Program-made: the position numbers and the translations under genes
Notes under the pieces: model-generated
Databases searched by the model: none
What the model was told of the DNA's origin: nothing
What the model saw: the letters and a program-made list of their open reading frames with translations, nothing else
DNA from: an uncultured Acidimicrobiales bacterium
Lineage (GTDB): Bacteria; Actinomycetota; Acidimicrobiia; Acidimicrobiales; SZUA-35
NCBI GenBank assembly: GCA_938021675.1
Contig: CALIFY010000035.1
Location: forward strand, 1-64,000
DNA length: 64,000 nt
Direction of reading: 5' to 3'
Shown here: positions 1 through 64,000 of the stretch, one piece after another
How positions within the stretch are numbered: the first letter of the stretch is position 1
How the letters are laid out: each line of letters opens with the position of its first letter

Positions 1-1
1 A

Positions 2-631
2 TACCACCCCGACGTCCCAACCGAGTTCATCGACCAGGTATGGGACACCATGACCACCGCGACGTGGCACACCTTCCAAATCCTCACCAAACGACCCCAA
101 CGCGCCGCACAACTCGCAATGCCCCCACCACCGAACGTGTGGATCGGGACCTCGATCGAAACCAACAACTACCTCTGGCGAGCCGACCACCTACGCAACA
201 CCCCCGCAACAGTCCGGTTCCTGTCACTCGAACCACTCCTCGGACCCCTCCCCAACCTCAACCTGGACGGGATCGATTGGGTCATCGTCGGCGGCGAATC
301 CGGACCAAAAGCACGGCCCATGCACCCCGACTGGGTCCGAGACATCCGCGACCAATGCACCAACACCAGAGTGCCGTTCTTCTTCAAACAATGGGGCACC
401 TGGACACCAATTACCTGGACCAACTGGAACTGGCAAGGTCCACGCCCCGACACCGTCCTCGAACCCGACGGCACCCACTACCACGGCGGCGACCCGTTCG
501 GCCCCGGCATGACCCGCGGGGCTGTCCCAGTCCGTCAGGTCGGAAAGAAAACATCCGGCCGTGTCCTCGATGACCGCACCTGGAACCAAACACCCGACAC
601 CACAGACTCCGAACCGAAGACGGTGCGTTGA
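2..631 (+). CDS. DUF5131 (phage Gp37/Gp68-like) protein, 5' truncated by window edge
   Basis: The frame is already open at base 2, so the start codon lies left of the window; 209 residues are visible and an internal ATG at 50 should not be taken as the start. The hallmark pattern of the Gp37/Gp68 family is present: TFQILTKRP near the front, [19 protein letters not shown], then [12 protein letters not shown] and VPFFFKQWG. Members occur in phages and integrated elements; their activity is not established here, though the conserved Cys and aromatic residues have led to comparison with radical-SAM-like folds (knowledge, uncertain). The stop overlaps the next ATG (TGATG), so the two genes are probably translated together. 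The coding strand is very C-rich and G-poor, unlike the host genes right of 4700. Confidence 0.8.
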
Positions 632-996
632 TGGCGAGACGTATGTCGTTCTCCGCAACCACCGCAGCTGTCTTAAACCAGACGAAAACAGTAACTCGAC
701 GAAGGCCCCACACCTGGACCGAAGACCGCTGCCCACCCGGCACCCAACTCATCGCCGTTGAGAAAACCATGGGCCTCAGCAAAGGAACCCATCAAACGAT
801 CTTGGCCCACATCGAAATCACCTCCAACCGGGTCGAACCGCTACGCCAGATCCTGGTCGAACCCGACGGCCCCCAAGCCGAAGGATTCGACCGGATCGAA
901 GACTTCTTCGACGCCTGGCAAAACCTTCACCACGGAAGCGTCGACCTCGACCAGCTAGTCCGCCGGATCGATTTCCGGTACCTCAACCCCTACTAG
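631..996 (+). CDS. Small ASCH-like protein of the element
   Basis: A 121-residue protein whose ATG overlaps the stop of the DUF5131 gene by one base. It starts [11 protein letters not shown] and has the features of small ASCH/PUA-like proteins that often sit next to DUF5131 genes: an early TKTVTRR segment, a central TQLIAVEK strand and an aromatic C-terminal end (DFRYLNPY). ASCH domains are thought to bind RNA or modified nucleotides. The family call rests on these short motifs and on the neighbour, so it is moderate. A TTG three bases upstream (628) could also start translation. Together with its partner it probably acts on nucleic acid during the life of the element, but no specific reaction can be read from the sequence. 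Confidence 0.55.
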   Translation: MARRMSFSATTAAVLNQTKTVTRRRPHTWTEDRCPPGTQLIAVEKTMGLSKGTHQTILAHIEITSNRVEPLRQILVEPDGPQAEGFDRIEDFFDAWQNLHHGSVDLDQLVRRIDFRYLNPY

Positions 997-1245
997 GACA
1001 CACGCCGATGACTCGCCCCAACCTTGATTACCTCATCGGTCCAGCGCTCGACGTATGCCATGGCCACCACGCCGCTAATTCACCGATATCAGATCGCCTA
1101 CTTCCGGGGCCGTCGCCCACCGTCCCGACTAGCGATTTGAAACATTCGCGATCGACCCTTCGGTCACTGAGACCACCACCTGAACCGAAGCCGTGACCCT
1201 GCAACCCGTCAAGAATCCGTTCTAAACACCCCTCTGGGAGAGACT

Positions 1246-2673
1246 TTGACCAACAACACCACCGACCCTTACACCCCCATCGGCTACCACCTACCGGCAC
1301 AAGAGCTCCTCGACCACCCTCCGCTTGACCCGATTCCCGGTGAACCGCGGACGGATCTCGGATACGCGCAACGATTCGTGAAAGTCCACGGCCACGAAGC
1401 ACGCTATGTGAATGCCTGGAATCAGTGGCTGGTCTGGGACGACAGCCGCTGGGCAACGGATACGACCAGCAAGACGAAGCGGTGGATGAAAGCCATCACA
1501 CGCAACGTCACCACCGACACCTACCGGATCCGCGCCGAGAAAGAACGCGACCAAGCGTTGCGCGAAGCCAAAAAGGGCGAATCAAACTCCGCGGTCAACG
1601 GATCTCTACAACTGGCGTCTGTGGACGCCTCTGTCGTAGTCCACCACGAGGACCTTGACGCAAAGCCTTGGCTATTGAACTGCGGCAACGGAACCTTCAA
1701 TCTCAGAACCGGCCAACTCCAACCCCACAACCCCACCGACCTCCTCACGCGCCAGGCCGGCGCCGACTACTACCCCGATGCCCGAGGCGAGGTATTCGAA
1801 GCGTTCCTTGAACGGATCCAACCAGACCCTGCGATGCGCAAGTACTTGGGCCGTCTCCTGGGTCACACCCTGGTTGGCGAACTCATCGAGCACGTCATGC
1901 CGATCTTCTACGGTGAAGGCGCCAATGGTAAGAGCACCTTGCTCGACGCCGTCCTGGTCGCTCTCGGCGGCTACGCCGGCATGGCCGCCCCTGGGCTCCT
2001 TACAGCCAAGACGTTCGACGCCCACCCGACCGAGATCGCTGACCTGTTCGGGCTTCGCCTGGCTCGCCTTGACGAGACCGATGACGGCCGACGGCTAGCT
2101 GAAGGCACCGTCAAGCGCCTCACTGGTGATCGCCGTCAGAAAGCACGGCGCATGCGGGAGAACTTCTGGGAGTTCGACGCGTCCCATACGTTCATCATGC
2201 TCACCAACCACAAACCCCTAGTCTCGGGAACCGACGAAGGCATCTGGCGCCGCCTCCGACTCGTCCCCTTCGAAGTCATCATCCCAAAAGAGGATCGAGA
2301 CGAAGAACTACCCCGCAAATTGGCCGCCGAAGCCGACGCCGTCTTGACCTGGCTCGCCGACGGATGCCGCCAATGGCAAGACAGCGGCCTGGCCGAACCA
2401 GACCCCGTCCTCAACGCCACTGCCGCCTACCGCGCCGACTCCGACGCCGTCGGCCGGTTCCTCACCGAGTGCTGCTGGACCCGCCCCGGATGCAAGGTTC
2501 AATCCTCATTGCTGTTCGACTCATGGGAAAAGTGGTGCGACGACGAGGGCGCCGAACCCGGCACCAAAAAGAGTTTCGCTATCAACCTCCAAAACCGCGG
2601 CTACGACACCACCAAATCCAACGGCCGCAAGGTCTGGACCGGTATCGGCCTCACCACAGAGAGCGACTCTTAA
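1246..2673 (+). CDS. P4/D5-type primase-helicase C-terminal protein (SF3 helicase)
   Basis: A 475-residue replication protein of phage/plasmid type. The D5_N-like region (roughly residues 45-200, with the landmark LLNCGNGTFNLRTG at 143-156) precedes an SF3 AAA+ helicase: Walker A GEGANGKST at 223-231, Walker B-like RLARLDETDD at 271-280, sensor FIMLTNHKP at 316-324 and an arginine-finger segment GIWRRLRLVPF at 332-342. A winged-helix-like tail follows (about 400-475). No Toprim or AEP primase domain is present, so it probably loads as a helicase only. The start is TTG at 1246, chosen because GGGAGAGA lies 5-12 bases upstream. It suggests the element can replicate or has a phage/plasmid ancestor. 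Confidence 0.88.
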   Translation: MTNNTTDPYTPIGYHLPAQELLDHPPLDPIPGEPRTDLGYAQRFVKVHGHEARYVNAWNQWLVWDDSRWATDTTSKTKRWMKAITRNVTTDTYRIRAEKERDQALREAKKGESNSAVNGSLQLASVDASVVVHHEDLDAKPWLLNCGNGTFNLRTGQLQPHNPTDLLTRQAGADYYPDARGEVFEAFLERIQPDPAMRKYLGRLLGHTLVGELIEHVMPIFYGEGANGKSTLLDAVLVALGGYAGMAAPGLLTAKTFDAHPTEIADLFGLRLARLDETDDGRRLAEGTVKRLTGDRRQKARRMRENFWEFDASHTFIMLTNHKPLVSGTDEGIWRRLRLVPFEVIIPKEDRDEELPRKLAAEADAVLTWLADGCRQWQDSGLAEPDPVLNATAAYRADSDAVGRFLTECCWTRPGCKVQSSLLFDSWEKWCDDEGAEPGTKKSFAINLQNRGYDTTKSNGRKVWTGIGLTTESDS

Positions 2674-2806
2674 CCGCGATGAGCGACCTGCAAACGATTC
2701 CAGGGAGCATGGGGAGGGACAACAGCTTTGCGCCCCACACGCGAGACCCGAACCTTCAAACCCTCCCCATCCTCCCCGAGCATCTGTACAGGAGACGTAC
2801 CTAGCG

Positions 2807-3001
2807 TTGCGAACGAATCGGCGGCAGGGCAGAGACACACCATCTGTTCCGAGCCCAGACGGACAGCTTTCGATCACGTTGCCAGCGCACGCGCCTGAAC
2901 TCAGACCGGCACTTGCCGAAGCCTTGCTCGCCGTCGTGTTGAAAGCGCGCAAGCGCGATGGTCAACGAGCCCACGAGGTCATATCGTCAAAAGCGTCATG
3001 A
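2807..3001 (+). CDS. Small protein of unknown function coupled to the integrase gene
   Basis: A 64-residue reading frame with TTG start at 2807, an AGGAG at 2790-2794 (12 bases upstream) and a stop that overlaps the integrase ATG in the 4-base ATGA arrangement. The second half predicts a basic amphipathic helix (ELRPALAEALLAVVLKARKR). I do not recognise a family. Small proteins directly upstream of large serine integrases exist in actinobacterial elements, and some are recombination directionality factors, but that role here is only a guess from position. The overlap is the main evidence that this is a real gene. Confidence 0.45.
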   Translation: MRTNRRQGRDTPSVPSPDGQLSITLPAHAPELRPALAEALLAVVLKARKRDGQRAHEVISSKAS

Positions 3002-4641
3002 AGCGCGTTGCGTTCTACGGACGAGTATCGACCGAAGATCAGCAGAACCCCGAGTCCAGCCGGCAGTGGCAACGCAGCCGAGCTGAAGCTCTCGTTCTTC
3101 CATACGGCGAGATTGTCGTCGAGTACTTCGATATCGGCGAAAGCCGATCCGTCCCATGGAAACGACGACCTGAAGCCGGACGACTTCTCGACGCGCTCCC
3201 GAGCGAGAACCGTGGGTTCGACGCCGTCGTGATCGGCGAGCCGCAACGAGCGTTCTACGGCTCGCAGTACGGAGACACCTTCCCGCTGTTCGTGCACTTC
3301 GGCGTCGAGCTGTGGGTCCCAGAAATCGGTGGACCGGTCGACCCGAGCTCGGATGCCCACGACCTGATCATGAACCTCTACGGCGGAATGGGCAAAGGGG
3401 AACGCAACCGGATCAAGACCCGGGTGCGAACCGCCATGAGTGCCCAGGTAGCTCTAGAGGGCCGGTACCAGGGCGGACGGCCACCCTACGGCTACCAACT
3501 CGCCGACGCGGGACCACACCCAAACCCGTCCAAAGCGATCGACGGTCGCCGACTACACGTGTTGGAGACACACCCCGTCTACGCGTCGGTAGTCCAACGG
3601 ATCTTCAGCGACTATTTGGCTGGCAAGGGGATCAAGGCGATCGCTTCTGAGTTAACCGCCGAGGGCATCTCATCGCCAAGCGGTGCCGATCCGACCCGCA
3701 ACCGACACCGAGCGTCCAGCCAGGGAGTGTGGGGCCAGAGTGCTGTCAGGGCAATCCTCAAAAACCCTCGCTACACCGGCTACCAGGTCTGGGCTCGCCA
3801 ACGAAAGGACGAGGTACTCCTCGACATCAACGATGTCGCCGCCGGCCATATCACCAAACAACGACCGAACTCCGACGACGACTGGCAATGGTCCCGCGAA
3901 CCGGCCCATGAAGCGATCATCCCACTCGAACAGTGGCAAGCGGTACAGGACGTCTTCACCGCCGGCACCCGCCGATCCAAAGCGCAACGACGTCGCCGCC
4001 ACGACTACATGCTCAAAGGCATGATCGTGTGCTCAATATGCGAAAGAAAACTCGTAGCCAACGTGGTCCGGAACCACCTCCAGTACCGATGTCGAATGAA
4101 AGACGAATACCCCGGGCTCGATCACCCGAAATCCCTATCAGTCCGCGAAGACCAACTCCTTCCCGCAGTCGACCAGTGGCTCGCCGAACTGTTCGACAAA
4201 GACCACCTCGACGACACCACCAAAGCCCTCGCCAACACCGAACACCCAGACACCAGCACCGTCGACGAGCTAGAAACCCGACGCACGATCAAGGACTGCG
4301 ACAAACGCATCGCCAACTTCGAAGCAGCCCTCGGCGCCACAGACGACAACGACACCATCGCCGGGTTCATCCAACAGATCGAACGAAGCCGAGCTGAACG
4401 AAAAAACGCTCAGAGCCGACTACAACGACTCACAACAAAACGAGGAATCACCGAACAAGACGTCCGCCAGACCGTAGACAGCCTTGCCGCCGCTGTCGCC
4501 CTACTCTCCACCGCTGAACCAGCGGATCGCCGACGGGTCTACGAAGCAGCAAACCTCAACATCCTCTACGACCACGAAGGCCAACGAGCCCAAATCTCGG
4601 TAGCCCCGAGGGTTAGTGGTGGTGTCGGAGGGGGGACTTGA
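2998..4641 (+). CDS. Large serine integrase (site-specific recombinase)
   Basis: A 547-residue large serine recombinase. The N-terminal catalytic domain starts YGRVSTEDQ with nucleophile Ser11 and runs to about 150, including the IKTRVRTAMSAQ helix. The recombinase domain follows (GRPPYGYQL at 160-168, VQRIFSDYLAGKGIKAIASEL at about 199-219, RAILKNPRYTGYQVW at 251-265), then a zinc ribbon with Cys345, Cys348 and Cys365, and a long charged helix typical of the coiled coil (about 425-490). It would integrate or excise the element. The last residues, a Gly-rich GGVGGGT, are encoded by the tRNA-Leu gene, and the TGA stop at 4639-4641 comes from the tRNA T-loop, so the original element-encoded C-terminus may differ. 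Confidence 0.93.
   Translation: MKRVAFYGRVSTEDQQNPESSRQWQRSRAEALVLPYGEIVVEYFDIGESRSVPWKRRPEAGRLLDALPSENRGFDAVVIGEPQRAFYGSQYGDTFPLFVHFGVELWVPEIGGPVDPSSDAHDLIMNLYGGMGKGERNRIKTRVRTAMSAQVALEGRYQGGRPPYGYQLADAGPHPNPSKAIDGRRLHVLETHPVYASVVQRIFSDYLAGKGIKAIASELTAEGISSPSGADPTRNRHRASSQGVWGQSAVRAILKNPRYTGYQVWARQRKDEVLLDINDVAAGHITKQRPNSDDDWQWSREPAHEAIIPLEQWQAVQDVFTAGTRRSKAQRRRRHDYMLKGMIVCSICERKLVANVVRNHLQYRCRMKDEYPGLDHPKSLSVREDQLLPAVDQWLAELFDKDHLDDTTKALANTEHPDTSTVDELETRRTIKDCDKRIANFEAALGATDDNDTIAGFIQQIERSRAERKNAQSRLQRLTTKRGITEQDVRQTVDSLAAAVALLSTAEPADRRRVYEAANLNILYDHEGQRAQISVAPRVSGGVGGGT
4600..4641. other. Probable element/chromosome junction (att site) at the tRNA-Leu 3' end
   Basis: The integrase gene runs directly into the 3' end of an intact tRNA-Leu gene, and gene style changes here: C-rich plus-strand element genes to the left, minus-strand host genes to the right. 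The crossover core must lie close to or inside the overlap. The partner site at the other end of the element is left of the window, and I found no second copy of the tRNA 3' segment inside it. The exact core cannot be fixed without the other end. Confidence 0.5.
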
Positions 4642-4706
4642 ACCCCCACGCCCTTGCGGGCACTAGCCCCTCAAGCTAGCGCGTCTGCCAATTCCGCCAC
4701 TCCGAC
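4620..4706 (-). tRNA. tRNA-Leu (anticodon GAG)
   Basis: Reading the minus strand, a 7-bp acceptor stem GTCGGAG pairs with CTCCGAC, followed by A and an encoded CCA (4620-4622). The anticodon arm has stem CTAGC/GCTAG with loop TTGAGGG, giving anticodon GAG (reads CUC). A long variable arm (TGCCCGCAAGGGCG) marks it as a class II tRNA, and the T-arm loop has GTTCAAG. The gene is intact in spite of the integration, as expected when an element restores the 3' end. Its 3' 22 bases double as the last codons of the integrase gene. Confidence 0.97.
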
Positions 4707-4770
4707 GAGGCCGAGTCATGGTAACAAGTTTCGAGCGACCTCGGGTGGAATTGTCGAGGCGAATTTGACA

Positions 4771-6282
4771 TCAATCAAGCCCTGACAAATCCAGGGTGCC
4801 ATCGGATCGAAGAGCGAGCGCTGCGGCGTGGGGCGCCCGTGCGAGCATGCTGGTCGACTCCGACACAGGCATGACTAAACCATCGCTCAACACTTGCCGG
4901 TGTGCCCGTTGCAAGAGAGACCACCGGGCTTCATCGTCTTCGGTCATCGTCGCTTCGTCGAGAAGCTCTGCCACCGTCACCGAGTCGGCCTTCAACACGT
5001 TGGTCGGTGAGTTGGCGGACAGCAGCGGTGGGATGACGGCGTCTATGGAAGTGGCCGGCGCAATCCACCCGAACGAGAACAGTTCAACATCGCCCGACAC
5101 TATCCGGGCCGCCAACTCGTCCGGTGTCACGGCCAAGGCTTCAGCTTCGATGCCAACCGCTTCGAGGTCCGCGACAACGGCGACAGCCATCGGTCTCTCC
5201 TCCTCGCCAACGTATGCCACCCGTACCGCCTGGTCCGAGGTCAATCCGGCGGCGGCGGACTCGGCGAACTCAGGCTCATATTCACAGGTGGCCCCGCACC
5301 CCACATCGGCCGCCCCGAGCGTCGCCGAAGAAACCATGCCATCGGTGCCAATACCTGAAGCGTCAACCACTTCAATCGGAAGTCCCTCCTGGTCGACGGC
5401 AGCCAACACGGCACGCCGTGCTCCTGGTGTGGCCAGTAGGGCCGAGTCTTTGTTGAGAACGTAGAATCTGGTCGTTGTGGTCGATGGGAAGGCAGCACCA
5501 AACCGCATCTCGGCATCGGCAACCGATGCCGGCGGAACCTGTGCCGCATCGACCTCACCGAGCGTCAACTGCCCGTAAGCGTCCGTCGAGTCGTCGGCCC
5601 AACTGACGTGGACGTCTGGTCCGTCTCCGGACCTTGGTGTCAGCACGAGATCATCCGAGTCGTCGCTCGATGCCGTGGTGTCGATCTTGTACCGACCGCT
5701 CTCCATACCCTCCGGTCCGATGATCGAGAACGGAAGCCCACTTACCAGCCACGGGAAACCGGCATCTGGGCTGATGAGATCGATAGCCACCGTCTCCTCG
5801 TCCACCGCGACCACCGCATCGATCCGCTTGGCCACCGCCTGAACGGCGCCCGGTCGTCCCGGATCTTCCAGTCCGTTGAACGTTGCAACGACGTCCGCTG
5901 CCGTGGCCTGGCCGCCCGATCCCAATTCGAAGGTCCAGCGGGTGTAGGTCGCATCGGCGGTCCACCGGTCAGCCAAGCCGGGTCGCAGTTCGCCCGACGA
6001 GCCGTCGACTTCGGTCAGACCGTCATAGAGCAGATCGGCCAGGATGACCGCACCTTGCTCATTCAGTGAAACTTCTTCTGGCCGGTACGAAACCGGTTCG
6101 ACCAAAGCCAGCCGCACGACGTCTCGCAACTCGTCTTCAGCTGAAAAGGCGAGTGCGTCCGATTCGACGACGTCGACCGATCCTTGTTGTTCGGTCGCTC
6201 GCTCCGAGTCGTCATTCGACGTCGAGGTGCAGGCTGCGGCGATGGCGACCACCACCATGAAGAGACCGAGATTCCGCTGCAT
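4771..6282 (-). CDS. ABC transporter solute-binding lipoprotein, family 5 (SBP 1)
   Basis: A 503-residue exported lipoprotein: hydrophobic signal with lipobox IAAAC (Cys18), then a low-complexity acidic linker and a family 5 (oligopeptide/dipeptide type) binding fold. Typical landmarks are AVILADLLYDGLTEVD (about 78-93), LRPGLADRW, a stretch on TFELGSGGQATAADVVATF, and ATPGARRAVLAAVDQEGLP near the middle. It is somewhat shorter and more divergent than the other two binding proteins of this locus. It lies 80 bp downstream of secG and codirectional with the permease genes, so it may serve the same importer. The substrate (peptide, nickel, opine or sugar) cannot be read from the sequence. Confidence 0.82.
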   Translation of the reverse strand: MQRNLGLFMVVVAIAAACTSTSNDDSERATEQQGSVDVVESDALAFSAEDELRDVVRLALVEPVSYRPEEVSLNEQGAVILADLLYDGLTEVDGSSGELRPGLADRWTADATYTRWTFELGSGGQATAADVVATFNGLEDPGRPGAVQAVAKRIDAVVAVDEETVAIDLISPDAGFPWLVSGLPFSIIGPEGMESGRYKIDTTASSDDSDDLVLTPRSGDGPDVHVSWADDSTDAYGQLTLGEVDAAQVPPASVADAEMRFGAAFPSTTTTRFYVLNKDSALLATPGARRAVLAAVDQEGLPIEVVDASGIGTDGMVSSATLGAADVGCGATCEYEPEFAESAAAGLTSDQAVRVAYVGEEERPMAVAVVADLEAVGIEAEALAVTPDELAARIVSGDVELFSFGWIAPATSIDAVIPPLLSANSPTNVLKADSVTVAELLDEATMTEDDEARWSLLQRAHRQVLSDGLVMPVSESTSMLARAPHAAALALRSDGTLDLSGLD

Positions 6283-6362
6283 CCCGAGCTATCGGCCATA
6301 AAGCGCCAGAATTGAGTCGGACGCCCCCGTTCACCCGGGCCGAACGAACTAGACCACCTCGG

Positions 6363-6593
6363 TCAGGCGTTGATAAGAAACGCCAGGATCAACGTCAAGA
6401 AGGCGAAGATCAGGCCGAAGACGATAGTCAACCGGTCCAGGTTTCGTTCCATCTGTGTCGACCCAGCGGCAGACGCCCCGAGCCCGCCGCCGAACATGTC
6501 GGACAACCCGCCGCCGCGGCCGCTGTGCAAGAGGACCAAGGCGACCGTGATAACGCCAACAATGCCGTAGATGATGCCGAGAAAGATAATCAT
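6363..6593 (-). CDS. secG: Preprotein translocase subunit SecG
   Basis: A 76-residue protein with two membrane segments (about 2-22 and 53-74) separated by a Gly-rich loop containing GRGGGLSDMFGGG, the usual SecG pattern. SecG associates with SecYE and assists preprotein passage through the channel. In most actinobacteria secG follows tpiA directly; here about 6 kb of peptide-transport genes separate the two, while orientation is kept. The length is normal for the family. Confidence 0.93.
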   Translation of the reverse strand: MIIFLGIIYGIVGVITVALVLLHSGRGGGLSDMFGGGLGASAAGSTQMERNLDRLTIVFGLIFAFLTLILAFLINA

Positions 6594-6680
6594 GACGAAC
6601 CTCTGGTCGCTGTCCCGCTAAAGACTACCGCCTCAGCGCCGCCTTCGACATCCGCGGAGCTGAATCCGGACGCAGCCCGT

Positions 6681-7649
6681 CTAGCCCTTGCTCCGCAGCT
6701 TCGGGTCGAGGGCGTCCCGAAGGCCATCGCCGATGAAGTTCACACTCATCACGGTCAGCGAAATCATCGCTCCGGGCCAAATGACCCGCCAAGCGTTGAT
6801 GTTGATGTAGTCCTTGGCGTCGAAGAGTAGGCGACCCCACGTCGGGAAGTCGGCGGGGAAGCCGAGCCCCAGAAACGAGAGAGCAGACTCGGTGATGATG
6901 GCGCCGGCGACGCCGAGCGACGCGGCCACGATTACCGGACTCAGAACGTTCGGCAAAATGTGGCGACCGAGGATCCCCGCCTGACGGGTTCCAACGCTCC
7001 GAGCGGCCAGTACGAACTCTTTCTCCTTTACGGCCAGGACATCTCCTCGTACAACACGAGCCGTTTGCATCCAGCCGGTTATTCCGATCACGAACACGAC
7101 GAGCAGGAAGATTCCCAGGCTTGGTCCAAACGTGTCTTTGAGCGGTTCTCGAAACAGGGTGATGATGACGAGCAACAGCGGGAGTAGCGGCAATGAGATG
7201 AAGAGGTCGGTAACTCGCATCAGCGGACCATCAAGGCGTCTGAAGAAACCGGCGAACACACCCACCGCGGTGCCGACAAACAGACCGGTAAGCATTGCCG
7301 CGAATCCGACCGACAACGAGATGCGACCCCCGACGAGCACCCGGGCCAGCACGTCGCGACCGAGATTGTCGGTGCCGGCCGGATGAGACCAAGACGGCGA
7401 CTGGTTGGTGATTGTCAGGTCCTGCTCGAACGGATCCGGCGGGTAGATGAACGGGCCGATATAGCTGGCCACGACGATGATGGTTAGCAGTACAAGACCC
7501 ACCATTGCACCTTTATGACGGCGGAACTGACGCCAGACATCAGCCCAAAGCGAGCGGTGCTTAGCGATTGGCTCCCCGGCATCGACGACGTCAACGACGT
7601 TGCCTTGGCTGTCGAGCCTCTCCGATGCTGGGGTTTGTGTGGTGGCCAT
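6681..7649 (-). CDS. Peptide-type ABC transporter permease, DppC/OppC family
   Basis: A 322-residue inner-membrane permease with a soluble N-terminus and about six membrane helices. Near residue 40 the RRHKGAMVGLVLL segment and then GTDNLGRDVLARVLVGGRISLSVG are signatures of the OppC/DppC (BPD_transp_2) family. The EAA loop that docks the ATPase is FVLAARSVGTRQAGILGRHILPN. It is encoded 21 bp after dppB-like 7671-8690 and should form the heterodimeric channel with it. No ATPase gene lies in this locus, so the ATP-binding subunits must come from elsewhere. Confidence 0.92.
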   Translation of the reverse strand: MATTQTPASERLDSQGNVVDVVDAGEPIAKHRSLWADVWRQFRRHKGAMVGLVLLTIIVVASYIGPFIYPPDPFEQDLTITNQSPSWSHPAGTDNLGRDVLARVLVGGRISLSVGFAAMLTGLFVGTAVGVFAGFFRRLDGPLMRVTDLFISLPLLPLLLVIITLFREPLKDTFGPSLGIFLLVVFVIGITGWMQTARVVRGDVLAVKEKEFVLAARSVGTRQAGILGRHILPNVLSPVIVAASLGVAGAIITESALSFLGLGFPADFPTWGRLLFDAKDYININAWRVIWPGAMISLTVMSVNFIGDGLRDALDPKLRSKG

Positions 7650-7670
7650 GTCGGTCTTCCTCGCTTCTCC

Positions 7671-8690
7671 CTACTCGTACCTGATTCGAGGATCGAGGAC
7701 CCCATACAAGACGTCGGCAAACAGGTTGAACGCAACGGTCAGCACCGCAAAGATGAAGGTAAGGGTTTGAACCATTGGAGTATCGCCCTGCCCTATCGAA
7801 ACGATAAGCAGCTGACCTAGGCCGTTAATACGGAAAATCTGTTCGGTGATGATGGCACCGGCAAAGATCCCAGGGACCGAAAGAGCGATCAAAGTTACAA
7901 CGGGAATCATACTATTTCGCAGCACATGACGGAGCAATACCGGCCGCTCCCCTAAGCCTTTCGACCGAGCGGTCCGCACGAAGTCCTCATTTAGGTTGTC
8001 AAGCACTGCAGCCCGAGTAAACCGACTAAGAGATGCGGCGTTGAACAGGGTCAACACAGCCACCGGCATGATCATCTGTTTCACCTGGAACCAAATGCTA
8101 CTCAAACTCGTGAAATCCACATCGTGGGTCGTGGTATAGAACGAGGGAAACCAACCGAGCCATACGCTGAAAACCATGATGGCCAGCAGACCAGTACAAA
8201 ACGTCGGTACGGAAAAACCGATCATGGTGACGAATGTGCCAACATTGTCGAAGGCCGAATATTGCTTGTACGCAGACATCACACCGACCGGAATCGCCAG
8301 CATCGTGCCGAGCACGAAGGCTAGACCGAGCACCCAGAGCGTCTGTGGCAGGCGCTCGTAGACGATATCCATGGCTGGGGTTCGAGACGACCAGGAAATA
8401 ATGCGGGCCCGATCATCGCAGTCACCGATACAAGTACCGACCGTGGAGTCGATCAGATGCAGCGGCTCATTGATCAACATCAAACGGTTCCACTTGAACC
8501 ATTGGATAAAGAACGGATCATTGAAACCGAGCGACTCCCGAATCTGCTCCCGCACCTCGGCCGGCAGCGTAATAGGAAGCTGGGACGCCGGATCCCCAGG
8601 AGCCAGATAGAGAATCAAGAAGATAATTAAGCTGATCGCCAGAAGAGTTGGGATGGCGAACAACGAGCGCCGAATGACGTAACGACCCAT
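7671..8690 (-). CDS. Peptide-type ABC transporter permease, DppB/OppB family
   Basis: A 339-residue permease beginning MGRYVIRRSLFAIPTLLAISLI, the classic DppB/OppB start, followed by the LAPGDPA motif. It has about six membrane helices; the periplasmic loop after the first helix is larger than in many homologues and contains two Cys (CIGDC). The EAA loop is FVRTARSKGLGERPVLLRHVLRN. It pairs with the DppC-like protein just downstream. Upstream lies the broken binding-protein gene (131 bp gap), which would have been the cognate receptor. Confidence 0.92.
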   Translation of the reverse strand: MGRYVIRRSLFAIPTLLAISLIIFLILYLAPGDPASQLPITLPAEVREQIRESLGFNDPFFIQWFKWNRLMLINEPLHLIDSTVGTCIGDCDDRARIISWSSRTPAMDIVYERLPQTLWVLGLAFVLGTMLAIPVGVMSAYKQYSAFDNVGTFVTMIGFSVPTFCTGLLAIMVFSVWLGWFPSFYTTTHDVDFTSLSSIWFQVKQMIMPVAVLTLFNAASLSRFTRAAVLDNLNEDFVRTARSKGLGERPVLLRHVLRNSMIPVVTLIALSVPGIFAGAIITEQIFRINGLGQLLIVSIGQGDTPMVQTLTFIFAVLTVAFNLFADVLYGVLDPRIRYE

Positions 8691-8821
8691 TCCGTCCTTT
8701 TCCTACTTCAGTGTCGGAGTAACAGTAGCGGCCGTGACCCCGGGAGTGAAATCCCGAAACCACGACCGCTTCCGTCACAACGTGATACTCACGACGATGC
8801 CGTCGGGAGTCTCTGAGCTGA

Positions 8822-10663
8822 TCACTCGGCCCGGAACCACTCCTCGATGTTCCAATACTCCGAATCCCAGCCGTTCAAATCGCCGGCTCCCTCGATGTCG
8901 TTGGCCCAGGCCGACACGTTCGCCCGGTAGATCAAGGGGATCAACGCACCTGACTCAACGATGTCGTCCTGCATCTGAGTCACCAAATCCTGGTAGTTGT
9001 CGGCCGACGGCGAGGTTTGGCTCGCTTCGAGGAACAACTCGTCGAATTCCGCCGACTGCATCCGAGGAATGTTGTTGTTGGCCGGCCAACCATCGGCGGC
9101 GGTCGGGATCTGCTCGGTGATGTAGTTGCCGAGATAGGCAACCGGATCGGGAACGGCTGCACCGTTGGTGAACATCTCCATGTCGGAGAAGAACTTCCAG
9201 ATGGATGCGTCGCTAGCGCTCGTTCCGTCGAAGAACAGCGCGCCGTCCTCATTGGACATGTTGACCTGGATGCCGATCTCTTCCCAGTTGGCTTTGATGA
9301 TGTCCTGGTTGGACTGACGGACCGCGTTTGTCGAGGTGACGTAGTCGAACTCCAGCGGCGTTCCATCGGTGAATTCCCGAGTGCCGTCACCGTCGGAATC
9401 CTCGTAGCCGAGACCGTCGAGGATCGAATTGGCTTCATCGACGTCGCGTTCGAGGCACCAATCCTGGTTCGACGAGTTCTGACCTTCAACCGGCCAAATA
9501 GTGCAGGTGGGAACCCCGGACGGGCCGTAGCCAACCTGGACGAGTGCGTCGCGATCGATGGCCAATGACAAGGCCTGGGCGAACTCGAAGTTGTCGAAGA
9601 GAATCGGGTGGTTACCCGAACCATCGGCCACATACTCCGACGGAGGATCAGCCTCCGGGTCGGTCTGGTTGAGGTTGATGTGCTCGACGTTTGCGGTGAA
9701 GCCTGTGCCGAGTCGGCCGTTACCGGCGGCGGCCATCGGGTCGAGGATCTCCGGCGCAACCTGGAGGTTCCAGGCTTAGTCGGCCTCCCCGATTTCCAAC
9801 ACGGAGCGTGCGGCCGCCTCAGCGTCGCCACCGCCCTTGATGGTCACGCTTCCGAAGAAGGGTTTACCTTCGGCCACACCCCGATAGTTGGGATTGAATT
9901 CGTAGGTCACCGTGTCTTCGGGTCGAAGTTCGGTCACCATGTAGGGACCGGTTCCGATCGGCGCGAAGTTCTGATCGGTACACGCGCTGGCCTGTTCACC
10001 GATGCACTCTTCAAACTGTGCCCGCTGCAAAACCGGCTCCAGATAGCCGACGAGATCCACGTACGGGTACGGCTGCGGGTCGGTGAAATTGACGGTTACG
10101 GTGAACTCGTCGTCGGCCACGATGGTATCGACCGTGGTGAAGTCGGCCGAGCAACCGGTCAGCTCATCAGCGCAGTATTCCCAGGTAAACACCACGTCAT
10201 CGGAGGTGAACGGCGTACCGTCGGACCAGGTGATGTCGTCCCGCAGCGTCCAGGTGACCGATGTGAAGTCTTCGGCAACCCCACCGTTGTCGAGGGTCGG
10301 AATCTCGGCAGCCAGGGTTGGAACTATCTCACCCGCCGGATCGAATTTCGCCAACGGCTCGTTGACAAGCGAGGCGGCTAGAAGGTCTTTCGTTCCCGAG
10401 GAAAGCATGGCGTTGGCCTGCGATGGTGCCTGCCACTGAAGCAAAAGGAGTTCGCCACCGGAGCCGGCTTCGCCGCTCGGAGCTTCGGCTTCTTCACCGT
10501 CTCCTTCTTCTTCCTCCTCTGCTTCGCCGTCTCCTTCATCGGCCTCGCCTTCGGCCGCAGTATCGGCACTGGTGTCGTCTTCCGATGCCTCGTCGTCGTC
10601 TCCGCCTCCACAGGCGGCTGCCACGAGCGTAAACGCGAATAGCAGAGCTAAGAGCTTCTTCAT
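8822..10663 (-). pseudogene. Solute-binding lipoprotein, family 5 (SBP 2), interrupted by an in-frame TAA
   Basis: Two same-frame halves together make a normal 612-residue family 5 binding protein. The first half (10663 to 9779) has the lipobox VAAAC (Cys17), a very acidic linker, and the fold start LLLLQWQAPSQANAML; it stops at codon 296 (TAA, 9776-9778) in the sequence GEAD-stop-AWNLQVAPE. The frame stays open after the stop to 8822 and carries the rest of the fold (FAQALSLAIDRDAL, PNPVAYLG-like segment, C-terminal WNIEEWF). Family members have Tyr at this place (GEADYAWNLQV type), so one base change TAC or TAT to TAA explains it. A good ribosome site (AAGGAGAGG) precedes the start. Either a recent nonsense mutation, a sequencing error, or a truncated product. 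Confidence 0.85.
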
Positions 10664-10680
10664 GCGTCCTCTCCTTCCAA

Positions 10681-10696
10681 ACCGGGGTATCCCGGT
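10681..10696. other. Short hairpin in the leader of SBP 2
   Basis: A perfect 6-bp inverted repeat, ACCGGG-GTAT-CCCGGT, lies 17-33 bases upstream of the SBP 2 start codon, just ahead of the ribosome binding site. It could shape translation of the leader but may be chance. The remaining upstream region to 10831 shows no other clear site. Confidence 0.3.
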
Positions 10697-10831
10697 GTAC
10701 GCGAGGCCTGATACTAGCTCTCGGCATCGTGCAAAATCACGACCAACGAGATTGTTGTTACCGTTTGGTCACCAGGCAGCAAAGTGGCAGGTGCCACATC
10801 CAACTACCAGCGGGTCGGCAAGATCCGGCCG

Positions 10832-12739
10832 CTACGACGACGCATCTGCAAGGCGAAGATCGACGATGCTGGCCAACGGGCCACCGCGATCACTGTCGTT
10901 TGTGACGCCGATCGAGGCGACGCGAGCCGTCCCAAACCCGTAGAGCAGCGGAGTCTCCACTAGGGGAATCATGAAGAGCCCATCTTCGCCGCCCTCAAGT
11001 GTCGTGACCCACTGGTCGAGTTCGTTGTAGCAGTCGGCCCGTTCCCCATCGTCGGGCGTGGCGTCGCAGTCGTTGGCCTGAATGTCGAACTCGGGATTGG
11101 AGAAGCCGTAGGGATTCCCGTCGGCTCCGCTCCGATACGCTCCGGATTGGCCTCCGGGCCACGGCCCACCAGACCAAGCGAACTGGGCAACGTCCCACAA
11201 CCCCCCGTCACCGTTGGTTCCGCCAGAGGTCGACGCAGCGATAGCGGCGTCGGAGAATGGCCGTTCCCGGAAGTAGGCACCGCCGGCGACGTTGTCGACC
11301 ACTATCTCGAATCCGGCCTCGGTCAGCTGTTCAGCGAGCAACGTTTGGACCAGTTCCCGCCGGTCGTCACCGCCGGTCGTGCCGATGCGGATGGACAGCG
11401 GGCCCCGGGTCGGATGCCGGAACACACCGTCGGAGTTTCGGGTGTACCCGGCCGCCTCCAGCGCCGCAGCCGCTTGGGCCGGCTGCGCACCGGCGAAATC
11501 AGCCTGATTGTCGACGTAGTTCGCCTGTTTCGACAACCAGTAGGTGTTGCCGAGCGGAACGGGCTGATCGTCGGCGGCCCGTGTCTCCCCATACACCTGG
11601 TCCACAATCGGGTCCTTGTCGATGGCTAGGGCCATGGCCTCTCGCACCGCCGGGTCGGCCAGATGCGGATTCAGCAAATTCAGGCCCCAGTGCTCGTACT
11701 CCGCTCCAATGATCGGCGCAACGACGAAGCCTTCGTCGTCCACGAGTGGCGAATGATCCGGCGTCGGCCGCTCGAACAGCAGATCAGCCCGACCCGCCGC
11801 TACCGCATCGATCCGAGCCTGACGATCGGGCACAAAGTCGATACGGACGGCGTCAACCTCCGACACGCCGTCATTGGTGGCGAGCGGATCAGCCGAACCG
11901 TGATATCGGTCGTTACGGGCCAGCGTCAGCGATTGCCCCCGTTCCCACGACTCAAACTGCAATGGCCCCGAGCTTGGGAGCGCACCATCGGGGCCGGTCA
12001 TTTCCAGCAATCGACGGTTGACTTCTGCTGCGTCGTCACCGAAGGCGTGAGCGGCAAAGACCGTCCGGTACAAACGGCGCCAGTCGGCGAAGAAGTTGGC
12101 CAAGGTAACGGTGAAGGTAACCTCTCCAGTGACCTCGAAACCGGTCACCAGGTCCAGACCGAAACGGGAATTCATGTCATAGCGGCAGCCGTCGTTCGTA
12201 CCGTCGGCAATGGAACCATCGGCTTCTTCGGCACAACCCTCGGTAAGGATCCGGTGGGTGTACGCCACATCTTCGGCCGTCAACGGCGTGTCGTCGGACC
12301 ACCGGAGATCAGATCGGAGTTGATACTTGATCTCAACCGTGTCGTCGCTGCGGACGGTCAACGCCGGTTCGCCGTCGAGCAGCTGCGGGTAGTAGTCGAG
12401 GTTGCGGTCAACACCAAACAACGATTCGAGCAGCCCGGTTTGAATCCAACCGGCGACCGGAAGACCGTTGCTGATCTGATCGTAGTGAAGGTCCGCAGGC
12501 TCTAAACCCTCGACCCAGACCACGGTGCCCTCAGGAGGTGGAGGTGCTGCCTCAACATTGGGATCGGCAACCTCGGAAGCTTCGCCAATCGGTACATCCC
12601 GATCGATCCTCGCGGTATCGATCGTCGACTCCCCTTCCGCCCCTGGGCCGGAGCTACAACCAGCGATCAATACGACGGCAGCAAACCCGAGACTCGTCAG
12701 CCTCCATCGTCGTTTTTCTGCCGCCATATCTTCGCTCAC
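10832..12739 (-). CDS. Solute-binding lipoprotein, family 5 (SBP 3)
   Basis: A 635-residue family 5 binding protein with a lipoprotein signal (basic KRRWR, hydrophobic core, lipobox LIAGC with Cys28 when counted from the GTG at 12739; an ATG at 12727 is an equally good start). The mature part follows the usual order: YYPQLLDGEPALTV, LRWSDDTPLTAEDVAYTHRI, GPLQFESWERGQSLTLARNDRY, AVREAMALAIDKDPIVDQVY and a late WDVAQFAWSGGPWPGG. It starts 24 bp after tpiA, so it may be transcribed with the glycolytic genes. With SBP 2 damaged, this protein is the likely main receptor for the permeases. The substrate is unknown; oligopeptides are the commonest ligands for this family. Confidence 0.88.
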   Translation of the reverse strand: MSEDMAAEKRRWRLTSLGFAAVVLIAGCSSGPGAEGESTIDTARIDRDVPIGEASEVADPNVEAAPPPPEGTVVWVEGLEPADLHYDQISNGLPVAGWIQTGLLESLFGVDRNLDYYPQLLDGEPALTVRSDDTVEIKYQLRSDLRWSDDTPLTAEDVAYTHRILTEGCAEEADGSIADGTNDGCRYDMNSRFGLDLVTGFEVTGEVTFTVTLANFFADWRRLYRTVFAAHAFGDDAAEVNRRLLEMTGPDGALPSSGPLQFESWERGQSLTLARNDRYHGSADPLATNDGVSEVDAVRIDFVPDRQARIDAVAAGRADLLFERPTPDHSPLVDDEGFVVAPIIGAEYEHWGLNLLNPHLADPAVREAMALAIDKDPIVDQVYGETRAADDQPVPLGNTYWLSKQANYVDNQADFAGAQPAQAAAALEAAGYTRNSDGVFRHPTRGPLSIRIGTTGGDDRRELVQTLLAEQLTEAGFEIVVDNVAGGAYFRERPFSDAAIAASTSGGTNGDGGLWDVAQFAWSGGPWPGGQSGAYRSGADGNPYGFSNPEFDIQANDCDATPDDGERADCYNELDQWVTTLEGGEDGLFMIPLVETPLLYGFGTARVASIGVTNDSDRGGPLASIVDLRLADASS

Positions 12740-12763
12740 AAGGGTTGGATCACAAGGCGTTGA

Positions 12764-13561
12764 TCAGTCGTGAAGCCGATACTGGATGATCTTGGCGAAG
12801 GTCTCGGCTTCAAGGCTGGCCCCACCGACAAGGGCGCCGTCGATATCGGGTTGGCCCATAAGTTCTGCGGCATTGATCGGCTTCACCGAACCACCGTATT
12901 GGACTCGGGCCGATGCCGCAGCATCCTCACCGTGGGTTGCTTCCAGTGACGACCGAACCGTCTGACACATCGCCTGGGCATCGTCGGCCGATGCGGTCTT
13001 GCCTGTGCCGATGGCCCAAATCGGCTCGTAGGCGACAACCATCGTCGCCACCTGCTCCGCCTTGACGCGACTCAGACCCGCTTTCAACTGAGCTTTCACT
13101 TTGGCCTCGGCCTCTCCCGCCTCTCGTTCATCGAGTGTCTCGCCGACGCAGAGAATAGGGACCATTTCATTTTTCAAAATCGCTTTGACCTTCGCGTTGA
13201 CGAGATCATCGGTTTCCCCGAAAACTTCGCGACGTTCCGAATGCCCGACGATCACATACCGGACTCCGAGTTTGGCCAGCATCGGCGCCGCCACCTCACC
13301 GGTGAACGCACCGGAAGGCTCAGCATGACAGTGCTGGGCCCCGAGGTGAAACGGAATTCGATCCGATTCGAGGGCGGTCTGAACCGTCCGGATGTCGGTA
13401 AACGGTGGATGGACCGACACATCGACGGCATCGACGTCGTCCCTGGTCACTTCGTAACTCAGCTCTTGGACGAGCTTGAGTGCTTCGAAGTGATTGAGAT
13501 TCATTTTCCAGTTGCCGCTGATCAGCGGCCGTCTGACGGTATCGGGTGTTGTATCGCTCAT
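12764..13561 (-). CDS. tpiA: Triose-phosphate isomerase
   Basis: A 265-residue TIM barrel enzyme interconverting dihydroxyacetone phosphate and glyceraldehyde 3-phosphate. All catalytic residues are seen: Asn17 and Lys19 in GNWKMN, His107 in VIVGHSERR, Glu179 in AYEPIWAIGTGK, and the phosphate-binding YGGSV and GGASL loops near the end. The start codon overlaps the pgk stop by four bases (13558-13561), so gap-pgk-tpiA is a coupled operon. Length is normal. Confidence 0.97.
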   Translation of the reverse strand: MSDTTPDTVRRPLISGNWKMNLNHFEALKLVQELSYEVTRDDVDAVDVSVHPPFTDIRTVQTALESDRIPFHLGAQHCHAEPSGAFTGEVAAPMLAKLGVRYVIVGHSERREVFGETDDLVNAKVKAILKNEMVPILCVGETLDEREAGEAEAKVKAQLKAGLSRVKAEQVATMVVAYEPIWAIGTGKTASADDAQAMCQTVRSSLEATHGEDAAASARVQYGGSVKPINAAELMGQPDIDGALVGGASLEAETFAKIIQYRLHD

Positions 13562-14685
13562 GTCTGCTCCTTACGCAGCGCAGCGAGCCCCGGGAGGTCT
13601 CCCTGTTCAATCAACTCCAGTGAGGCACCGCCTCCGGTCGACATGTGATCGACCCGATCATCGACGCCAAACTGCCGGGCTGCTGCAGCGGAATCCCCTC
13701 CGCCGACGACCGTGTACGCACTGGTTTCGGCGATGGCGTCAGCGACCGCAGCCGTTCCGGCAGCAAACCGCGGGTCTTCGAAGACCCCCATTGGACCGTT
13801 CCACAGAACGGTTCCGGCCTCGGCGATCACGTCTCCAAAAGCCGCCGCCGAGCCGGGCCCGATATCGACACCCATCCAACCATCCGGAAGATCGACCCCA
13901 GACTGGCGAACCTCTCCCCCGGCTTCTGGTTGGAACAGTGTGCCGCCTGGACCCAGTGCTGTCACGTCTTCTGGAAGGTGGATTGGCTTCTCGCCATCGA
14001 GAAGCCGAGAACAGGTTTCGATCATGTCTTGTTCGAGTAACGACGAGCCAACGCTATGGCCTTTGGCCGCCAGGAACGTAAACGCCATTCCGCCACCGAC
14101 GATGATGGAGTCGACAACTTCGAGCAGGGCCTCGATAACGCTCAGCTTGTCGGATACTTTGGCCCCGCCCATCACCGCCACAAACGGTCTTCTTGGCCGA
14201 TTCCGAAGGCCGAGCAACACGTCGACTTCGGAGGCCAAAAGTCGCCCGGCCGCTGAAGGAAGGACGGCCGGCGGACCAACGATGGATGCATGCCGACGGT
14301 GGGACGCCCCAAATGCATCATTGACGTAGAGATCGTGGCCATCGATCAACTTCGCCACGAAGTCTTGATCGTTGCTTTCCTCACCAGGGTCGAAGCGAAG
14401 GTTGTCGGCCAACTCGATCCCTGGCGCCAGCTCATCGAGCCGAACCCGAACGGGATCGAGCGAGTATTGCGGGTCTGGCTGACCCTTCGGGCGGCCGAGG
14501 TGAGAACAGGCCGTGACTTTGGCTCCCGCGTCCTGCAGCCAGCGGAGCGTTGGCAACGCCGCCTTGATGCGGAGGTCGTCGGTGATTTTGCCGTCTTCGA
14601 GTGGAACGTTGAAATCGACCCGAACGAGGACCGAACGGCCACTCACATCGCCGAGGTCTTCTAGCTCCGGGACGTCGAAGATCAC
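13558..14685 (-). CDS. pgk: Phosphoglycerate kinase
   Basis: A 375-residue cytosolic enzyme transferring phosphate from 1,3-bisphosphoglycerate to ADP. Landmarks: VLVRVDFNVPLEDG at 20-33, the substrate motif CSHLGRPKG, VNDAFGASHR, VMGGAKVSDK and the nucleotide-binding VLWNGPMGVFE and GGGDS near the C-terminus. It is about 20 residues shorter than most homologues but no key motif is missing. Four-base overlaps tie it to gap upstream (14682-14685) and tpiA downstream. Confidence 0.97.
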   Translation of the reverse strand: MIFDVPELEDLGDVSGRSVLVRVDFNVPLEDGKITDDLRIKAALPTLRWLQDAGAKVTACSHLGRPKGQPDPQYSLDPVRVRLDELAPGIELADNLRFDPGEESNDQDFVAKLIDGHDLYVNDAFGASHRRHASIVGPPAVLPSAAGRLLASEVDVLLGLRNRPRRPFVAVMGGAKVSDKLSVIEALLEVVDSIIVGGGMAFTFLAAKGHSVGSSLLEQDMIETCSRLLDGEKPIHLPEDVTALGPGGTLFQPEAGGEVRQSGVDLPDGWMGVDIGPGSAAAFGDVIAEAGTVLWNGPMGVFEDPRFAAGTAAVADAIAETSAYTVVGGGDSAAAARQFGVDDRVDHMSTGGGASLELIEQGDLPGLAALRKEQT

Positions 14686-15701
14686 GCCTTATCCTGGTTG
14701 GCGGCGCCGACGATGACGGTGAGGTCGACCAGGCGGTTTGAATAACCCCACTCGTTGTCGTACCAGCCCGCGATCTTGACCAACGAGCCTTGAGTCATGG
14801 TGATTCCAGCATCGAATGTGCACGATGCCGGAGAAGTCACGATGTCGGTGCTGACGATCGGGTCTTCGGTGTAGTCGAGCACCGCGGCGAGCCGGCCGGT
14901 CGAAGCTGCGGTTGAGAAGGCATTGTTTACCTCTTCTACCGACGGCTCGCCCTCGACCACTGCGGTGAAGTCCGTGAGCGAACCGGTAGGAACGGGGACC
15001 CGAAGGGCCGAGCCATCGAGCTTGCCATCCATGGACTGCAGAACCAGTCCGGTAGCCCTGGCCGCGCCTGTCGACGTAGGGATGATGTTGATCGCCGCGC
15101 TGCGGGCCCGGCGAAGGTCTTTGTGGGGGCCGTCGACCAACGCCTGGTCACCGGTGTAGGCGTGGATGGTAGTCATGAGCCCTTGAGTAACACCAAACGC
15201 ATCATCGAGCACCTGAACCATTGGCACGAAACAGTTGGTGGTGCACGACGCGTTCGACACGACCTTGTGTGTGGCGGGGTCAAATGTGTCTTCGTTGACG
15301 CCAACCACGAAGGTTGCGTCCGCCCCACCGCACGGCGCCGACACGATGACATACGGCGCCCCACCTTCGAGGTGACGCGACGCCCCCTCACGATTGGTAA
15401 AGACGCCCGTCGATTCGACGACGACATCAACGCCGAGGTCGCCCCACGGAAGCTTGTCCGGATCTCGCTCGCTCAGCACGGCCAAGACGTCCCCGTCAAC
15501 CGAGATTCCGCCGTCGGCCGCCTCGATCTTGTTCGGCAGTTGACCGAGTACCGAGTCGTACTTGAGCAGGTGAGCCATCGTCTCGATCGAGCCGAGATCG
15601 TTGACAGCTACGAAGTCGATGTCGGCCCCGGCAGCTTTACTCGCCCGAAAGAGATTGCGCCCGATGCGTCCAAATCCGTTGATGCCAACTCGTATCGCCA
15701 T
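14682..15701 (-). CDS. gap: Glyceraldehyde-3-phosphate dehydrogenase
   Basis: A 339-residue NAD-type dehydrogenase with GINGFGRIGRN at the front and catalytic Cys153 in SNASCTTNC. The Rossmann domain has the usual VAVNDLG end of beta-2 and a VVVESTGVF strand. An unusual detail is SAPCGGADATFVVGVN where most families have SAPAKG or SAPGKG, placing an extra Cys (124) close to the active site region. The upstream gap to yvcK is only 83 bp and holds no whiA. First gene of the gap-pgk-tpiA operon. Confidence 0.96.
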   Translation of the reverse strand: MAIRVGINGFGRIGRNLFRASKAAGADIDFVAVNDLGSIETMAHLLKYDSVLGQLPNKIEAADGGISVDGDVLAVLSERDPDKLPWGDLGVDVVVESTGVFTNREGASRHLEGGAPYVIVSAPCGGADATFVVGVNEDTFDPATHKVVSNASCTTNCFVPMVQVLDDAFGVTQGLMTTIHAYTGDQALVDGPHKDLRRARSAAINIIPTSTGAARATGLVLQSMDGKLDGSALRVPVPTGSLTDFTAVVEGEPSVEEVNNAFSTAASTGRLAAVLDYTEDPIVSTDIVTSPASCTFDAGITMTQGSLVKIAGWYDNEWGYSNRLVDLTVIVGAANQDKA

Positions 15702-15784
15702 GCTCTGTGCTCGTCCTTGATCTTGGCCCTCGGCGGGCCGGCTCGATGGGGTTACGGCTGAACCATACCCGGCTCGATCGACGG

Positions 15785-16681
15785 TTAGACCGGGACGTTG
15801 AGTCGGTCACCGCGCAGATCCGCCAGGACCGCGCCAAGCTTGGTCGGATCGTGACTCCAGCCATCATTGTGAGCCAAGTCGGCGGTGATAATCGGCACGG
15901 TTGTCCGGTCTACTGCACCAGCCGCCGATCCGGTCTGCGCCACCACGGCATCGACCGTCACGCCGTGATCGACGATCGCATCGAGGTGCTCAGCCAAGCC
16001 GAACCCGCGGGCCTCCGCCTTGTCGTTTGCGATATTGGCCACAAAGACCTTCTGGCCATTAGAACGACGGAGCGCATCGAGAATCTCCGGCACGACGGCG
16101 GTCGCCAACACCGAAGTGAACAGTGAACCAGGACCGATAATTATCTGATCGGCCTGCTCCACCGCAGCGATGGCCAAAGGCGACGCGGTTGGCTCGATCG
16201 GATCGAACCTCAGATTGGTAATGCCTGTCGACCGTTCGATGGTCACCTGTCCGGTGAGCACGCCGGCGTCGGAGTCGGCGACCAGAGTTACCGGCTGTGT
16301 GGTGGCGGGAACGATCCGACCAGCAGCACCGAGCAACGCCCCTACCTCATCGATTGCATCCTGGAGTTCGCCAGACACCATCGCAAGGCCGGTGAGGAGC
16401 AAGTTCCCAATCGGGTGGCCTTGCAAGGTTCCCGAGTCGAATCGATGCTCAAGCGAACGGGCGAGCAACGAATCGCGAGTGGCCAACGCCGAAAGGCAAC
16501 GCCGAACATCACCGGGCGGTGCCACGTGCAACTCGTCGCGAAGTCGACCGCTCGAACCACCATCGTCACCGACGGAAACAACGCCGACGATCGATTGGGC
16601 GTACTGTCTGACCGCCCCCAAGGTGGTCGCCAACCCGTGGCCGCCACCGAGAGCCGCCACCGAGGGGCCGAGTGCATTCAT
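15785..16681 (-). CDS. yvcK: YvcK/CofD-like gluconeogenesis factor
   Basis: A 298-residue protein of the YvcK (2-phospho-L-lactate transferase-like, CofD fold) family, with the signature VAALGGGHGLATTLGAVR, then VSVGDDGGSSGRLR and PPGDVRRCLSAL. In Gram-positive bacteria YvcK binds UDP-sugars and is needed for growth on gluconeogenic carbon and for cell-wall homeostasis. I took the ATG at 16681; a TTG at 16705 would add eight residues. It follows rapZ by 46 bp as in other actinobacteria. The normal third partner, whiA, is missing downstream. Confidence 0.92.
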   Translation of the reverse strand: MNALGPSVAALGGGHGLATTLGAVRQYAQSIVGVVSVGDDGGSSGRLRDELHVAPPGDVRRCLSALATRDSLLARSLEHRFDSGTLQGHPIGNLLLTGLAMVSGELQDAIDEVGALLGAAGRIVPATTQPVTLVADSDAGVLTGQVTIERSTGITNLRFDPIEPTASPLAIAAVEQADQIIIGPGSLFTSVLATAVVPEILDALRRSNGQKVFVANIANDKAEARGFGLAEHLDAIVDHGVTVDAVVAQTGSAAGAVDRTTVPIITADLAHNDGWSHDPTKLGAVLADLRGDRLNVPV

Positions 16682-16727
16682 CGGAATTCGAGTGTACTCA
16701 CCCAACCTTCGTGGAGCCCGGCGCTAC

Positions 16728-17582
16728 TCACCGATCGATGTCTCTATGGATGACACGGGGCTGCAAACCTTGGTCTTTCAAAATGCGACCGACGCTTTCG
16801 GCGATGGCCACAGACCGATGACGGCCCCCGGTGCAACCGAAGGCGATCGTAAGATAACTCTTACCTTCTTCCTGGTACTCCGGCACCAGGTGATCGAGCA
16901 TTCGTTGCAGGTCGGCGAGGAACCGTTGGCTCGATTCACGGTCGACGACGTACTCCTGGATCTCGGGATCCTTTCCGCTCAGCGGGCGAAGGTCGGGTTC
17001 CCAGTGGGGGTTCGGGAGAAACCGACAGTCGAACACGAGGTCGACGTCGAGAGGAATACCGTGCTTGAACCCAAACGACGCCAGGGTCACCCGCATAGAG
17101 GATTCGGTACCGACGTCTTGGAAATGCCAGGTAATTCGCTCTCGCAGCTGGTGTGGGTTGAGTTCGCTGGTATCGATGACCAGATCGGCACCGGCCCGGA
17201 CCGAGATCAACCGGGATCGCTCTTCTTCGATGGCGTCCACCAGGCTGCCATCGCTTCCATCGACGACCAGAGGATGGCGCCGCTTGGTCGAAACGTATCG
17301 CCGTACCAACACGTCGGTGGACGCTTCCAGAAAGACCGTCGTCAGTTCTTCGACATTGCCCCGGAGGGCCTCGATCTCCTGAGAAACGACCTCATCGTAG
17401 GCCCCCATGACGAGAGCAACCCGCTCGTACCCCCCGGAACCGGACAGGGCCAGTTCGCCAACTTTTGATACCAGCGTTCCCGGAAGGTTGTCGATCACGA
17501 ACCACCCGAGATCTTCGAATGCGCCGGCGGCGACCGAACGCCCGGCGCCGGAAAGACCACTCACTACCGCAATGCGCGTCAC
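16728..17582 (-). CDS. rapZ: RNase adapter/nucleotide-binding protein RapZ (YvcJ family)
   Basis: A 284-residue P-loop protein. From the GTG at 17582 the Walker A is GLSGAGRS (9-16), with Arg replacing the usual Lys, a variant also common in actinobacteria. LGWFVIDNLP, FLEASTDVLVRRY and the C-terminal FGCTGGRHRSVAIAE motif identify the family. In E. coli RapZ guides RNase E to the GlmZ small RNA; in Gram-positives the role is less clear but it hydrolyses nucleotides. An upstream start at 17633 exists but adds 17 residues that do not fit the family. Operon with yvcK. Confidence 0.93.
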   Translation of the reverse strand: MTRIAVVSGLSGAGRSVAAGAFEDLGWFVIDNLPGTLVSKVGELALSGSGGYERVALVMGAYDEVVSQEIEALRGNVEELTTVFLEASTDVLVRRYVSTKRRHPLVVDGSDGSLVDAIEEERSRLISVRAGADLVIDTSELNPHQLRERITWHFQDVGTESSMRVTLASFGFKHGIPLDVDLVFDCRFLPNPHWEPDLRPLSGKDPEIQEYVVDRESSQRFLADLQRMLDHLVPEYQEEGKSYLTIAFGCTGGRHRSVAIAESVGRILKDQGLQPRVIHRDIDR

Positions 17583-17667
17583 AATGCCGAGTCTACGACG
17601 ACTCGGGTTGTAGGTCGGGAACCCTAGCGACAACTTCGTACCCGAAAGTGACTGACCGGTGGCTCGC

Positions 17668-18462
17668 TCACCGTGGCTGTGGCATCTCTAAGCGGCAACG
17701 CAAGACAAGAAGTCGTGGGATGGTGGCCGCCGCCTCGTACTGCGGCGCCTTGGCCAAGAAACCCGCCGGTGGAGCCGGTTCATCCATGCGCTCTAGAGTC
17801 AATCCAACCGCAGCAAGGGCATTGACATAGCGAGAGAGCGGCCGATGAACGAATCGGATATTGACGCCCTTCTGGACTTCCTCAACCGTTTCCTTTTCCT
17901 GTAGGTATTCGCCAACTCGCCAGTACTGCTCGGGCGGGTCGATCATCTGGTCATCGATCCAGCCGCTACCGGGCGTTTGCAGGAGCGGGTGATTCAACAA
18001 AAAGACGAAACGGCCGCCGGGACGAAGGACCCGAGCAATCTCGGCGATCGACGCGTCAAGGTTGTCGATGTGTTCGAACACCAGACAGGCGACGGCAGCG
18101 TCGAACGATTCGTCGGCCACCGGGAGCGCATCGGCCCCCGCTTGGAGGTAGGCGATGCCACCACCGCGCCGTACCGCCTCCGAAATTTGGGCCGAGAACG
18201 GGTCGACCCCAACCACCGTGCGATCGCCGCTCGAAATGTAACGAGCTACTTGACCCTCGCCGGTACCGACATCGAGGACTCGTTCAGCACCGGACAACGC
18301 GGCCGACACCAAAGGAAGGATTTGTTCGGTGTACTCGGGATCGACCCCATCGGTGAATTCACGCTGCCACCACTTCGACACGTTCGGATCGGTCCACGAA
18401 TCAGCCACGTCCCGCAATCTATGCAGCGATGGAGCCAGAGCGGCGCGATGTACGCCGACCAT
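17668..18462 (-). CDS. Class I SAM-dependent methyltransferase
   Basis: A 264-residue Rossmann-fold methyltransferase. Motif I VLDVGTGEGQVARY is followed by VVGVDPFS, the post-I acidic loop, FDAAVACLVFEHIDN (motif IV region) and IARVLRPGGRFVFLLNH (motif VI). It resembles UbiE/Methyltransf_11 enzymes acting on small molecules; the substrate is unknown. I used the ATG at 18462; a TTG at 18534 in frame would extend it by 24 residues lacking family character. It lies between rapZ and the CAP-domain gene on the same strand. Confidence 0.82.
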   Translation of the reverse strand: MVGVHRAALAPSLHRLRDVADSWTDPNVSKWWQREFTDGVDPEYTEQILPLVSAALSGAERVLDVGTGEGQVARYISSGDRTVVGVDPFSAQISEAVRRGGGIAYLQAGADALPVADESFDAAVACLVFEHIDNLDASIAEIARVLRPGGRFVFLLNHPLLQTPGSGWIDDQMIDPPEQYWRVGEYLQEKETVEEVQKGVNIRFVHRPLSRYVNALAAVGLTLERMDEPAPPAGFLAKAPQYEAAATIPRLLVLRCRLEMPQPR

Positions 18463-18605
18463 CACCGCCGCCCTCGGCAACACACCTGCAGACAACGCGT
18501 TGGGGTCGCCGCCGATGAACGACGACGACCCCAACGGTTCATTTCTTTCCGCCGAAATACTCTGGCCATCGATCGCTGTTGAACGATCGACTACCTATCA
18601 AACCG

Positions 18606-19928
18606 CTAACCGAAGTTCTGGGTCCAATAGGAACCAAACTTGCTTCCTTCGACGTTGGCGTAGCCAACACCGAGTTCGGTATAGCTACACCTTTCGATGT
18701 TGGCCCGGTGCCCGGCGCTCTTCATCCAGCCCGCCATGACATCCTCGGCAGTGTCGTAGCCGGCAGCGATGTTCTCGCCAACACCGCTGGGGTAACCGGC
18801 AGCCCTGGCTCGATCGCTTGGTCCCTCACCTTCAGGGCTGTCGTGATCGAAGTAGTTTCGGCTCGCCATATCCTCACTATGGCTATCGGCCGCAACGTTC
18901 AGCTGTGCGTTCAACGTGAGAGCGCCACATCCTGCCTCGGCTCGCCTGGCGTTGGTGATCGCCAGGATCTCTTGCTGAATCGCCGCATCACCTTCAGCCG
19001 GTGGTTCCGGCTCTGGCATCGACGTCGTCGTCGGCTCAGGGGCCGTTGTCGTAGACGAGTCAGGCATCGTGGTCGTCGTCGACGAGTCAGGCGTCGTCGT
19101 TGTCGACGAGTCAGGCATGGTGGTCGTCGTCGACGAATCGGGCATCGTCGTCGGAGGTGTTGGATTGTCAGGATCCGGCTCAGGGTCGGGATCGGTCAGA
19201 CCCGAGGCGAACTGAAGCTCAACGCCCTCGCCGGTGAAGACGATTCCTTCGTCGGTGAGCTCGAACGACTCGACGTCTTCGAGTGCCGCTCCCAGCGTCT
19301 GGGCAAGTCCGTAGGTGTCGACCTCAGGATCTTCAACCTCGGGATCGACTGGCTCGGGATCGACTGGCTCGGGATCGACCGGCTCGGCAGTATCGTCGTC
19401 GGTTTCGCAGGTCGATTCCAGTAGCTCAATGTCAGCGAACAAGACTGAACTGTCCTCCCCATGGAGGATGCTGCCCTTCAACACATCACATTCGACCGAG
19501 CCATAGACAAACCCGCTAGGAGAAATGACGACCTCGACATAATCGTCTTCGGCAAGCGGAAGCATCTCATCGCCAACCATGCCAGCGGCAAGTATCCAGA
19601 ATCCGATCGGGCCCTCTGCCATCGATGGCTCATCGGGATCTACGAGGTCGATGTCTCCATCGTCACCGCCACCACCGGTATCCCCGGTATCTTCGCCGTC
19701 CGGGGTCGTGACTGTGATGACGTCATCGTCACCATCATTGTCATCGTCTTCCTCTTCTGAGCCGGTGTCATCGCCCGATCCGGTGTCCTCGCAATCAGAT
19801 TCGGTGGGCTCGTAGTCGAGCGAACAGGTTGACGATCCAGACCTCGCCGAAACGATCGACGCGCCTGCGAGCAAGCTCACCGCCGCGGCAAGCATCGCAT
19901 ATATCAGCCATTTGGCTGGCTTTTTCAT
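18606..19928 (-). CDS. Exported CAP (SCP/PR1) domain protein with repeat stalk
   Basis: A 440-residue protein. The ATG at 19928 follows AAGGCGGG and begins a clear signal peptide (MKKPAKWLIYAML, then an Ala-rich core). The middle is low complexity: acidic Asp/Glu/Gly runs, a region of PVDPE repeats and a Thr/Ser/Pro stalk with TMPDSSTTT repeats. The C-terminal 125 residues form a CAP domain: EILAITNARRAEAGCGALTLN, HSEDMASRNYFDH, GENIAAGY, HRANI and the final YWTQNFG. Bacterial CAP proteins are secreted or cell-surface; activity is not known. The Thr-rich stalk suggests surface display. Confidence 0.9.
   Translation of the reverse strand: MKKPAKWLIYAMLAAAVSLLAGASIVSARSGSSTCSLDYEPTESDCEDTGSGDDTGSEEEDDDNDGDDDVITVTTPDGEDTGDTGGGGDDGDIDLVDPDEPSMAEGPIGFWILAAGMVGDEMLPLAEDDYVEVVISPSGFVYGSVECDVLKGSILHGEDSSVLFADIELLESTCETDDDTAEPVDPEPVDPEPVDPEVEDPEVDTYGLAQTLGAALEDVESFELTDEGIVFTGEGVELQFASGLTDPDPEPDPDNPTPPTTMPDSSTTTTMPDSSTTTTPDSSTTTTMPDSSTTTAPEPTTTSMPEPEPPAEGDAAIQQEILAITNARRAEAGCGALTLNAQLNVAADSHSEDMASRNYFDHDSPEGEGPSDRARAAGYPSGVGENIAAGYDTAEDVMAGWMKSAGHRANIERCSYTELGVGYANVEGSKFGSYWTQNFG
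19051..19150. repeat. Tandem repeats encoding the Thr/Ser-rich stalk of the CAP protein
   Basis: Four imperfect copies of a unit built on GTCGTCGACGAGTCAGGC (read on the plus strand), encoding TMPDSSTTT-like repeats. Copies differ by one to three bases, so the number may vary between strains by slippage. Confidence 0.75.
19336..19390. repeat. 15-bp tandem repeat in the CAP protein gene
   Basis: Three nearly identical copies of TCGGGATCGACTGGC, encoding the PVDPE repeats before the Thr-rich stalk. The unit keeps the frame, so copy changes would only alter linker length. Confidence 0.75.
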
Positions 19929-20120
19929 TATTCCCGCCTTTCTTGGGTTCGGTATGTGCGCCGTCCGAGGGGGTCTAAACACGGCCTGCACACCACACTG
20001 CAAAACGATTTCGAGACGAGAATGCGTATGGAACGGTAATCCCCGACACCAAAACGAAATATTCCTGCAGTGGGAACACTTTGGTGGGCTGGGTGCTAGC
20101 TGTTCACGGCCGCAGCGCGG

Positions 20121-21983
20121 CTACCTCGAAAGGCCGTGGGTTTTCGCATACACCGCATCGGCCACCGCATCAGGGAGCCAACTCAGCTCCTTGAGCTGCC
20201 CAAGCTCGGCCCGACGGACCTCTTTGACGCCACCCAGTTCCTTGATCAGTCGCTGCTTGCGAGTCGGTCCGAGACCCGGGATGTCGTCGAGGACTGACCG
20301 AGTCATCCGCTTCTGCCGAAGCGTGCGATGGTATGAAACGGCGAACCGGTGCGATTCATCGCGCAACCGCTGTAACAAATACAACGCTTCAGACTGCCGA
20401 GGAATGGTGATCGGATCTGACCGTTCGGGGACAAATACCTGTTCGAACTGCTTCGCCAAGGCGCACACCGAAATCTCGTCACTAAGCCCAAGATCATCGA
20501 GGACCCGAATAGCGACATTCAATTGCCCCTTACCGCCATCGACCATAAGCAACTGAGGCGGGTACTGAAACTTCCCCCGCTCGGCGACGGGAAGCTGACG
20601 GTCCTTCAGGTAGTTGGTGAGACGCCGGGTCAGCACCTCTTCCATGGCGGCGTAGTCGTCGTTTCCCTCTACGGTCCGAACCTTGAATCGCCGGTACTCC
20701 GGTTTGCGAGCGAGCCCATCCTCCACAACCACCATCGACCCGACATAGTCTGATCCCTGAAGGTGACTCATGTCGTAGCATTCGATCCGCAAGGGCGACT
20801 GGGGCAGCTCAAGCCATGACTGCAATTCGTTCAGGGCCCTGGCCCGGCTGTTGTGATCGGTAGCCCGCTTGAGCCGATGACGTGTGAACTCCTCTTTGGC
20901 ATTCTGGGTCACGGTGGCCAACAGCTCACGCTTCACCCCACGCTGCGGCACCCTGATCTCAACCTTGGAGCCACGGAGCAACGTGAGCCACTCCTGGTAC
21001 AGCTCAGCGTCCGAGCAGGGGCTTGGGATAAGCACAAACTTCGGCATCCCTTGCACCGGAGGCTCGTCGTACAGTCCCTCCAAGACCTTGTCTATCAGCT
21101 CCGCCTCGGTCAACGCCTCAACCTTGTCGACGATAAAGAACCGGCGGCCGGTAACACGGCCGTTCCGAACGAAAAAGATGAAGACGGCGGCCTCGATGTC
21201 ATCTTGGTCGATACCGACGACGTCGAAATCCTCGTTTCGATCGGCAACCATCTGCTGGCGTTCGATCGCCTTACGAACCGTCGCCAAACGGTCGCGAAGG
21301 CGCGCCGCCTTCTCAAACTCGAGCTGCTTGGCCGCCACCTGCATTTCGGTCTCAAGCTTGTCGAGCACCGCGTCAGTGTCGCCATCGAGGAATCGACAAA
21401 GTTCGTCGACCATGTTCTGGTACTCATCCTCGGTTACCGCACCAACGCAAGGACCGGAACACTTCTCTATGTGATAGAGCAAACACGGTTTGCCCAGTTT
21501 CCGGTGTCGTTCGAGTTTGGCGTCGGAACACGTCCTGATGGGAAAGGTCCGAAGAAGGTGATCGAGGGTGTCGCGGATGGCATAGGCATGGGCGTACGGC
21601 CCGAAGTAGCGAGTGCCCTTGCGCCGTTTCCCCCGCATGACCCTGGGTCGGGCCCACTGGTCAGACACCGTCACCGCAAGGTATGGGTAGCTCTTGTCAT
21701 CCACCAGACGGACGTTGAAGCGGGGCCGGTGCTCCTTGATGAGGTTGTACTCCAGCATCAGGGCTTCAACATCGTTACGGACCTGGATCCACTCGACCGA
21801 TTGGGCCGTTGTCACCATCTGGACGGTGCGCGGATGCATATTGGCCGGATTCTGGAAATAGTTGGCCAGGCGGGAACGAAGCGACCGCGCCTTCCCGACG
21901 TAGATCACCCGACCGTCGGCGTCCTTGAATTGGTACGAACCCGGCGAATCGGGAATCGTGCCGGATGGCGGACGGTCGACCAC
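20121..21983 (-). CDS. uvrC: UvrABC excinuclease subunit C
   Basis: A 620-residue nuclease that makes both incisions in nucleotide excision repair. The N-terminal GIY-YIG domain (PGSYQFKDADGRVIYVGKA, 14-32) cuts 3' of the lesion; a Cys cluster (CLLYHIEKCSGPC) follows; a UVR motif for UvrB contact lies near 210; the RNase H-like 5' nuclease includes IECYDMSHLQGSDYVGSMVV and LLMVDGGKGQL; a helix-hairpin-helix tail has DIPGLGPTRKQRL. GTG start at 21983. It lies only 9 bp after the flippase-like gene, so it is probably transcribed from the sugar-transferase operon, in addition to any promoter of its own. Confidence 0.97.
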   Translation of the reverse strand: MVDRPPSGTIPDSPGSYQFKDADGRVIYVGKARSLRSRLANYFQNPANMHPRTVQMVTTAQSVEWIQVRNDVEALMLEYNLIKEHRPRFNVRLVDDKSYPYLAVTVSDQWARPRVMRGKRRKGTRYFGPYAHAYAIRDTLDHLLRTFPIRTCSDAKLERHRKLGKPCLLYHIEKCSGPCVGAVTEDEYQNMVDELCRFLDGDTDAVLDKLETEMQVAAKQLEFEKAARLRDRLATVRKAIERQQMVADRNEDFDVVGIDQDDIEAAVFIFFVRNGRVTGRRFFIVDKVEALTEAELIDKVLEGLYDEPPVQGMPKFVLIPSPCSDAELYQEWLTLLRGSKVEIRVPQRGVKRELLATVTQNAKEEFTRHRLKRATDHNSRARALNELQSWLELPQSPLRIECYDMSHLQGSDYVGSMVVVEDGLARKPEYRRFKVRTVEGNDDYAAMEEVLTRRLTNYLKDRQLPVAERGKFQYPPQLLMVDGGKGQLNVAIRVLDDLGLSDEISVCALAKQFEQVFVPERSDPITIPRQSEALYLLQRLRDESHRFAVSYHRTLRQKRMTRSVLDDIPGLGPTRKQRLIKELGGVKEVRRAELGQLKELSWLPDAVADAVYAKTHGLSR

Positions 21984-21992
21984 CGTCCCAAT

Positions 21993-23312
21993 CTACCGAA
22001 AGTGACCGACACCCCCCGCGGCCATCGGGGCCAACCAAAGCATCGTCGCTAAGGCCAGGCCGACAGCCCAACCGATGGCCAAGCCGGAGACTCCTGCGAT
22101 CGATGCGCCGACGAGCAAAGGCAACCATTCGATGGCGATGGCCATACAGCGACGACGGACAACAATCCCGATCGACCTGGTCAGAGCGACGGCATCAGCC
22201 AGAAGTTGGCTGACGACGAACATCACCGTCAGAGCGCCACCCCAAGCCAAAAACGGTCGGACCGTCACCACCGAAGGCCCCACCAGGCCATCCGGCAGTC
22301 GGGTCACCACTGCGGTTAACGAACCAGCGGTGATCGTGGCACAGAGCGCACCACCGGCCAAGATCTGAAAGACCGTGGCCGATCTGTCGTCGATGGCCTG
22401 TCGCATCGCCGGCAATGTAATGACCCGTAGACCGGCCGCTATCGACAAGATCGGAGTGAACGGCAAGACCAACGCCTTGAGGATCGCCGCCGACTCCGAC
22501 GAGACGACGATGGCCACTACTAAAGGCAGGACGCTGTAGGCGCAAACGTACACCGCCTGACTGACCGCAAGCGCTCGATACCGGTCATGACGATCGGCGT
22601 CTTTGCTCTGCCCAGGCAGCTCATCCGCTTCGGTGTTCAGATCGTCCGCCGGTAGTGGGGCCACGCCGACGGGTACCGTTGCGAACCCTTCGACAACCAC
22701 GAGGCCGACGGCCCACGACATCACTCCCCCGGCTACCCAGCCAGCGACCACCACGACCGGCGATATCCCTCCAGTCACCGCAGCGAGAACGCCGGTCACC
22801 ACCACACCGACGACAAGCCAGACAACGTCGACAACGGCCGCCCTGGCCGGAAGACCGCGGGCCCACGCCAAGTTGCGTTGACCGTCCTGGACGAGAAGCA
22901 CCGGGATCGATCCCATCAGCAGGCCAAGTTCGACCGGCGTAAGGTCGACGACCACCCCGACCCCGACCCCGATGACCGATGTCGCTAGGCCAAGGCGGAG
23001 CGTCCGAGCCCGAGCCCAACGCCAGTTCGGGCCACCACTCGTCCCGATCGCCGCCACCATCGGGTCGGTCACCACGGCTCGGTTGAGGGTCAACGCAAGC
23101 AGGTACATCGAGCTGGCGGCGACCAGCCGACCGAGCTGAGTCGGCGTTGCTAACACGGTGAGCCCAACGAGCAGTCCGAAGTTGGTAACGCTGGAAAGCC
23201 CCTGGGAGACGACCGACCACACCACCCGGTAGCGCCAGCTCGCTCTGGCTGGGAGGTCGACGACCGCTGAGCCCTGGCGTAGACCCGACCCGCCACGACC
23301 GGTGTCGGTCAC
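21993..23312 (-). CDS. Polytopic membrane protein, probable polysaccharide exporter (flippase-like)
   Basis: A 439-residue protein with about 12 predicted membrane helices and no large soluble domain. Start GTG overlaps the preceding glycosyltransferase stop by four bases (GTGA). It resembles the MOP-superfamily O-antigen/polysaccharide flippases in topology, with paired early helices (VVSQGLSSVTNFGLLVGLTVLA) and a family-like LGRLVAASSMYLLALTLNRAVVTDP stretch. The call relies on topology and on its place after a priming sugar transferase and a GT4 enzyme. Unusually rich in Val and Gly. Confidence 0.6.
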   Translation of the reverse strand: MTDTGRGGSGLRQGSAVVDLPARASWRYRVVWSVVSQGLSSVTNFGLLVGLTVLATPTQLGRLVAASSMYLLALTLNRAVVTDPMVAAIGTSGGPNWRWARARTLRLGLATSVIGVGVGVVVDLTPVELGLLMGSIPVLLVQDGQRNLAWARGLPARAAVVDVVWLVVGVVVTGVLAAVTGGISPVVVVAGWVAGGVMSWAVGLVVVEGFATVPVGVAPLPADDLNTEADELPGQSKDADRHDRYRALAVSQAVYVCAYSVLPLVVAIVVSSESAAILKALVLPFTPILSIAAGLRVITLPAMRQAIDDRSATVFQILAGGALCATITAGSLTAVVTRLPDGLVGPSVVTVRPFLAWGGALTVMFVVSQLLADAVALTRSIGIVVRRRCMAIAIEWLPLLVGASIAGVSGLAIGWAVGLALATMLWLAPMAAGGVGHFR

Positions 23313-24583
23313 GGGGCCGGAACCCCGGCGATGCCCGCCGGTCGGCCGTTCGACGCAGCTTCAAACCACAGTGCGGCGAGATCGTCCCGCATTCGGTCCG
23401 ACGAAAACGCCAGCACACGTCGAGCTGCTTCTTCGACCATTGGACGCCACTGGACTGCACCGTCGGCCACCGATCGGATTGCGCTGGCCAATTCATCGGC
23501 ATCGCCGGCGCTCACCAGTCGACCAGACACATCGTTCTCGATCAGGTCAGAAATGCTGCCAACATCGGACGCGACGACCGGTACTCCCCCGGCCGCGGCC
23601 TCGACAACAGCCCGCGGCAATCCCTCCCAATCCGAACTCAACACAGCGACGTCAAACGCGCAAACCAGCTGTGCGGCATCGGTTCGGGCCCCGAGAAATC
23701 GAACCGTCCCAGGTTCGCACCGAGCGGCGGCCAGCGCCTCAAGACGTTGCCTTTCTGGGCCTTCGCCGACGATGAGCAGCACCGCACCGGCAACACCGCA
23801 GCGTCCAAACGCATCGAGTAATGTCGCATGATCCTTGGGCGGCGACAAGCGAGCGACCATGCCGACGACAAACCGGTCGGCGACGCCGAGATCAGCCCGG
23901 AAACGTTCTCGGTCAGAATCGGGACCGCACGCCAACCCGCTCGACGTAGGAGCGCACGCTGGCAGATCGACACCGCTCCTGATCAGTCGGTACCGACCGG
24001 GTACGCCAATCCCGAACTGCAGCCCAATCGCACGATCCGCAGTTCCGACAACGATCAACTCCTTCGAAAGCTTGGCCAGCATCCGCTCCAGCCCAACGAC
24101 CAACGGTTGAGCCGGCCAACCGGCAGAGTGAAGCGGACCCCACCCGTGGATGGTATGCACACAGGGCACGCCGGTCAGAGCGGCGGCGAGTCGACCGAGC
24201 ACCCCGGCTTTCGTTGAATGAGTGTGAACAAGATCTGGCCGCTCAGATCGGATCCAGCGAACCAACCACCACAACGCCCGGATATCGCGCAGGGGCGACA
24301 CCGAACGAACAAGCGAGGGGACCGGACGCAGATCAGCGCGCTCCGCCTCTCGACCGTGCCACAGCGTTCCCTCGCCGCGGTCGTCACAGCCTGCCAGCAC
24401 CGTCACGGCAATGCCGTACTCCGCCATCGCTGACGATGCCAGCACGGTCGCTTGGGCACCGCCTCGGGCCAAGGTGGTGACGAGCTGGACGACCCGAAGC
24501 GTCTCGCCAAGCTCCGTTGATGCGCTGGGGTCCACACCGCCCCGTAGTCCCGTCGGCGCGGTCCCAACGTCGGGGTCGCTCAC
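23309..24583 (-). CDS. Glycosyltransferase family 4
   Basis: A 424-residue GT-B enzyme that would transfer a sugar from a nucleotide sugar during polysaccharide assembly on the cytoplasmic face. N-terminal landmark LVTTLARGGAQATVL, then DLVHTHSTKAGVLGRLAA and VPCVHTIHGW; the C-terminal domain has VGMVARLSPPKDHATLLDAF, a LLIVGEGPERQRLEAL strand and the EGLPRAVVEAAAGGVPVVASDVGS donor-binding motif with the GT4 EX7E pattern. GTG start with four-base overlap to the sugar transferase gene. Donor and acceptor are unknown. Confidence 0.9.
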   Translation of the reverse strand: MSDPDVGTAPTGLRGGVDPSASTELGETLRVVQLVTTLARGGAQATVLASSAMAEYGIAVTVLAGCDDRGEGTLWHGREAERADLRPVPSLVRSVSPLRDIRALWWLVRWIRSERPDLVHTHSTKAGVLGRLAAALTGVPCVHTIHGWGPLHSAGWPAQPLVVGLERMLAKLSKELIVVGTADRAIGLQFGIGVPGRYRLIRSGVDLPACAPTSSGLACGPDSDRERFRADLGVADRFVVGMVARLSPPKDHATLLDAFGRCGVAGAVLLIVGEGPERQRLEALAAARCEPGTVRFLGARTDAAQLVCAFDVAVLSSDWEGLPRAVVEAAAGGVPVVASDVGSISDLIENDVSGRLVSAGDADELASAIRSVADGAVQWRPMVEEAARRVLAFSSDRMRDDLAALWFEAASNGRPAGIAGVPAP

Positions 24584-25920
24584 CTCCCGTCACCGCCGAC
24601 GACGCCCCGAACTGTCCGCCACAAGATGCGGGTATCGAAGGCAAAGCCCTGCCGACGCAGGTAGTAAAAGTCGTACTGCAACTTCTCAAAGGCATCGACG
24701 TGATCGGCGGCGTATCCCTGTTTGACCTGTGCCCAACCGGTCAAACCCGGTCGGACGATATGCCGAACGTCGTAGAAGTCGATCTTGTCGGCAAGGTCGG
24801 CCACATAGTGAGGTTGTTCGGGGCGAGGCCCGACCAACGACAGGTCGCCCTTCAAGATGTTGAGTACCTGGGGCAACTCATCGAGGTGAGACCGCCGGAG
24901 CATTTGGCCGAGCGGAGTGATTCGGGTATCTCCGGCGGTCGTCCACGTCGACGCGCCGTCCGATCCACCGTCCTTGGACGGGACCATTGTTCTGAGTTTG
25001 TAAATGACAAACTCCTCACCGTGGCGGCCGACCCTGAGTTGTCGATAGATGAGCGGACCACGATTGGCCAGCGGATTCATTACCGAGACGACGAGGGTGA
25101 GCGGGAGAAGCGCCAACAAACCGACCAACGCGAAACCGATATCGACGATGCGCTTGGCACGGACGTACCGAACTCGATGAAGCTCACCGATATCGAACAA
25201 CAACGAGACCCGAGCCAGCTCGGGATGGGGAAGCTTGCCGATCCACTCCTCGTAGAACAACGCCAACGTTCGGATCCTGATGCCATCGCGATGGAGCGCC
25301 GCGGCCTGTTCCACGATGGAGGCATCAGCCTGCGACCCGGTATCGAGAACGAGGATCGAGGCCCCTATTCGCCGAACTTCATCGCGGATGACCGCCACGG
25401 TGCCGACAGCCCGAACCTGGTCGAGAGTCAACGCCCCAACCACCGTGGCCGGGAGCTCCGACCCGGTTTCTAGGTCTCGCTCCAGGTTGACAATGTCTTC
25501 GTCGCGCTCGACGACCAAAAACACTCGATCTCTCGTGGCAGCTCGCTCCGTTACGTCACGGGTCAGGTTCCAGGCGATCACCGCCCAAATCGGTAGGACG
25601 ACGCCGACAAGTGCCGATGACGATCGGGGCAAGAGTGGGGTGGCCAACAGCGCTTGGAAAGTGGAGATGACGACGAAGGCCCCCACGGTGGCAACCGCGC
25701 CGCGAACCACAGCTGAGATTCGGCTCGGGGCGAGTTCGGGCAAACCGAGGGCATAACCGAGACAGATTTGAGCCACAGCAAAAGTGGTCCACCAAACCAC
25801 GATGCCGTAGTCGGTCAGTTGGTACTTTTCAGGAGCCAGTACCCGGGCATGGAGTTGGGCGAATGCGAAAACAAAGCCGACGACGATCACGTTGTAGATC
25901 GGCCTGGCTATCAGCTTCAC
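24580..25920 (-). CDS. Exopolysaccharide polyprenyl-phosphate sugar-1-phosphate transferase
   Basis: A 446-residue WcaJ/CpsE-type priming enzyme: N-terminal membrane helices, a CoA-binding-like Rossmann region in the middle, and a C-terminal bacterial sugar transferase domain with KRIVDIGFALVGLLALLP, FVIYKLRTM, RRSHLDELPQ, LSLVGPRPEQ and RPGLTGWAQV. It would load the first sugar phosphate on undecaprenyl phosphate to start a polysaccharide unit. It leads the coupled operon with the GT4 and flippase-like genes and uvrC. An intergenic 183 bp separates it from the divergent methyltransferase gene. Confidence 0.93.
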   Translation of the reverse strand: MKLIARPIYNVIVVGFVFAFAQLHARVLAPEKYQLTDYGIVVWWTTFAVAQICLGYALGLPELAPSRISAVVRGAVATVGAFVVISTFQALLATPLLPRSSSALVGVVLPIWAVIAWNLTRDVTERAATRDRVFLVVERDEDIVNLERDLETGSELPATVVGALTLDQVRAVGTVAVIRDEVRRIGASILVLDTGSQADASIVEQAAALHRDGIRIRTLALFYEEWIGKLPHPELARVSLLFDIGELHRVRYVRAKRIVDIGFALVGLLALLPLTLVVSVMNPLANRGPLIYRQLRVGRHGEEFVIYKLRTMVPSKDGGSDGASTWTTAGDTRITPLGQMLRRSHLDELPQVLNILKGDLSLVGPRPEQPHYVADLADKIDFYDVRHIVRPGLTGWAQVKQGYAADHVDAFEKLQYDFYYLRRQGFAFDTRILWRTVRGVVGGDGR

Positions 25921-26103
25921 AACGAAAGCTCCAGAGTCCTGAGACGCACCCCGTGCCCGTCGGCCAAGACAGCGACACCATGAGACCTACCGCCCCGCCA
26001 TCACCGGCCAGAAGATCTCAGCCGGTGACCAAAGCGGCCGATTGAGTGCGAGGACCGCCTTGGTTCGCCCACCCATGTTCAGCTCGACCGCAACGGAGCG
26101 ACG

Positions 26104-26838
26104 ATGACCGACACCCTCGACCGTGGAAACACCGACTCGCTGCCGACCGCAGCATCGGTTCACCTCGACTACGACGAACCGACGCTGCGATACCACGAGG
26201 TCATCGCCGACCTCGCGGCCGAACAAGCTCCACAGGCCGGGTCGGTCGCCGACTTCGGCTGCGGGCCGGGGCAGATCCTCGGCCGGCTGGCTGAGAATCG
26301 GCCCGATCTCCGGCTCGTTGGGTTCGACGGAGACCCTGAATGCCTCCGGCGGGCCGCCGACCGCGCCCCCTCCGCCGATTTCAAGCGTGGAGACCTCACC
26401 GCAGAACACGACAGTCAAGATCGGTATGACGTCATCGTCTCGTCCCACGCCCTGGAACATCTCGCGTCGCCGGTAGAGGTGTTGCACCGTTGGGGCGATC
26501 TCTTGACTCCCGGTGGCCGGCTCATCATCGCCGTACCCAATTCGCTCCAGCCCGTGCTGCTGGCCCGGGCTCTTGTCAGGCGACCGAAGGCCAATGGTGG
26601 CCACTACTACGTGTGGGATCGTCCCACGTTCGAGAACTTTTGCCGGTTGGCTGGTTTTGTCATCGAGGCGACGGCCGTCGACTATGTGCCGCTCGTTCCG
26701 GTCCGGGTCAGGGTCAAGATTCCAGCCATCTCGACCGTCGAACAGGGCTTGCTCAAAGCCTTTCCCCAATTCTCCAACTCCCATATCGTCGTGTTGCGAC
26801 CAGGGGACAACGCCACAGACGCCGACCGTCAGAGCTGA
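26104..26838 (+). CDS. Class I SAM-dependent methyltransferase
   Basis: A 244-residue methyltransferase with motif I VADFGCGPGQILGRLA, LVGFDGDPECLRRA, YDVIVSSHALEHLASP and LTPGGRLIIAVPNSLQP, followed by a C-terminal segment with HYYVWDRPTFENFCRLAGF that is typical of Methyltransf_12/23 enzymes modifying sugars or lipids. GGAGCG lies 6 bases before the ATG. It is divergent from the sugar transferase gene, so a role in decorating the same polysaccharide is plausible but not shown. Its stop is 34 bp from that of uvrA (convergent). Confidence 0.85.
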   Translation: MTDTLDRGNTDSLPTAASVHLDYDEPTLRYHEVIADLAAEQAPQAGSVADFGCGPGQILGRLAENRPDLRLVGFDGDPECLRRAADRAPSADFKRGDLTAEHDSQDRYDVIVSSHALEHLASPVEVLHRWGDLLTPGGRLIIAVPNSLQPVLLARALVRRPKANGGHYYVWDRPTFENFCRLAGFVIEATAVDYVPLVPVRVRVKIPAISTVEQGLLKAFPQFSNSHIVVLRPGDNATDADRQS

Positions 26839-26872
26839 CGCTGCAGACCAGGCCGCCGGTTGGGAGTTCTTG

Positions 26873-29800
26873 CTATGGGCTCTTGTCGAGCACGTTGGCC
26901 AGGAACCGACCGGTATGGCTTTTCGGCACCGTCAATAAGTCTTCTGGCGTGCCGGAGGCAACCACTGTGCCGCCACCATCTCCGCCATTTGGACCGAGAT
27001 CGATTATCCAATCGGCGGTCTTGATCACGTCGAGATTGTGCTCGATTACCAGCACCGTGTTGCCCTGGTCGACCAAGCGGGTCAACACGGTGAGCAGACG
27101 CCGAATATCTTCAAAATGGAGGCCGGTGGTCGGCTCGTCGAGCAGATAGATCGTGTGACCGGTCGATCGCTTGGCCAGTTCGGCGGCCAGCTTCACCCGT
27201 TGCGCTTCCCCGCCCGACAGGGTTGGGGCCGGCTGACCGAGGCGCACGTAGCCAAGCCCCACATCGACAAGCGTCTGCAGGTGACGAGCTATCGGCGGCT
27301 GTTTTGAAAAGAACTCAAGCGCCTCGGAGATCGGCATATTCAGCACGTCGGCGATCGACTGGCCCTTGAACAGTATTTCGAGAGTGTCGCGGTTGTACCG
27401 GGCTCCCTTGCAAACCTCACATGGCACATACACATCGGGCAGGAAGTGCATCTCGATTTTCAGCGTCCCGTCGCCCGAACACGTCTCGCAGCGGCCGCCC
27501 GACACGTTAAAGCTGAACCGGCCCGGTTGATACCCTCTGACCTTCGCCTCGTTCGTCAGGGCGAACAGCTTGCGGATGGCGTCAAATACTCCGGTATAAG
27601 TGGCCGGGTTCGAACGCGGGGTACGACCGATCGGCGATTGGTCTATGTCGATGACCTTGTCGAGGTGCTCAAGACCACCGATCGACTTATGAAGACCAGG
27701 GGGAAGCTTCGAGCTGTACACCTTCTGCATCAAGGCTCGGAGCAGAATCCCATTGATTAAGGTCGATTTACCGGAGCCGGACACACCGGTAACCGCCACG
27801 AAGCAGCCGAGCGGGATCTCGACATCGATGTTCTTGAGGTTGTGTTCCCGTGCGCCGGACACGACCAGCCGGGCATCTGTGGGTTCCCGCCGTTTCGCCG
27901 GCACCGGAATGCTCTTCTTGCCCGACAGATACTGCCCGGTGACAGACCCTCGACGTTTGAGGAGGCCCTTCACGTTGCCGCTGTAGACGATGTCTCCCCC
28001 GTGCTCCCCGGCACCAGGACCGACATCGACAACATGGTCGGCGACACGAATCGTGTCCTCATCGTGTTCCACGACCAGCACGGTGTTTCCAAGGTCGCGA
28101 AGCCGACGCAGCGTGGAAATCAGTTTGGCGTTGTCACGCTGATGAAGCCCGATCGATGGCTCGTCGAGCACGTACAGGACCCCGACGAGACCGGACCCGA
28201 TCTGGCTTGCCAATCGGATCCGCTGAGCCTCACCACCAGAGAGCGTCGCCGCCGACCGGTTCATGCTGAGGTAGTCCAGTCCAACGTCGAGCAGGAAGCT
28301 GAGTCGGGCGTTGATCTCTTTGATCACTCGGTCGGCGATGAGTCGCTCCCGGTCAGTCAACTCGAGGCACTCAAGAGCCTTTGCCGCCTCACCGATCGAC
28401 ATCGAACAGATGTCATCGATGCTACGCCCGTCCACGGTGCACGCCAGGGACAACGGATTGAGCCTGGCGCCGTCACAGGTCGGGCAGTTGACCTCCCGCA
28501 TGTACCCCTCGATCTGCTCCCTGGTGCTGTCGGAATCGGCTTCGGAATGCCGTCGGCGCAGGTACGGAACGATGCCTTCAAAGTTGGCGTTGTAGGTTCG
28601 GACCCGGCCAAATCGGTTCTTGTAGCGCACCGTGACCTTGATCGTGTCCTTGGCGGCCCCTCGACCGTTTCCGCGGCCTTGCAGCAGAAGGTTCTGCTGC
28701 TTCTTTGACAGCGACTCCCACGGCGTATCGATCGGAATGTCGAACTGATCGCACACTCCCTCCACCAGCCGTTCGAAGTACTGACTCTTCCTGGATGACC
28801 AGGGGTGGATGGCTCCGTCGGTCAAGGTCAGTTCCGGGTTGGGGATGACGAGCTGGGGATCGACTTCGAATCTGGTTCCAAGGCCATCACAGGCATCGCA
28901 CGCCCCGTATGGCGAGTTGAACGAAAAGTTACGGGGCGCGAGTTCCTCGAAGCTTTTACCGTCGCTCGGTCGAGAGAGGTGCTGGCTGAACACCAGAACT
29001 TCAGACTCGCCTGGTTTTCCAGCAGACGATCCTTTCGGTGGCACTATCTCGATCTCGGCCAACCCGTCGGCAAGCCCAAGGGCAGTCTCGATGGAGTCGG
29101 TCAGGCGTCGTTCTATACCATCGCGACGAACCACCCGATCGACGACAATTTTGATGTCGTGGGTCTCGTAGCGGGCCAGCTCTGGCAACTCGCCGCCCAG
29201 CTCGATCTGCTCGCCATCGACGATGGCCCGCCCAAAACCCTCCGTGGCCAAATCGGTGAGGAGGGTCTCGTATGTCCCTTTGCGACCACGAACCACCGGG
29301 GCGAGGACCTGAAACCGGGTTCCCTCGTCGAGCTTCAGGATCCGATCGACGATCTGTTGTGGCGTTTGACGGACGAGCGCCTCTCCGGTCTCAGGGTCAT
29401 GGGGGATCCCAACCCGTGAAAACAGGAGACGGAGGTAGTCGTAGACCTCGGTTACCGTACCGACGGTCGACCGCGGGTTCCGGCTCGCCGACTTCTGGTC
29501 GATCGAAATGGCCGGAGATAGCCCCTCGATGAAGTCGACATCTGGTTTGTCCATCTGTCCCAGAAACTGTCTGGCATAGGCAGAAAGCGACTCGACATAC
29601 CGACGCTGCCCCTCGGCGTAGATGGTGTCGAATGCCAGCGACGACTTGCCCGAACCGGAGAGACCGGTGAACACGATCAGCTTCTCGCGAGGCAGTTCGA
29701 GGTCGACCCCCCGAAGATTGTGCTCCCTCGCACCCCGAACGACGATCTTGCCAGCCACGTTGGCGATGCTAGCGGTCGCCGGAACCGAACGGGCGTTCAC
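26873..29800 (-). CDS. uvrA: UvrABC excinuclease subunit A
   Basis: A 975-residue damage-recognition ATPase with two ABC modules. Walker A 1 is GLSGSGKSS near residue 35; the first zinc finger begins CDACDG and the second part [14 protein letters not shown] signature LSGGEAQRI occurs in both halves; Walker A 2 is GVSGSGKST; the second zinc finger is CETCSGDGT...[11 protein letters not shown] chose GTG at 29800 because the family starts close to here ([19 protein letters not shown]); the frame is open to 30061 but this would overlap the divergent gene at 29946. ATPase-driven loading of UvrB follows from family knowledge. Confidence 0.96.
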
Positions 29801-29945
29801 TCGAGGGTTTCCTGGTGCCGAAAAGGTCGAATGCCGTTCAAGTCTGGCCCGGTCGTACCGATCTGGAACGAATGCGGTCGGTCTACGTCCCCACCAGGCC
29901 CGTGAGGTGACCGGCATCCGCCACCGCGTCGATGCAGGCGACGAC

Positions 29946-31787
29946 ATGTTGCCAACATCCCAAGGCAGGCCGGCACCCGACCCTTTTCCGACTCCGCCGC
30001 CTTCTTCGCCACCGGTCGTCGGCTGGCACGAACTGATGCTGGCCGTCGTTTTGTTCCTCACCGTGCCGCTGGCTGGCCTTGATTCGGTGTGGAGCGCCGA
30101 CGAAGGTGCGCTGCTGTATCAAGCGACACACGTCGGATTCGACGGCGGGTTACAACACGACACCTGGAGCATCGATCATCCGTTTCCTGCCGCTGATCCG
30201 ACCGGTGAGGCGTTCCCGTTTCACCTGTCTGTCCGCGATGCCGCCGACGGGTATCTGGTATTGGCCAAACATACGATACTGACGCGGCTGGCGGCCGGGC
30301 TCTACGCTGTTGGCGGCTACCCCGCGGTGATCGGAATGGGAGCTGTCGGCACCTGGTTTGCTGCGGTTGCCGCCGCGAGACTGGCATGGCTGGTCGATCG
30401 GCGTGCTGCACGCCCCGCGTTGTGGCTGACAGGAATAGCCAGCCCGCTCTTCATCAGCTCTTTCGTTGCCTGGGGCCACACAATTACTGCTGCTTTCGTC
30501 GGCTGGGCCGCCTACCTGTTGTACCTGGGCGCTCTCCGTCGACGGTCGGCGGGGCAGAGATGGACCCGAATCGGTGGCGCGGCGCTGCTGGCGGTCGCCT
30601 GTGTACTCCGTACCGAGGCCGCTCTGGCCGGCATCGCCGTGACCGCCGGACTGGCCATCGTCGGTCTCGACTGGTCTCAACGTCAGCTTCGTCCGTCGAG
30701 CGTTCCCGCTCCCCGGCTTCGGGTTCGATGGCGGTCGGGCGAAGGCCGAGGTTGGCGCCGATCGGCGATGGCGGCACTGGGCGCCACCATCGTCGGGGTA
30801 GGGATCGACGCCGCCACCGCCATTCCGTACAACGGTGTGGTGACCGAGGAGCCCGACGCCGGCCCGTTCTGGTCGCCGGCGGCCCGATTCGACGGATTCT
30901 CCCAAACCTGGCTCCAGACAAGTTATACCGGCGCCGCTCACGACCTGCTCACCGCGGTCGCCGCGGTGGCGGTAATCGCAGCTGGAGTACTTCTTCGCCG
31001 CGGCCAGGAGCGGGCGACGTCAGCGGTTCTCTCGCTGGGCCTAGCGGTGGTGGCCATAGCGGCCCGGGCTATCGCCGAGCCGACCATGTTGGTTCCCGGC
31101 CTCGTCGTCGCCTTCCCGTTGCTGTTCGCCGGCGCTGCCCTTACCGCCCGCAGCGACATCCGCCACCCCGCCGCCCTGGCATCGACGATCTCATGGGTCC
31201 TGTTCGCCCTCGCCGTCCTCGCTACCCAATACCGGTATGGCGGCGGCGGAGAATGGGGAGGTCGCTACTTCGCCATTGGACTCCCGTTGGCCATTGCCGC
31301 CATCTGTCCGGGCATCGTCCGAACCTTGGATCAGATCGACCGGCCGGAGCGTCGCCGGCTGGTCGCCCTGGCCATTACCCCCGTGATCATCATGATGGTG
31401 CTCGGCATCGCCGGCATGCGCGACGTCCGCCGACAGACCAGCGAGCTCACCGACTCCATTCAGGCGGTCACCGCTCCGGCCGGCGATGGCGACGACCGCC
31501 CGGTAATCGTCACCACCGTAAAGCCGCTCGCCCGTTGGTCATGGGACGATGTCAACGACGGCCGCTGGCTCCTCGTCGACCCTGCCGAGCTGCCCTCGTT
31601 GGCCGCTCGATTGCGCACCCTCGACATCGACCGTGCGGTGCTGGTGACAGAGGGCGGTCCGGACGAACTCACCACCATCGAATCCTGGTATGCCCACCAC
31701 CCGATCGACTCCGATACTGGACCGGCGGACCGGCCGGCCGACCAAACGAGCATCGTCTACCCACTCGTTGCCGTCGACCGGCCGTGA
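29946..31787 (+). CDS. Large polytopic membrane protein, GT-C glycosyltransferase-like
   Basis: A 613-residue protein with about 11-12 membrane helices, a first extracytoplasmic loop carrying the acidic motif [10 protein letters not shown] (about 40-49) and a C-terminal soluble tail of about 110 residues. An Asp/Glu pair in the first loop after helix 1 is the hallmark of lipid-dependent GT-C glycosyltransferases (PMT/ArnT style), and this is the reason for the call. The ATG at 29946 is taken; a GTG at 29907 in frame is possible. It is divergent from uvrA with 145 bp between starts and convergent with the exported propeller gene (29 bp gap). Substrate unknown. Confidence 0.6.
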
Positions 31788-31816
31788 CGCCCAAAACACT
31801 GACCCGCAGACGGTGA

Positions 31817-33436
31817 TCAGCTGAACGGTGGCACATCGAGGCGGTACACCTCGGCGTCGATTCCACACGACCCAGCATCGGAGTTGTAGTAGACCTTGGT
31901 GAAGTCACGGTTGACCACGGCGTGGGTTTCGGTCCAGTACTCCTCACCACAGTTGTAGGTGTGGGCCAGGTTCAAGACTCGCCCCTGTGGTGCCAGTTCC
32001 ACGGCCAGAACTTTCCCACACGACCACGCACCCGGTTCCTTGCAGTTGTAGGTGGAGGCGACAACCCACCCCGGCTTGCCATAGCCCTTGCCTGATATAT
32101 GGATCGAGGTGTTGGCGTCGTCGTACAGGTCAAATATCCGTGTCTCGTCCAGCGTTTCTAGATCGACGGCCATCAGCCACCCGCCGTTCGGCCCGGCGGT
32201 GAAGTCGATGTATACGTAGGTGTCTCGGCCGTCTGCATCGATGGCGAGGTCGCTATGCTCGCCGCCGGCAAACAGCAGTCGAGGGTCGGTCAAGTCGAAG
32301 TCGAGAACCCAGGTCCCGTCCCAGTGGCCGGCCACCACAGAGTCCCCGCTCGGTGAGGCCGAGACCCAATCGATGGTGCTGCTATCGGGGAGGGCGGATC
32401 TGGGGATGACGGCTAGCGAATCCGAGCCTAGATCATATGAGGCCACCCCGATGACATCCTCCTGTTCGTCGTACACCATCCAGGCCCAACGGTCACCATC
32501 GATACTTGGCGAGCCTTCGGCCTTGTCATGCATGTAGTCAGCGCCCGGGAGCGTCTTTTGAATGCGGGCGGTCAGATCGGCAAGTACCGATGACGTACCG
32601 GTGGTGACGTCAAGCTCATACAACGCGAGGTCACCGCCGTAGCTGTTGTCGTCGGCGGTATGGCGAATCAAGTTTGGCTCGGTCGGGTGCCACTGGGGCC
32701 ATGAATCGGCGGAAATGGTAAGCGCTCGAACGAGCTCGCCGTTCGCCGCGTCATAGACGTGATACGCCCCGTCGCCGTGGTAGGTGAGAAAGCTGGATCC
32801 GTCGGCGTTCTCGGCCTGACGGCGACTATAGGTGTTCCGGTTGAATCGGGTTCCGTCCGCGCTGCTAACCCGAGCCGTTGTCGTGCCGTAGGCTGGATCG
32901 AGGTACGGTTCGAACACCGCGGGGCGAGACCACCCATCGTCTGGCACCGTGTCGTCGAAACCCCAGACCAAACCGTCCGATGTCGGGGTCGGCACCGAAG
33001 AATCTGCAGGCTCTGAATCAGGCTGGGAATCGGGTTGGGAATCGGGCTCTGAATCGGGCTGGGAAGATTCTGGTTCTGGCTCAGGAGCTGGTGCCGGGGG
33101 CTGATCCGAACCCGGTCCTGGTGGATCCGCATCTGTTGTCGGTGCGACAACGACCGGCGCGCTGTCCAGACCGACGACGTACACGGTCTCTTCGCTGTAG
33201 GTTACAAACGCGTCAGGCGTAGCCGTCTTGGCATCGGCCGCGGCCGACCGGGCGTCGTCCTCCGACTCGTGGCTAGAAGCCTTTACGCCACCGATCTCGA
33301 CCCAGTAACGGGTCGGTCGGTCCTCGAATGTCACCGACGCCCGTTCGTCAGCGCCAACCGATACAGCCACCGTGAGCACCGCCAGGGCCAACCCGGCCCC
33401 CAGGGCGCCAAGTGTCCAACTCCTCTTGTGTTTCAT
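31817..33436 (-). CDS. Exported beta-propeller-like protein with Pro/Asp/Ser linker
   Basis: A 539-residue protein: Sec signal (MKHKRSWTLGALGAGLALAVL), a short alpha/beta module (about 42-95, YWVEIGGVKASSHESEDDARSAA...VYVVGL) that resembles a SPOR repeat, a linker of SQPDSEPDSQPDS repeats, and about 370 residues of blade-like repeats (for example DGAYHVYDAANGELVRALTIS, PQWHPTEPNLIRH, GGDLALYELDVTTGTSSVL, TWVLDFDLTDPRLLFAGG). The blades match the TolB/PD40 style of propeller. Four Cys near the C-terminus (CKEPGAWSC, CGEEYW, SCGID) could form disulfides outside the cell. It is the last gene of the sigma module. No enzyme motif seen. Confidence 0.75.
   Translation of the reverse strand: MKHKRSWTLGALGAGLALAVLTVAVSVGADERASVTFEDRPTRYWVEIGGVKASSHESEDDARSAAADAKTATPDAFVTYSEETVYVVGLDSAPVVVAPTTDADPPGPGSDQPPAPAPEPEPESSQPDSEPDSQPDSQPDSEPADSSVPTPTSDGLVWGFDDTVPDDGWSRPAVFEPYLDPAYGTTTARVSSADGTRFNRNTYSRRQAENADGSSFLTYHGDGAYHVYDAANGELVRALTISADSWPQWHPTEPNLIRHTADDNSYGGDLALYELDVTTGTSSVLADLTARIQKTLPGADYMHDKAEGSPSIDGDRWAWMVYDEQEDVIGVASYDLGSDSLAVIPRSALPDSSTIDWVSASPSGDSVVAGHWDGTWVLDFDLTDPRLLFAGGEHSDLAIDADGRDTYVYIDFTAGPNGGWLMAVDLETLDETRIFDLYDDANTSIHISGKGYGKPGWVVASTYNCKEPGAWSCGKVLAVELAPQGRVLNLAHTYNCGEEYWTETHAVVNRDFTKVYYNSDAGSCGIDAEVYRLDVPPFS
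33003..33070. repeat. Short tandem repeats in the exported propeller gene linker
   Basis: Repeated units of about 12-18 bases built on AATCGGGCTGGG and TCTGAATCAGGCTGGG, encoding alternating DSQP and DSEP. In-frame, so copy changes would only alter the linker between the N-terminal module and the propeller. Confidence 0.7.
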
Positions 33437-33493
33437 ACGTCTCTACTTTCTGTTACTTCTGTTTTTCTGTTGTGTGGTCTGGCCGCCGGTTCG

Positions 33494-34810
33494 TTACTCC
33501 GGCAGCTCGACGATGAACGTCTCGACGCGGTCGGACCGACCGTCACTCGACCAGATAAGCCACCGACCGGACGGGCTGAGCGACACAAAGTTGGTCGACC
33601 AATACTCGTGACGGGCCGCCCCGCCGTGGTCGGCGACAAAGCGAGGCTGGCCAGACCGGTCACCGCTGTCGAATACCAGAACCTTGCCCGCCAGTGCCGA
33701 GGCGTTGGTTCGGTCGTCATCAACCCCTCTAATGGTCAACGCCACCGACGACGAATTGGTCGAGGCCGACAACCAGGTTCCTGACGGCGGATACTCATCA
33801 CCGGAGGAGGGTCCGACAATGACACGAGCCGGGGTCCCGTCGATGGGGTGTAACACCAACGAACCGATCTCGTCGCCCTGATACTGAGCGGCCGCCAGAT
33901 ACTCACCTCCGGCACCGTCGCCGACCACAACGAACTGATCGCCTTCCAAGTCGATCGAGACACCGGTCGGGTCGAGGTCGGCATCGAGAATGCCGACAGA
34001 CCCATCGGAGGCCCCGACGGCGAACCGAGTACCAGACGGAGCGGGACGAGGAGCCTCGCGACCGTCGGTGATGACCCTGATCTCCCGACCGGTGTCGAGC
34101 TCAAAGGCGAGCATGAATGTGTCGCCATCGGCATAGCACAGCAAACCCATCAACCCGCCTGACGACGGTGGCACCGGCGTCGACCCCGAGTCGACTCGGT
34201 CACATCCAACAAACCGGTGGAGGGTTGACTCACGTCGCTCGTTCACACTCCACGATCTCAGCTCATTGCCCGCGGCGAACACCAGTAGGTCTGGGTTGGT
34301 TGGGTGCCAGTAGACCTGCTCAATGTCGGGAGGATCGACTACCGCTTCCCCGATCTGTTCACCGGTTGCTACATCGATGACCAGATAAGCCGGTGACGAC
34401 GAACCGGTCCGGTACAACAACAGGTGGGTTTCGTCGGCATTCCACGCCGAACCGAACGGGAGTGGCACCAGGTATTCGCCCGACGTCGCGCTGGTCAGCT
34501 GTTGAGTTTGACCTCCAGTGGGTTCAGTGGACTCGACCGGATCGGTAGTGACGTCCAGTTCTCCGTCGGTCACCTCGGTCGGGCCGGCCATGTCCGCCCG
34601 GTTTCCAGTGATGACACCACCTGGATCGGACTGGACGAGCACCACCCCGGCTGCCAGAAGTCCGATGACGACCGCTGCCGCCAGGACCCGGGCACGACGG
34701 ATGGTACCGGGTCGGTTGCGGTCGACCCGGTACTCCGGCACCGACATTCCGGCGACCTGGCGGCGTAGGTCGGCGGTAGCCGAATGCAGATCGTCATCGA
34801 GTTCAGTCAT
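33494..34810 (-). CDS. Membrane-anchored beta-propeller protein, probable sigma-factor partner
   Basis: A 438-residue type II-like membrane protein: about 40 cytoplasmic residues (MTELDDDLHSATADLRRQV...IRRAR), one membrane helix (VLAAAVVIGLLAAGVVLV, about 43-60) and an external domain of propeller-like repeats (HLLLYRTGSSSPAYLVIDVATGEQIGE, VYWHPTNPDLLVFAAGNELRSW, GDTFMLAFELDTGREIRVI, FVSLSPSGRWLIWSSDGRSD). Its ATG overlaps the sigma factor stop by four bases (34807-34810), which strongly suggests a linked function such as holding or sensing for that sigma factor. The cytoplasmic part is too short for a classical anti-sigma domain and has no HxxxCxxC zinc motif. Role is inference. Confidence 0.7.
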   Translation of the reverse strand: MTELDDDLHSATADLRRQVAGMSVPEYRVDRNRPGTIRRARVLAAAVVIGLLAAGVVLVQSDPGGVITGNRADMAGPTEVTDGELDVTTDPVESTEPTGGQTQQLTSATSGEYLVPLPFGSAWNADETHLLLYRTGSSSPAYLVIDVATGEQIGEAVVDPPDIEQVYWHPTNPDLLVFAAGNELRSWSVNERRESTLHRFVGCDRVDSGSTPVPPSSGGLMGLLCYADGDTFMLAFELDTGREIRVITDGREAPRPAPSGTRFAVGASDGSVGILDADLDPTGVSIDLEGDQFVVVGDGAGGEYLAAAQYQGDEIGSLVLHPIDGTPARVIVGPSSGDEYPPSGTWLSASTNSSSVALTIRGVDDDRTNASALAGKVLVFDSGDRSGQPRFVADHGGAARHEYWSTNFVSLSPSGRWLIWSSDGRSDRVETFIVELPE

Positions 34811-35322
34811 CGCTCCTCCCGGTGATGATCTAGCCGATCTGACAGCGTGGCTCTTCCCCGCTTCAAATGGGTCTTTGCCGTCTCGAGCGAACATCCGAGG
34901 ATCTCGGCAATCTCCGCTACCGAACGGTCTTCCCAGTAACGGAGAGCGATCGCCTGGGCCTGCCGTCTGGGCAATGTCCGAACGGCATCCAAGATCTCAT
35001 CGCTCTGCGGCCGAAGCTCGATCGGTGCCTCTACCGAACGGGCACCGATCCTGGCCATGGCCGCCGCCTCGACCCGCAAGCGACGGAAGCGGCTAACCCG
35101 CTTGTTGAACATGACACGACGGACCCAGGCACCAGGGTCCTCATAGCGACCGACCGACTCCCAACGGCGGTGAGCTTCGGTGAACGCCTCGTGCACGAGG
35201 TCCTCGGCCGCCCAATGCGATCCGGTCCACAGGTAGGCCAACCCGAACAGTTGCCGATAGTCGCGCCAGTAAAAGTCGTCGAACGACTGTGATTCGTGCC
35301 CGTTCACCACGGCCTGACCCAT
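34807..35322 (-). CDS. RNA polymerase ECF-type sigma factor (sigma-70 family, SigE-like)
   Basis: A sigma factor of about 171 residues. Region 2 is recognised in FDDFYWRDYRQLFGLAYLWTG, then WAAEDLVHEAFTEAHRRWESV and DPGAWVRRVMFNKRVSRFRR; region 4 in LPRRQAQAIALRYWEDRSVAEIAEILGCSLETAKTHLKRGRATL. No region 1 or 3, as in ECF factors. I took ATG at 35322; a GTG at 35358 in frame is also possible, and neither has a clear ribosome site. Upstream, GGAACC at about 35443 might belong to its own promoter but no matching -10 was found at the right distance. Neighbours suggest it controls envelope or secreted-protein genes. Confidence 0.9.
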   Translation of the reverse strand: MGQAVVNGHESQSFDDFYWRDYRQLFGLAYLWTGSHWAAEDLVHEAFTEAHRRWESVGRYEDPGAWVRRVMFNKRVSRFRRLRVEAAAMARIGARSVEAPIELRPQSDEILDAVRTLPRRQAQAIALRYWEDRSVAEIAEILGCSLETAKTHLKRGRATLSDRLDHHREER

Positions 35323-35487
35323 GAGGGTGGAGGAAGATCCCACACCTATTACACGCACAACCGGTCAGGTTGGGGGGACAGCCTTCGAAGAAAAGCAGGC
35401 ATCCGGCAACGTATCGGTGTCCGAGGTCAATATCCGAAGACCGGTTCCTGCTCCGTGTACCTTCGCTCAATAACCCTTCGCCGGCCC

Positions 35488-37443
35488 CTAGTTCACCGAA
35501 TTTCTGCTCCCAGAGTCATCGACGGTCCCATTGCTCGTGAGCGCTATGTCGCTCGATCGGTTCGTCAGTTCCACCGGATGGCTGGTCAGGTTGTTCACCA
35601 CCATTTGCTTGGCCTCATGCTGTTCCGGCTTTCCTTCAAAATCCCACCGGTCCCAGGTAAAACCGATGCGAATCGGTCGGAGGGTTACAGGTTCGGTGCC
35701 GTCGCTCCGCAGCGTGATGTCGAAGTTCGATCCCCCGATGGTCGCGAGGGCGTGGTCGCCGGTCGTGAACTCAGGTTCCAAGACCGTTATGTCGTACTCG
35801 GCGTCGTTGGCGCTGCCGTACGGAATAGCGATAATCGGACCGAACGCTGCATCACCTCGTGAGTTGGTGACCGAACCGCCACGATTTGGCAGATTGAATC
35901 CAGCCTCGCAGCCCCGGACCTCGACGTTATCGACGGTCGCTTTCCCGTCCGCCAAGGCCAACGTGACACAGCCTCGCATATTTACAACCGTGGAGTCTTC
36001 GACGGTGATCGAACCGGTCTTCACCGACGAACCGTCCAGCTTCTCCCCCGAGGTGTATGCCCGAATACCGTCTTCGACGAGCGGGTACATTCGGGTTTTG
36101 TCGATGGGCTGACCGGCAAGGTGATCGGGTTGGAACTGTTCGAACCCGGCTTTGTCGGGCAGTGAGCCGGCGCCGTCTTCGTACATTTCAGAGCCAAGGC
36201 GCATCTTGCCTTGCACCTGGGTGTTTCGGATGACCGTGTTGTCGGCACCCTGCATGAATATGCCGTGGCCAAACGCTTCGACGGTGAGATCCATGCCGTC
36301 GATGAGCGTGTCGTCTCCGATCACCTGGATGCCCGACTGCTTCCGGCTGCCAAACTTTGTTTGGCTGCCCTTGCCGAACATCTCGCCATAGCCATAGGGG
36401 TACGAGCCTCTCACGGTGACCGTGTTATTGAGCAGCTGGTTCCCGTTGCCGGCCACCTGGAAGAACGTGCTCCCACCTCCGGGGCTATTTGAGCGATCTT
36501 CGTTGTATGCCTTGAAATCGGTGACCGCCGTGCTGCCGTCGGCGTAGGTGTTGACGAAATTGCCACCGAGCACGGTGTTGTTGTTTCCTTCAATCTTGAT
36601 GCTGGCGAACGTATGGGTCTCGCCGGACATCGTGCTCAATAACTTCACCGGCAGATCGATCGTGACGTCGGTCAAGTCAAAGAAGTTGTTACTACCGGCG
36701 ATCCGAAGCACGGTGACCTCATCGGCTAGCAACGAGTCGAGCACGTACTCGCCGGGTTCCAGACGGTAGTGACCGCCGTCTCCACCAAAGGCCTCGATAA
36801 GTTCAGCGATGGAGCTAATCGTCTGGGCTTCGCCGGGCGGCTGACCAACCGCTGTCGTAGAAGGTGTGGAGACTCTGGTGGTGGTCGACCCGGGCGCCTC
36901 GGTGGTGGTCGCCGGCTCGCTCGTTGTCGACCCCGGCTCCTCCGTAGTTGGAGATGTCGACGAACCGGTGACGTCGACTATCGAGGGGGACGGGGCGTCG
37001 TCTCCGAGTTGTTCGCTCGAACAAACCCATTCGCTACCGACTGGGTCGCAGTCATGACGCGGCAATTCGCACGCCGAGCTGTAGGCCCGGCGCGCTTCGT
37101 CAAGAGTCGGTCCGGATGCGGAACACTCGGCCCCAGCTGCCACTTCGTCCGACGGATTTCCTCCTGTGGTAATCGCGCTGACCGCGAAGATTGACAGAGC
37201 GACACAGACCAGGGCGGCCAGTCCGCCGAGCACGAACCGCCATCGGCCAGCGAAGAGGAAACCCAACGACTGTGGGGTATGCGACTTGATCCGACTGAAC
37301 GCCGTCGAGACGGCAGGATCGCGCAGCCGCTGACTCCGGCCCGATGATTCGAAATTGTTTCGTTGGTCTCTAGTCGCCCGGTCATCGAACGGCTCACCGT
37401 GGTCCACCGTGTTCTCTCCGTCATCTCGATCGATGCCCCGCAT
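35488..37443 (-). CDS. Membrane-anchored right-handed beta-helix protein
   Basis: A 651-residue protein with a 70-residue basic cytoplasmic N-terminus, one membrane helix (FVLGGLAALVCVALSIFAV, about 70-92), a Cys-containing segment, a Thr/Ser/Pro linker with TTTEAPGSTTT-like runs, and then about 430 residues of parallel beta-helix repeats with Asn ladders (IEGNNNTVLGGNFVNT, VAGNGNQLLNNTVTV, QGADNTVIRNTQVQG, VEDSTVVNMRGCVTL). Such folds occur in pectate lyase-like enzymes and in structural surface proteins; I see no pectate lyase catalytic Arg motif. ATG at 37443 used; an ATG at 37461 in frame would overlap the promoter-like GGAAC-N16-CGTT at 37448-37472. Confidence 0.82.
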   Translation of the reverse strand: MRGIDRDDGENTVDHGEPFDDRATRDQRNNFESSGRSQRLRDPAVSTAFSRIKSHTPQSLGFLFAGRWRFVLGGLAALVCVALSIFAVSAITTGGNPSDEVAAGAECSASGPTLDEARRAYSSACELPRHDCDPVGSEWVCSSEQLGDDAPSPSIVDVTGSSTSPTTEEPGSTTSEPATTTEAPGSTTTRVSTPSTTAVGQPPGEAQTISSIAELIEAFGGDGGHYRLEPGEYVLDSLLADEVTVLRIAGSNNFFDLTDVTIDLPVKLLSTMSGETHTFASIKIEGNNNTVLGGNFVNTYADGSTAVTDFKAYNEDRSNSPGGGSTFFQVAGNGNQLLNNTVTVRGSYPYGYGEMFGKGSQTKFGSRKQSGIQVIGDDTLIDGMDLTVEAFGHGIFMQGADNTVIRNTQVQGKMRLGSEMYEDGAGSLPDKAGFEQFQPDHLAGQPIDKTRMYPLVEDGIRAYTSGEKLDGSSVKTGSITVEDSTVVNMRGCVTLALADGKATVDNVEVRGCEAGFNLPNRGGSVTNSRGDAAFGPIIAIPYGSANDAEYDITVLEPEFTTGDHALATIGGSNFDITLRSDGTEPVTLRPIRIGFTWDRWDFEGKPEQHEAKQMVVNNLTSHPVELTNRSSDIALTSNGTVDDSGSRNSVN

Positions 37444-37447
37444 CGTC

Positions 37448-37472
37448 AACGCCCACCTCATTGGATAGTTCC
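37448..37472 (-). promoter_or_regulatory. Candidate ECF sigma promoter (GGAAC-N16-CGTT)
   Basis: On the minus strand, GGAAC (37472-37468) is followed after exactly 16 bases by CGTT (37451-37448), the general ECF promoter layout. Transcription would start close to the ATG at 37443, giving a nearly leaderless message. The sigma factor gene is in the same module about 2 kb downstream. Only one match was found, so this is suggestive. Confidence 0.45.
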
Positions 37473-37527
37473 CACGACGCAGCGTCGTTAAACAAGAAAT
37501 CTAGACATCGACCACGCCGGGTACGAC

Positions 37528-38991
37528 TTACTCGTCCGACACCCGGTCGAAGGTCTCGATTCCATCGATGTTGGTGATCGAGATGTTTCCGCTCGAATCG
37601 ATCTGCCAGTGAAGTTCTTGCTCGCCGTATGGGCAGGAGACATCTGTGAAAAGACCGGCGCTCGACAAGTGGAGCGTGCACCTAACGCCAGCGGTGTTGG
37701 TCCAAATGAGTTCGTCGTTTTCGTACACTATCTCCACGGTGTGCCAGTCGTTTTCGACCGGGTTGCGTCGATAGACACCGGTCAGGTCTTCCTCGCTCTG
37801 GATGTCGGTATCCGTGGCCATGCTGATCCGTTCGGTCACGCTCGGGGTTGCCGTGTAGAACCGTTTGTTGAGCGCTTCGGCAAAGTAGTCGGACTCGAAG
37901 GTGCCAACGAAGTCATCGGGCCAAGAAGACCTCTCGAACCACAAGTGAAGCTCCGGTTCGAGATCAAACTCTTCAAAGCTGTTGAACAGGTGATGAAAAT
38001 ACTCGTGCTGCAGCCAGTTTGGCAGTTGACCACGCCGCTCGAGGTCGGTGTAGGGTTCGCCGCCGTGTTGTACGTCCTTGTCGAGAAAGATCGTGTCGTT
38101 CCCAATGAAATTCGGTTTACCGTCGAAGCTCCCCATTGCACCGGAAACGATCTCAACGCTCTCAAAGACCGGATCGCTCGGTCGGGAACTTGGATACGTC
38201 ACAAGGAACATGTCCGAACCTTCAATGACGTCTTCTGGCAACTGGCGAATCGAGTTGTCTGAGTCTCGGATTCCGGCGAAATTTCCTCCGTTACAGCAGT
38301 CGACCTCAGCGCACTCCGATACGTGTTGGAAGTCGAGTTCCAGGTACCGTTCACCTCCGGTGATGGCCCAGACATACATCTGGAACAGTTGCATCGACTG
38401 CCGCAGAACGAAATAGTCATCGGCGACGAGCCGCTGATCCAGCACCAAATCATCGACCGGCTCTGATTCGGCAAGATCCGGGGTCGCCGGCCGTACGCCC
38501 GAAGCACACTCGACCAGCACGAACGTGAACGTAAGCGGCTCGACCTCCACAGCCGGTTCGCCCAAGCCGACTCGGGCGATCTCGTCGAGCATCCTCAACG
38601 CGTTGTATCCGACGATGTCGCCGACCCGAACCCCGGAAACGGCATTGTCCGCCGTCCAGACCGGATCAGACATCGAATACTTTTCGAAAACGTCGTCGAT
38701 TCGAGCTCGGGCGGTGGCGAAATCTCCGGCGACGACGTCATCTTCGGCGAGCATGTAGGTCTCGACCGCATCGCGAAACAGAGGAGTGAACGTGTCACGG
38801 CCGCCGTAGGTGTCGTAGAACGTTTCTATCTGGGCGGCGCTGTCGTTTTCGACGACCGGCGCGGGGAGCAGTGGGGATGTGGCCTGCGCCCCCAACGCCG
38901 CCGTTCCGATCTGTAACCCGGCCACCGCTGTCCCTACCAGAGCCAGCAAGACAAGGCCTCTACCCAATGGCCGACCAAACAGTCGCTTCAT
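37528..38991 (-). CDS. Exported protein with HExxH motif, putative gluzincin-like metalloprotease
   Basis: A 487-residue protein. The ATG at 38991 follows AGGAAGAG at 9 bases and starts a signal peptide (MKRLFGRPLGRGLVLLALVG). Near the C-terminal third is HEYFH at 329-333 (HExxH zinc motif) inside LPNWLQHEYFHHLFNSFEEF, with conserved-looking Glu at 366 and 372 (FESDYFAEALNKRF), about 33-39 residues later, a spacing that fits a third zinc ligand of gluzincin type. Four Cys (CAEVDCC, C-terminal TCL/SCP) may form disulfides. The rest shows no family I recognise. It starts the five-gene block on the minus strand. Function as a protease is inference from the motif. Confidence 0.6.
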   Translation of the reverse strand: MKRLFGRPLGRGLVLLALVGTAVAGLQIGTAALGAQATSPLLPAPVVENDSAAQIETFYDTYGGRDTFTPLFRDAVETYMLAEDDVVAGDFATARARIDDVFEKYSMSDPVWTADNAVSGVRVGDIVGYNALRMLDEIARVGLGEPAVEVEPLTFTFVLVECASGVRPATPDLAESEPVDDLVLDQRLVADDYFVLRQSMQLFQMYVWAITGGERYLELDFQHVSECAEVDCCNGGNFAGIRDSDNSIRQLPEDVIEGSDMFLVTYPSSRPSDPVFESVEIVSGAMGSFDGKPNFIGNDTIFLDKDVQHGGEPYTDLERRGQLPNWLQHEYFHHLFNSFEEFDLEPELHLWFERSSWPDDFVGTFESDYFAEALNKRFYTATPSVTERISMATDTDIQSEEDLTGVYRRNPVENDWHTVEIVYENDELIWTNTAGVRCTLHLSSAGLFTDVSCPYGEQELHWQIDSSGNISITNIDGIETFDRVSDE

Positions 38992-39165
38992 CTCCACGCA
39001 CTCTTCCTGGTGAACGCACAAGACATCTGTATGGTCTAAATAATTCCCCGCCGCCTCCGAACTTAAACGTTTGGGAACCGGACTACCTCAACACACGGCA
39101 TGCGCGTGCTCGTCAGGCAAAGCGTTTCGGCTGGACCTCAGAAACGTCGCGCGACGATCCCGGCA

Positions 39166-41187
39166 TCAAACCAGCTCTCGAAGTTCCCTCCGGAGATCCT
39201 TGATCTCATCGCGGAGACGGGCGGCGTACTCGAAGCGCAGCTCGGCTGACGCCTCTTGCATCTCGTCCTCAAGTGAGTCGATGAGTCGACGCAGCTGATC
39301 CTCGGGCAACTCGGCCAGCTCCTGCAAACGCTTTTGCTCTTCCGGACGCCGCTTCCGTTTGTCTTTGCCCGGAATTGGCGCTTCCTTGTCTGGGCGGATC
39401 AACGACAGGATGTCGGTCACCGCCTTGCGAACCGTTTGAGGGTTGATGCCGTGGGCGGTGTTGTATGCAATTTGCAGGCCGCGGCGACGGTTGGTCTCGG
39501 AGATGGCTCGCTGCATCGACGCCGTCATCTGGTCGGCGTACATGATGACCCGGCCTTCGACGTTTCGGGCGGCCCGTCCGATGGTTTGGACCAGCGATGT
39601 CTCGGACCGGAGGAACCCCTCCTTGTCAGCATCGAGAATGCACACCAGCTGAACCTCGGGAAGATCGAGCCCTTCCCGGAGAAGGTTGATGCCGACCAGC
39701 ACATCGAACTCCCCCATACGAAGACCTCGCAGCAGCTCGATCCGTTGGATCGTGTCTACCTCGGAGTGGAGGTATCGAACCCGTACTCCCTGCTCAAGAA
39801 GGTAGTCGGTCAAGTCCTCGGCCATTTTTTTGGTCAGGGTGGTCACCAAGACCCGACCCTCGTTGTCGACCACGGCTGAGATTTCCCCCAACAAGTCGTC
39901 GATCTGACCTTTGGTGGGCCGAACCACAACTTCAGGGTCGATCAAGCCGGTCGGTCGGACGATCTGCTCGGCGACCGTCGTGGAGTGTTCCAGCTCGTAG
40001 GGGCCGGGCGTCGCCGACAGGAAGACGACTTGATTGACCATCTCACGCCACTCTTCAAACTGCAGCGGCCGATTGTCGGCGGCAGACGGCAGCCGAAAGC
40101 CGTGCTCTATCAGCATGTCTTTCCGGCTCCGGTCGCCCTGGTACTGGCCGTGGAGCTGGGGTACGGCGACGTGGCTCTCGTCGAGCACCATGAGATAATC
40201 GTCGGGAAAAAAGTCGAGCAACGTAAACGGCCGCTCACCCGGCTGGCGACCGTCGATGTGCCGGCTGTAGTTCTCGATGCCGTTGCAAAAGCCCATCTCT
40301 TGCATCATTTCAAGGTCGTACTGCGTACGCATGCGTAGCCGCTGCGCTTCCAGCAGCTTCTGCTGACCCTCGAGTTCCGCCAACCGTTCCTGCAGCTCTG
40401 CTTCGATACCGGAAATTGCCGTCGCCATCCGCTCGTCCGATGCCACGTAGTGAGTGGCTGGATACACGGCGAGATAGTCGAGGGCACCCAACCGCTCGCC
40501 GGTCAAGGGATCGACCGTGGTGATGGCCTCGATCTCGTCACCGAACAGTTCAACTCGAACCATGAACTCCTCGTATGCCGGGTGTAGTTCAATGGTGTCG
40601 CCCCTGACGCGGAACTTACCCCTCGTCAGATTCATATCGTTCCGCTCGTACTGCATGTCGACCAGCTTCGACAGGATCGATCGCTGATCGTATTCTTTGC
40701 CGGCCTCCAGCATCAGAAGCTTTTTTCGGTACTCCTCGGGAGAACCAAGACCGTAGATGCACGACACGGATGCAACCACGATCGTGTCCGGCCTGGTCAA
40801 CAGAGCAGAGGTCGTTGAGTGTCGGAGGCGATCGATCTCGTCGTTGACCGATGAGTCCTTCTCTATATAGGTGTCCGAAGACGGGATGTACGCTTCCGGC
40901 TGGTAGTAGTCGTAGTAGCTGACGAAATACTCGACCCGGTTGTCGGGGAAGAACTCACGGAACTCGTTGGCCAGCTGGGCCGCCAACGACTTGTTTGGTG
41001 CGATAACCAACGTTGGTTTTTGAACGGCCTCGATCGTCCAGGCGATGGTGGCCGACTTGCCAGAACCGGTGATCCCCAGAAGCGTCTGCATGGACTCGCC
41101 AGCCTGGATACTGCGAGTGAGCGCCTCGATTGCTGCCGGCTGATCGCCGGCGGGCCGATAATCCGAAACCATGGTGAACGGAGACAC
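39166..41187 (-). CDS. uvrB: UvrABC excinuclease subunit B
   Basis: A 673-residue helicase-like DNA repair protein. SF2 motifs are clear: motif [10 protein letters not shown] (Ser in place of the usual Thr after Lys), [16 protein letters not shown], the beta-hairpin [16 protein letters not shown] that clamps [28 protein letters not shown], motif [20 protein letters not shown] and [19 protein letters not shown]. The C-terminal UVR motif ([28 protein letters not shown]) binds UvrC. Normal length. 68 bp downstream of coaE on the same strand. Confidence 0.97.
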
Positions 41188-41255
41188 CCGTCCAACCTAC
41201 CCGACCGGGGTGACACCAGCAGCAACACGACCTCTCCCGGCCGGTCGGCCCCCGA

Positions 41256-41897
41256 TCAGGTTTCGTCGCTCTCCGGCAAGTTTTTCGGCCACGGTGTCTG
41301 ATCCAATGTCGACAGCCACGACATGCATCGGTCGACCTCGACATCAAGCGCACGCTCATCGCCCGAATTGTCGATCACAAAATCGGCGAGAGCCAACCGT
41401 TCTTCCCGGGTGGCCTGCGCCGCAACCCGCGATTCTGCATCGACACGGTCGAACCCACGAGACTCGACAAGCCGATCGATGGCCAACTCGATAGGACAGT
41501 CGACGACGATCACCGCTGACGCCCCACGCTTCTGTGCATCGCCTTCGGCCAGAAGCGGAATGTCCAACACCACCACCCCGGCGACAGCGGCAAGTTCATC
41601 CAATCGAGCCGTCATCGCCGACCGGACGGCCGGATGGACGAGCTCGTTCAACGCACGCAACTCGTCAGCATCGGCAAAGACAATAGCGGCCACGGCCTGA
41701 CGATCGAGACCACCATCGTCGCTGAGAATCCCCTGACCCCATCGAGCCACCATGGCATCGAAAACCGGTTCGCCCGGTCGTTGTAGCTCCTTGACGATCT
41801 GGTCGGCATCGATCACTACGGCGCCTCGATCCGTCAAGCGACGAGACACCGACGACTTGCCCGCTCCGATTCCACCGGTCAACGCAACCACGATCAC
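41256..41897 (-). CDS. coaE: Dephospho-CoA kinase
   Basis: A 213-residue P-loop kinase for the last step of coenzyme A synthesis. From the GTG at 41897 it begins MIVVALTGGIGAGKSSVSRRL (Walker A near 8-15), with VVIDADQIVKELQRPGEP, ADELRALNELVHPAVR and VVLDIPLLAE as further family marks and the LADFVIDNSGDE segment at the end. The frame is open upstream to 42008 but the first 37 residues do not fit the family. coaE next to uvrB and rpsA is the normal actinobacterial order; here a Tad operon and a two-component system separate it from rpsA. Confidence 0.95.
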   Translation of the reverse strand: MIVVALTGGIGAGKSSVSRRLTDRGAVVIDADQIVKELQRPGEPVFDAMVARWGQGILSDDGGLDRQAVAAIVFADADELRALNELVHPAVRSAMTARLDELAAVAGVVVLDIPLLAEGDAQKRGASAVIVVDCPIELAIDRLVESRGFDRVDAESRVAAQATREERLALADFVIDNSGDERALDVEVDRCMSWLSTLDQTPWPKNLPESDET

Positions 41898-42116
41898 GGT
41901 TGCGAAGATAGCCCGAATCAACCGGTCGGGTGGGACCTTCGACCTCTTGTTCCGGGTCGAATTCCTCATAAGCGGGCGCGATAGTCCGATTTCAAACATG
42001 TGGGACAAACCGCCCCCCTAGTCGACAGAGCCGTTGCCAGGTCCGCCGACAAACGCGCCTCGGCTACGGAGTCGGCTCAAACTCCAACCGGACAGGCCAC
42101 TCCGACGATCGATTCG

Positions 42117-43805
42117 ATGTCGAAAGAAGAGGTCGGATCTCCCAACAAACTGGCGCTCTTTGCCACCGCGATTGTGAATGTCCGGTGGGCCACTACCGCG
42201 GTTGCCCTCGTGCTGGTCGGGCGCAGCTTCTTCCGGCCAGCGCTGCTCACCCTGGCCATCGCCATCGCCATGTTGGCCTTTACCCTCTATCGCACCTACC
42301 GGCCGTTGGTGTACGACGGTTCCCCCACCGGTGAGGCTCGCCTTCTCGCCGAGATCGCCCTCTACGGAACCGCCGTCTCCATCACCGGATTTTGGCAGTC
42401 ACCGTTCGCCATCGCCATGACCGGCGTGCTGGTGGTCGCTGGATTCGCCGGCGGATTTTGGCTGGCTCTCCGAATCGGCGCAGTGGCCGCCATCGGTGTG
42501 ACGGCGGCAAGCGCTCTCGCCGAGGTCGGCGACCTGTCTCGATGGTCGAACGAACGGCTCGAACCATCCATCCAATGGATAACCATCACCATGCTGAGCG
42601 GCCTCATCGCCGGGTACGCCCGTCGAATCTCGGGCGAAGCCACGGTCCGACACTCCCAAACCCTCGACCGGTTATCTGAGCTATCCGAAGCGAATACGTT
42701 GTTATTCAACCTCCACCGGCTGGCACAAACGTTGCCGGCATCGCTGGAATTGCCCGAGGTCATCGAGTCGAGCCTGACCAAGCTGCGAGGTCTGCTCGCC
42801 TACGACCGAGCCGTCTTTCTCTTGGTAGAAGACACCGGTCCGGCGTGGACCCTTGCCAGGCAATATGCGATGTCCGTCGAAACCAAGGCCGACTGCGTCG
42901 TTGAGCCGACCGACTTCCCGCCCCCGGCAAAAGACGCCGTGTCCTCGGCCGCCGTTGTGTTGGCCACCGGCAGTCCCGGATTCGATCGCCGATCCGGGTG
43001 TGGGATCTACGCTCCCCTACTTACCGGAAACCAGTTAATCGGGTTGATCGCCATAGAGGCCGATCAACCCGAAAGCTACGATGAGCGCGATCGCCAGACT
43101 ATGCAAGCGGCCGTCCAGCCGATCGCGTTGGCGGTGGACAACGCTCGTTGGTTTGGACGACTTCGGCGAACATCGATCGACGAAGAGCGGACCAGAATCG
43201 CCCGGGAGCTTCACGACCGCATAGGCCAATCGTTGGCCGCCCTCGGCTTCGAGGCCGATCGCTTGGTTCGCCGACACCAGCTCGGCGCCGACGTCGGGCC
43301 GGAACTCGGTCAGCTGCAGGAGGGCGTCAGAACGGCGGCCGCCGAGATCCGATACACCCTGTACGACCTGCGAACCGACGTCGACGAGGATCAAAATCTC
43401 GCTGACGTCCTGACCGAATTCGCCGACCGAGTGGCCGAACGTAGCGGGCTCACCGTCACCGTCGAGGGTTCGACCAGCTATCGCCCTCCCCTCGCCAAGG
43501 AACGAGAGATCTGGCGAATCGCCCAAGAAGCGGTCCGAAACGCCGAGCGACACGCCAACGCCACAACGGTGGCCATCAGCTGGAGCTGCGATGCCAGCAG
43601 CGCCGAACTACAGGTCACCGATGACGGCCGGGGGCTCGCTCCCGGAGGTCAGGCGCGGACCGACTCATACGGAGTGATCGGCATGCGCGAACGCGCCGCC
43701 GCGATAGACGCCTCCATCGACATCGTTTCAAAACCCGGAGAAGGGACAACAGTCCGGTGCCGTATTCATCTAAGCCAGACCCCCAACACAAAAGGTCCGA
43801 AATGA
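42117..43805 (+). CDS. Sensor histidine kinase, NarL-partner (HisKA_3) type
   Basis: A 562-residue membrane kinase. About five to six N-terminal helices (21-168), a short coiled linker, a GAF domain (about 205-345, ending LIGLIAIEADQPESYDERDRQTM) and then the HisKA_3 dimerisation helix with phosphoacceptor His366 in RIARELHDRIGQSLAAL. The ATPase domain has the N box RIAQEAVRNAERHANA, G1 DDGRGL and GVIGMRERA. ATG at 42117 is a choice; GTG at 42000 is in frame and neither has a good ribosome site. Its stop overlaps the response regulator start (ATGA). Signal unknown. Confidence 0.92.
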   Translation: MSKEEVGSPNKLALFATAIVNVRWATTAVALVLVGRSFFRPALLTLAIAIAMLAFTLYRTYRPLVYDGSPTGEARLLAEIALYGTAVSITGFWQSPFAIAMTGVLVVAGFAGGFWLALRIGAVAAIGVTAASALAEVGDLSRWSNERLEPSIQWITITMLSGLIAGYARRISGEATVRHSQTLDRLSELSEANTLLFNLHRLAQTLPASLELPEVIESSLTKLRGLLAYDRAVFLLVEDTGPAWTLARQYAMSVETKADCVVEPTDFPPPAKDAVSSAAVVLATGSPGFDRRSGCGIYAPLLTGNQLIGLIAIEADQPESYDERDRQTMQAAVQPIALAVDNARWFGRLRRTSIDEERTRIARELHDRIGQSLAALGFEADRLVRRHQLGADVGPELGQLQEGVRTAAAEIRYTLYDLRTDVDEDQNLADVLTEFADRVAERSGLTVTVEGSTSYRPPLAKEREIWRIAQEAVRNAERHANATTVAISWSCDASSAELQVTDDGRGLAPGGQARTDSYGVIGMRERAAAIDASIDIVSKPGEGTTVRCRIHLSQTPNTKGPK

Positions 43806-44491
43806 ACCATCGCCGCTCGACCGACAGCCGACCGGCCGGAGACGGAGTCCCAGCCATCCGACTCCTACTGGCCGACGACCACAGAATGCTGCGGGAAGGC
43901 CTCCGCCGATCTCTCGTAGAACTCGGTTTCGAAGTTGTCGCCGAAGCTCGCAACGGCACCGAAGCCGTCGACCTCGCGGCCGCGGTCCAACCCGACGTGG
44001 TGTTGATGGACGTGACTATGCCCGACCTCGACGGAGTGGAAGCAACCCGCCAGATCAAAGAGCGGGTGCCAGCGACGTTCATCATCATGCTCACCATGCA
44101 CGCCGATCAGGACGTACTCGCCGAGGCCATCCGAGCGGGAGCGAACGGGTATCTGGTCAAGGACTGCAGCATCGACGAGATCGGTTCGGCGATCGAGGCC
44201 GTCGTGCTCGGTGAAACGGCGCTGTCGCCCCGGCTAGCTGCGTCGATGCTGGCCGAGGTCCGCCGACAGGACTCCAACAGCCAACCGGAACGGGTAATCA
44301 CCCGCCGGGAGGAGGAAGTCCTCCAACTCATCGCCGATGGGTGCTCAACTCCAGAGGTGGCAGAACAGTTGTTCATCAGCCAAAAAACGGTGAAGAATCA
44401 TCTTGCGTCGATCTACCAAAAACTGGATGCCCGCGATCGCACGCAAGCGGTTCTTCAAGCGGTCAGGATGGGGATTGTGAGCATCAACTAG
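43802..44491 (+). CDS. Response regulator, NarL/LuxR type
   Basis: A 229-residue regulator: receiver domain with acidic pair Asp25-Asp26, phosphoacceptor Asp70 (VVLMDVTMPDLDG), Thr and Lys switch residues (MLTMH, YLVKD), and a C-terminal LuxR-type helix-turn-helix (ITRREEEVLQLIADGCSTPEVAEQLFISQKTVKNHLASIYQKL). The ATG overlaps the kinase stop by four bases, so both are made together. Likely a DNA-binding transcription factor; target genes unknown, the convergent MFS gene is a possibility. Confidence 0.95.
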   Translation: MNHRRSTDSRPAGDGVPAIRLLLADDHRMLREGLRRSLVELGFEVVAEARNGTEAVDLAAAVQPDVVLMDVTMPDLDGVEATRQIKERVPATFIIMLTMHADQDVLAEAIRAGANGYLVKDCSIDEIGSAIEAVVLGETALSPRLAASMLAEVRRQDSNSQPERVITRREEEVLQLIADGCSTPEVAEQLFISQKTVKNHLASIYQKLDARDRTQAVLQAVRMGIVSIN

Positions 44492-44507
44492 CCCGGCGGC
44501 GGCCGGG
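44492..44507. terminator. Hairpin filling the gap between convergent genes
   Basis: CCCGGC-GGCG-GCCGGG, a perfect 6-bp G/C stem, occupies exactly the 16 bases between the stop of the response regulator and the stop of the MFS gene. There is no T-tract on either side, so termination efficiency is uncertain, but the position fits a bidirectional terminator. Confidence 0.5.
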
Positions 44508-45728
44508 TTACGTCGCCGCTTCCGGCCGCCCGCCGGTTGGACGTCGTGCTGCAGCGGCTGCGCCAAGACCACCGACGGCGATGATGACCCCAGCCCACCG
44601 ACGATCGCCGCCGCGCTCAGCCAACACGCCGGCGGCGACAGGACCGACCGCTCCAGACACAAGTAGTACCGCGCTATAGAACCCCATCGTCGTCCCCAGA
44701 TCGGATCGGTCGAATAGCTGTTCGGACTTAATTCCTTGGAGCGGGCTGAAGGCCCCGATCCCAAATCCAGCGATGAGGGCAAAGGCGAGCGCAACCGACA
44801 CCGACCCTGAGAACGTAAGGAGCACTCCAGCGCTTCCCACCGACCCAAGCGCGATCAACAGACTGCGGTCGATGCCCAGACGCCGCACCATCAGATCGAG
44901 CGGAAGCCGACCCCCTAGTTGAGCAAAGCCACGAAGACCGGCCATGGCGGCCGCGGTACCGATGGGGAGACCGGCGGCCGTCATCGCCGGCACCTGATAG
45001 ACCAGCATCGTCGACATCGCTATTCCCGCCAGTCCCACCGCGGTGGTGAACCGGCGGGCTTCACCGCGGCGAATCGTCTGCCTCAGGACCGAACGAAGCG
45101 GCGTGATCGTCGCCTGTGGCTGGTCTCGAACGTCGTCCTGGGCCGCGTCCGGCGGCTCAAGTGCCGCCGCTAGCACGAAGGCGCTGGCCTGGCTAACGGC
45201 CAGTATCCGGACGGTTGAGCGCCAGTCGAGGACATCGATGAGCCATGCGGTCAACGGCAAGAAGATGACCGATGCGAAGGCGCCCCAAATGGTCAGGATG
45301 GCGATGGCCCGTTCGGCGTTTGTGGGATGGAAACGAACCGCCGTGGCCATCGTGACGTGATAGAACCCCAACGCCCCGCACGCCCCCATTCCCCACGCAG
45401 CGCCGACGGCGAATAGCAACTGGTTGGTGGCAAACGACGCAGTCCAGAAACCGGCCGAGGTGGCCATGGCAGCGATCGAGAACACCAGACGGTGCCCGAC
45501 CCGATCGAGGAAACGACCTCCGGCGAGAGACCCAACACCGACGAGCACAAGACCGATAGAGAACGATGCCGCCAACGTCGACTCGCTCCAGCCGGTGTCG
45601 ATGGCGATGGGGTCGAACAGGACTCCAAAGGCGTAATACCACCCGCCGTAGGTGCAAATCGTCACGAGTCCGAGCACACCGACCATTCGATGATTGATCG
45701 GGTCCCCAACCTCGTGAACCTCCGACAT
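44508..45728 (-). CDS. Major facilitator superfamily transporter
   Basis: A 406-residue, 12-helix transporter. The loop between helices 2 and 3 has GGRFLDRVGHRLVF, the MFS motif A pattern (GxLaDrxGrkxxl). It resembles the monocarboxylate/oxalate-formate antiporter group (YGGWYYAFGVLFDPIAIDTGWSESTLAASFSIGLVLVG is typical of these). Substrate not determinable. ATG at 45728. Monocistronic, convergent with the two-component genes. Confidence 0.88.
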   Translation of the reverse strand: MSEVHEVGDPINHRMVGVLGLVTICTYGGWYYAFGVLFDPIAIDTGWSESTLAASFSIGLVLVGVGSLAGGRFLDRVGHRLVFSIAAMATSAGFWTASFATNQLLFAVGAAWGMGACGALGFYHVTMATAVRFHPTNAERAIAILTIWGAFASVIFLPLTAWLIDVLDWRSTVRILAVSQASAFVLAAALEPPDAAQDDVRDQPQATITPLRSVLRQTIRRGEARRFTTAVGLAGIAMSTMLVYQVPAMTAAGLPIGTAAAMAGLRGFAQLGGRLPLDLMVRRLGIDRSLLIALGSVGSAGVLLTFSGSVSVALAFALIAGFGIGAFSPLQGIKSEQLFDRSDLGTTMGFYSAVLLVSGAVGPVAAGVLAERGGDRRWAGVIIAVGGLGAAAAARRPTGGRPEAAT

Positions 45729-46061
45729 CGACTGAGCCTATACCTGGGTCTGTCGCCGCTCCCGGCTCCCGCCACCGACATCGCACTGTAGTGTCATTTC
45801 GGCGGGAGGGTTCGTTGAGGCAACCGTCCCCATCGGCACCACCCGTCATCAGCGGCCAAAGGAGACAGGGATGGTTATCGGCGCTCCCCCGCCGCCAAAC
45901 GGCGACCTCGGCTGGGCTGGGCCAAACGCCGAAAGGCCAAGACCCTCGCCACCGACGTGGCCCGCGTCCATCGGACTCAGTTGCTGACACCGGGTATCGA
46001 ACGCGCCAGCAGGAAACAGACCGATGGGCATTGAGAGCATCGAAGCGGGTCGTGTAGGTCG
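45729..46061. other. Intergenic region with a possible small plus-strand ORF
   Basis: 333 bases between the MFS gene and the membrane protein gene 46062-47468. The only candidate is a 38-residue Pro-rich frame, ATG 45871 to stop 45985-45987, preceded by AAAGGAG at 7 bases. It has no recognised family and no repeats or tRNA were seen. The MFS promoter must be on the left side of this region. Confidence 0.4.
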
Positions 46062-47468
46062 TTACAGGTTGGCGCACCGATCCTGGACCGGCCCGTCACG
46101 ACGGCACGCCACGACCCAAAATTCTCCTTCAAGCACAACATCCCACCTATCGGAGGCCCGAAGCCAGTGGGCTAGCGATCCGTCGGCCTCCCACAACACG
46201 ACATCGGCCTTCCGACGATCGAGGATCTCACCAACGTCGCCACCGTCCAAAAGGTCGAGGTGATCTGCGGTAATCTCAAGCGGGTAGAAGTCGAAACGGT
46301 CATCGATAAACACGGCAGCCGACGGCCCGTACCGGAAGGTCAAATAGTTTCCGACGCCGTCGCGATGCACGAGACGAACGTCAGGATCGGCCACCAAATC
46401 TTGCCGTTCGAGAGCCTCGACCTCCTCGATCGGATACGCATCGAGATCGAACCCGGGCGCCACCGCCACCGCGGCGACCGCCACCACGAGACCTACCGCC
46501 CCGCTGGCCGCCGCGGCTCTGGCGATAATCCCCCGTTCAGCTCCATCGGCCGAGCCGACCAAATCGGTGAATGCAGGAGCGATGGCCGCCACGACAACTA
46601 TGGACGCCACATTGATGTTGCGGATCGCGAGGAGCCCTGCGGCCAACACCACGAGGCCTGGTACCAGCTCCCGACCTCGCGCACCGCGAGTAGCAGCCAA
46701 CACCAGCAACGGAACCAAGGCCAAGAAGAGCCACTCCCCCACCGACTTGAACTGCGGGGCCGACCATTCCAACACGCCCTGGAGTGCCTCTCGGCGGCCC
46801 AGCATTTGGATGGGAAACCATAAGATGGCCGGACCGATTGGATTGAGCGCCCCGGCCAACGTCCCGCCGACGGTCCATGCCAGGACTCGCCCCTCGGCCG
46901 ATGGCCATCTTTTGTCATCCAGACCGGCGCCAACGACGACAGCCCCGATCAACACCACCGCCAGCGGAAACGACCCGTGACTGTTGACCCACACCCACAT
47001 CACCGGCACCATCATCCACGGAGGCAACAGACCACGCAGAGCTAACAGCACAGCGACCACGCCGAGTAACCCGAACATCAACGGGCGGGGCGACCAAAAA
47101 GTTAAGCCAACCCCGATCGGGATCATGGCAAGGCCGGTCCTCGTGACGACTTGGCGGGCCGGCGAGACCAGAACCCACACACCAACCGCCACCGCAGCGG
47201 CGACGAATCCATGCAGAATCCGCAGGCCGGCAGGCCCGGCCGCACCGTGGACGACGGCATACAACACGCTGACCAGCCAACTCTGAACAGTCCATGGCTC
47301 GCCACGGGCCGTCGCCGAGTATGGGTCGGTCGAAGGTACCGACCCTCGTTCGAGGATGAGCTCACCGGTTGCGATGTGGGTCAGCAGGCTATTGTCGGTC
47401 AGTACCGCCGCACCAACGACGAACCCGACCATGGCCAGCAAAACCCCCAGGCTCCGCTCCAGGCTCAT
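46062..47468 (-). CDS. Polytopic membrane protein, GT-C-like, unknown function
   Basis: A 468-residue protein with about 11 membrane helices. After helix 1 it has LTHIATGELILERGSVPSTDPYSATARGEPWTVQSWL, a loop pattern found in a large family of bacterial membrane proteins usually listed as hypothetical, distantly like GT-C enzymes (His and Asp in the first external loop). A soluble C-terminal tail of about 110 residues contains FRYGPSAAVFIDDRFDFYP. ATG at 47468; it lies 13 bp after the tadC stop, so it seems to be the last gene of the Tad operon. It might modify pili, but this is inference. Confidence 0.6.
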   Translation of the reverse strand: MSLERSLGVLLAMVGFVVGAAVLTDNSLLTHIATGELILERGSVPSTDPYSATARGEPWTVQSWLVSVLYAVVHGAAGPAGLRILHGFVAAAVAVGVWVLVSPARQVVTRTGLAMIPIGVGLTFWSPRPLMFGLLGVVAVLLALRGLLPPWMMVPVMWVWVNSHGSFPLAVVLIGAVVVGAGLDDKRWPSAEGRVLAWTVGGTLAGALNPIGPAILWFPIQMLGRREALQGVLEWSAPQFKSVGEWLFLALVPLLVLAATRGARGRELVPGLVVLAAGLLAIRNINVASIVVVAAIAPAFTDLVGSADGAERGIIARAAAASGAVGLVVAVAAVAVAPGFDLDAYPIEEVEALERQDLVADPDVRLVHRDGVGNYLTFRYGPSAAVFIDDRFDFYPLEITADHLDLLDGGDVGEILDRRKADVVLWEADGSLAHWLRASDRWDVVLEGEFWVVACRRDGPVQDRCANL

Positions 47469-47481
47469 CGGTAGGCCGCGC

Positions 47482-48426
47482 TCAACCCAAGCTATCAACG
47501 ATGCTGATCATCGCCGGCCCAAGGATGACTACGAACAAGGCAGGAAAGACACAGAACACCATGGGGATCAGCATCTTGACCGGTGCTTTTTGTGCCTTCT
47601 CCTGAGCTAGCTGCCGGCGCTTGATACGCATTTCATCGGCCTGGGCTCGCAACACTCGCCCGATGCTCACACCGAACCGATCGGCCTGAATCATGGCCAA
47701 CACGAACGACCGAACCTCGGGAAGGTCGACTCGCTCTTGCAGACTCCGGAGCGAATCGGCTCTGGTCGCGCCGGCGCTCGTTTCTCCGAGCACCCTGGCG
47801 AACTCGTCGGACAGGTGACCTGGCACATTGTGAATCACGCGGTCGACGGCTTGCTCGAATCCAAGCCCGGCCTCGACGGAAATCACCAACAAATCCAGTA
47901 CGTCTGGGAGGTTTCGTTGGATCTCCGACTGGCGCTCCTTGACCTTACTGTTGAGGCGAGAACCCGGCCCAATAACGAGCCCGGCAACGCCGACCGCGGC
48001 AAGTACGAGTTGGAGCATTCCTCCCATACCAAGCGGATTGATAAGGAATACGAATGCCAACCAGAACGGCACCAGTACGAAGAGCAAGATACGAGTCGCC
48101 AGGAACCGCTCAACTCGCTCCGGCGAATAGATGCCAGCCTGCACATGCTTGTTGCGCACCGATTCGACGTAGTCGGGAGGATTTAGGCGACTCCCGGTTC
48201 GCGAGAAAAACGAAACGATAGGCCCGAGCAACCGCTCCGAGATCGGCTCAAGAAGTTCCTGGTCGCGTTGATTCTCGATTTGATAGTCGTCGAGCTGACG
48301 GAGGGTGTCCGTCGCCGCCGACCGTTCGTCGAACCGGCTAAGGATGAGGAAGGCACCAAGACCGACAGCAGCGACAAGCCCAATAATGTATGCCTCGGGT
48401 GGGACTGAATTCAGCGCGTCAAGCAT
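47482..48426 (-). CDS. tadC: Tad pilus assembly protein TadC (type II secretion F-domain)
   Basis: A 314-residue inner-membrane platform protein with the T2SSF domain: ILLFVLVPFWLAFVFLI pair of helices, then the cytoplasmic helical region IQRNLPDVLDLLVISVEAGLGFEQAVDRV and LRSLQERVDLPEVRSFVLAMIQADRFGVSIGRVLRAQADEMR, and a C-terminal helix VKMLIPMVFCVFPALFVVIL. Typical of TadC/GspF. It overlaps tadB by eight bases (48419-48426). TadB and TadC are thought to form the platform driven by the TadA ATPase. Confidence 0.92.
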   Translation of the reverse strand: MLDALNSVPPEAYIIGLVAAVGLGAFLILSRFDERSAATDTLRQLDDYQIENQRDQELLEPISERLLGPIVSFFSRTGSRLNPPDYVESVRNKHVQAGIYSPERVERFLATRILLFVLVPFWLAFVFLINPLGMGGMLQLVLAAVGVAGLVIGPGSRLNSKVKERQSEIQRNLPDVLDLLVISVEAGLGFEQAVDRVIHNVPGHLSDEFARVLGETSAGATRADSLRSLQERVDLPEVRSFVLAMIQADRFGVSIGRVLRAQADEMRIKRRQLAQEKAQKAPVKMLIPMVFCVFPALFVVILGPAMISIVDSLG

Positions 48427-50392
48427 CGATCGTGATCACTTTCTTCATCCAGACCAGTCCGACGAGCGCGGAGATTGTCGCTCCCCCGATCAAGGCCCAA
48501 CCGAGCAGACTGGCGAACAGTATCTCCACGTAGTCGGGGTTCATGACCCAAAGTACGAACCCGAGTCCAGGCGGCATGAACGACAGGATGGCCGCCGAAA
48601 CCCTGCCCTCGGCGGTAAGCGCGTTTACTTCGCGCCGGAGGCGTTCCCGTTGGATCATGGTCTCCGACACCGTCATCAACAGCTCGTTGAGGTTGCCACC
48701 AACTTCCCGCTGGATACCTATCGCCATGACGGCCCAGGCGAAATCGGGGCTGTTCAGTCGGTCGGAGATACCGGTCAGTGCCTCTTCCAGTTCCCGACCG
48801 AGCTGGGCTTCGGTAATGGCTCGCCGAAGCTCATGACCCATTGGATCAGAGATCTCGTCGGCTACAGCATCTAGCCCCTGTGGCAACGAGTACCCGGCAC
48901 GAAGCGTGCCGGCCAAGAGCTGCAAGGTGTCTGGCAACTGTGCTTCGAACGTCTTAAGCCGGCGGGAGGCCAAGAACTTGACGGTGAAGAAGCCAATGCC
49001 GACGGTCAACATGCCAGCCATACCGGCAAAGAACACGCTCCGCCCGACGATATACACGACGCTTGTCACGACGATCATGGCCGTCGTGATAAAGAAGATC
49101 CCCTCACCGGCCCGAACCGGCAGGTTGGCCCGCTCGAGAAGGTCCTCGATCCTGGCCAGAAAGCCACGACGCTCCACGAAGCTCTCGGTAAGGTCGACCG
49201 CCCGTTGAACGAGGGCCGACTGGATCAGCATCTCTTGCACTTCTTCTTCTTCGAGCGCCTCATCGTTCTCGGCGTATCGCGAGAGAAGGGAATCCAAGGC
49301 GGACTGACCGCCGGAGAACATCGAGGCCAGCGCCCAGATCGTTCCGGTGATAGCGATGAAGGCCAACAGGATCGATATATAGAGCACGATCGAATTTCCG
49401 AAGAAGCTCAACCTGCTTCCAGCACCATCGTCATCCGGCGCCAGCTGGAAGGCGCTCGAAGTCACGACCCCGTTCGGGTACGAGACGTTCAACTCGGTCT
49501 CGTCGATGGTGAGCGTGACGTTGCGGCGCTGCCCGAGGGCGGCGTCGCTTCGATAGGAGACGAGAAGGCGGTCGACGGCCACGGCCGTCGCAGCTTCGAT
49601 CGCATTCCGTGCGCCATCGACGTCTCGCATCTCGATCATCGTGCCGCCGGTCGTGTCGACGATCGTCTGGAGGCCCTCTTCAGCTTCGCCGTAGTTGACG
49701 GCGATCAGTTGTGCCCCGGATTGGACCAAGCTGCCGGCGGCGTCCTCAGCCGAAACCGTCGAGGCCGTATCGGGCCCACCGGAGAAGACGATGACCGATC
49801 GAACCGCTCCAGGCGTATCACTCATCGCCTCGCCGGCGATGGAGACCCCGTCGAACAGCGCGGCACCACGGTCGGCCTCTATGGCCCGAATCTGTTGCGC
49901 GACCCGATCGGAGCTCGATGTCAGCCGTGTCACGGCATCGGCATCAGAGCCGGCGGTAACGACAGCTACCTCGACCTCGGGTGGTAGGTCGCCGGCGATG
50001 GCGATAATCGCCTCGCCTACTCGGTCGAGAACTGCATCTCCCGACGTTCTGTTGTCGACGTCCAGGACAAAGACCAACTCTGTCGCACGGTTGCCCAGCC
50101 GAGCAGACGTTACCGTGGCAGCCGAAAGCGGGTCGGTGTCATCATCTTGGCCTTCTTGCTGTCCACCGGTTTCCATAACCGAGACCGCGTCGGCCGGGAC
50201 CGAGTAGTCACTGGACAACACCGAAATTTCAACGTCGGAACGGATGGCGTCTACACCGGTCACAACTGGGAGACCGGACGGACCACCGTCCGATTCAGCC
50301 GAGACCGCGGACCCGGCGACGACGACGAGCGTCAGCAGCGATGCTGCCAGAACGGCAACGGCGCGCCAAAGACGGGTCGGGGTCGGAATCAT
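48419..50392 (-). CDS. tadB: TadB-type pilus assembly protein fused to a von Willebrand A-like domain
   Basis: A 657-residue protein. Signal/membrane segment at 10-30, then a VWA-like domain (about 105-290: TELVFVLDVDNRTSGDAVLDRV, VEVAVVTAGSDADAVTRL, VRSVIVFSGGPDTAS, GAQLIAVNYG), another membrane helix at about 345-365, and a C-terminal T2SSF unit (LKTFEAQLPDTLQLLAGTLRAGYSLPQGLDAV, IQREVGGNLNELLMTVSETMIQRERLRREV). Ordinary TadB is about 300 residues and lacks the external domain. The MIDAS motif DxSxS is degenerate here (DVDNR). Four-base overlap with tadA. The external domain may contact pilins or substrate, as inference. Confidence 0.88.
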   Translation of the reverse strand: MIPTPTRLWRAVAVLAASLLTLVVVAGSAVSAESDGGPSGLPVVTGVDAIRSDVEISVLSSDYSVPADAVSVMETGGQQEGQDDDTDPLSAATVTSARLGNRATELVFVLDVDNRTSGDAVLDRVGEAIIAIAGDLPPEVEVAVVTAGSDADAVTRLTSSSDRVAQQIRAIEADRGAALFDGVSIAGEAMSDTPGAVRSVIVFSGGPDTASTVSAEDAAGSLVQSGAQLIAVNYGEAEEGLQTIVDTTGGTMIEMRDVDGARNAIEAATAVAVDRLLVSYRSDAALGQRRNVTLTIDETELNVSYPNGVVTSSAFQLAPDDDGAGSRLSFFGNSIVLYISILLAFIAITGTIWALASMFSGGQSALDSLLSRYAENDEALEEEEVQEMLIQSALVQRAVDLTESFVERRGFLARIEDLLERANLPVRAGEGIFFITTAMIVVTSVVYIVGRSVFFAGMAGMLTVGIGFFTVKFLASRRLKTFEAQLPDTLQLLAGTLRAGYSLPQGLDAVADEISDPMGHELRRAITEAQLGRELEEALTGISDRLNSPDFAWAVMAIGIQREVGGNLNELLMTVSETMIQRERLRREVNALTAEGRVSAAILSFMPPGLGFVLWVMNPDYVEILFASLLGWALIGGATISALVGLVWMKKVITIDA

Positions 50393-51771
50393 TTTCTACC
50401 TCGCCCTTTCTTTGGCGGCGGAGGCGTCGCTTCACCGGTGCCGCCGGGGGCAAACATCTCGGGACCAAGCCTGATCCCGTTGTCTGCAAGTTTTTCGGAG
50501 AACTTCGGTCGGACGCCGGTCGCCTTGAGTTGACCCTTCAAACGCCCTTGATCATCAACACCAGCACCAAAGTCGAACATGAAGATGTCTTGGAGGGTGA
50601 TTATCTCGCCCTCCATGCCGGCAACTTCAGAGATGTGAGTGATTCGCCGAGTGCCGTCCCGAAGCCGTTGGAGCTGCACAACACAATCGACGGCGGAAGA
50701 AATTTGCTCTCGGATGGCCCGCACCGGAAGGTCATAGCCCGCCATCAGCACCAGGGTCTCGAGACGACTAAGAGAGTCGCGAGGGCTATTGGCGTGGAGG
50801 GTGGTGAGCGAACCGTCGTGGCCGGTGTTCATGGCCTGCAACATGTCGAGGGCCTCGCCGGAGCGACACTCCCCTACGACGATTCGATCAGGCCGCATAC
50901 GAAGCGTGTTCTTCACCAAGTCTCGAATGGTGATCTCGCCCTTACCTTCGATGTTCGGAGGTCGAGTCTCTAGCGACAGCACGTGCTGCTGGTTCAGTTG
51001 CAGTTCTTTGGCGTCTTCGACGGTGATAATCCGTTCCCCGTCAGGGATGAAGGACGACAGCACGTTGAGGGTGGTCGTCTTACCGGTGCCGGTACCGCCG
51101 GAGACGACGACGTTCAGCTTGCCGACGATACAAGCCTGAAGAAATCGGGCGGCGTGGACACTCAACGTACCGAACCGGATCAGGTCGTCGATGCGTAGAG
51201 GGTCCGCTGAGAACTTTCGGATGGTGAGGAACGGTCCGTCGATGGCGAGAGGGGAAACGACGGCATTCACACGAGAACCATCGGCAAGTCGAGCGTCGCA
51301 CAAGGGAGACGATTCGTCGATCCGGCGACCGACTTGGGCCACGATCTTGTCGATGATTCGACGAAGGTGAAGTTCATCGACGAACGTCACCTCCTCCACC
51401 GACAGTTTTCCGCTTCGTTCAACGAAGATTTGTTCCGGACCGTTACACATGATTTCGGACACGTCCTCGTCTCGCAGAAGACGATCGATCGGCCCGTAGC
51501 CGAGGATGTCGTCGGAGACGTCTTGGATCAGCTGAGTTTTGTCAGCCGCCGAGATCGGCGCACGTTCCTGGGCCAGCGCGGTCTGGAGGGCATCGTGGAC
51601 CTTTTTACGTAGCTCGTCCTCGGTAAGCCGCTTGTCGTACAGGACCGGGCCGAGTTCCTCGATGAGTGACCCGTGAACCCGGTGACGAAGATCGTCGAGT
51701 GCGTTGGTGCGACTATCCTCGCCGCCCCCAGCATCGCCGGAACCTTCTTGCAATCGTTCGTAGAGTGACAT
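50389..51771 (-). CDS. tadA: Tad pilus assembly ATPase TadA/CpaF
   Basis: A 460-residue secretion ATPase of the VirB11/CpaF group. N-terminal helical region, then [21 protein letters not shown] (about 92-112), [31 protein letters not shown], Walker [10 protein letters not shown] at 225-233, Asp box [12 protein letters not shown], and Walker B with [40 protein letters not shown]. The C-terminus is basic and Pro/Lys-rich. It powers pilin assembly at the TadB/TadC platform. 17 bp after tadZ. Confidence 0.95.
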
Positions 51772-51788
51772 CGCCTAACACGCCTCCA

Positions 51789-53078
51789 TTATCCGAAGAA
51801 CTTGCGACGACCGCCGACCGGCCCCGCCTCTGCAGTCGCCCCGTCGGCGAATCGCAGCGCCAGCTGCTCAAACGCCCGAGCGACACCTGACTTGGCCGCC
51901 GAAAGAACTACCGGCGAACCCTTGTTGACCGAAATCGGGACGACGACATCGGACGGAACGTGAGCGGAAGCGGTGACCCCAAGGGTTCGCTCCACCTCGG
52001 ACACATCGAGCTTGACTTTGGAGTCGGCTCGATTCAGTACGAGGTGGAGGCTCTCTTCTGCGACCCCGAGCATCGCCAGCGTGCTCAAGCCAATCTTCAC
52101 GTTCTTGATATTGGGGATGTCGAGCCCTGCCACGAGCACGATTTCGTCGCTGTTCTCGATCACGCTGAGGACCACCTCGTTGAAGATGGCTGGCAAGTCG
52201 ACGATGACGTGACCGGCGAACTGGCGGACGATCTCCAACAGAGTTGCCACCTGCTCACCGGTGATCTGGTCGGCGAACGACGGCTCAAGCGGAGCTGCCA
52301 GCACATACAACCCCGATGGTTCATGAATGGTCATCATGTGCTCGACCGCTGTCACGTCGAGTCCATCGAGCTGAGCTATGGCATCGAGCACCGTGTGCTC
52401 CGGTTGGAGCTTCAGCATGACGGCAACGTCCCCGAATTGCATGTGGCCGTCGATGAGAACGACCGGTTTCGCCGATCGTCTCGCTAGGACGACGGCAAGG
52501 TTGGTCGCAGTGACCGACTTACCGGAACCGCCCTTGGTGGAAAAGATGCTCAGAACCCGCCCGATCTCACCATCGAACTCTGGGCTCGGTGGCGGGGTGC
52601 TCCCCTGGGCAACCATTTGTTCTGCGCTCGGGAGGCCATCGGCCACCCGATCGACGGTTTCCAACAGCGCCGCCTGATCGATAGGGGCAGACAACATGTC
52701 CTTGATCCCGGCCCGCATCCCGTCCTGCAACAGGCTGGTCGACAGTTCCGGGGTCACCAACACCGCGGCGACGTTCGGGTGGGTTCGGCTCCAATGTTGA
52801 ATGGTGTCGAAACAGGCCTGAGTTGCGCAGGACGGACCAAGCACGAGAACCGTCGATGCCAGTCCAAGTTTCGGCTCGATCGCTTCCAGAGTTGGGGCGG
52901 TCTCGACCGCTCCTTCGAACATCCCGGCCAAGTAGTCGGCAACAGCCTGATCCTCATCGACCACGGCGACACCAGCGCCACCAGCGAGTCGATGCTCAGG
53001 TTCATAGCCCTGGGGCTCGACGACGGTGTCGGAACCGAGCTCATCAAAGTCAAGAAAGTCGAAGTCCTCGCTCATCAC
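51789..53078 (-). CDS. tadZ: TadZ/CpaE-type pilus localisation ATPase
   Basis: A 429-residue protein: receiver-like N-terminal domain (about 35-150, VAVVDEDQAVADYLAG and LVTPELSTSLLQDGMRAGIKDML) and a ParA/MinD-type ATPase domain with deviant Walker A KGGSGKS at 182-188, VVLIDGHMQFGDVAVMLKL (the Asp of A' motif) and VIVDLPAIFNEVVL. TadZ proteins place the pilus machine at the cell pole. The start overlaps the cpaB stop by four bases (ATGA, 53075-53078). Confidence 0.9.
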   Translation of the reverse strand: MMSEDFDFLDFDELGSDTVVEPQGYEPEHRLAGGAGVAVVDEDQAVADYLAGMFEGAVETAPTLEAIEPKLGLASTVLVLGPSCATQACFDTIQHWSRTHPNVAAVLVTPELSTSLLQDGMRAGIKDMLSAPIDQAALLETVDRVADGLPSAEQMVAQGSTPPPSPEFDGEIGRVLSIFSTKGGSGKSVTATNLAVVLARRSAKPVVLIDGHMQFGDVAVMLKLQPEHTVLDAIAQLDGLDVTAVEHMMTIHEPSGLYVLAAPLEPSFADQITGEQVATLLEIVRQFAGHVIVDLPAIFNEVVLSVIENSDEIVLVAGLDIPNIKNVKIGLSTLAMLGVAEESLHLVLNRADSKVKLDVSEVERTLGVTASAHVPSDVVVPISVNKGSPVVLSAAKSGVARAFEQLALRFADGATAEAGPVGGRRKFFG

Positions 53079-54217
53079 TCGTCCTCTGAACCTTCTGGCG
53101 GAACGGTGGTTGTCGCCTCGGCGGGCTCGCCTGCCTCGCCCTCTTCGCCCTCGGCGGGCGGTTCAGCTTCGTCTGGCGGAGGAGCGGTCGTATCCGGCGG
53201 TGCGGTGGTAGCTGGCGTTTCGCTGGCCCCGGCGCCGGGTGTGGTTCCGATACGATCCTCACCTTCGGAGAACGTAAGGTCATCGATATCGGTCGGATCG
53301 ATGACGCCCTCGAATCCCTCGTACGGGGTGAGACGGCCGTCGCTCTCGCCGGGCAAGACCTGTGTCGTCGGGTCCAGAGGCAGAATCGGCCGCGGCTCGT
53401 AGTCGTCGGGCACGAGTGAGAGGTAGATGTTGTCCCGGCCAACGTTGAGAATGACCTGAGCCGCCTCTGGCGGGACCGCTAGTGTGATCAAGCCACGGTC
53501 GGGAGGTGGTGCCGCTGCCGCTGCCGCTTCTTCGCCCTCGGCAGTGGTGGTCTGACCGATATCGGGGACCAAGTTGGTGCCGATGGCCAGCACTTCGGCC
53601 TTTTGATACACGAGCCGTGAATCGACCGGGAACAGATCGGTCAGGATCGGCCGGATGGCGTCGTTGGCTTGGAGTTCAGCAGCGAGCTCGGCCGTGGCCT
53701 CCGGCGTCACCGGAATCGGCGGATCATCATCAAAGAACGGCGTTTCCCATTGGCGTTCGATGAGCACGTTCACGAAGTCGCCAGGCTCGATCAGGAACGC
53801 TGCGCCGCGGGCCTGATCGACGGTGAAGCTCACGGTGACGAGGCCTCGCTCTTCCAAGCGATCGGTTATCCCCGTATCGACGATCTTCGGCGATACGAAG
53901 TTGCCGGTGACGATGGGCATGTTGACCGGCAGGTCCGATATGGCGACAAGGCCAGCTAGTTCGGTCGAAGGCTCCGTGACCGACGTGGCAGGACGATATC
54001 GCTGGGGGATTTCCGATCGTCCGATCAGTTGTTGTTCGATAGCGGTCTCAGCTGGTGTCCCTTTCGGAATGGGTTGTTGGACCACCCAAATCTCGACTGG
54101 GGCTCCGGCTTCGCCTGCACCTGATTCGGCATTCTGCACATAGTTCAGCAGGCCGACAGCTGCCAGGGCGCCGACCACAACTGCAATTATGAGGATCACC
54201 GTCCGTCGTGAGTTCAC
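53075..54217 (-). CDS. cpaB: Flp pilus assembly protein CpaB (RcpC-like, SAF domain)
   Basis: A 380-residue protein with one N-terminal helix (VILIIAVVVGALAAVGLL) and external SAF/CpaB region: VVQQPIPKGTPAETA, LAGLVAISDLPVNMPIVTGNF, LVTVSFTVDQARGAAFLIEPGDFVNVLI, ALAIGTN-like VLAIGTNLVPD and ITLAVPPEAAQVILNVGRDNIYLSLVP. A long acidic Pro/Thr-rich C-terminal tail (about 310-380) is unusual. GTG start at 54217. First gene of the Tad operon; 239 bp separate it from rpsA. Confidence 0.9.
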   Translation of the reverse strand: MNSRRTVILIIAVVVGALAAVGLLNYVQNAESGAGEAGAPVEIWVVQQPIPKGTPAETAIEQQLIGRSEIPQRYRPATSVTEPSTELAGLVAISDLPVNMPIVTGNFVSPKIVDTGITDRLEERGLVTVSFTVDQARGAAFLIEPGDFVNVLIERQWETPFFDDDPPIPVTPEATAELAAELQANDAIRPILTDLFPVDSRLVYQKAEVLAIGTNLVPDIGQTTTAEGEEAAAAAAPPPDRGLITLAVPPEAAQVILNVGRDNIYLSLVPDDYEPRPILPLDPTTQVLPGESDGRLTPYEGFEGVIDPTDIDDLTFSEGEDRIGTTPGAGASETPATTAPPDTTAPPPDEAEPPAEGEEGEAGEPAEATTTVPPEGSEDE

Positions 54218-54365
54218 GACACTCTCCTGGGTCTGGTGGCGGCCTTGAAAAACCGCCGGAATGCTTAGGACCCTCTTCGGCGCATTGGGGGGCCGGGCTT
54301 AGGATTTGTGTCGTGTTGGCGCAAATCAATCTGCATTGACGGCCGGTTTTACTCCGGATGAACGG

Positions 54366-54411
54366 GTACGCGACATGGCGCACCACGTGTGTGGTGCGCC
54401 ATGTCGCGTAC
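54366..54411. repeat. Perfect 21-bp inverted repeat, loop of four
   Basis: Left arm 54366-54386 and right arm 54391-54411 are exact reverse complements, with loop GTGT. It lies between the rpsA stop and the cpaB start. No T-run follows on either strand, so it is not a normal intrinsic terminator, though it could end rpsA transcription or stabilise the 3' end. It could also be a dyad operator or a dispersed palindromic element. Confidence 0.9.
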
Positions 54412-54456
54412 GTTCGATTTCAACCGGTCTCGCCGGCGTGAAGTAACTTCGGGTGA

Positions 54457-56040
54457 CTACGCCTCGGGTGAAGGAGGCTCAACCTCAGCTGGAGCCAGCT
54501 CTGTCGGGACCGAAGGAGACTCGATGTCAGCAGCAGTTGAGCCGCCCAAGTCTGCATCGGGTTCGGACACGGCTACCTCAGCGGCAGCCGTCTCTCCGTC
54601 GACCGGCGCCGCGTCTTCGGTTGACACGACCTCATCTGGTGCTGCGGCCTCGACCGGAGCTGCACCGTCCTCGGAAGCCTCCGCCGGAGCTGCACCGTCA
54701 ACGGCGACTGCGTCGTCCTCCGAAGCCGCTCCCTCAGCGGGAGCGCCGCCCAACTCCTCGTAGTACTCGGCCCACGCCGCCTCGGTGGCCGGATCGACCT
54801 CGGTCGGGCCGATGTAGTTTCCTTCTTCGTCGAACGCATGCTCGCCGAAGTGTTCCTGGTACTCCTGGGCCACGACACCGCCTTCAGCGGCCTGCTTGAT
54901 CGACAAGCTGATCCGTCGACGTTGGAGGTCGATATCAATAATCTTGACCCACAGCTCCTCGCCTGGAGTGACGACTTGCTCTGGCAAGTCGATGTGATGG
55001 GCCGACATCTCCGAAATGTGGACAAGCCCCTCGATGCCGTCGCCCACCTGGACGAACGAACCGAATGGAACCAATTTGGTGACCCGACCGTAGACCAGCT
55101 CGCCAACGCGGTGGGACGAGGCGAATTCCTGCCAGGGGTCCTGCTGCGTGGCCTTGAGCGACAGGCTGATCCGCTCCCGTTCGAGATCGACTTCCAGCAC
55201 CTGGACGGTGACCTCGTCACCGACGGCCACCACGGAACCGGGATGGTCGACGTGCTTCCAGGACAACTCGGAAACGTGAATAAGCCCGTCCATGCCGCCG
55301 AGGTCGACGAAGGCGCCGAAGTTGACGACCGACGACACGACACCGGAACGAACTTCGCCGGGGGTGAGGTTGGCCAGGAAGTCTTCGCGCTGTTCTTTCT
55401 GAGTCTCTTCGAGGTATGCCCGACGGGACAGCACCACGTTGTTGCGGTTCTTGTCCAGTTCGATGATCTTCGCTTCGAGGCTGCGACCGATGTACGGCTG
55501 CAGGTCTCGAACTCGACGCAGTTCGACCAGCGACGCCGGAAGGAATCCACGGAGCCCGATATCGAGGATCAAGCCGCCCTTCACCACCTCGATCACCGGA
55601 CCGGAAACCATGCCGTCGCGCTCTTTGACCGCTTCGATCGTGCCCCATGCTCGCTCGTACTGCGCCCGCTTCTTCGAGAGGAGAAGGCGTCCTTCCTTGT
55701 CTTCTTTTTGGAGTACGAGAGCTTCGAGCTCATCGCCGATGGAGACGATCTCGCTCGGATCTACGTCATTGCGGATCGATAGTTCCCGAGAGGGAATGAC
55801 GCCCTCGGACTTGTACCCGATATCGACGAGCACCTCATCCCGGTCAACTCGAACGACAGTACCGTTGACGAGCTGCCCGTCGTCGACCATGACCATCGAC
55901 GCGGCGTATGCGTCGTCGAGCGACCCATCGAGGTCGTTGGCGGTGATCTGACGCGGAACGTAGTCGTCGGTCGGTTCGGTGGCGGGATTGTCGGGAGCGT
56001 CTGAGCTCATAGTCTCGATATCGATTTCAGTGGTGGACAC
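54457..56040 (-). CDS. rpsA: 30S ribosomal protein S1
   Basis: A 527-residue protein with four S1 RNA-binding domains starting near residues 50 (GQLVNGTVVRVDRDEVLVDIGYKSEG), 140 (GMVSGPVIEVVKGGLILDIGLRGFLP), 225 (GEVRSGVVSSVVNFGAFVDLGGMDGLIHVSELSW) and 310 (GELVYGRVTKLVPFGSFVQVGDGIEGLVHISEMS). The C-terminal 130 residues are an acidic Ala/Glu/Pro-rich low-complexity tail. Four domains is the usual actinobacterial number (E. coli has six). GTG start at 56040 with an ATG 10 codons later as the alternative. Helps load mRNA on the ribosome. Confidence 0.96.
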   Translation of the reverse strand: MSTTEIDIETMSSDAPDNPATEPTDDYVPRQITANDLDGSLDDAYAASMVMVDDGQLVNGTVVRVDRDEVLVDIGYKSEGVIPSRELSIRNDVDPSEIVSIGDELEALVLQKEDKEGRLLLSKKRAQYERAWGTIEAVKERDGMVSGPVIEVVKGGLILDIGLRGFLPASLVELRRVRDLQPYIGRSLEAKIIELDKNRNNVVLSRRAYLEETQKEQREDFLANLTPGEVRSGVVSSVVNFGAFVDLGGMDGLIHVSELSWKHVDHPGSVVAVGDEVTVQVLEVDLERERISLSLKATQQDPWQEFASSHRVGELVYGRVTKLVPFGSFVQVGDGIEGLVHISEMSAHHIDLPEQVVTPGEELWVKIIDIDLQRRRISLSIKQAAEGGVVAQEYQEHFGEHAFDEEGNYIGPTEVDPATEAAWAEYYEELGGAPAEGAASEDDAVAVDGAAPAEASEDGAAPVEAAAPDEVVSTEDAAPVDGETAAAEVAVSEPDADLGGSTAADIESPSVPTELAPAEVEPPSPEA

Positions 56041-56211
56041 GGAAGTAGACGAACTTTCTCATGATCTTCTCACGTGGATCTGTAACCAGGCACGAAAAAA
56101 GAGAACGGGACGATCCCGTCCGTCGACCAGGTTAGCGAAGCCCTCCGATAAACCCGCCCTCGCCCTGTTCAGGGGGCCGCCTCGCTAGGGGTTTCGCGCT
56201 GTCCGGTCGGC

Positions 56212-56766
56212 TCAGTCGCCGTCGCAGAGGTAGTCGTCGTCGACCGCTATGTGGAGCCGGTCCTGGTCGGGCTCGAGGTCCACCGGTCCAAAACTGCGGC
56301 AGCCCGAGTGCATCTCCTCGGTGATCACCCTGACGAGGACGCTGTACGGCAACGAGGCGTCGCTCGACAACTGCAGCGTGACCTCGCCCGACGCATCGAC
56401 CACTTCAAACTCGTGAAAACGTTCCGTGAGCTCACGGGTCTCTTCGCGGCACACCAAATTCGCTGTGACTCCGAGCTCGGCAACTCGTTGTTCGGCGATC
56501 TCCATGGCTTCGGCGCACGTCTCCTCAATGACGTCGGACTCGTTGATGAGCCGGACCCTGGAACGCGTCTCCTGACCAACGACCTCGTGGGCAACGGCTG
56601 TAACCGTAAACGACTGTCCTTCAAGGACCTCCGGGATGTCGTAGGTCAACACGACCTCACGATCGAGCGGCAGGTCTGCGCCGGCCAGCTCGTCCGAACC
56701 GCACGCTGCGCCCGCCAGAGCGACCGTGGCAATCATCGGAACGACAAGAAACCGTGCTCGTTTCAT
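56212..56766 (-). CDS. Small exported lipoprotein of unknown function
   Basis: A 184-residue protein with lipobox LAGAAC (Cys22) after MKRARFLVVPMIATVA. The mature part has four more Cys (EETCAEAM, VCREE, HSGCRSF, YLCDGD) and alternating strands such as REVVLTYDIPEVLEGQSFTVTAV. No family recognised. It lies alone between rpsA and polA on the same strand. Confidence 0.7.
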   Translation of the reverse strand: MKRARFLVVPMIATVALAGAACGSDELAGADLPLDREVVLTYDIPEVLEGQSFTVTAVAHEVVGQETRSRVRLINESDVIEETCAEAMEIAEQRVAELGVTANLVCREETRELTERFHEFEVVDASGEVTLQLSSDASLPYSVLVRVITEEMHSGCRSFGPVDLEPDQDRLHIAVDDDYLCDGD

Positions 56767-56907
56767 GATGGGTAAGACGTCGTGCCGACGGCACCGGTTC
56801 CCGAAACCGGCAAACGTTTCTTACGGAAGCCCAAGCGGAAAGCTGTCGGGCACCCGTGCAGCGTCACCCGGGTCGGCGGCGTTCGACCACAACGAACGGT
56901 CGCCGCA

Positions 56908-59598
56908 TCAGCCCTTGGCATCAGCCCAGGTCGCCCCGAAGCTGAGATTGACCTCCAACGGAACCCGAAGCTCAAAAGCCCCGCGCATCTCTTCGATCAC
57001 CAACGCCGACACATCGTCGGCCTCGGAGTCCGGTACTTCCAGGATCACTTCGTCGTGGACCTGGAGGACCAACCGACTCTCGGCCTGTCGATCCATGAGC
57101 GCCCGATCCAAACGGACGATCGCCACCTTGAAAATGTCGGCCGCCAGTCCCTGTATTCCGGCGTTCATCGCCTGGCGCTCCCCCGCCTGGCGCAAGTTCC
57201 GGTTATCGCTCATCAGTTCGGGGATGGCCCGCCGACGACCGAACAACGTTTCGGTGTACCCACGGTTCCTAGCTTCTTTGACCGTCTCATCCATGTACGT
57301 TCGGACGGCGGGAAAGCTCTCGAAGTACGCGTCGAGGATGACTCGAGCCTCGTCGGTGGCGATACCGAGCCGTTGCCCAAGCCCGTAGGCCTCCATCCCG
57401 TAGGCCAAACCGTACGACACCATCTTGGCTTTACTTCGCTGTTCGAAGGTGACGTCGTCTTCTTCGACGCCGAACACCCGGGCTGCGGTCATCCGGTGAA
57501 CATCGTCCCCGACGGTGAAGGCCTCGATGAGCCCCGGATCGTCGGCAAGATGGGCGATGCACCGCAACTCGATTTGGTTGTAGTCGGCCACCAACAACTG
57601 CAACCCTTTGCTCGGGATGAACGCGTTGCGAAACGTCCGGCCGAGCTCGGTACGAACCGGGATGTTATGCAGGTTCGGGTTCTCGCTGGACAACCGGCCG
57701 GTTCTTGCAACGGTTTGGTTGAAGGTGGCATGGATACGGTCATCTTGACCGGCGGCATCGAGCAGCGATTGCCCATAGGTCGACCGCAACTTCTCCACTT
57801 CTCGATACCGCAACAGATGATCGATGATGGGGTGGTCGCCGGCCAGTTTCTCCAGCGTGGCCTGATCGGTCGAGTAACCGGTCTTCGTCTTCTTCTGAGG
57901 CTTCAACCCCAATTTTTCGAAAAGGATCTCCCGCAGCTTCTTGGTGGAGTTCACGTTGAACTCCTCTCCCGCCTCCGATTGGATCTGCTCAGCGAGAGCC
58001 CCGGCCTCAGCCGTCATGTCCGCGTTCAACCGCTCAAGCTCGGAGCGATCGACCGCCAGCCCGACGTGCTCCATTCTCGCCAGGGTGGCCACCAACGGCA
58101 CCTCGACGTCGTCGTTCAGCGACCGCAGTCCATTCTTGTCGATCGCCGCTAACAGGCCCGGCGCAACCAAGGCAACACCCGCCGCTTCGATCGCTGTCGC
58201 CTCTGCGGGGGAAATCGAATGTTCACCGAAATCGAGCTGACCGGCCGGCGCAACATCAGGTTCTGGCATCCGATACTCGGCGTATTGAGGCACCAGCACA
58301 TCGAGCGAGTACGAATTGCCAGCCGGATCGAGCAGGTAGGCGGCGAGCGACGTATCGAGCTGAAGGTCCGGTAAGTCGGTTCCGGTCGTGAGTAAGGATC
58401 GAATCAACGGTTTGGCGTCGTGGGCGTACACACCACGGCCCTCGGTGGAAAGGAGAGAATCGAGGGCGCCGGTAACCTCTTGGTGGCCGAGCACCGCGCC
58501 GTGTAACCAGAGCGCCTCGATGGGTGCGGCTCCGCTTGTGGCCGAACCGACGATGGCCAGCCCGGTTACACCATCTACTCCATCCTCACTGCGACCTGCG
58601 ACGGCAACCGGTTGGTCACTTTCGCTGGCCAGGCGGGCAATCGCCGCCAGGGCGGCGGTGGAATCCGCTGGCGATTCGACGGTTACCGAAAGCTCGGCCA
58701 GATTCGAGCCAGAGTCCGCTCCGGGGGCAAACGCTTCTTCCAGCCTGGGAAAGAATGTTTTGAACTCAAGGAAATCAAAGAGCTTCTTGACCTCTTCGGT
58801 GTCGTAGGGCTCGATACCTATGAAATCGGTTGGCCCCGATTCGAGCGCCACATCGCGCAGCAACTCCATCACCACGGCGTTGATGCGGACCCGATCCTCG
58901 TTCGCCGCCAAATTCTCTCGCAACTTCGGTGTCTGCTCGTCGAGATGCTCATAGATCCCATCGATGCCGCCATATTTGTTGATGAGTTTGGCCGCTGTCT
59001 TTTCACCAACCCCAGGGACGCCGGGAAGATTGTCCGAAGGGTCTCCTCGGAGGGCGGCGTACTCCACGTACTTGTCGGGCCGGACCCCGGTTCGTTCTTC
59101 GATTCCCGCCTCGTCATAGATGGCGTAGTCGCTGACCCCCCGCTTGTTGTACACCACTTTGACACCGGGGTCTTTCACGAGCTGGAAACTGTCTCGATCG
59201 CCGGTCACGATCAACACGTCAAGCCCTTCGGCCACGCCCTGGTCGGCCAGGGTCGCCAGGATGTCATCGGCTTCAAACCCGGCAAGATCGACCTGAGGCA
59301 GGCGAAGTGCATCGAGCACTTCCCGAACGAGACCCATCTGTTGCCGCAGTACATCGGGAGCGGCTGACCGATTGGCTTTGTATGTTTCGACCTTCTCGTG
59401 GCGGAACGTCGGCTCGGGCCGATCGAACGCCACGACGAGGCCATCGGGTTGATGATCACGCACGAGGTTGATCAGCATCGAGGTGAAACCGAACACGGCA
59501 TTCGTCACCTGCCCGCTTGCCGTTACCAAGTCGTCCGGCAGAGCAAAAAAGGCTCGGTAGGTGAGCGAGTTCCCGTCGACGAGCATCAGCGTTGCCAC
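56908..59598 (-). CDS. polA: DNA polymerase I
   Basis: An 896-residue Pol I. N-terminal 5' nuclease (MLVDGNSLTYRAFFALP, DDILATLADQGVAEG, VTGDRDSFQLV, GDPSDNLPGVPGVGEKTAAKL). The middle 3'-5' exonuclease-like domain lacks the DxE and other metal residues (VAVAGRSED where DTET is expected), so it should have no proofreading, as in other actinobacteria. Polymerase motif A is DYNQIELRCIAHLADD, motif B RSKAKMVSYGLAYGMEAYGL with Tyr where E. coli has Phe762, motif C VLQVHDEVILEV. GTG start at 59598. Roles: Okazaki fragment processing and repair, fitting the uvr neighbourhood. Confidence 0.97.
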   Translation of the reverse strand: MATLMLVDGNSLTYRAFFALPDDLVTASGQVTNAVFGFTSMLINLVRDHQPDGLVVAFDRPEPTFRHEKVETYKANRSAAPDVLRQQMGLVREVLDALRLPQVDLAGFEADDILATLADQGVAEGLDVLIVTGDRDSFQLVKDPGVKVVYNKRGVSDYAIYDEAGIEERTGVRPDKYVEYAALRGDPSDNLPGVPGVGEKTAAKLINKYGGIDGIYEHLDEQTPKLRENLAANEDRVRINAVVMELLRDVALESGPTDFIGIEPYDTEEVKKLFDFLEFKTFFPRLEEAFAPGADSGSNLAELSVTVESPADSTAALAAIARLASESDQPVAVAGRSEDGVDGVTGLAIVGSATSGAAPIEALWLHGAVLGHQEVTGALDSLLSTEGRGVYAHDAKPLIRSLLTTGTDLPDLQLDTSLAAYLLDPAGNSYSLDVLVPQYAEYRMPEPDVAPAGQLDFGEHSISPAEATAIEAAGVALVAPGLLAAIDKNGLRSLNDDVEVPLVATLARMEHVGLAVDRSELERLNADMTAEAGALAEQIQSEAGEEFNVNSTKKLREILFEKLGLKPQKKTKTGYSTDQATLEKLAGDHPIIDHLLRYREVEKLRSTYGQSLLDAAGQDDRIHATFNQTVARTGRLSSENPNLHNIPVRTELGRTFRNAFIPSKGLQLLVADYNQIELRCIAHLADDPGLIEAFTVGDDVHRMTAARVFGVEEDDVTFEQRSKAKMVSYGLAYGMEAYGLGQRLGIATDEARVILDAYFESFPAVRTYMDETVKEARNRGYTETLFGRRRAIPELMSDNRNLRQAGERQAMNAGIQGLAADIFKVAIVRLDRALMDRQAESRLVLQVHDEVILEVPDSEADDVSALVIEEMRGAFELRVPLEVNLSFGATWADAKG

Positions 59599-59672
59599 GC
59601 CTTGAGCCTACTCCTCGACCGCTACCGAGCGCGGTGAACCTCGAAGGCTTGTCCGGCCACTTCCAACTCGAC

Positions 59673-59699
59673 GCCGAAGGAAGACATACCGCCTTCGGC
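59673..59699. terminator. Hairpin between the ANTAR regulator and polA
   Basis: GCCGAAGG (59673-59680) pairs perfectly with CCTTCGGC (59692-59699) across an 11-base loop, immediately after the regulator stop (minus strand). No T-run follows, so the terminator call is weak. Confidence 0.35.
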
Positions 59700-59702
59700 T
59701 AC

Positions 59703-60281
59703 TCAGGGAGCCAGTTCGCCATCGATGACTTTGGATGCCACATCTCGCATCGTCGACCGCAGACTCATCGCCGTCTTTTGCAAGTAGCGAAACGCCTCCT
59801 GCTCAGACTGTCCGTGCTGGTCCATCAACTGGCCCTTGGCCCGATCGACGATCTTTCGCGTCTCCAACTGTTCGGCGAGGAGATCGGTCTGGTCCGAAAG
59901 GGCTACGAGGTCCCTAAATCGGGCGATTGCAAGCTCGATAGCTGGCACCAACTCTTGACGTCTATACGGTTTGACCAAATAGTTGAGCGCACCGGCATCC
60001 CTGGCCTGCTCGATCAACTCACGCTGAGAAAACGCGGTAAGGATCACCACCGCCGAAAGCCGCTCAGCCACAATGTCGCGGGCGGCCGCCAACCCATCGA
60101 CGCCGGGCATCTTGATGTCGAGGATCGCCACATCTGGCTCGAGATCGCGAACGAGAGTGACCGCCGCGGCGCCATCGCCAGCCTCGCCGACAACTTCGTA
60201 GCCCTCTTCCTCAAGGCTTTCCCGCAAATCGAGGCGGATCAGCGGCTCGTCCTCGGCGATCACAACGCGAACTTGACTCAA
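59703..60281 (-). CDS. ANTAR-domain response regulator, PdtaR-like
   Basis: A 192-residue two-component regulator: receiver domain with Glu10-Asp11, phosphoacceptor Asp55 (VAILDIKMPGVDG), VILTAFSQ and YLVKPYRR switch segments, then a C-terminal ANTAR RNA-binding domain (LETRKIVDRAKGQLMDQHGQSEQEAFRYLQKTAMSLRSTMRDVA). The layout and the place beside polA match mycobacterial PdtaR (Rv1626), an RNA-binding antiterminator. No cognate PdtaS kinase is next to it. Start ATG overlaps the upstream coiled-coil gene by four bases (60278-60281). Confidence 0.93.
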   Translation of the reverse strand: MSQVRVVIAEDEPLIRLDLRESLEEEGYEVVGEAGDGAAAVTLVRDLEPDVAILDIKMPGVDGLAAARDIVAERLSAVVILTAFSQRELIEQARDAGALNYLVKPYRRQELVPAIELAIARFRDLVALSDQTDLLAEQLETRKIVDRAKGQLMDQHGQSEQEAFRYLQKTAMSLRSTMRDVASKVIDGELAP

Positions 60282-60619
60282 CGGGGCACCTTTCCATCAG
60301 GATCGGCTCCATGACGATCGACACCATCGGCGTTCCGGCGCGACAGCGAGTCCAGCAGTTCGTCCTGTCGACGCTCCAACTTCTGTAGTCGTTTGCGCTT
60401 CGATTCGAGGTCTCGCGTTACCGCTGCGACCGCCTTGGACGCCTCCCGGTGCTCCTGCTCGGCGAGCGGCGTTTCCGAAACCATGGCCCGGAGCCGGCAA
60501 TCGTCCGCTTCGTCCGCTACCTGCCGGTGTTGTTCTTCGATGACGTTGAGCTCTTCCCGCAACGAGCCGAGGTCCCGCGAAACGGCGGTCAACCTCTTCT
60601 CGATAGATGACCGAAACAT
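60278..60619 (-). CDS. Small coiled-coil protein upstream of the ANTAR regulator
   Basis: A 113-residue protein from ATG 60619, mostly heptad-like helix (FRSSIEKRLTAVSRDLGSLREELNVIEEQHRQVADEADDCRLRA; KRLQKLERRQDELLDSLSRRN). No known domain. The open frame continues upstream but this part is the tRNA-Leu sequence and not protein. Stop and the ANTAR regulator start overlap, so the two are cotranslated. A role in coupling or scaffolding is only a guess. Confidence 0.65.
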   Translation of the reverse strand: MFRSSIEKRLTAVSRDLGSLREELNVIEEQHRQVADEADDCRLRAMVSETPLAEQEHREASKAVAAVTRDLESKRKRLQKLERRQDELLDSLSRRNADGVDRHGADPDGKVPR

Positions 60620-60672
60620 CGGTACTCCTGTTGAATCTCTGCAATGCGGCTCTATCCGTGCATTGCGTTCGG

Positions 60673-60755
<83 letters not shown>

Positions 60756-60802
60756 AAGGTTGGAGCAGCCCTCCACCATAGCCGGTCGCGCCGGCCAGAT
60801 CA

Positions 60803-60831
60803 TTGAACCAGTTCTCCTTACATGATGTATC
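60803..60831 (+). promoter_or_regulatory. Weak candidate promoter for the fab operon
   Basis: TTGAAC (60803-60808), 17 bases, then TGTATC (60826-60831) on the plus strand, about 75 bases before the fabD start. It resembles a housekeeping promoter only partly; no operator is evident. Confidence 0.25.
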
Positions 60832-60908
60832 TTTCGATCCGACTAGTACTCCAGTCCTATTGGGAGATTGGTGAAACGTTCTCCACCTCCAGCGAGTCAG
60901 AATGGATG

Positions 60909-62111
60909 ATGAGTACAGTGACTATCGCCTTCACTTTTCCCGGCCAGGGATCGCAGACGTCCGGTATCGGTGAGGCGTGGCGCGACCACCCATCGTGGGA
61001 ACTGGTTGCCGAAGCCTCCGATGCGTCCAAACGAGACGTCGAACATCTACTTCTCGACGCCGATGCCGACGAGCTTCGTCAGACGGACAACGCACAGCTG
61101 GCCACGTATGTCGCCAGCATGATCGTGCTCGACGCTGTCGAGCGAACCGGGGTGGAACCAGCGTTCCACGCCGGTCACAGCCTCGGCGAATATTCGGCCC
61201 TTACCGCCGCCGGGGTGCTGAGCTTCGCCGACGGCGTCCGGCTCGTCACCGAACGCGGCGCCGCCATGCAAGCAGCGGCAGAAGAAAATCCCGGAACGAT
61301 GGCGGCGGTCCTGGGCCTCGACGACGACAACGTCGATCTCGTATGCCGCAAGACCGACGGCGAGGTATGGGTCGCCAACTACAACGCTCCAGGACAGGTC
61401 GTGGTGGCCGGAGACCCCGAGGCCATCGACCGCGCCGCTGTTGCGGCGAAGGCGGACGGCGCAAAGCGGGTCATCCCCATCAAAGTTGGTGGCGCCTTCC
61501 ACACCCCGTTCATGTCTCCGGCCCGCGACCGGCTCCGCAAGGCCATTGCCGAGGTCGAGATGCGGGTTCCGAATCGACCCGTAGTAGCGAACGTCGACGG
61601 CCTCATCCACGACGATCCGGCCGAGTGGGCCGGCCTCATGGGGGCCCAACTCACCAGCCCGGTCCAATGGCGTCAAACCTTGCACAGTCTCGACACTGCA
61701 GGGGCTTCGGTGTACCTCGAACTCGGGCCGGGAACAGTCCTCACCGGGCTCGTCAAACGAACCTTGAAGGGCCACACCACGTTCGGGGTCAACTCACCGA
61801 CCGAGGTCGACGGATTGTTGGAAAATCTGTCTCACGCCTCGGAGACTGGAGCGGTCGCCGAAGGTGAACTGCTCTATGCCATCGAACGGTTGATCGTCAG
61901 CCCATCGGCCGGAGTGTTCGAGCCGGTCGACGGTCTAGAGACCGGTCGCCACGTAGATCGGGGCGAACTTGTAGGCTCGGTCGGCAATCAAGCGGTACGC
62001 TCTGCGTTCGCTGGAAGCCTTGAAGGCCTGCTCGCCCTCGCCGGCGAGCGGGTAACCACCTCACAACCGTTGGCCTGGCTCAGGGCCGAGACGGTAGGGG
62101 CGCCCCACTAA
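60909..62111 (+). CDS. fabD: Malonyl-CoA:ACP transacylase with degenerate biotinyl/lipoyl-like C-terminal domain
   Basis: A 400-residue protein. Residues 1-300 are a normal FabD: FTFPGQGSQ at 8-16, catalytic Ser91 in GHSLGEY, Arg116 region ERGAAMQ, catalytic His198 in GGAFHTPFM, and ELGPGTVLTGL. Beyond this is a 90-residue extension (about 330-392) beginning SPSAGVFEPVDG and ending AFAGSLEGLLALAGERVTTSQPLAWL, which matches the two sheets of a BCCP-type biotinyl/lipoyl hammerhead domain but without the modified Lys (EAMK motif missing). Transfers malonyl from CoA to ACP. ATG at 60909; another at 60906. First gene of the fab operon. Confidence 0.93.
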   Translation: MSTVTIAFTFPGQGSQTSGIGEAWRDHPSWELVAEASDASKRDVEHLLLDADADELRQTDNAQLATYVASMIVLDAVERTGVEPAFHAGHSLGEYSALTAAGVLSFADGVRLVTERGAAMQAAAEENPGTMAAVLGLDDDNVDLVCRKTDGEVWVANYNAPGQVVVAGDPEAIDRAAVAAKADGAKRVIPIKVGGAFHTPFMSPARDRLRKAIAEVEMRVPNRPVVANVDGLIHDDPAEWAGLMGAQLTSPVQWRQTLHSLDTAGASVYLELGPGTVLTGLVKRTLKGHTTFGVNSPTEVDGLLENLSHASETGAVAEGELLYAIERLIVSPSAGVFEPVDGLETGRHVDRGELVGSVGNQAVRSAFAGSLEGLLALAGERVTTSQPLAWLRAETVGAPH

Positions 62112-62164
62112 ATGTCGCCGCGGCCGCCTCAGACTGTCACCTCAGGCCAAGAACGGATACACCA

Positions 62165-63145
62165 ATGACTGCAGGACAAGAACATAACGCGGCGAGACCG
62201 ATGAGTGGACCTTGGGGTCTGAGGATCTCCGGGGTCGGGTCGGCACTTCCTGACAAGGTCCTGACCAACGAAGACCTCACGGCATGGATGGACACCTCGG
62301 ACGAGTGGATTCGAGAGCGAACCGGTATTGCCGAACGACGAATCGGTGGCTCCACGTCGGGTCTCGCCACCGAGGCCGCACAAAAGGCGTTGGCCGACGC
62401 CGGTGTCGAACCGGCCGATATAGACCAGGTAATCCTGGCTACCACGAGCCCCGATCACGTGTGCCCGGGCACCGCTCCGGCCGTGGCCCGCGAGCTCGGT
62501 ATCCTGGCCGGCGCCTTCGATGTGCAGGCCGCCTGTTCGGGCTGGGTGTACGGTCTGGTCGTGGCAAACGGCTTGCTGACCCAGGGCATGGATCGAGTTT
62601 TGGTCATCGGAGCAGAATCCCTCGACCGAATAACCGATTACCACGACCGTGGCACTGGGATCCTATTCGGCAACGGGGCAGGCGCCGCGGTCGTCGAACG
62701 GGACGAGTCCGGCGATGGCCGTCTCCTCAGCTGGGATCTCGGCTCTAACGGCGACTACATCCACATCCTCTACGCCGAACACGGTGACGTAATGAAGATG
62801 GACGGCAAAGAAGTCTTTCGGCAAGCGGTCACCGCCATACAGCGCTCAGCGACGGCCGCCCTCGACGCGGCCGGCCTGACCGCCGACGATATCGACCTCG
62901 TTATCCCCCACCAAGCCAACATCCGGATCGTTGAGTCGGCATGGAAGAAGCTCGGCTTCACCATGGAGCGGACCGCCATGGTGTTGGAGCGGACCGGAAA
63001 CACATCGGCCGCTTCCATCCCCCTGGCCCTCGATGACGCGCTGCAGTCCGGCCGAATCGATCCGGGCAACCATGTGATGTTCGTCGGCTTCGGCGCCGGC
63101 ATGACGTGGGCCACCGCCATCGTCCGGTGGGCGGGAGCCCGATGA
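62165..63145 (+). CDS. fabH: 3-oxoacyl-ACP synthase III
   Basis: A 326-residue condensing enzyme that starts fatty acid chains from acyl-CoA and malonyl-ACP. Catalytic Cys124 (QAACSGWVYG), His249 (VIPHQANIRI) and Asn279 (ERTGNTSAAS) are all present, with ISGVGSALPDKVLTNEDL, DTSDEWIRERTGIAERR at the front and the GFGAGMTWATAIVRW end. It follows fabD by 53 bp and overlaps fabG by four bases. Confidence 0.97.
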   Translation: MTAGQEHNAARPMSGPWGLRISGVGSALPDKVLTNEDLTAWMDTSDEWIRERTGIAERRIGGSTSGLATEAAQKALADAGVEPADIDQVILATTSPDHVCPGTAPAVARELGILAGAFDVQAACSGWVYGLVVANGLLTQGMDRVLVIGAESLDRITDYHDRGTGILFGNGAGAAVVERDESGDGRLLSWDLGSNGDYIHILYAEHGDVMKMDGKEVFRQAVTAIQRSATAALDAAGLTADDIDLVIPHQANIRIVESAWKKLGFTMERTAMVLERTGNTSAASIPLALDDALQSGRIDPGNHVMFVGFGAGMTWATAIVRWAGAR

Positions 63146-63894
63146 ATCAGCCTTTGAGCAATGAACGGACCGACACGCCCCGAGTAGCTCTCGTGACCGG
63201 CGGCAGCAGGGGGATCGGACTCGCCGTGGCCCGTCGCCTGGCCGCCGATGGCCACACCGTGGCCGTCGGCTCTCGGAACAAGCCGGACGCACTCGACGAC
63301 AACCTGACCTGGGTTCAGTGCGACACCACCGATACCGGCAGTATCGACGAGGCGTTCGCCGAGGTCGAGGATCAGCTCGGCGTTGCCACCATCGTCGTGG
63401 CAAACGCCGGCATCACCCGCGATGGGCTGGTGCTTCGAATGAAAGACGACGACTTCACCGATGTGGTCGACGCAAACCTCACCGGTACTTTTCGAACCGT
63501 CCGGCGGGCGGTAAAGCCGATGATGAAACAACGATGGGGCCGAATCGTGCTCGTCTCATCGGTTGTCGGCTCCGTCGGCCAAGCCGGTCAGGCCAACTAT
63601 GCGGCTTCCAAAGCGGGCCTCGTCGGTTTAGGGCGGTCCCTGGCCCGCGAGTTCGCTTCCCGCGGCATCACCGTCAACCTCGTCGCCCCCGGTCCAATCG
63701 AGACCGACATGTTGGCCAAGATCGGCCAGGAAACGATCGCCGCTATGGCCGACTCCGTACCGGTCGGTCGGGTCGGAACCCCCGAGGAGGTGGCCGCTGC
63801 GGTCGGCTATCTCGCCTCCGAAGCTGCCGGCTACGTGACCGGAACCACACTCGCCGTCGATGGCGGCCTGGGTATGGGCGGCGGCCTTGGATAG
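63142..63894 (+). CDS. fabG: 3-oxoacyl-ACP reductase
   Basis: A 250-residue short-chain dehydrogenase. NADP site TGGSRGIG at 19-26, NAG at 88-90, catalytic Ser140, Tyr153 and Lys157 (YAASK), PG motif in VAPGPIETDM and the C-terminal GTTLAVDGGLGM. Reduces 3-oxoacyl-ACP in fatty acid elongation. ATG at 63142 overlaps the fabH stop (ATGA). Confidence 0.94.
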   Translation: MNQPLSNERTDTPRVALVTGGSRGIGLAVARRLAADGHTVAVGSRNKPDALDDNLTWVQCDTTDTGSIDEAFAEVEDQLGVATIVVANAGITRDGLVLRMKDDDFTDVVDANLTGTFRTVRRAVKPMMKQRWGRIVLVSSVVGSVGQAGQANYAASKAGLVGLGRSLAREFASRGITVNLVAPGPIETDMLAKIGQETIAAMADSVPVGRVGTPEEVAAAVGYLASEAAGYVTGTTLAVDGGLGMGGGLG

Positions 63895-63940
63895 CGTGAT
63901 CTCCGATCCGGGTCGATCCGGATCTCCAGTTGAGAGTTCC

Positions 63941-63946
63941 AGGAGG
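63941..63946 (+). promoter_or_regulatory. Strong ribosome binding site for the ACP gene
   Basis: AGGAGG lies 6 bases before the GTG at 63953, the best ribosome site in the window, fitting a highly translated acyl carrier protein. Confidence 0.85.
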
Positions 63947-63952
63947 AACGAC

Positions 63953-64000
63953 GTGAGTGATGATGCAAGGTTCGAAGCGTTCCGGAAGTGTGCCGTCGAG
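63953..64000 (+). CDS. acpP: Acyl carrier protein, 3' truncated by window edge
   Basis: Sixteen codons (MSDDARFEAFRKCAVE) starting at GTG 63953. The start is like actinobacterial ACPs and the place after fabD-fabH-fabG is the normal one for acpP, but the phosphopantetheine Ser motif lies outside the window, so the call is by context. Confidence 0.75.
   Translation, partial: MSDDARFEAFRKCAVE

Follow-up and report, generated by a model that had tools for sequence, protein, structure and literature searches.

The closest working parallel to the genes described here is the sigma-I6/RsgI6 system of Clostridium thermocellum, which combines an autoregulated sigma factor and a membrane anti-sigma factor with an output of secreted carbohydrate-active proteins. 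Its sensor is a degenerate paralog of a protein of its own regulon: the GH10 sensor module of RsgI6 is nearly inactive and 57% identical to Xyn10D (PMC4711584). In the class II pair CnrH/CnrY, an ECF sigma factor is restrained by a short cytosolic helical segment of a membrane protein (PMC7406223). IutY (ECF243) and the ECF52 and ECF53 fusions join a sigma factor, a transmembrane (TM) segment, and an extracytoplasmic domain in one protein, ECF52 having a carbohydrate-binding domain, and in ECF57 the ECF sigma factor is linked to C-terminal WD40-like propeller repeats (PMC8999054).

In the window, i.e., the whole 64,000-nucleotide stretch of DNA, we analyzed a sigma gene of the ECF type and its neighbors for two propellers, one anchored in the membrane (memP) and one secreted (secP). 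The module that they form falls within ECF sigma/anti-sigma surface signaling. No earlier description of it was found in the literature searched, nor any of an ECF sigma factor with a propeller anti-sigma factor in Actinobacteria; the main ECF classification papers lay outside this search. On the one hand, the trio resembles sigma-I6/RsgI6, here at the level of sequence only, in having a presumed membrane anti-sigma factor, a sensor that looks like a degenerate paralog of a regulated protein, and a sigma factor predicted to be autoregulated. On the other hand, sigma-I is not an ECF factor, the sensor here is a beta-propeller, and the pairing of RsgI_N with a sigma-I factor that marks the sigma-I/RsgI systems was not found: no RsgI domain was among the Pfam and NCBIfam matches of memP, and the sigma factor is ECF-type. 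Restraint of the CnrY kind is presumed for memP, although no sequence match to CnrY was detected and memP has an external propeller of its own and one predicted cytosolic helix instead of two. A fusion laid out like IutY, ECF52, and ECF53 is exceptional here (one genome, locus L115), and it differs from them in its propeller sensor and in having no zinc-finger domain. In contrast to ECF57, the window sigma factor carries no extension, and the propeller resides in a TM protein of its own, in an actinobacterium.

The locus and the recurring module

The genome assembly around the window comprises 4.4 Mb in 99 contigs and is 95% complete. Its named relatives point to an actinobacterium of the Acidimicrobiales that resembles Ilumatobacteraceae. 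The initial annotation described five co-oriented genes between uvrA and uvrB, with every product other than the sigma factor directed across the membrane. The five minus-strand open reading frames (ORFs) are indeed present, and signal or TM segments are predicted in all of gene 1, gene 2, memP, and secP; the region also holds a sixth gene, for a membrane protein, on the plus strand. After uvrB, the minus-strand order from 5' to 3' is the HEYFH protein (gene 1), the beta-helix protein (gene 2), the ECF sigma factor (gene 3), memP (gene 4), and secP (gene 5). The features are as follows:

39166-41187: uvrB, flanking the five-gene set
37528-38991, minus strand: gene 1, exported protein of an uncharacterized two-member family, 487 aa, outside the module
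35488-37461, minus strand: gene 2, fucoidan-lyase (FdlA)-like protein by phmmer against 7xzf, 657 aa, outside the module
35351-35380, minus strand: predicted autoregulated promoter TGTCCCC-N18-CGTGT, the same element as before most sigma genes of the clade
34807-35343, minus strand: SigE-like ECF sigma factor, 178 aa when translated from GTG 35343, the predicted leaderless start; GTG 35358 opens the longer ORF
33494-34810, minus strand: memP, single-pass protein of 438 aa, presumed to be both sensor and anti-sigma factor
34703-34810, minus strand: memP cytosolic N-terminus (aa 1-36), presumed sigma-binding segment, with a motif common to sensors 3' of sigma genes
31817-33436, minus strand: secP, secreted propeller, 539 aa; signal at aa ~9-27, low-complexity linker, propeller at aa ~152-539
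29952-31787, plus strand: membrane-protein gene separating the five-gene set from uvrA

Genes 3-5 are a recurring module. Among 80 relatives, homologs of memP were found in 13 and those of secP in 20; members of the close sigma clade occur in 19, window genome counted. These are largely the same genomes, and a comparison of neighborhoods showed that the trio recurs across Acidimicrobiales in shuffled gene order. The order sigma-memP-secP is seen at L132, L133, L136, L138, L139, and L153, and secP-sigma-memP at L163; the genes are convergent at L135 and L140 and divergent at L159 and L160. At six further loci (L141, L142, L145, L148, L150, and L152), a secP-type propeller with an N-terminal segment and a TM segment directly follows the sigma gene. 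A changing order with constant association points to functional linkage rather than inherited synteny. A DUF1800-DUF1501 gene pair directly adjoins the trio in four genomes.

The sigma factor and its predicted promoter

The annotation of gene 3 as an ECF sigma factor is borne out by Pfam matches above the cut-off, to Sigma70_r2 at 33 bits and to r4_2 at 62, and by its build: it has regions sigma2 and sigma4 only, in about 180 aa. The best of its 85 NCBIfam matches is the SigE family TIGR02983, at 137.3 bits for the ORF as given, just under the curated cut-off of 141.55; we therefore regard it, by its sequence, as a close relative of that family and do not file it as a member. It may already belong to a numbered ECF group. 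In the sigma tree, the propeller-linked sigma factors cluster together with moderate support (94/83).

Comparison of upstream regions revealed the element TGTCCCC-N18-CGTGT, with fixed spacing, before most sigma genes of the clade. It also precedes most acidimicrobial secP genes that lie outside the operon, and it is found on both sides of divergent pairs; at least 6 of the 27 non-operonic secP genes examined have no recognizable site. Strict sites occur in 15 of the 19 genomes with the sigma clade and in 2 of the 61 without it (Fisher p=7e-11), counts that favor the pattern, since it was chosen from the conserved set; the less biased test leaves out the sites at sigma and secP genes and gives 12 of 19 versus 2 of 61 genomes (p=6e-8). 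Of 57 distinct sites, 26 have an ATG or GTG that begins exactly 7 nt downstream of CGTGT; any other offset accounts for 10 at most. This recurrent distance indicates leaderless transcripts, and the start of the window sigma factor was set accordingly at GTG 35343, which is the most likely start also because the GTG annotated at 35358 lies within the conserved -10 element.

The extra sites in relatives mostly lead into exported or surface-type proteins. In the stretches read, their targets include seven DUF1800 genes, six of them with an adjoining DUF1501 gene, as well as a PF14099-like polysaccharide lyase and FN3-like and FG-GAP proteins. In the window's genome assembly, the site at 35351-35380 is the only strict match, and none of the weaker promoter-like sites has a convincing exported target; one of these lies before a PspA-like gene, probably by chance. 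The DUF1800 genes of the same genome were considered as targets and set aside: they belong to a distant clade (28%) and have no such promoter.

secP and its sensor-type relatives

Gene 5 had been described as a secreted propeller, and this holds: its N-terminus is signal-peptide-like, and its propeller is modeled at a pLDDT of 94. Among Acidimicrobiales, its homologs share 45-62% identity. The best solved fold is that of PL22 oligogalacturonate lyase (PDB 3pe7, 3c5m; TM 0.67, E 1e-14, 16% identity). The likeness is one of fold only, and we do not regard secP as a PL22 enzyme: no Pfam family, PF14583 (PL22) included, matched any of the 21 members of the secP family, and profile comparison with PL22 by hhalign was not significant (probability 2.7%). 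In an ungapped alignment made by hand, E503-x-H505 of secP lines up with HxH in L271, a PL22 protein, which we record as a lead.

Nineteen polar residues were followed, of which every free secP examined, from Acidimicrobiales to Myxococcales, retains 17-19. They were picked because they are conserved in an alignment, three secP-type sensors among its members, so that counts of them favor the pattern. The meaningful contrasts are with more divergent free proteins and with a set of non-polar residues, the latter being the less biased control. Free secP proteins of Myxococcales and Lysobacteraceae keep the polar residues at 35-40% identity. In sigma-linked secP-type sensors, 6-13 of the 19 remain in five of six proteins (L145 keeps all 19), and the secP-type propellers on two Ser/Thr kinases (L130, L131) have 5-6. 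The secP-type sensors nevertheless keep 13-15 of 15 invariant non-polar residues, which argues that the pocket was lost and not the fold. memP retains only 2-3 of the 19 polar residues and is without many of the non-polar invariants too; it is 24-32% identical to secP in the pairs that match. The sensor thus looks like a degenerate paralog of the regulated secreted protein, a reading that is firmer for the secP-type sensors than for memP, whose descent from secP is less sure because it is divergent and has lost many of the non-polar invariants.

By its sequence, secP itself would be the conserved output, an enzyme-like or ligand-binding secreted propeller. Could it instead be a partner in signaling? 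As a soluble protein, secP might bind the propeller of memP, shield it, or compete with it for a ligand, and the sigma switch would then have a threshold set by secP. It is linked to or co-regulated with sigma and memP in nearly all genomes of the clade, it is the most conserved extracytoplasmic part, and a regulated secreted partner that gives negative feedback would fit. However, the secP proteins of two Salinibacterium genomes and of all proteobacterial and myxobacterial relatives found occur without the sigma factor, and these sigma-less proteins keep the same 19 residues, which resemble a catalytic or ligand pocket. A role as partner is therefore unlikely, and secP, taken as output, would also have a sigma-independent role, given its occurrence without sigma in these groups.

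memP as presumed anti-sigma factor

A membrane propeller cotranslated with the sigma factor, as gene 4 was first annotated, is what we find: the memP ATG overlaps the sigma stop codon as ATGA (34810-34807), and the AF2 model (pLDDT 79) has a cytosolic helix at aa 2-20, a single TM segment at aa 37-55, and an extracytoplasmic propeller at aa ~100-436. The cytosolic part, about 36 aa, comprises one 19-residue helix, predicted with moderate confidence, and a VPxFxPxR stretch. Its motif, A..DLR....VP.F.P.R, is conserved among memP relatives, and the N-terminal segment with its TM is common to two propeller types, memP and the secP-type sensors directly downstream of sigma genes. From gene position, memP is presumed to bind the sigma factor.

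Alternatively, memP might be no anti-sigma factor at all, merely a co-transcribed surface protein, with sigma activity set by sigma synthesis. In agreement with this, no recognized anti-sigma domain was detected in memP (no Pfam or NCBIfam match to a class I or zinc-binding domain, ASD I/ZAS), and its cytosolic part of only ~36 residues compares with an average of ~100 for class I domains (PMC7406223). Yet short class II anti-sigma domains, e.g., that of CnrY, wrap an ECF sigma factor (PMC7406223), and the conservation of the cytosolic motif on two propeller types downstream of sigma genes would be hard to reconcile with a mere passenger. In addition, a single 645-aa ORF (L115, genome G005) joins sigma, TM, and propeller, an assembly frameshift being possible in this case. 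Altogether, we regard a memP without anti-sigma function as quite improbable.

A proposed cell-surface signaling unit

Genes 3-5 probably constitute a cell-surface ECF signaling unit with memP as anti-sigma factor and sensor and secP as output. Its observed basis is the linkage of the genes, their shared promoter, and the paralogy and degeneration of the secP-type sensors. In the proposed mechanism, the short cytosolic segment of memP (one helix and the VPxFxPxR stretch) would hold the sigma factor at the membrane while the external propeller senses a cue. As the sensor resembles a dead secP, the best guess for this cue is a glycan or a substrate or product of secP. Once the cue is met, the sigma factor would be freed and would transcribe from TGTCCCC-N18-CGTGT promoters its own operon, as positive feedback, and secP; in relatives, its targets may also include DUF1800-DUF1501 operons and genes for other exported proteins. 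The transcripts would be largely leaderless mRNAs. That a propeller senses at the surface, that the sigma factor is released, and that surface proteins are then expressed had already been suggested in the initial annotation, and this suggestion, with secreted proteins included, draws support from the recurrence of the trio, the promoter common to sigma genes and detached secP genes, and the sigma-memP single ORF.

It is quite possible, if somewhat short of probable, that secreted propellers with a conserved pocket repeatedly became sensors once the pocket had been lost and either a short anti-sigma tail or a Ser/Thr kinase had been acquired. The cell would then sense with a dead copy of the protein that it secretes, via a self-amplifying ECF sigma factor with leaderless TGTCCCC-N18-CGTGT promoters. 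If true, the RsgI6 principle would have an independent counterpart built on an ECF factor, and a new class of minimal anti-sigma factor would be added. The analysis provides a testable wiring diagram (sensor, sigma factor, promoter sequence, and targets) for the poorly characterized Acidimicrobiales and a promoter sequence with which any genome can be scanned. It further yields a segment that is a candidate for a minimal anti-sigma factor, and a family of secreted propellers, conserved and without a Pfam match, whose pocket is enzyme-like. In relatives, it also places the widespread pair DUF1800-DUF1501, whose function is unknown, in a defined regulon.

Genes 1 and 2 are local neighbors

Judging from distribution and promoter position, the HExxH-protein gene and the fucoidan-lyase-like gene are local neighbors of the module and not its components. 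The five families had been proposed to act as one system and, hence, to co-occur: sigma, memP, and secP do recur together, whereas no homolog of gene 1 or 2 was found at the trio loci of relatives whose neighborhoods were examined, and the two genes are otherwise scattered and independent of the trio. The location between uvrA and uvrB was likewise not seen at any relative's trio locus examined. A separate promoter is predicted for the trio downstream of gene 2, so that a single transcription unit for the cluster is unsupported, and a five-gene operon was rejected on distribution and promoter position; between gene 2 and the sigma gene, no terminator scored better than shuffled sequences. A single five-gene system, in which a protease and two secreted effectors join the sensor and the sigma factor and in which the beta-helix and HExxH proteins are either regulated or take part in signaling, would suit adjacent same-strand genes whose non-sigma products are all exported, but it is very improbable given that both genes are missing from the trio loci of relatives and almost absent from the class, that the promoter motif precedes the sigma gene and neither gene 1 nor gene 2, and that the HExxH of gene 1 is not conserved.

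Gene 1 had been taken for a secreted putative metalloprotease. A signal/TM segment is predicted at its N-terminus, and its sequence contains HEYFH; however, it matched no protease family in Pfam or NCBIfam, and its only homolog among 394 other genomes of the class (G127, 36% identity) reads QTEFFHHLF where the window protein reads QHEYFHHLF, i.e., the first His is replaced by Thr. That homolog stands alone, with no sigma or propeller gene nearby. A proteolytic step by the HExxH protein is therefore unsupported, and gene 1 was discarded as a candidate site protease.

For gene 2, the beta-helix and the one TM segment of the initial annotation stand, and the identity is corrected to a fucoidan-lyase homolog. 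Searches of Pfam and NCBIfam gave nothing above threshold, whereas a phmmer search of solved structures aligned residues 215-656 with the Flavobacterium fucoidan lyase FdlA (7xzf, E=1.3e-47). In FdlA (PDB 7xz7-7xzf), Ala at D137, K141, H176, F179, E236, R240, or Y242 abolishes activity, and a change of H279 leaves 65% of it (PMC9410043). Over this 440-residue match, gene 2 has six of the seven essential residues (K141, H176, F179, E236, R240, and Y242), with Glu in place of D137; R272 is also kept, and H279 is Leu. It differs from FdlA in what is added at the N-terminus: a TM segment (aa 76-94), a Cys-rich module of ~45 aa, and a Ser/Thr/Pro linker precede the catalytic beta-helix (aa 215-656). 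FdlA-like as it is, gene 2 is unrelated to the sigma module. Its lyase domain gave a single short, weak match (81 residues, E 2e-6) in the 394 other genomes of the class, and local acquisition of a polysaccharide lyase with a brown-algal target is the most likely origin of the gene.

Propellers outside the trio

Homologues of the secreted propeller also occur outside the trio of ECF sigma factor, membrane propeller and secreted propeller. In Caldimonas, Rhizobacter, Lautropia and Lysobacteraceae, genes for these proteobacterial homologues are repeated in tandem, with two to four copies per array, and the sigma factor is absent (L166, L168, L169, L182, L190, L191, L196, L198). Two Salinibacterium isolates (L144, L149) have a secreted propeller at 60-62% identity without the sigma factor, the membrane propeller or the promoter, which suggests horizontal transfer. 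The same propeller type is the extracellular domain of two kinases, where the conserved polar pocket of the free protein is lost:

L130, 4308-6731: Ser/Thr kinase with secreted-type propeller
L131, 7171-9561: Ser/Thr kinase with secreted-type propeller

In a relative (G005; L115, 8939-10876), a single 645-aa ORF comprises sigma factor, TM segment and propeller. In the window, the secreted propeller gene is convergent with one neighbor:

29952-31787, + strand: membrane protein with multiple TM segments; weak match to a putative glycosyltransferase family, LA_3751/LA_3752, whose cut-off of 200 bits the score of 55 does not reach

DUF1800-DUF1501 operons and the promoter

DUF1800-DUF1501 operons of relatives carry the sigma factor's predicted promoter or adjoin the trio (L235, L238-L242, L247; L106, L107, L108, L115), giving this pair of unknown function a regulatory context. 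A promoter near-match in the window's own genome (G000:C77:18271-18303; L254, L255), ~270 nt upstream of a gene judged by eye to be PspA/IM30-like, is probably due to chance.

A cysteine module in exported proteins

The fucoidan-lyase-like protein beside the trio contains a ~45-residue module (CxAxGxTLxxARxAYxxxCxxPRxDCDPxxxxWxCSSxxIG) for which no named family was found:

35488-37461, - strand, residues ~113-157: Cys module, also in L083, L084, L085, L089, L090, L093, L094, L096 and L097

It follows a TM or signal segment, precedes a low-complexity linker, and possibly serves in surface anchoring. The window's genome encodes at least five proteins with the module, and it also occurs in some exported proteins from relatives (CAZyme-like, DUF1996-like and transglycosylase-like, as judged by eye).

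In L097 (G000:C32:27556), the same module ends a TM protein that looks like another anti-sigma factor and lies near a sigma gene:

G000:C32:28491: ECF sigma factor
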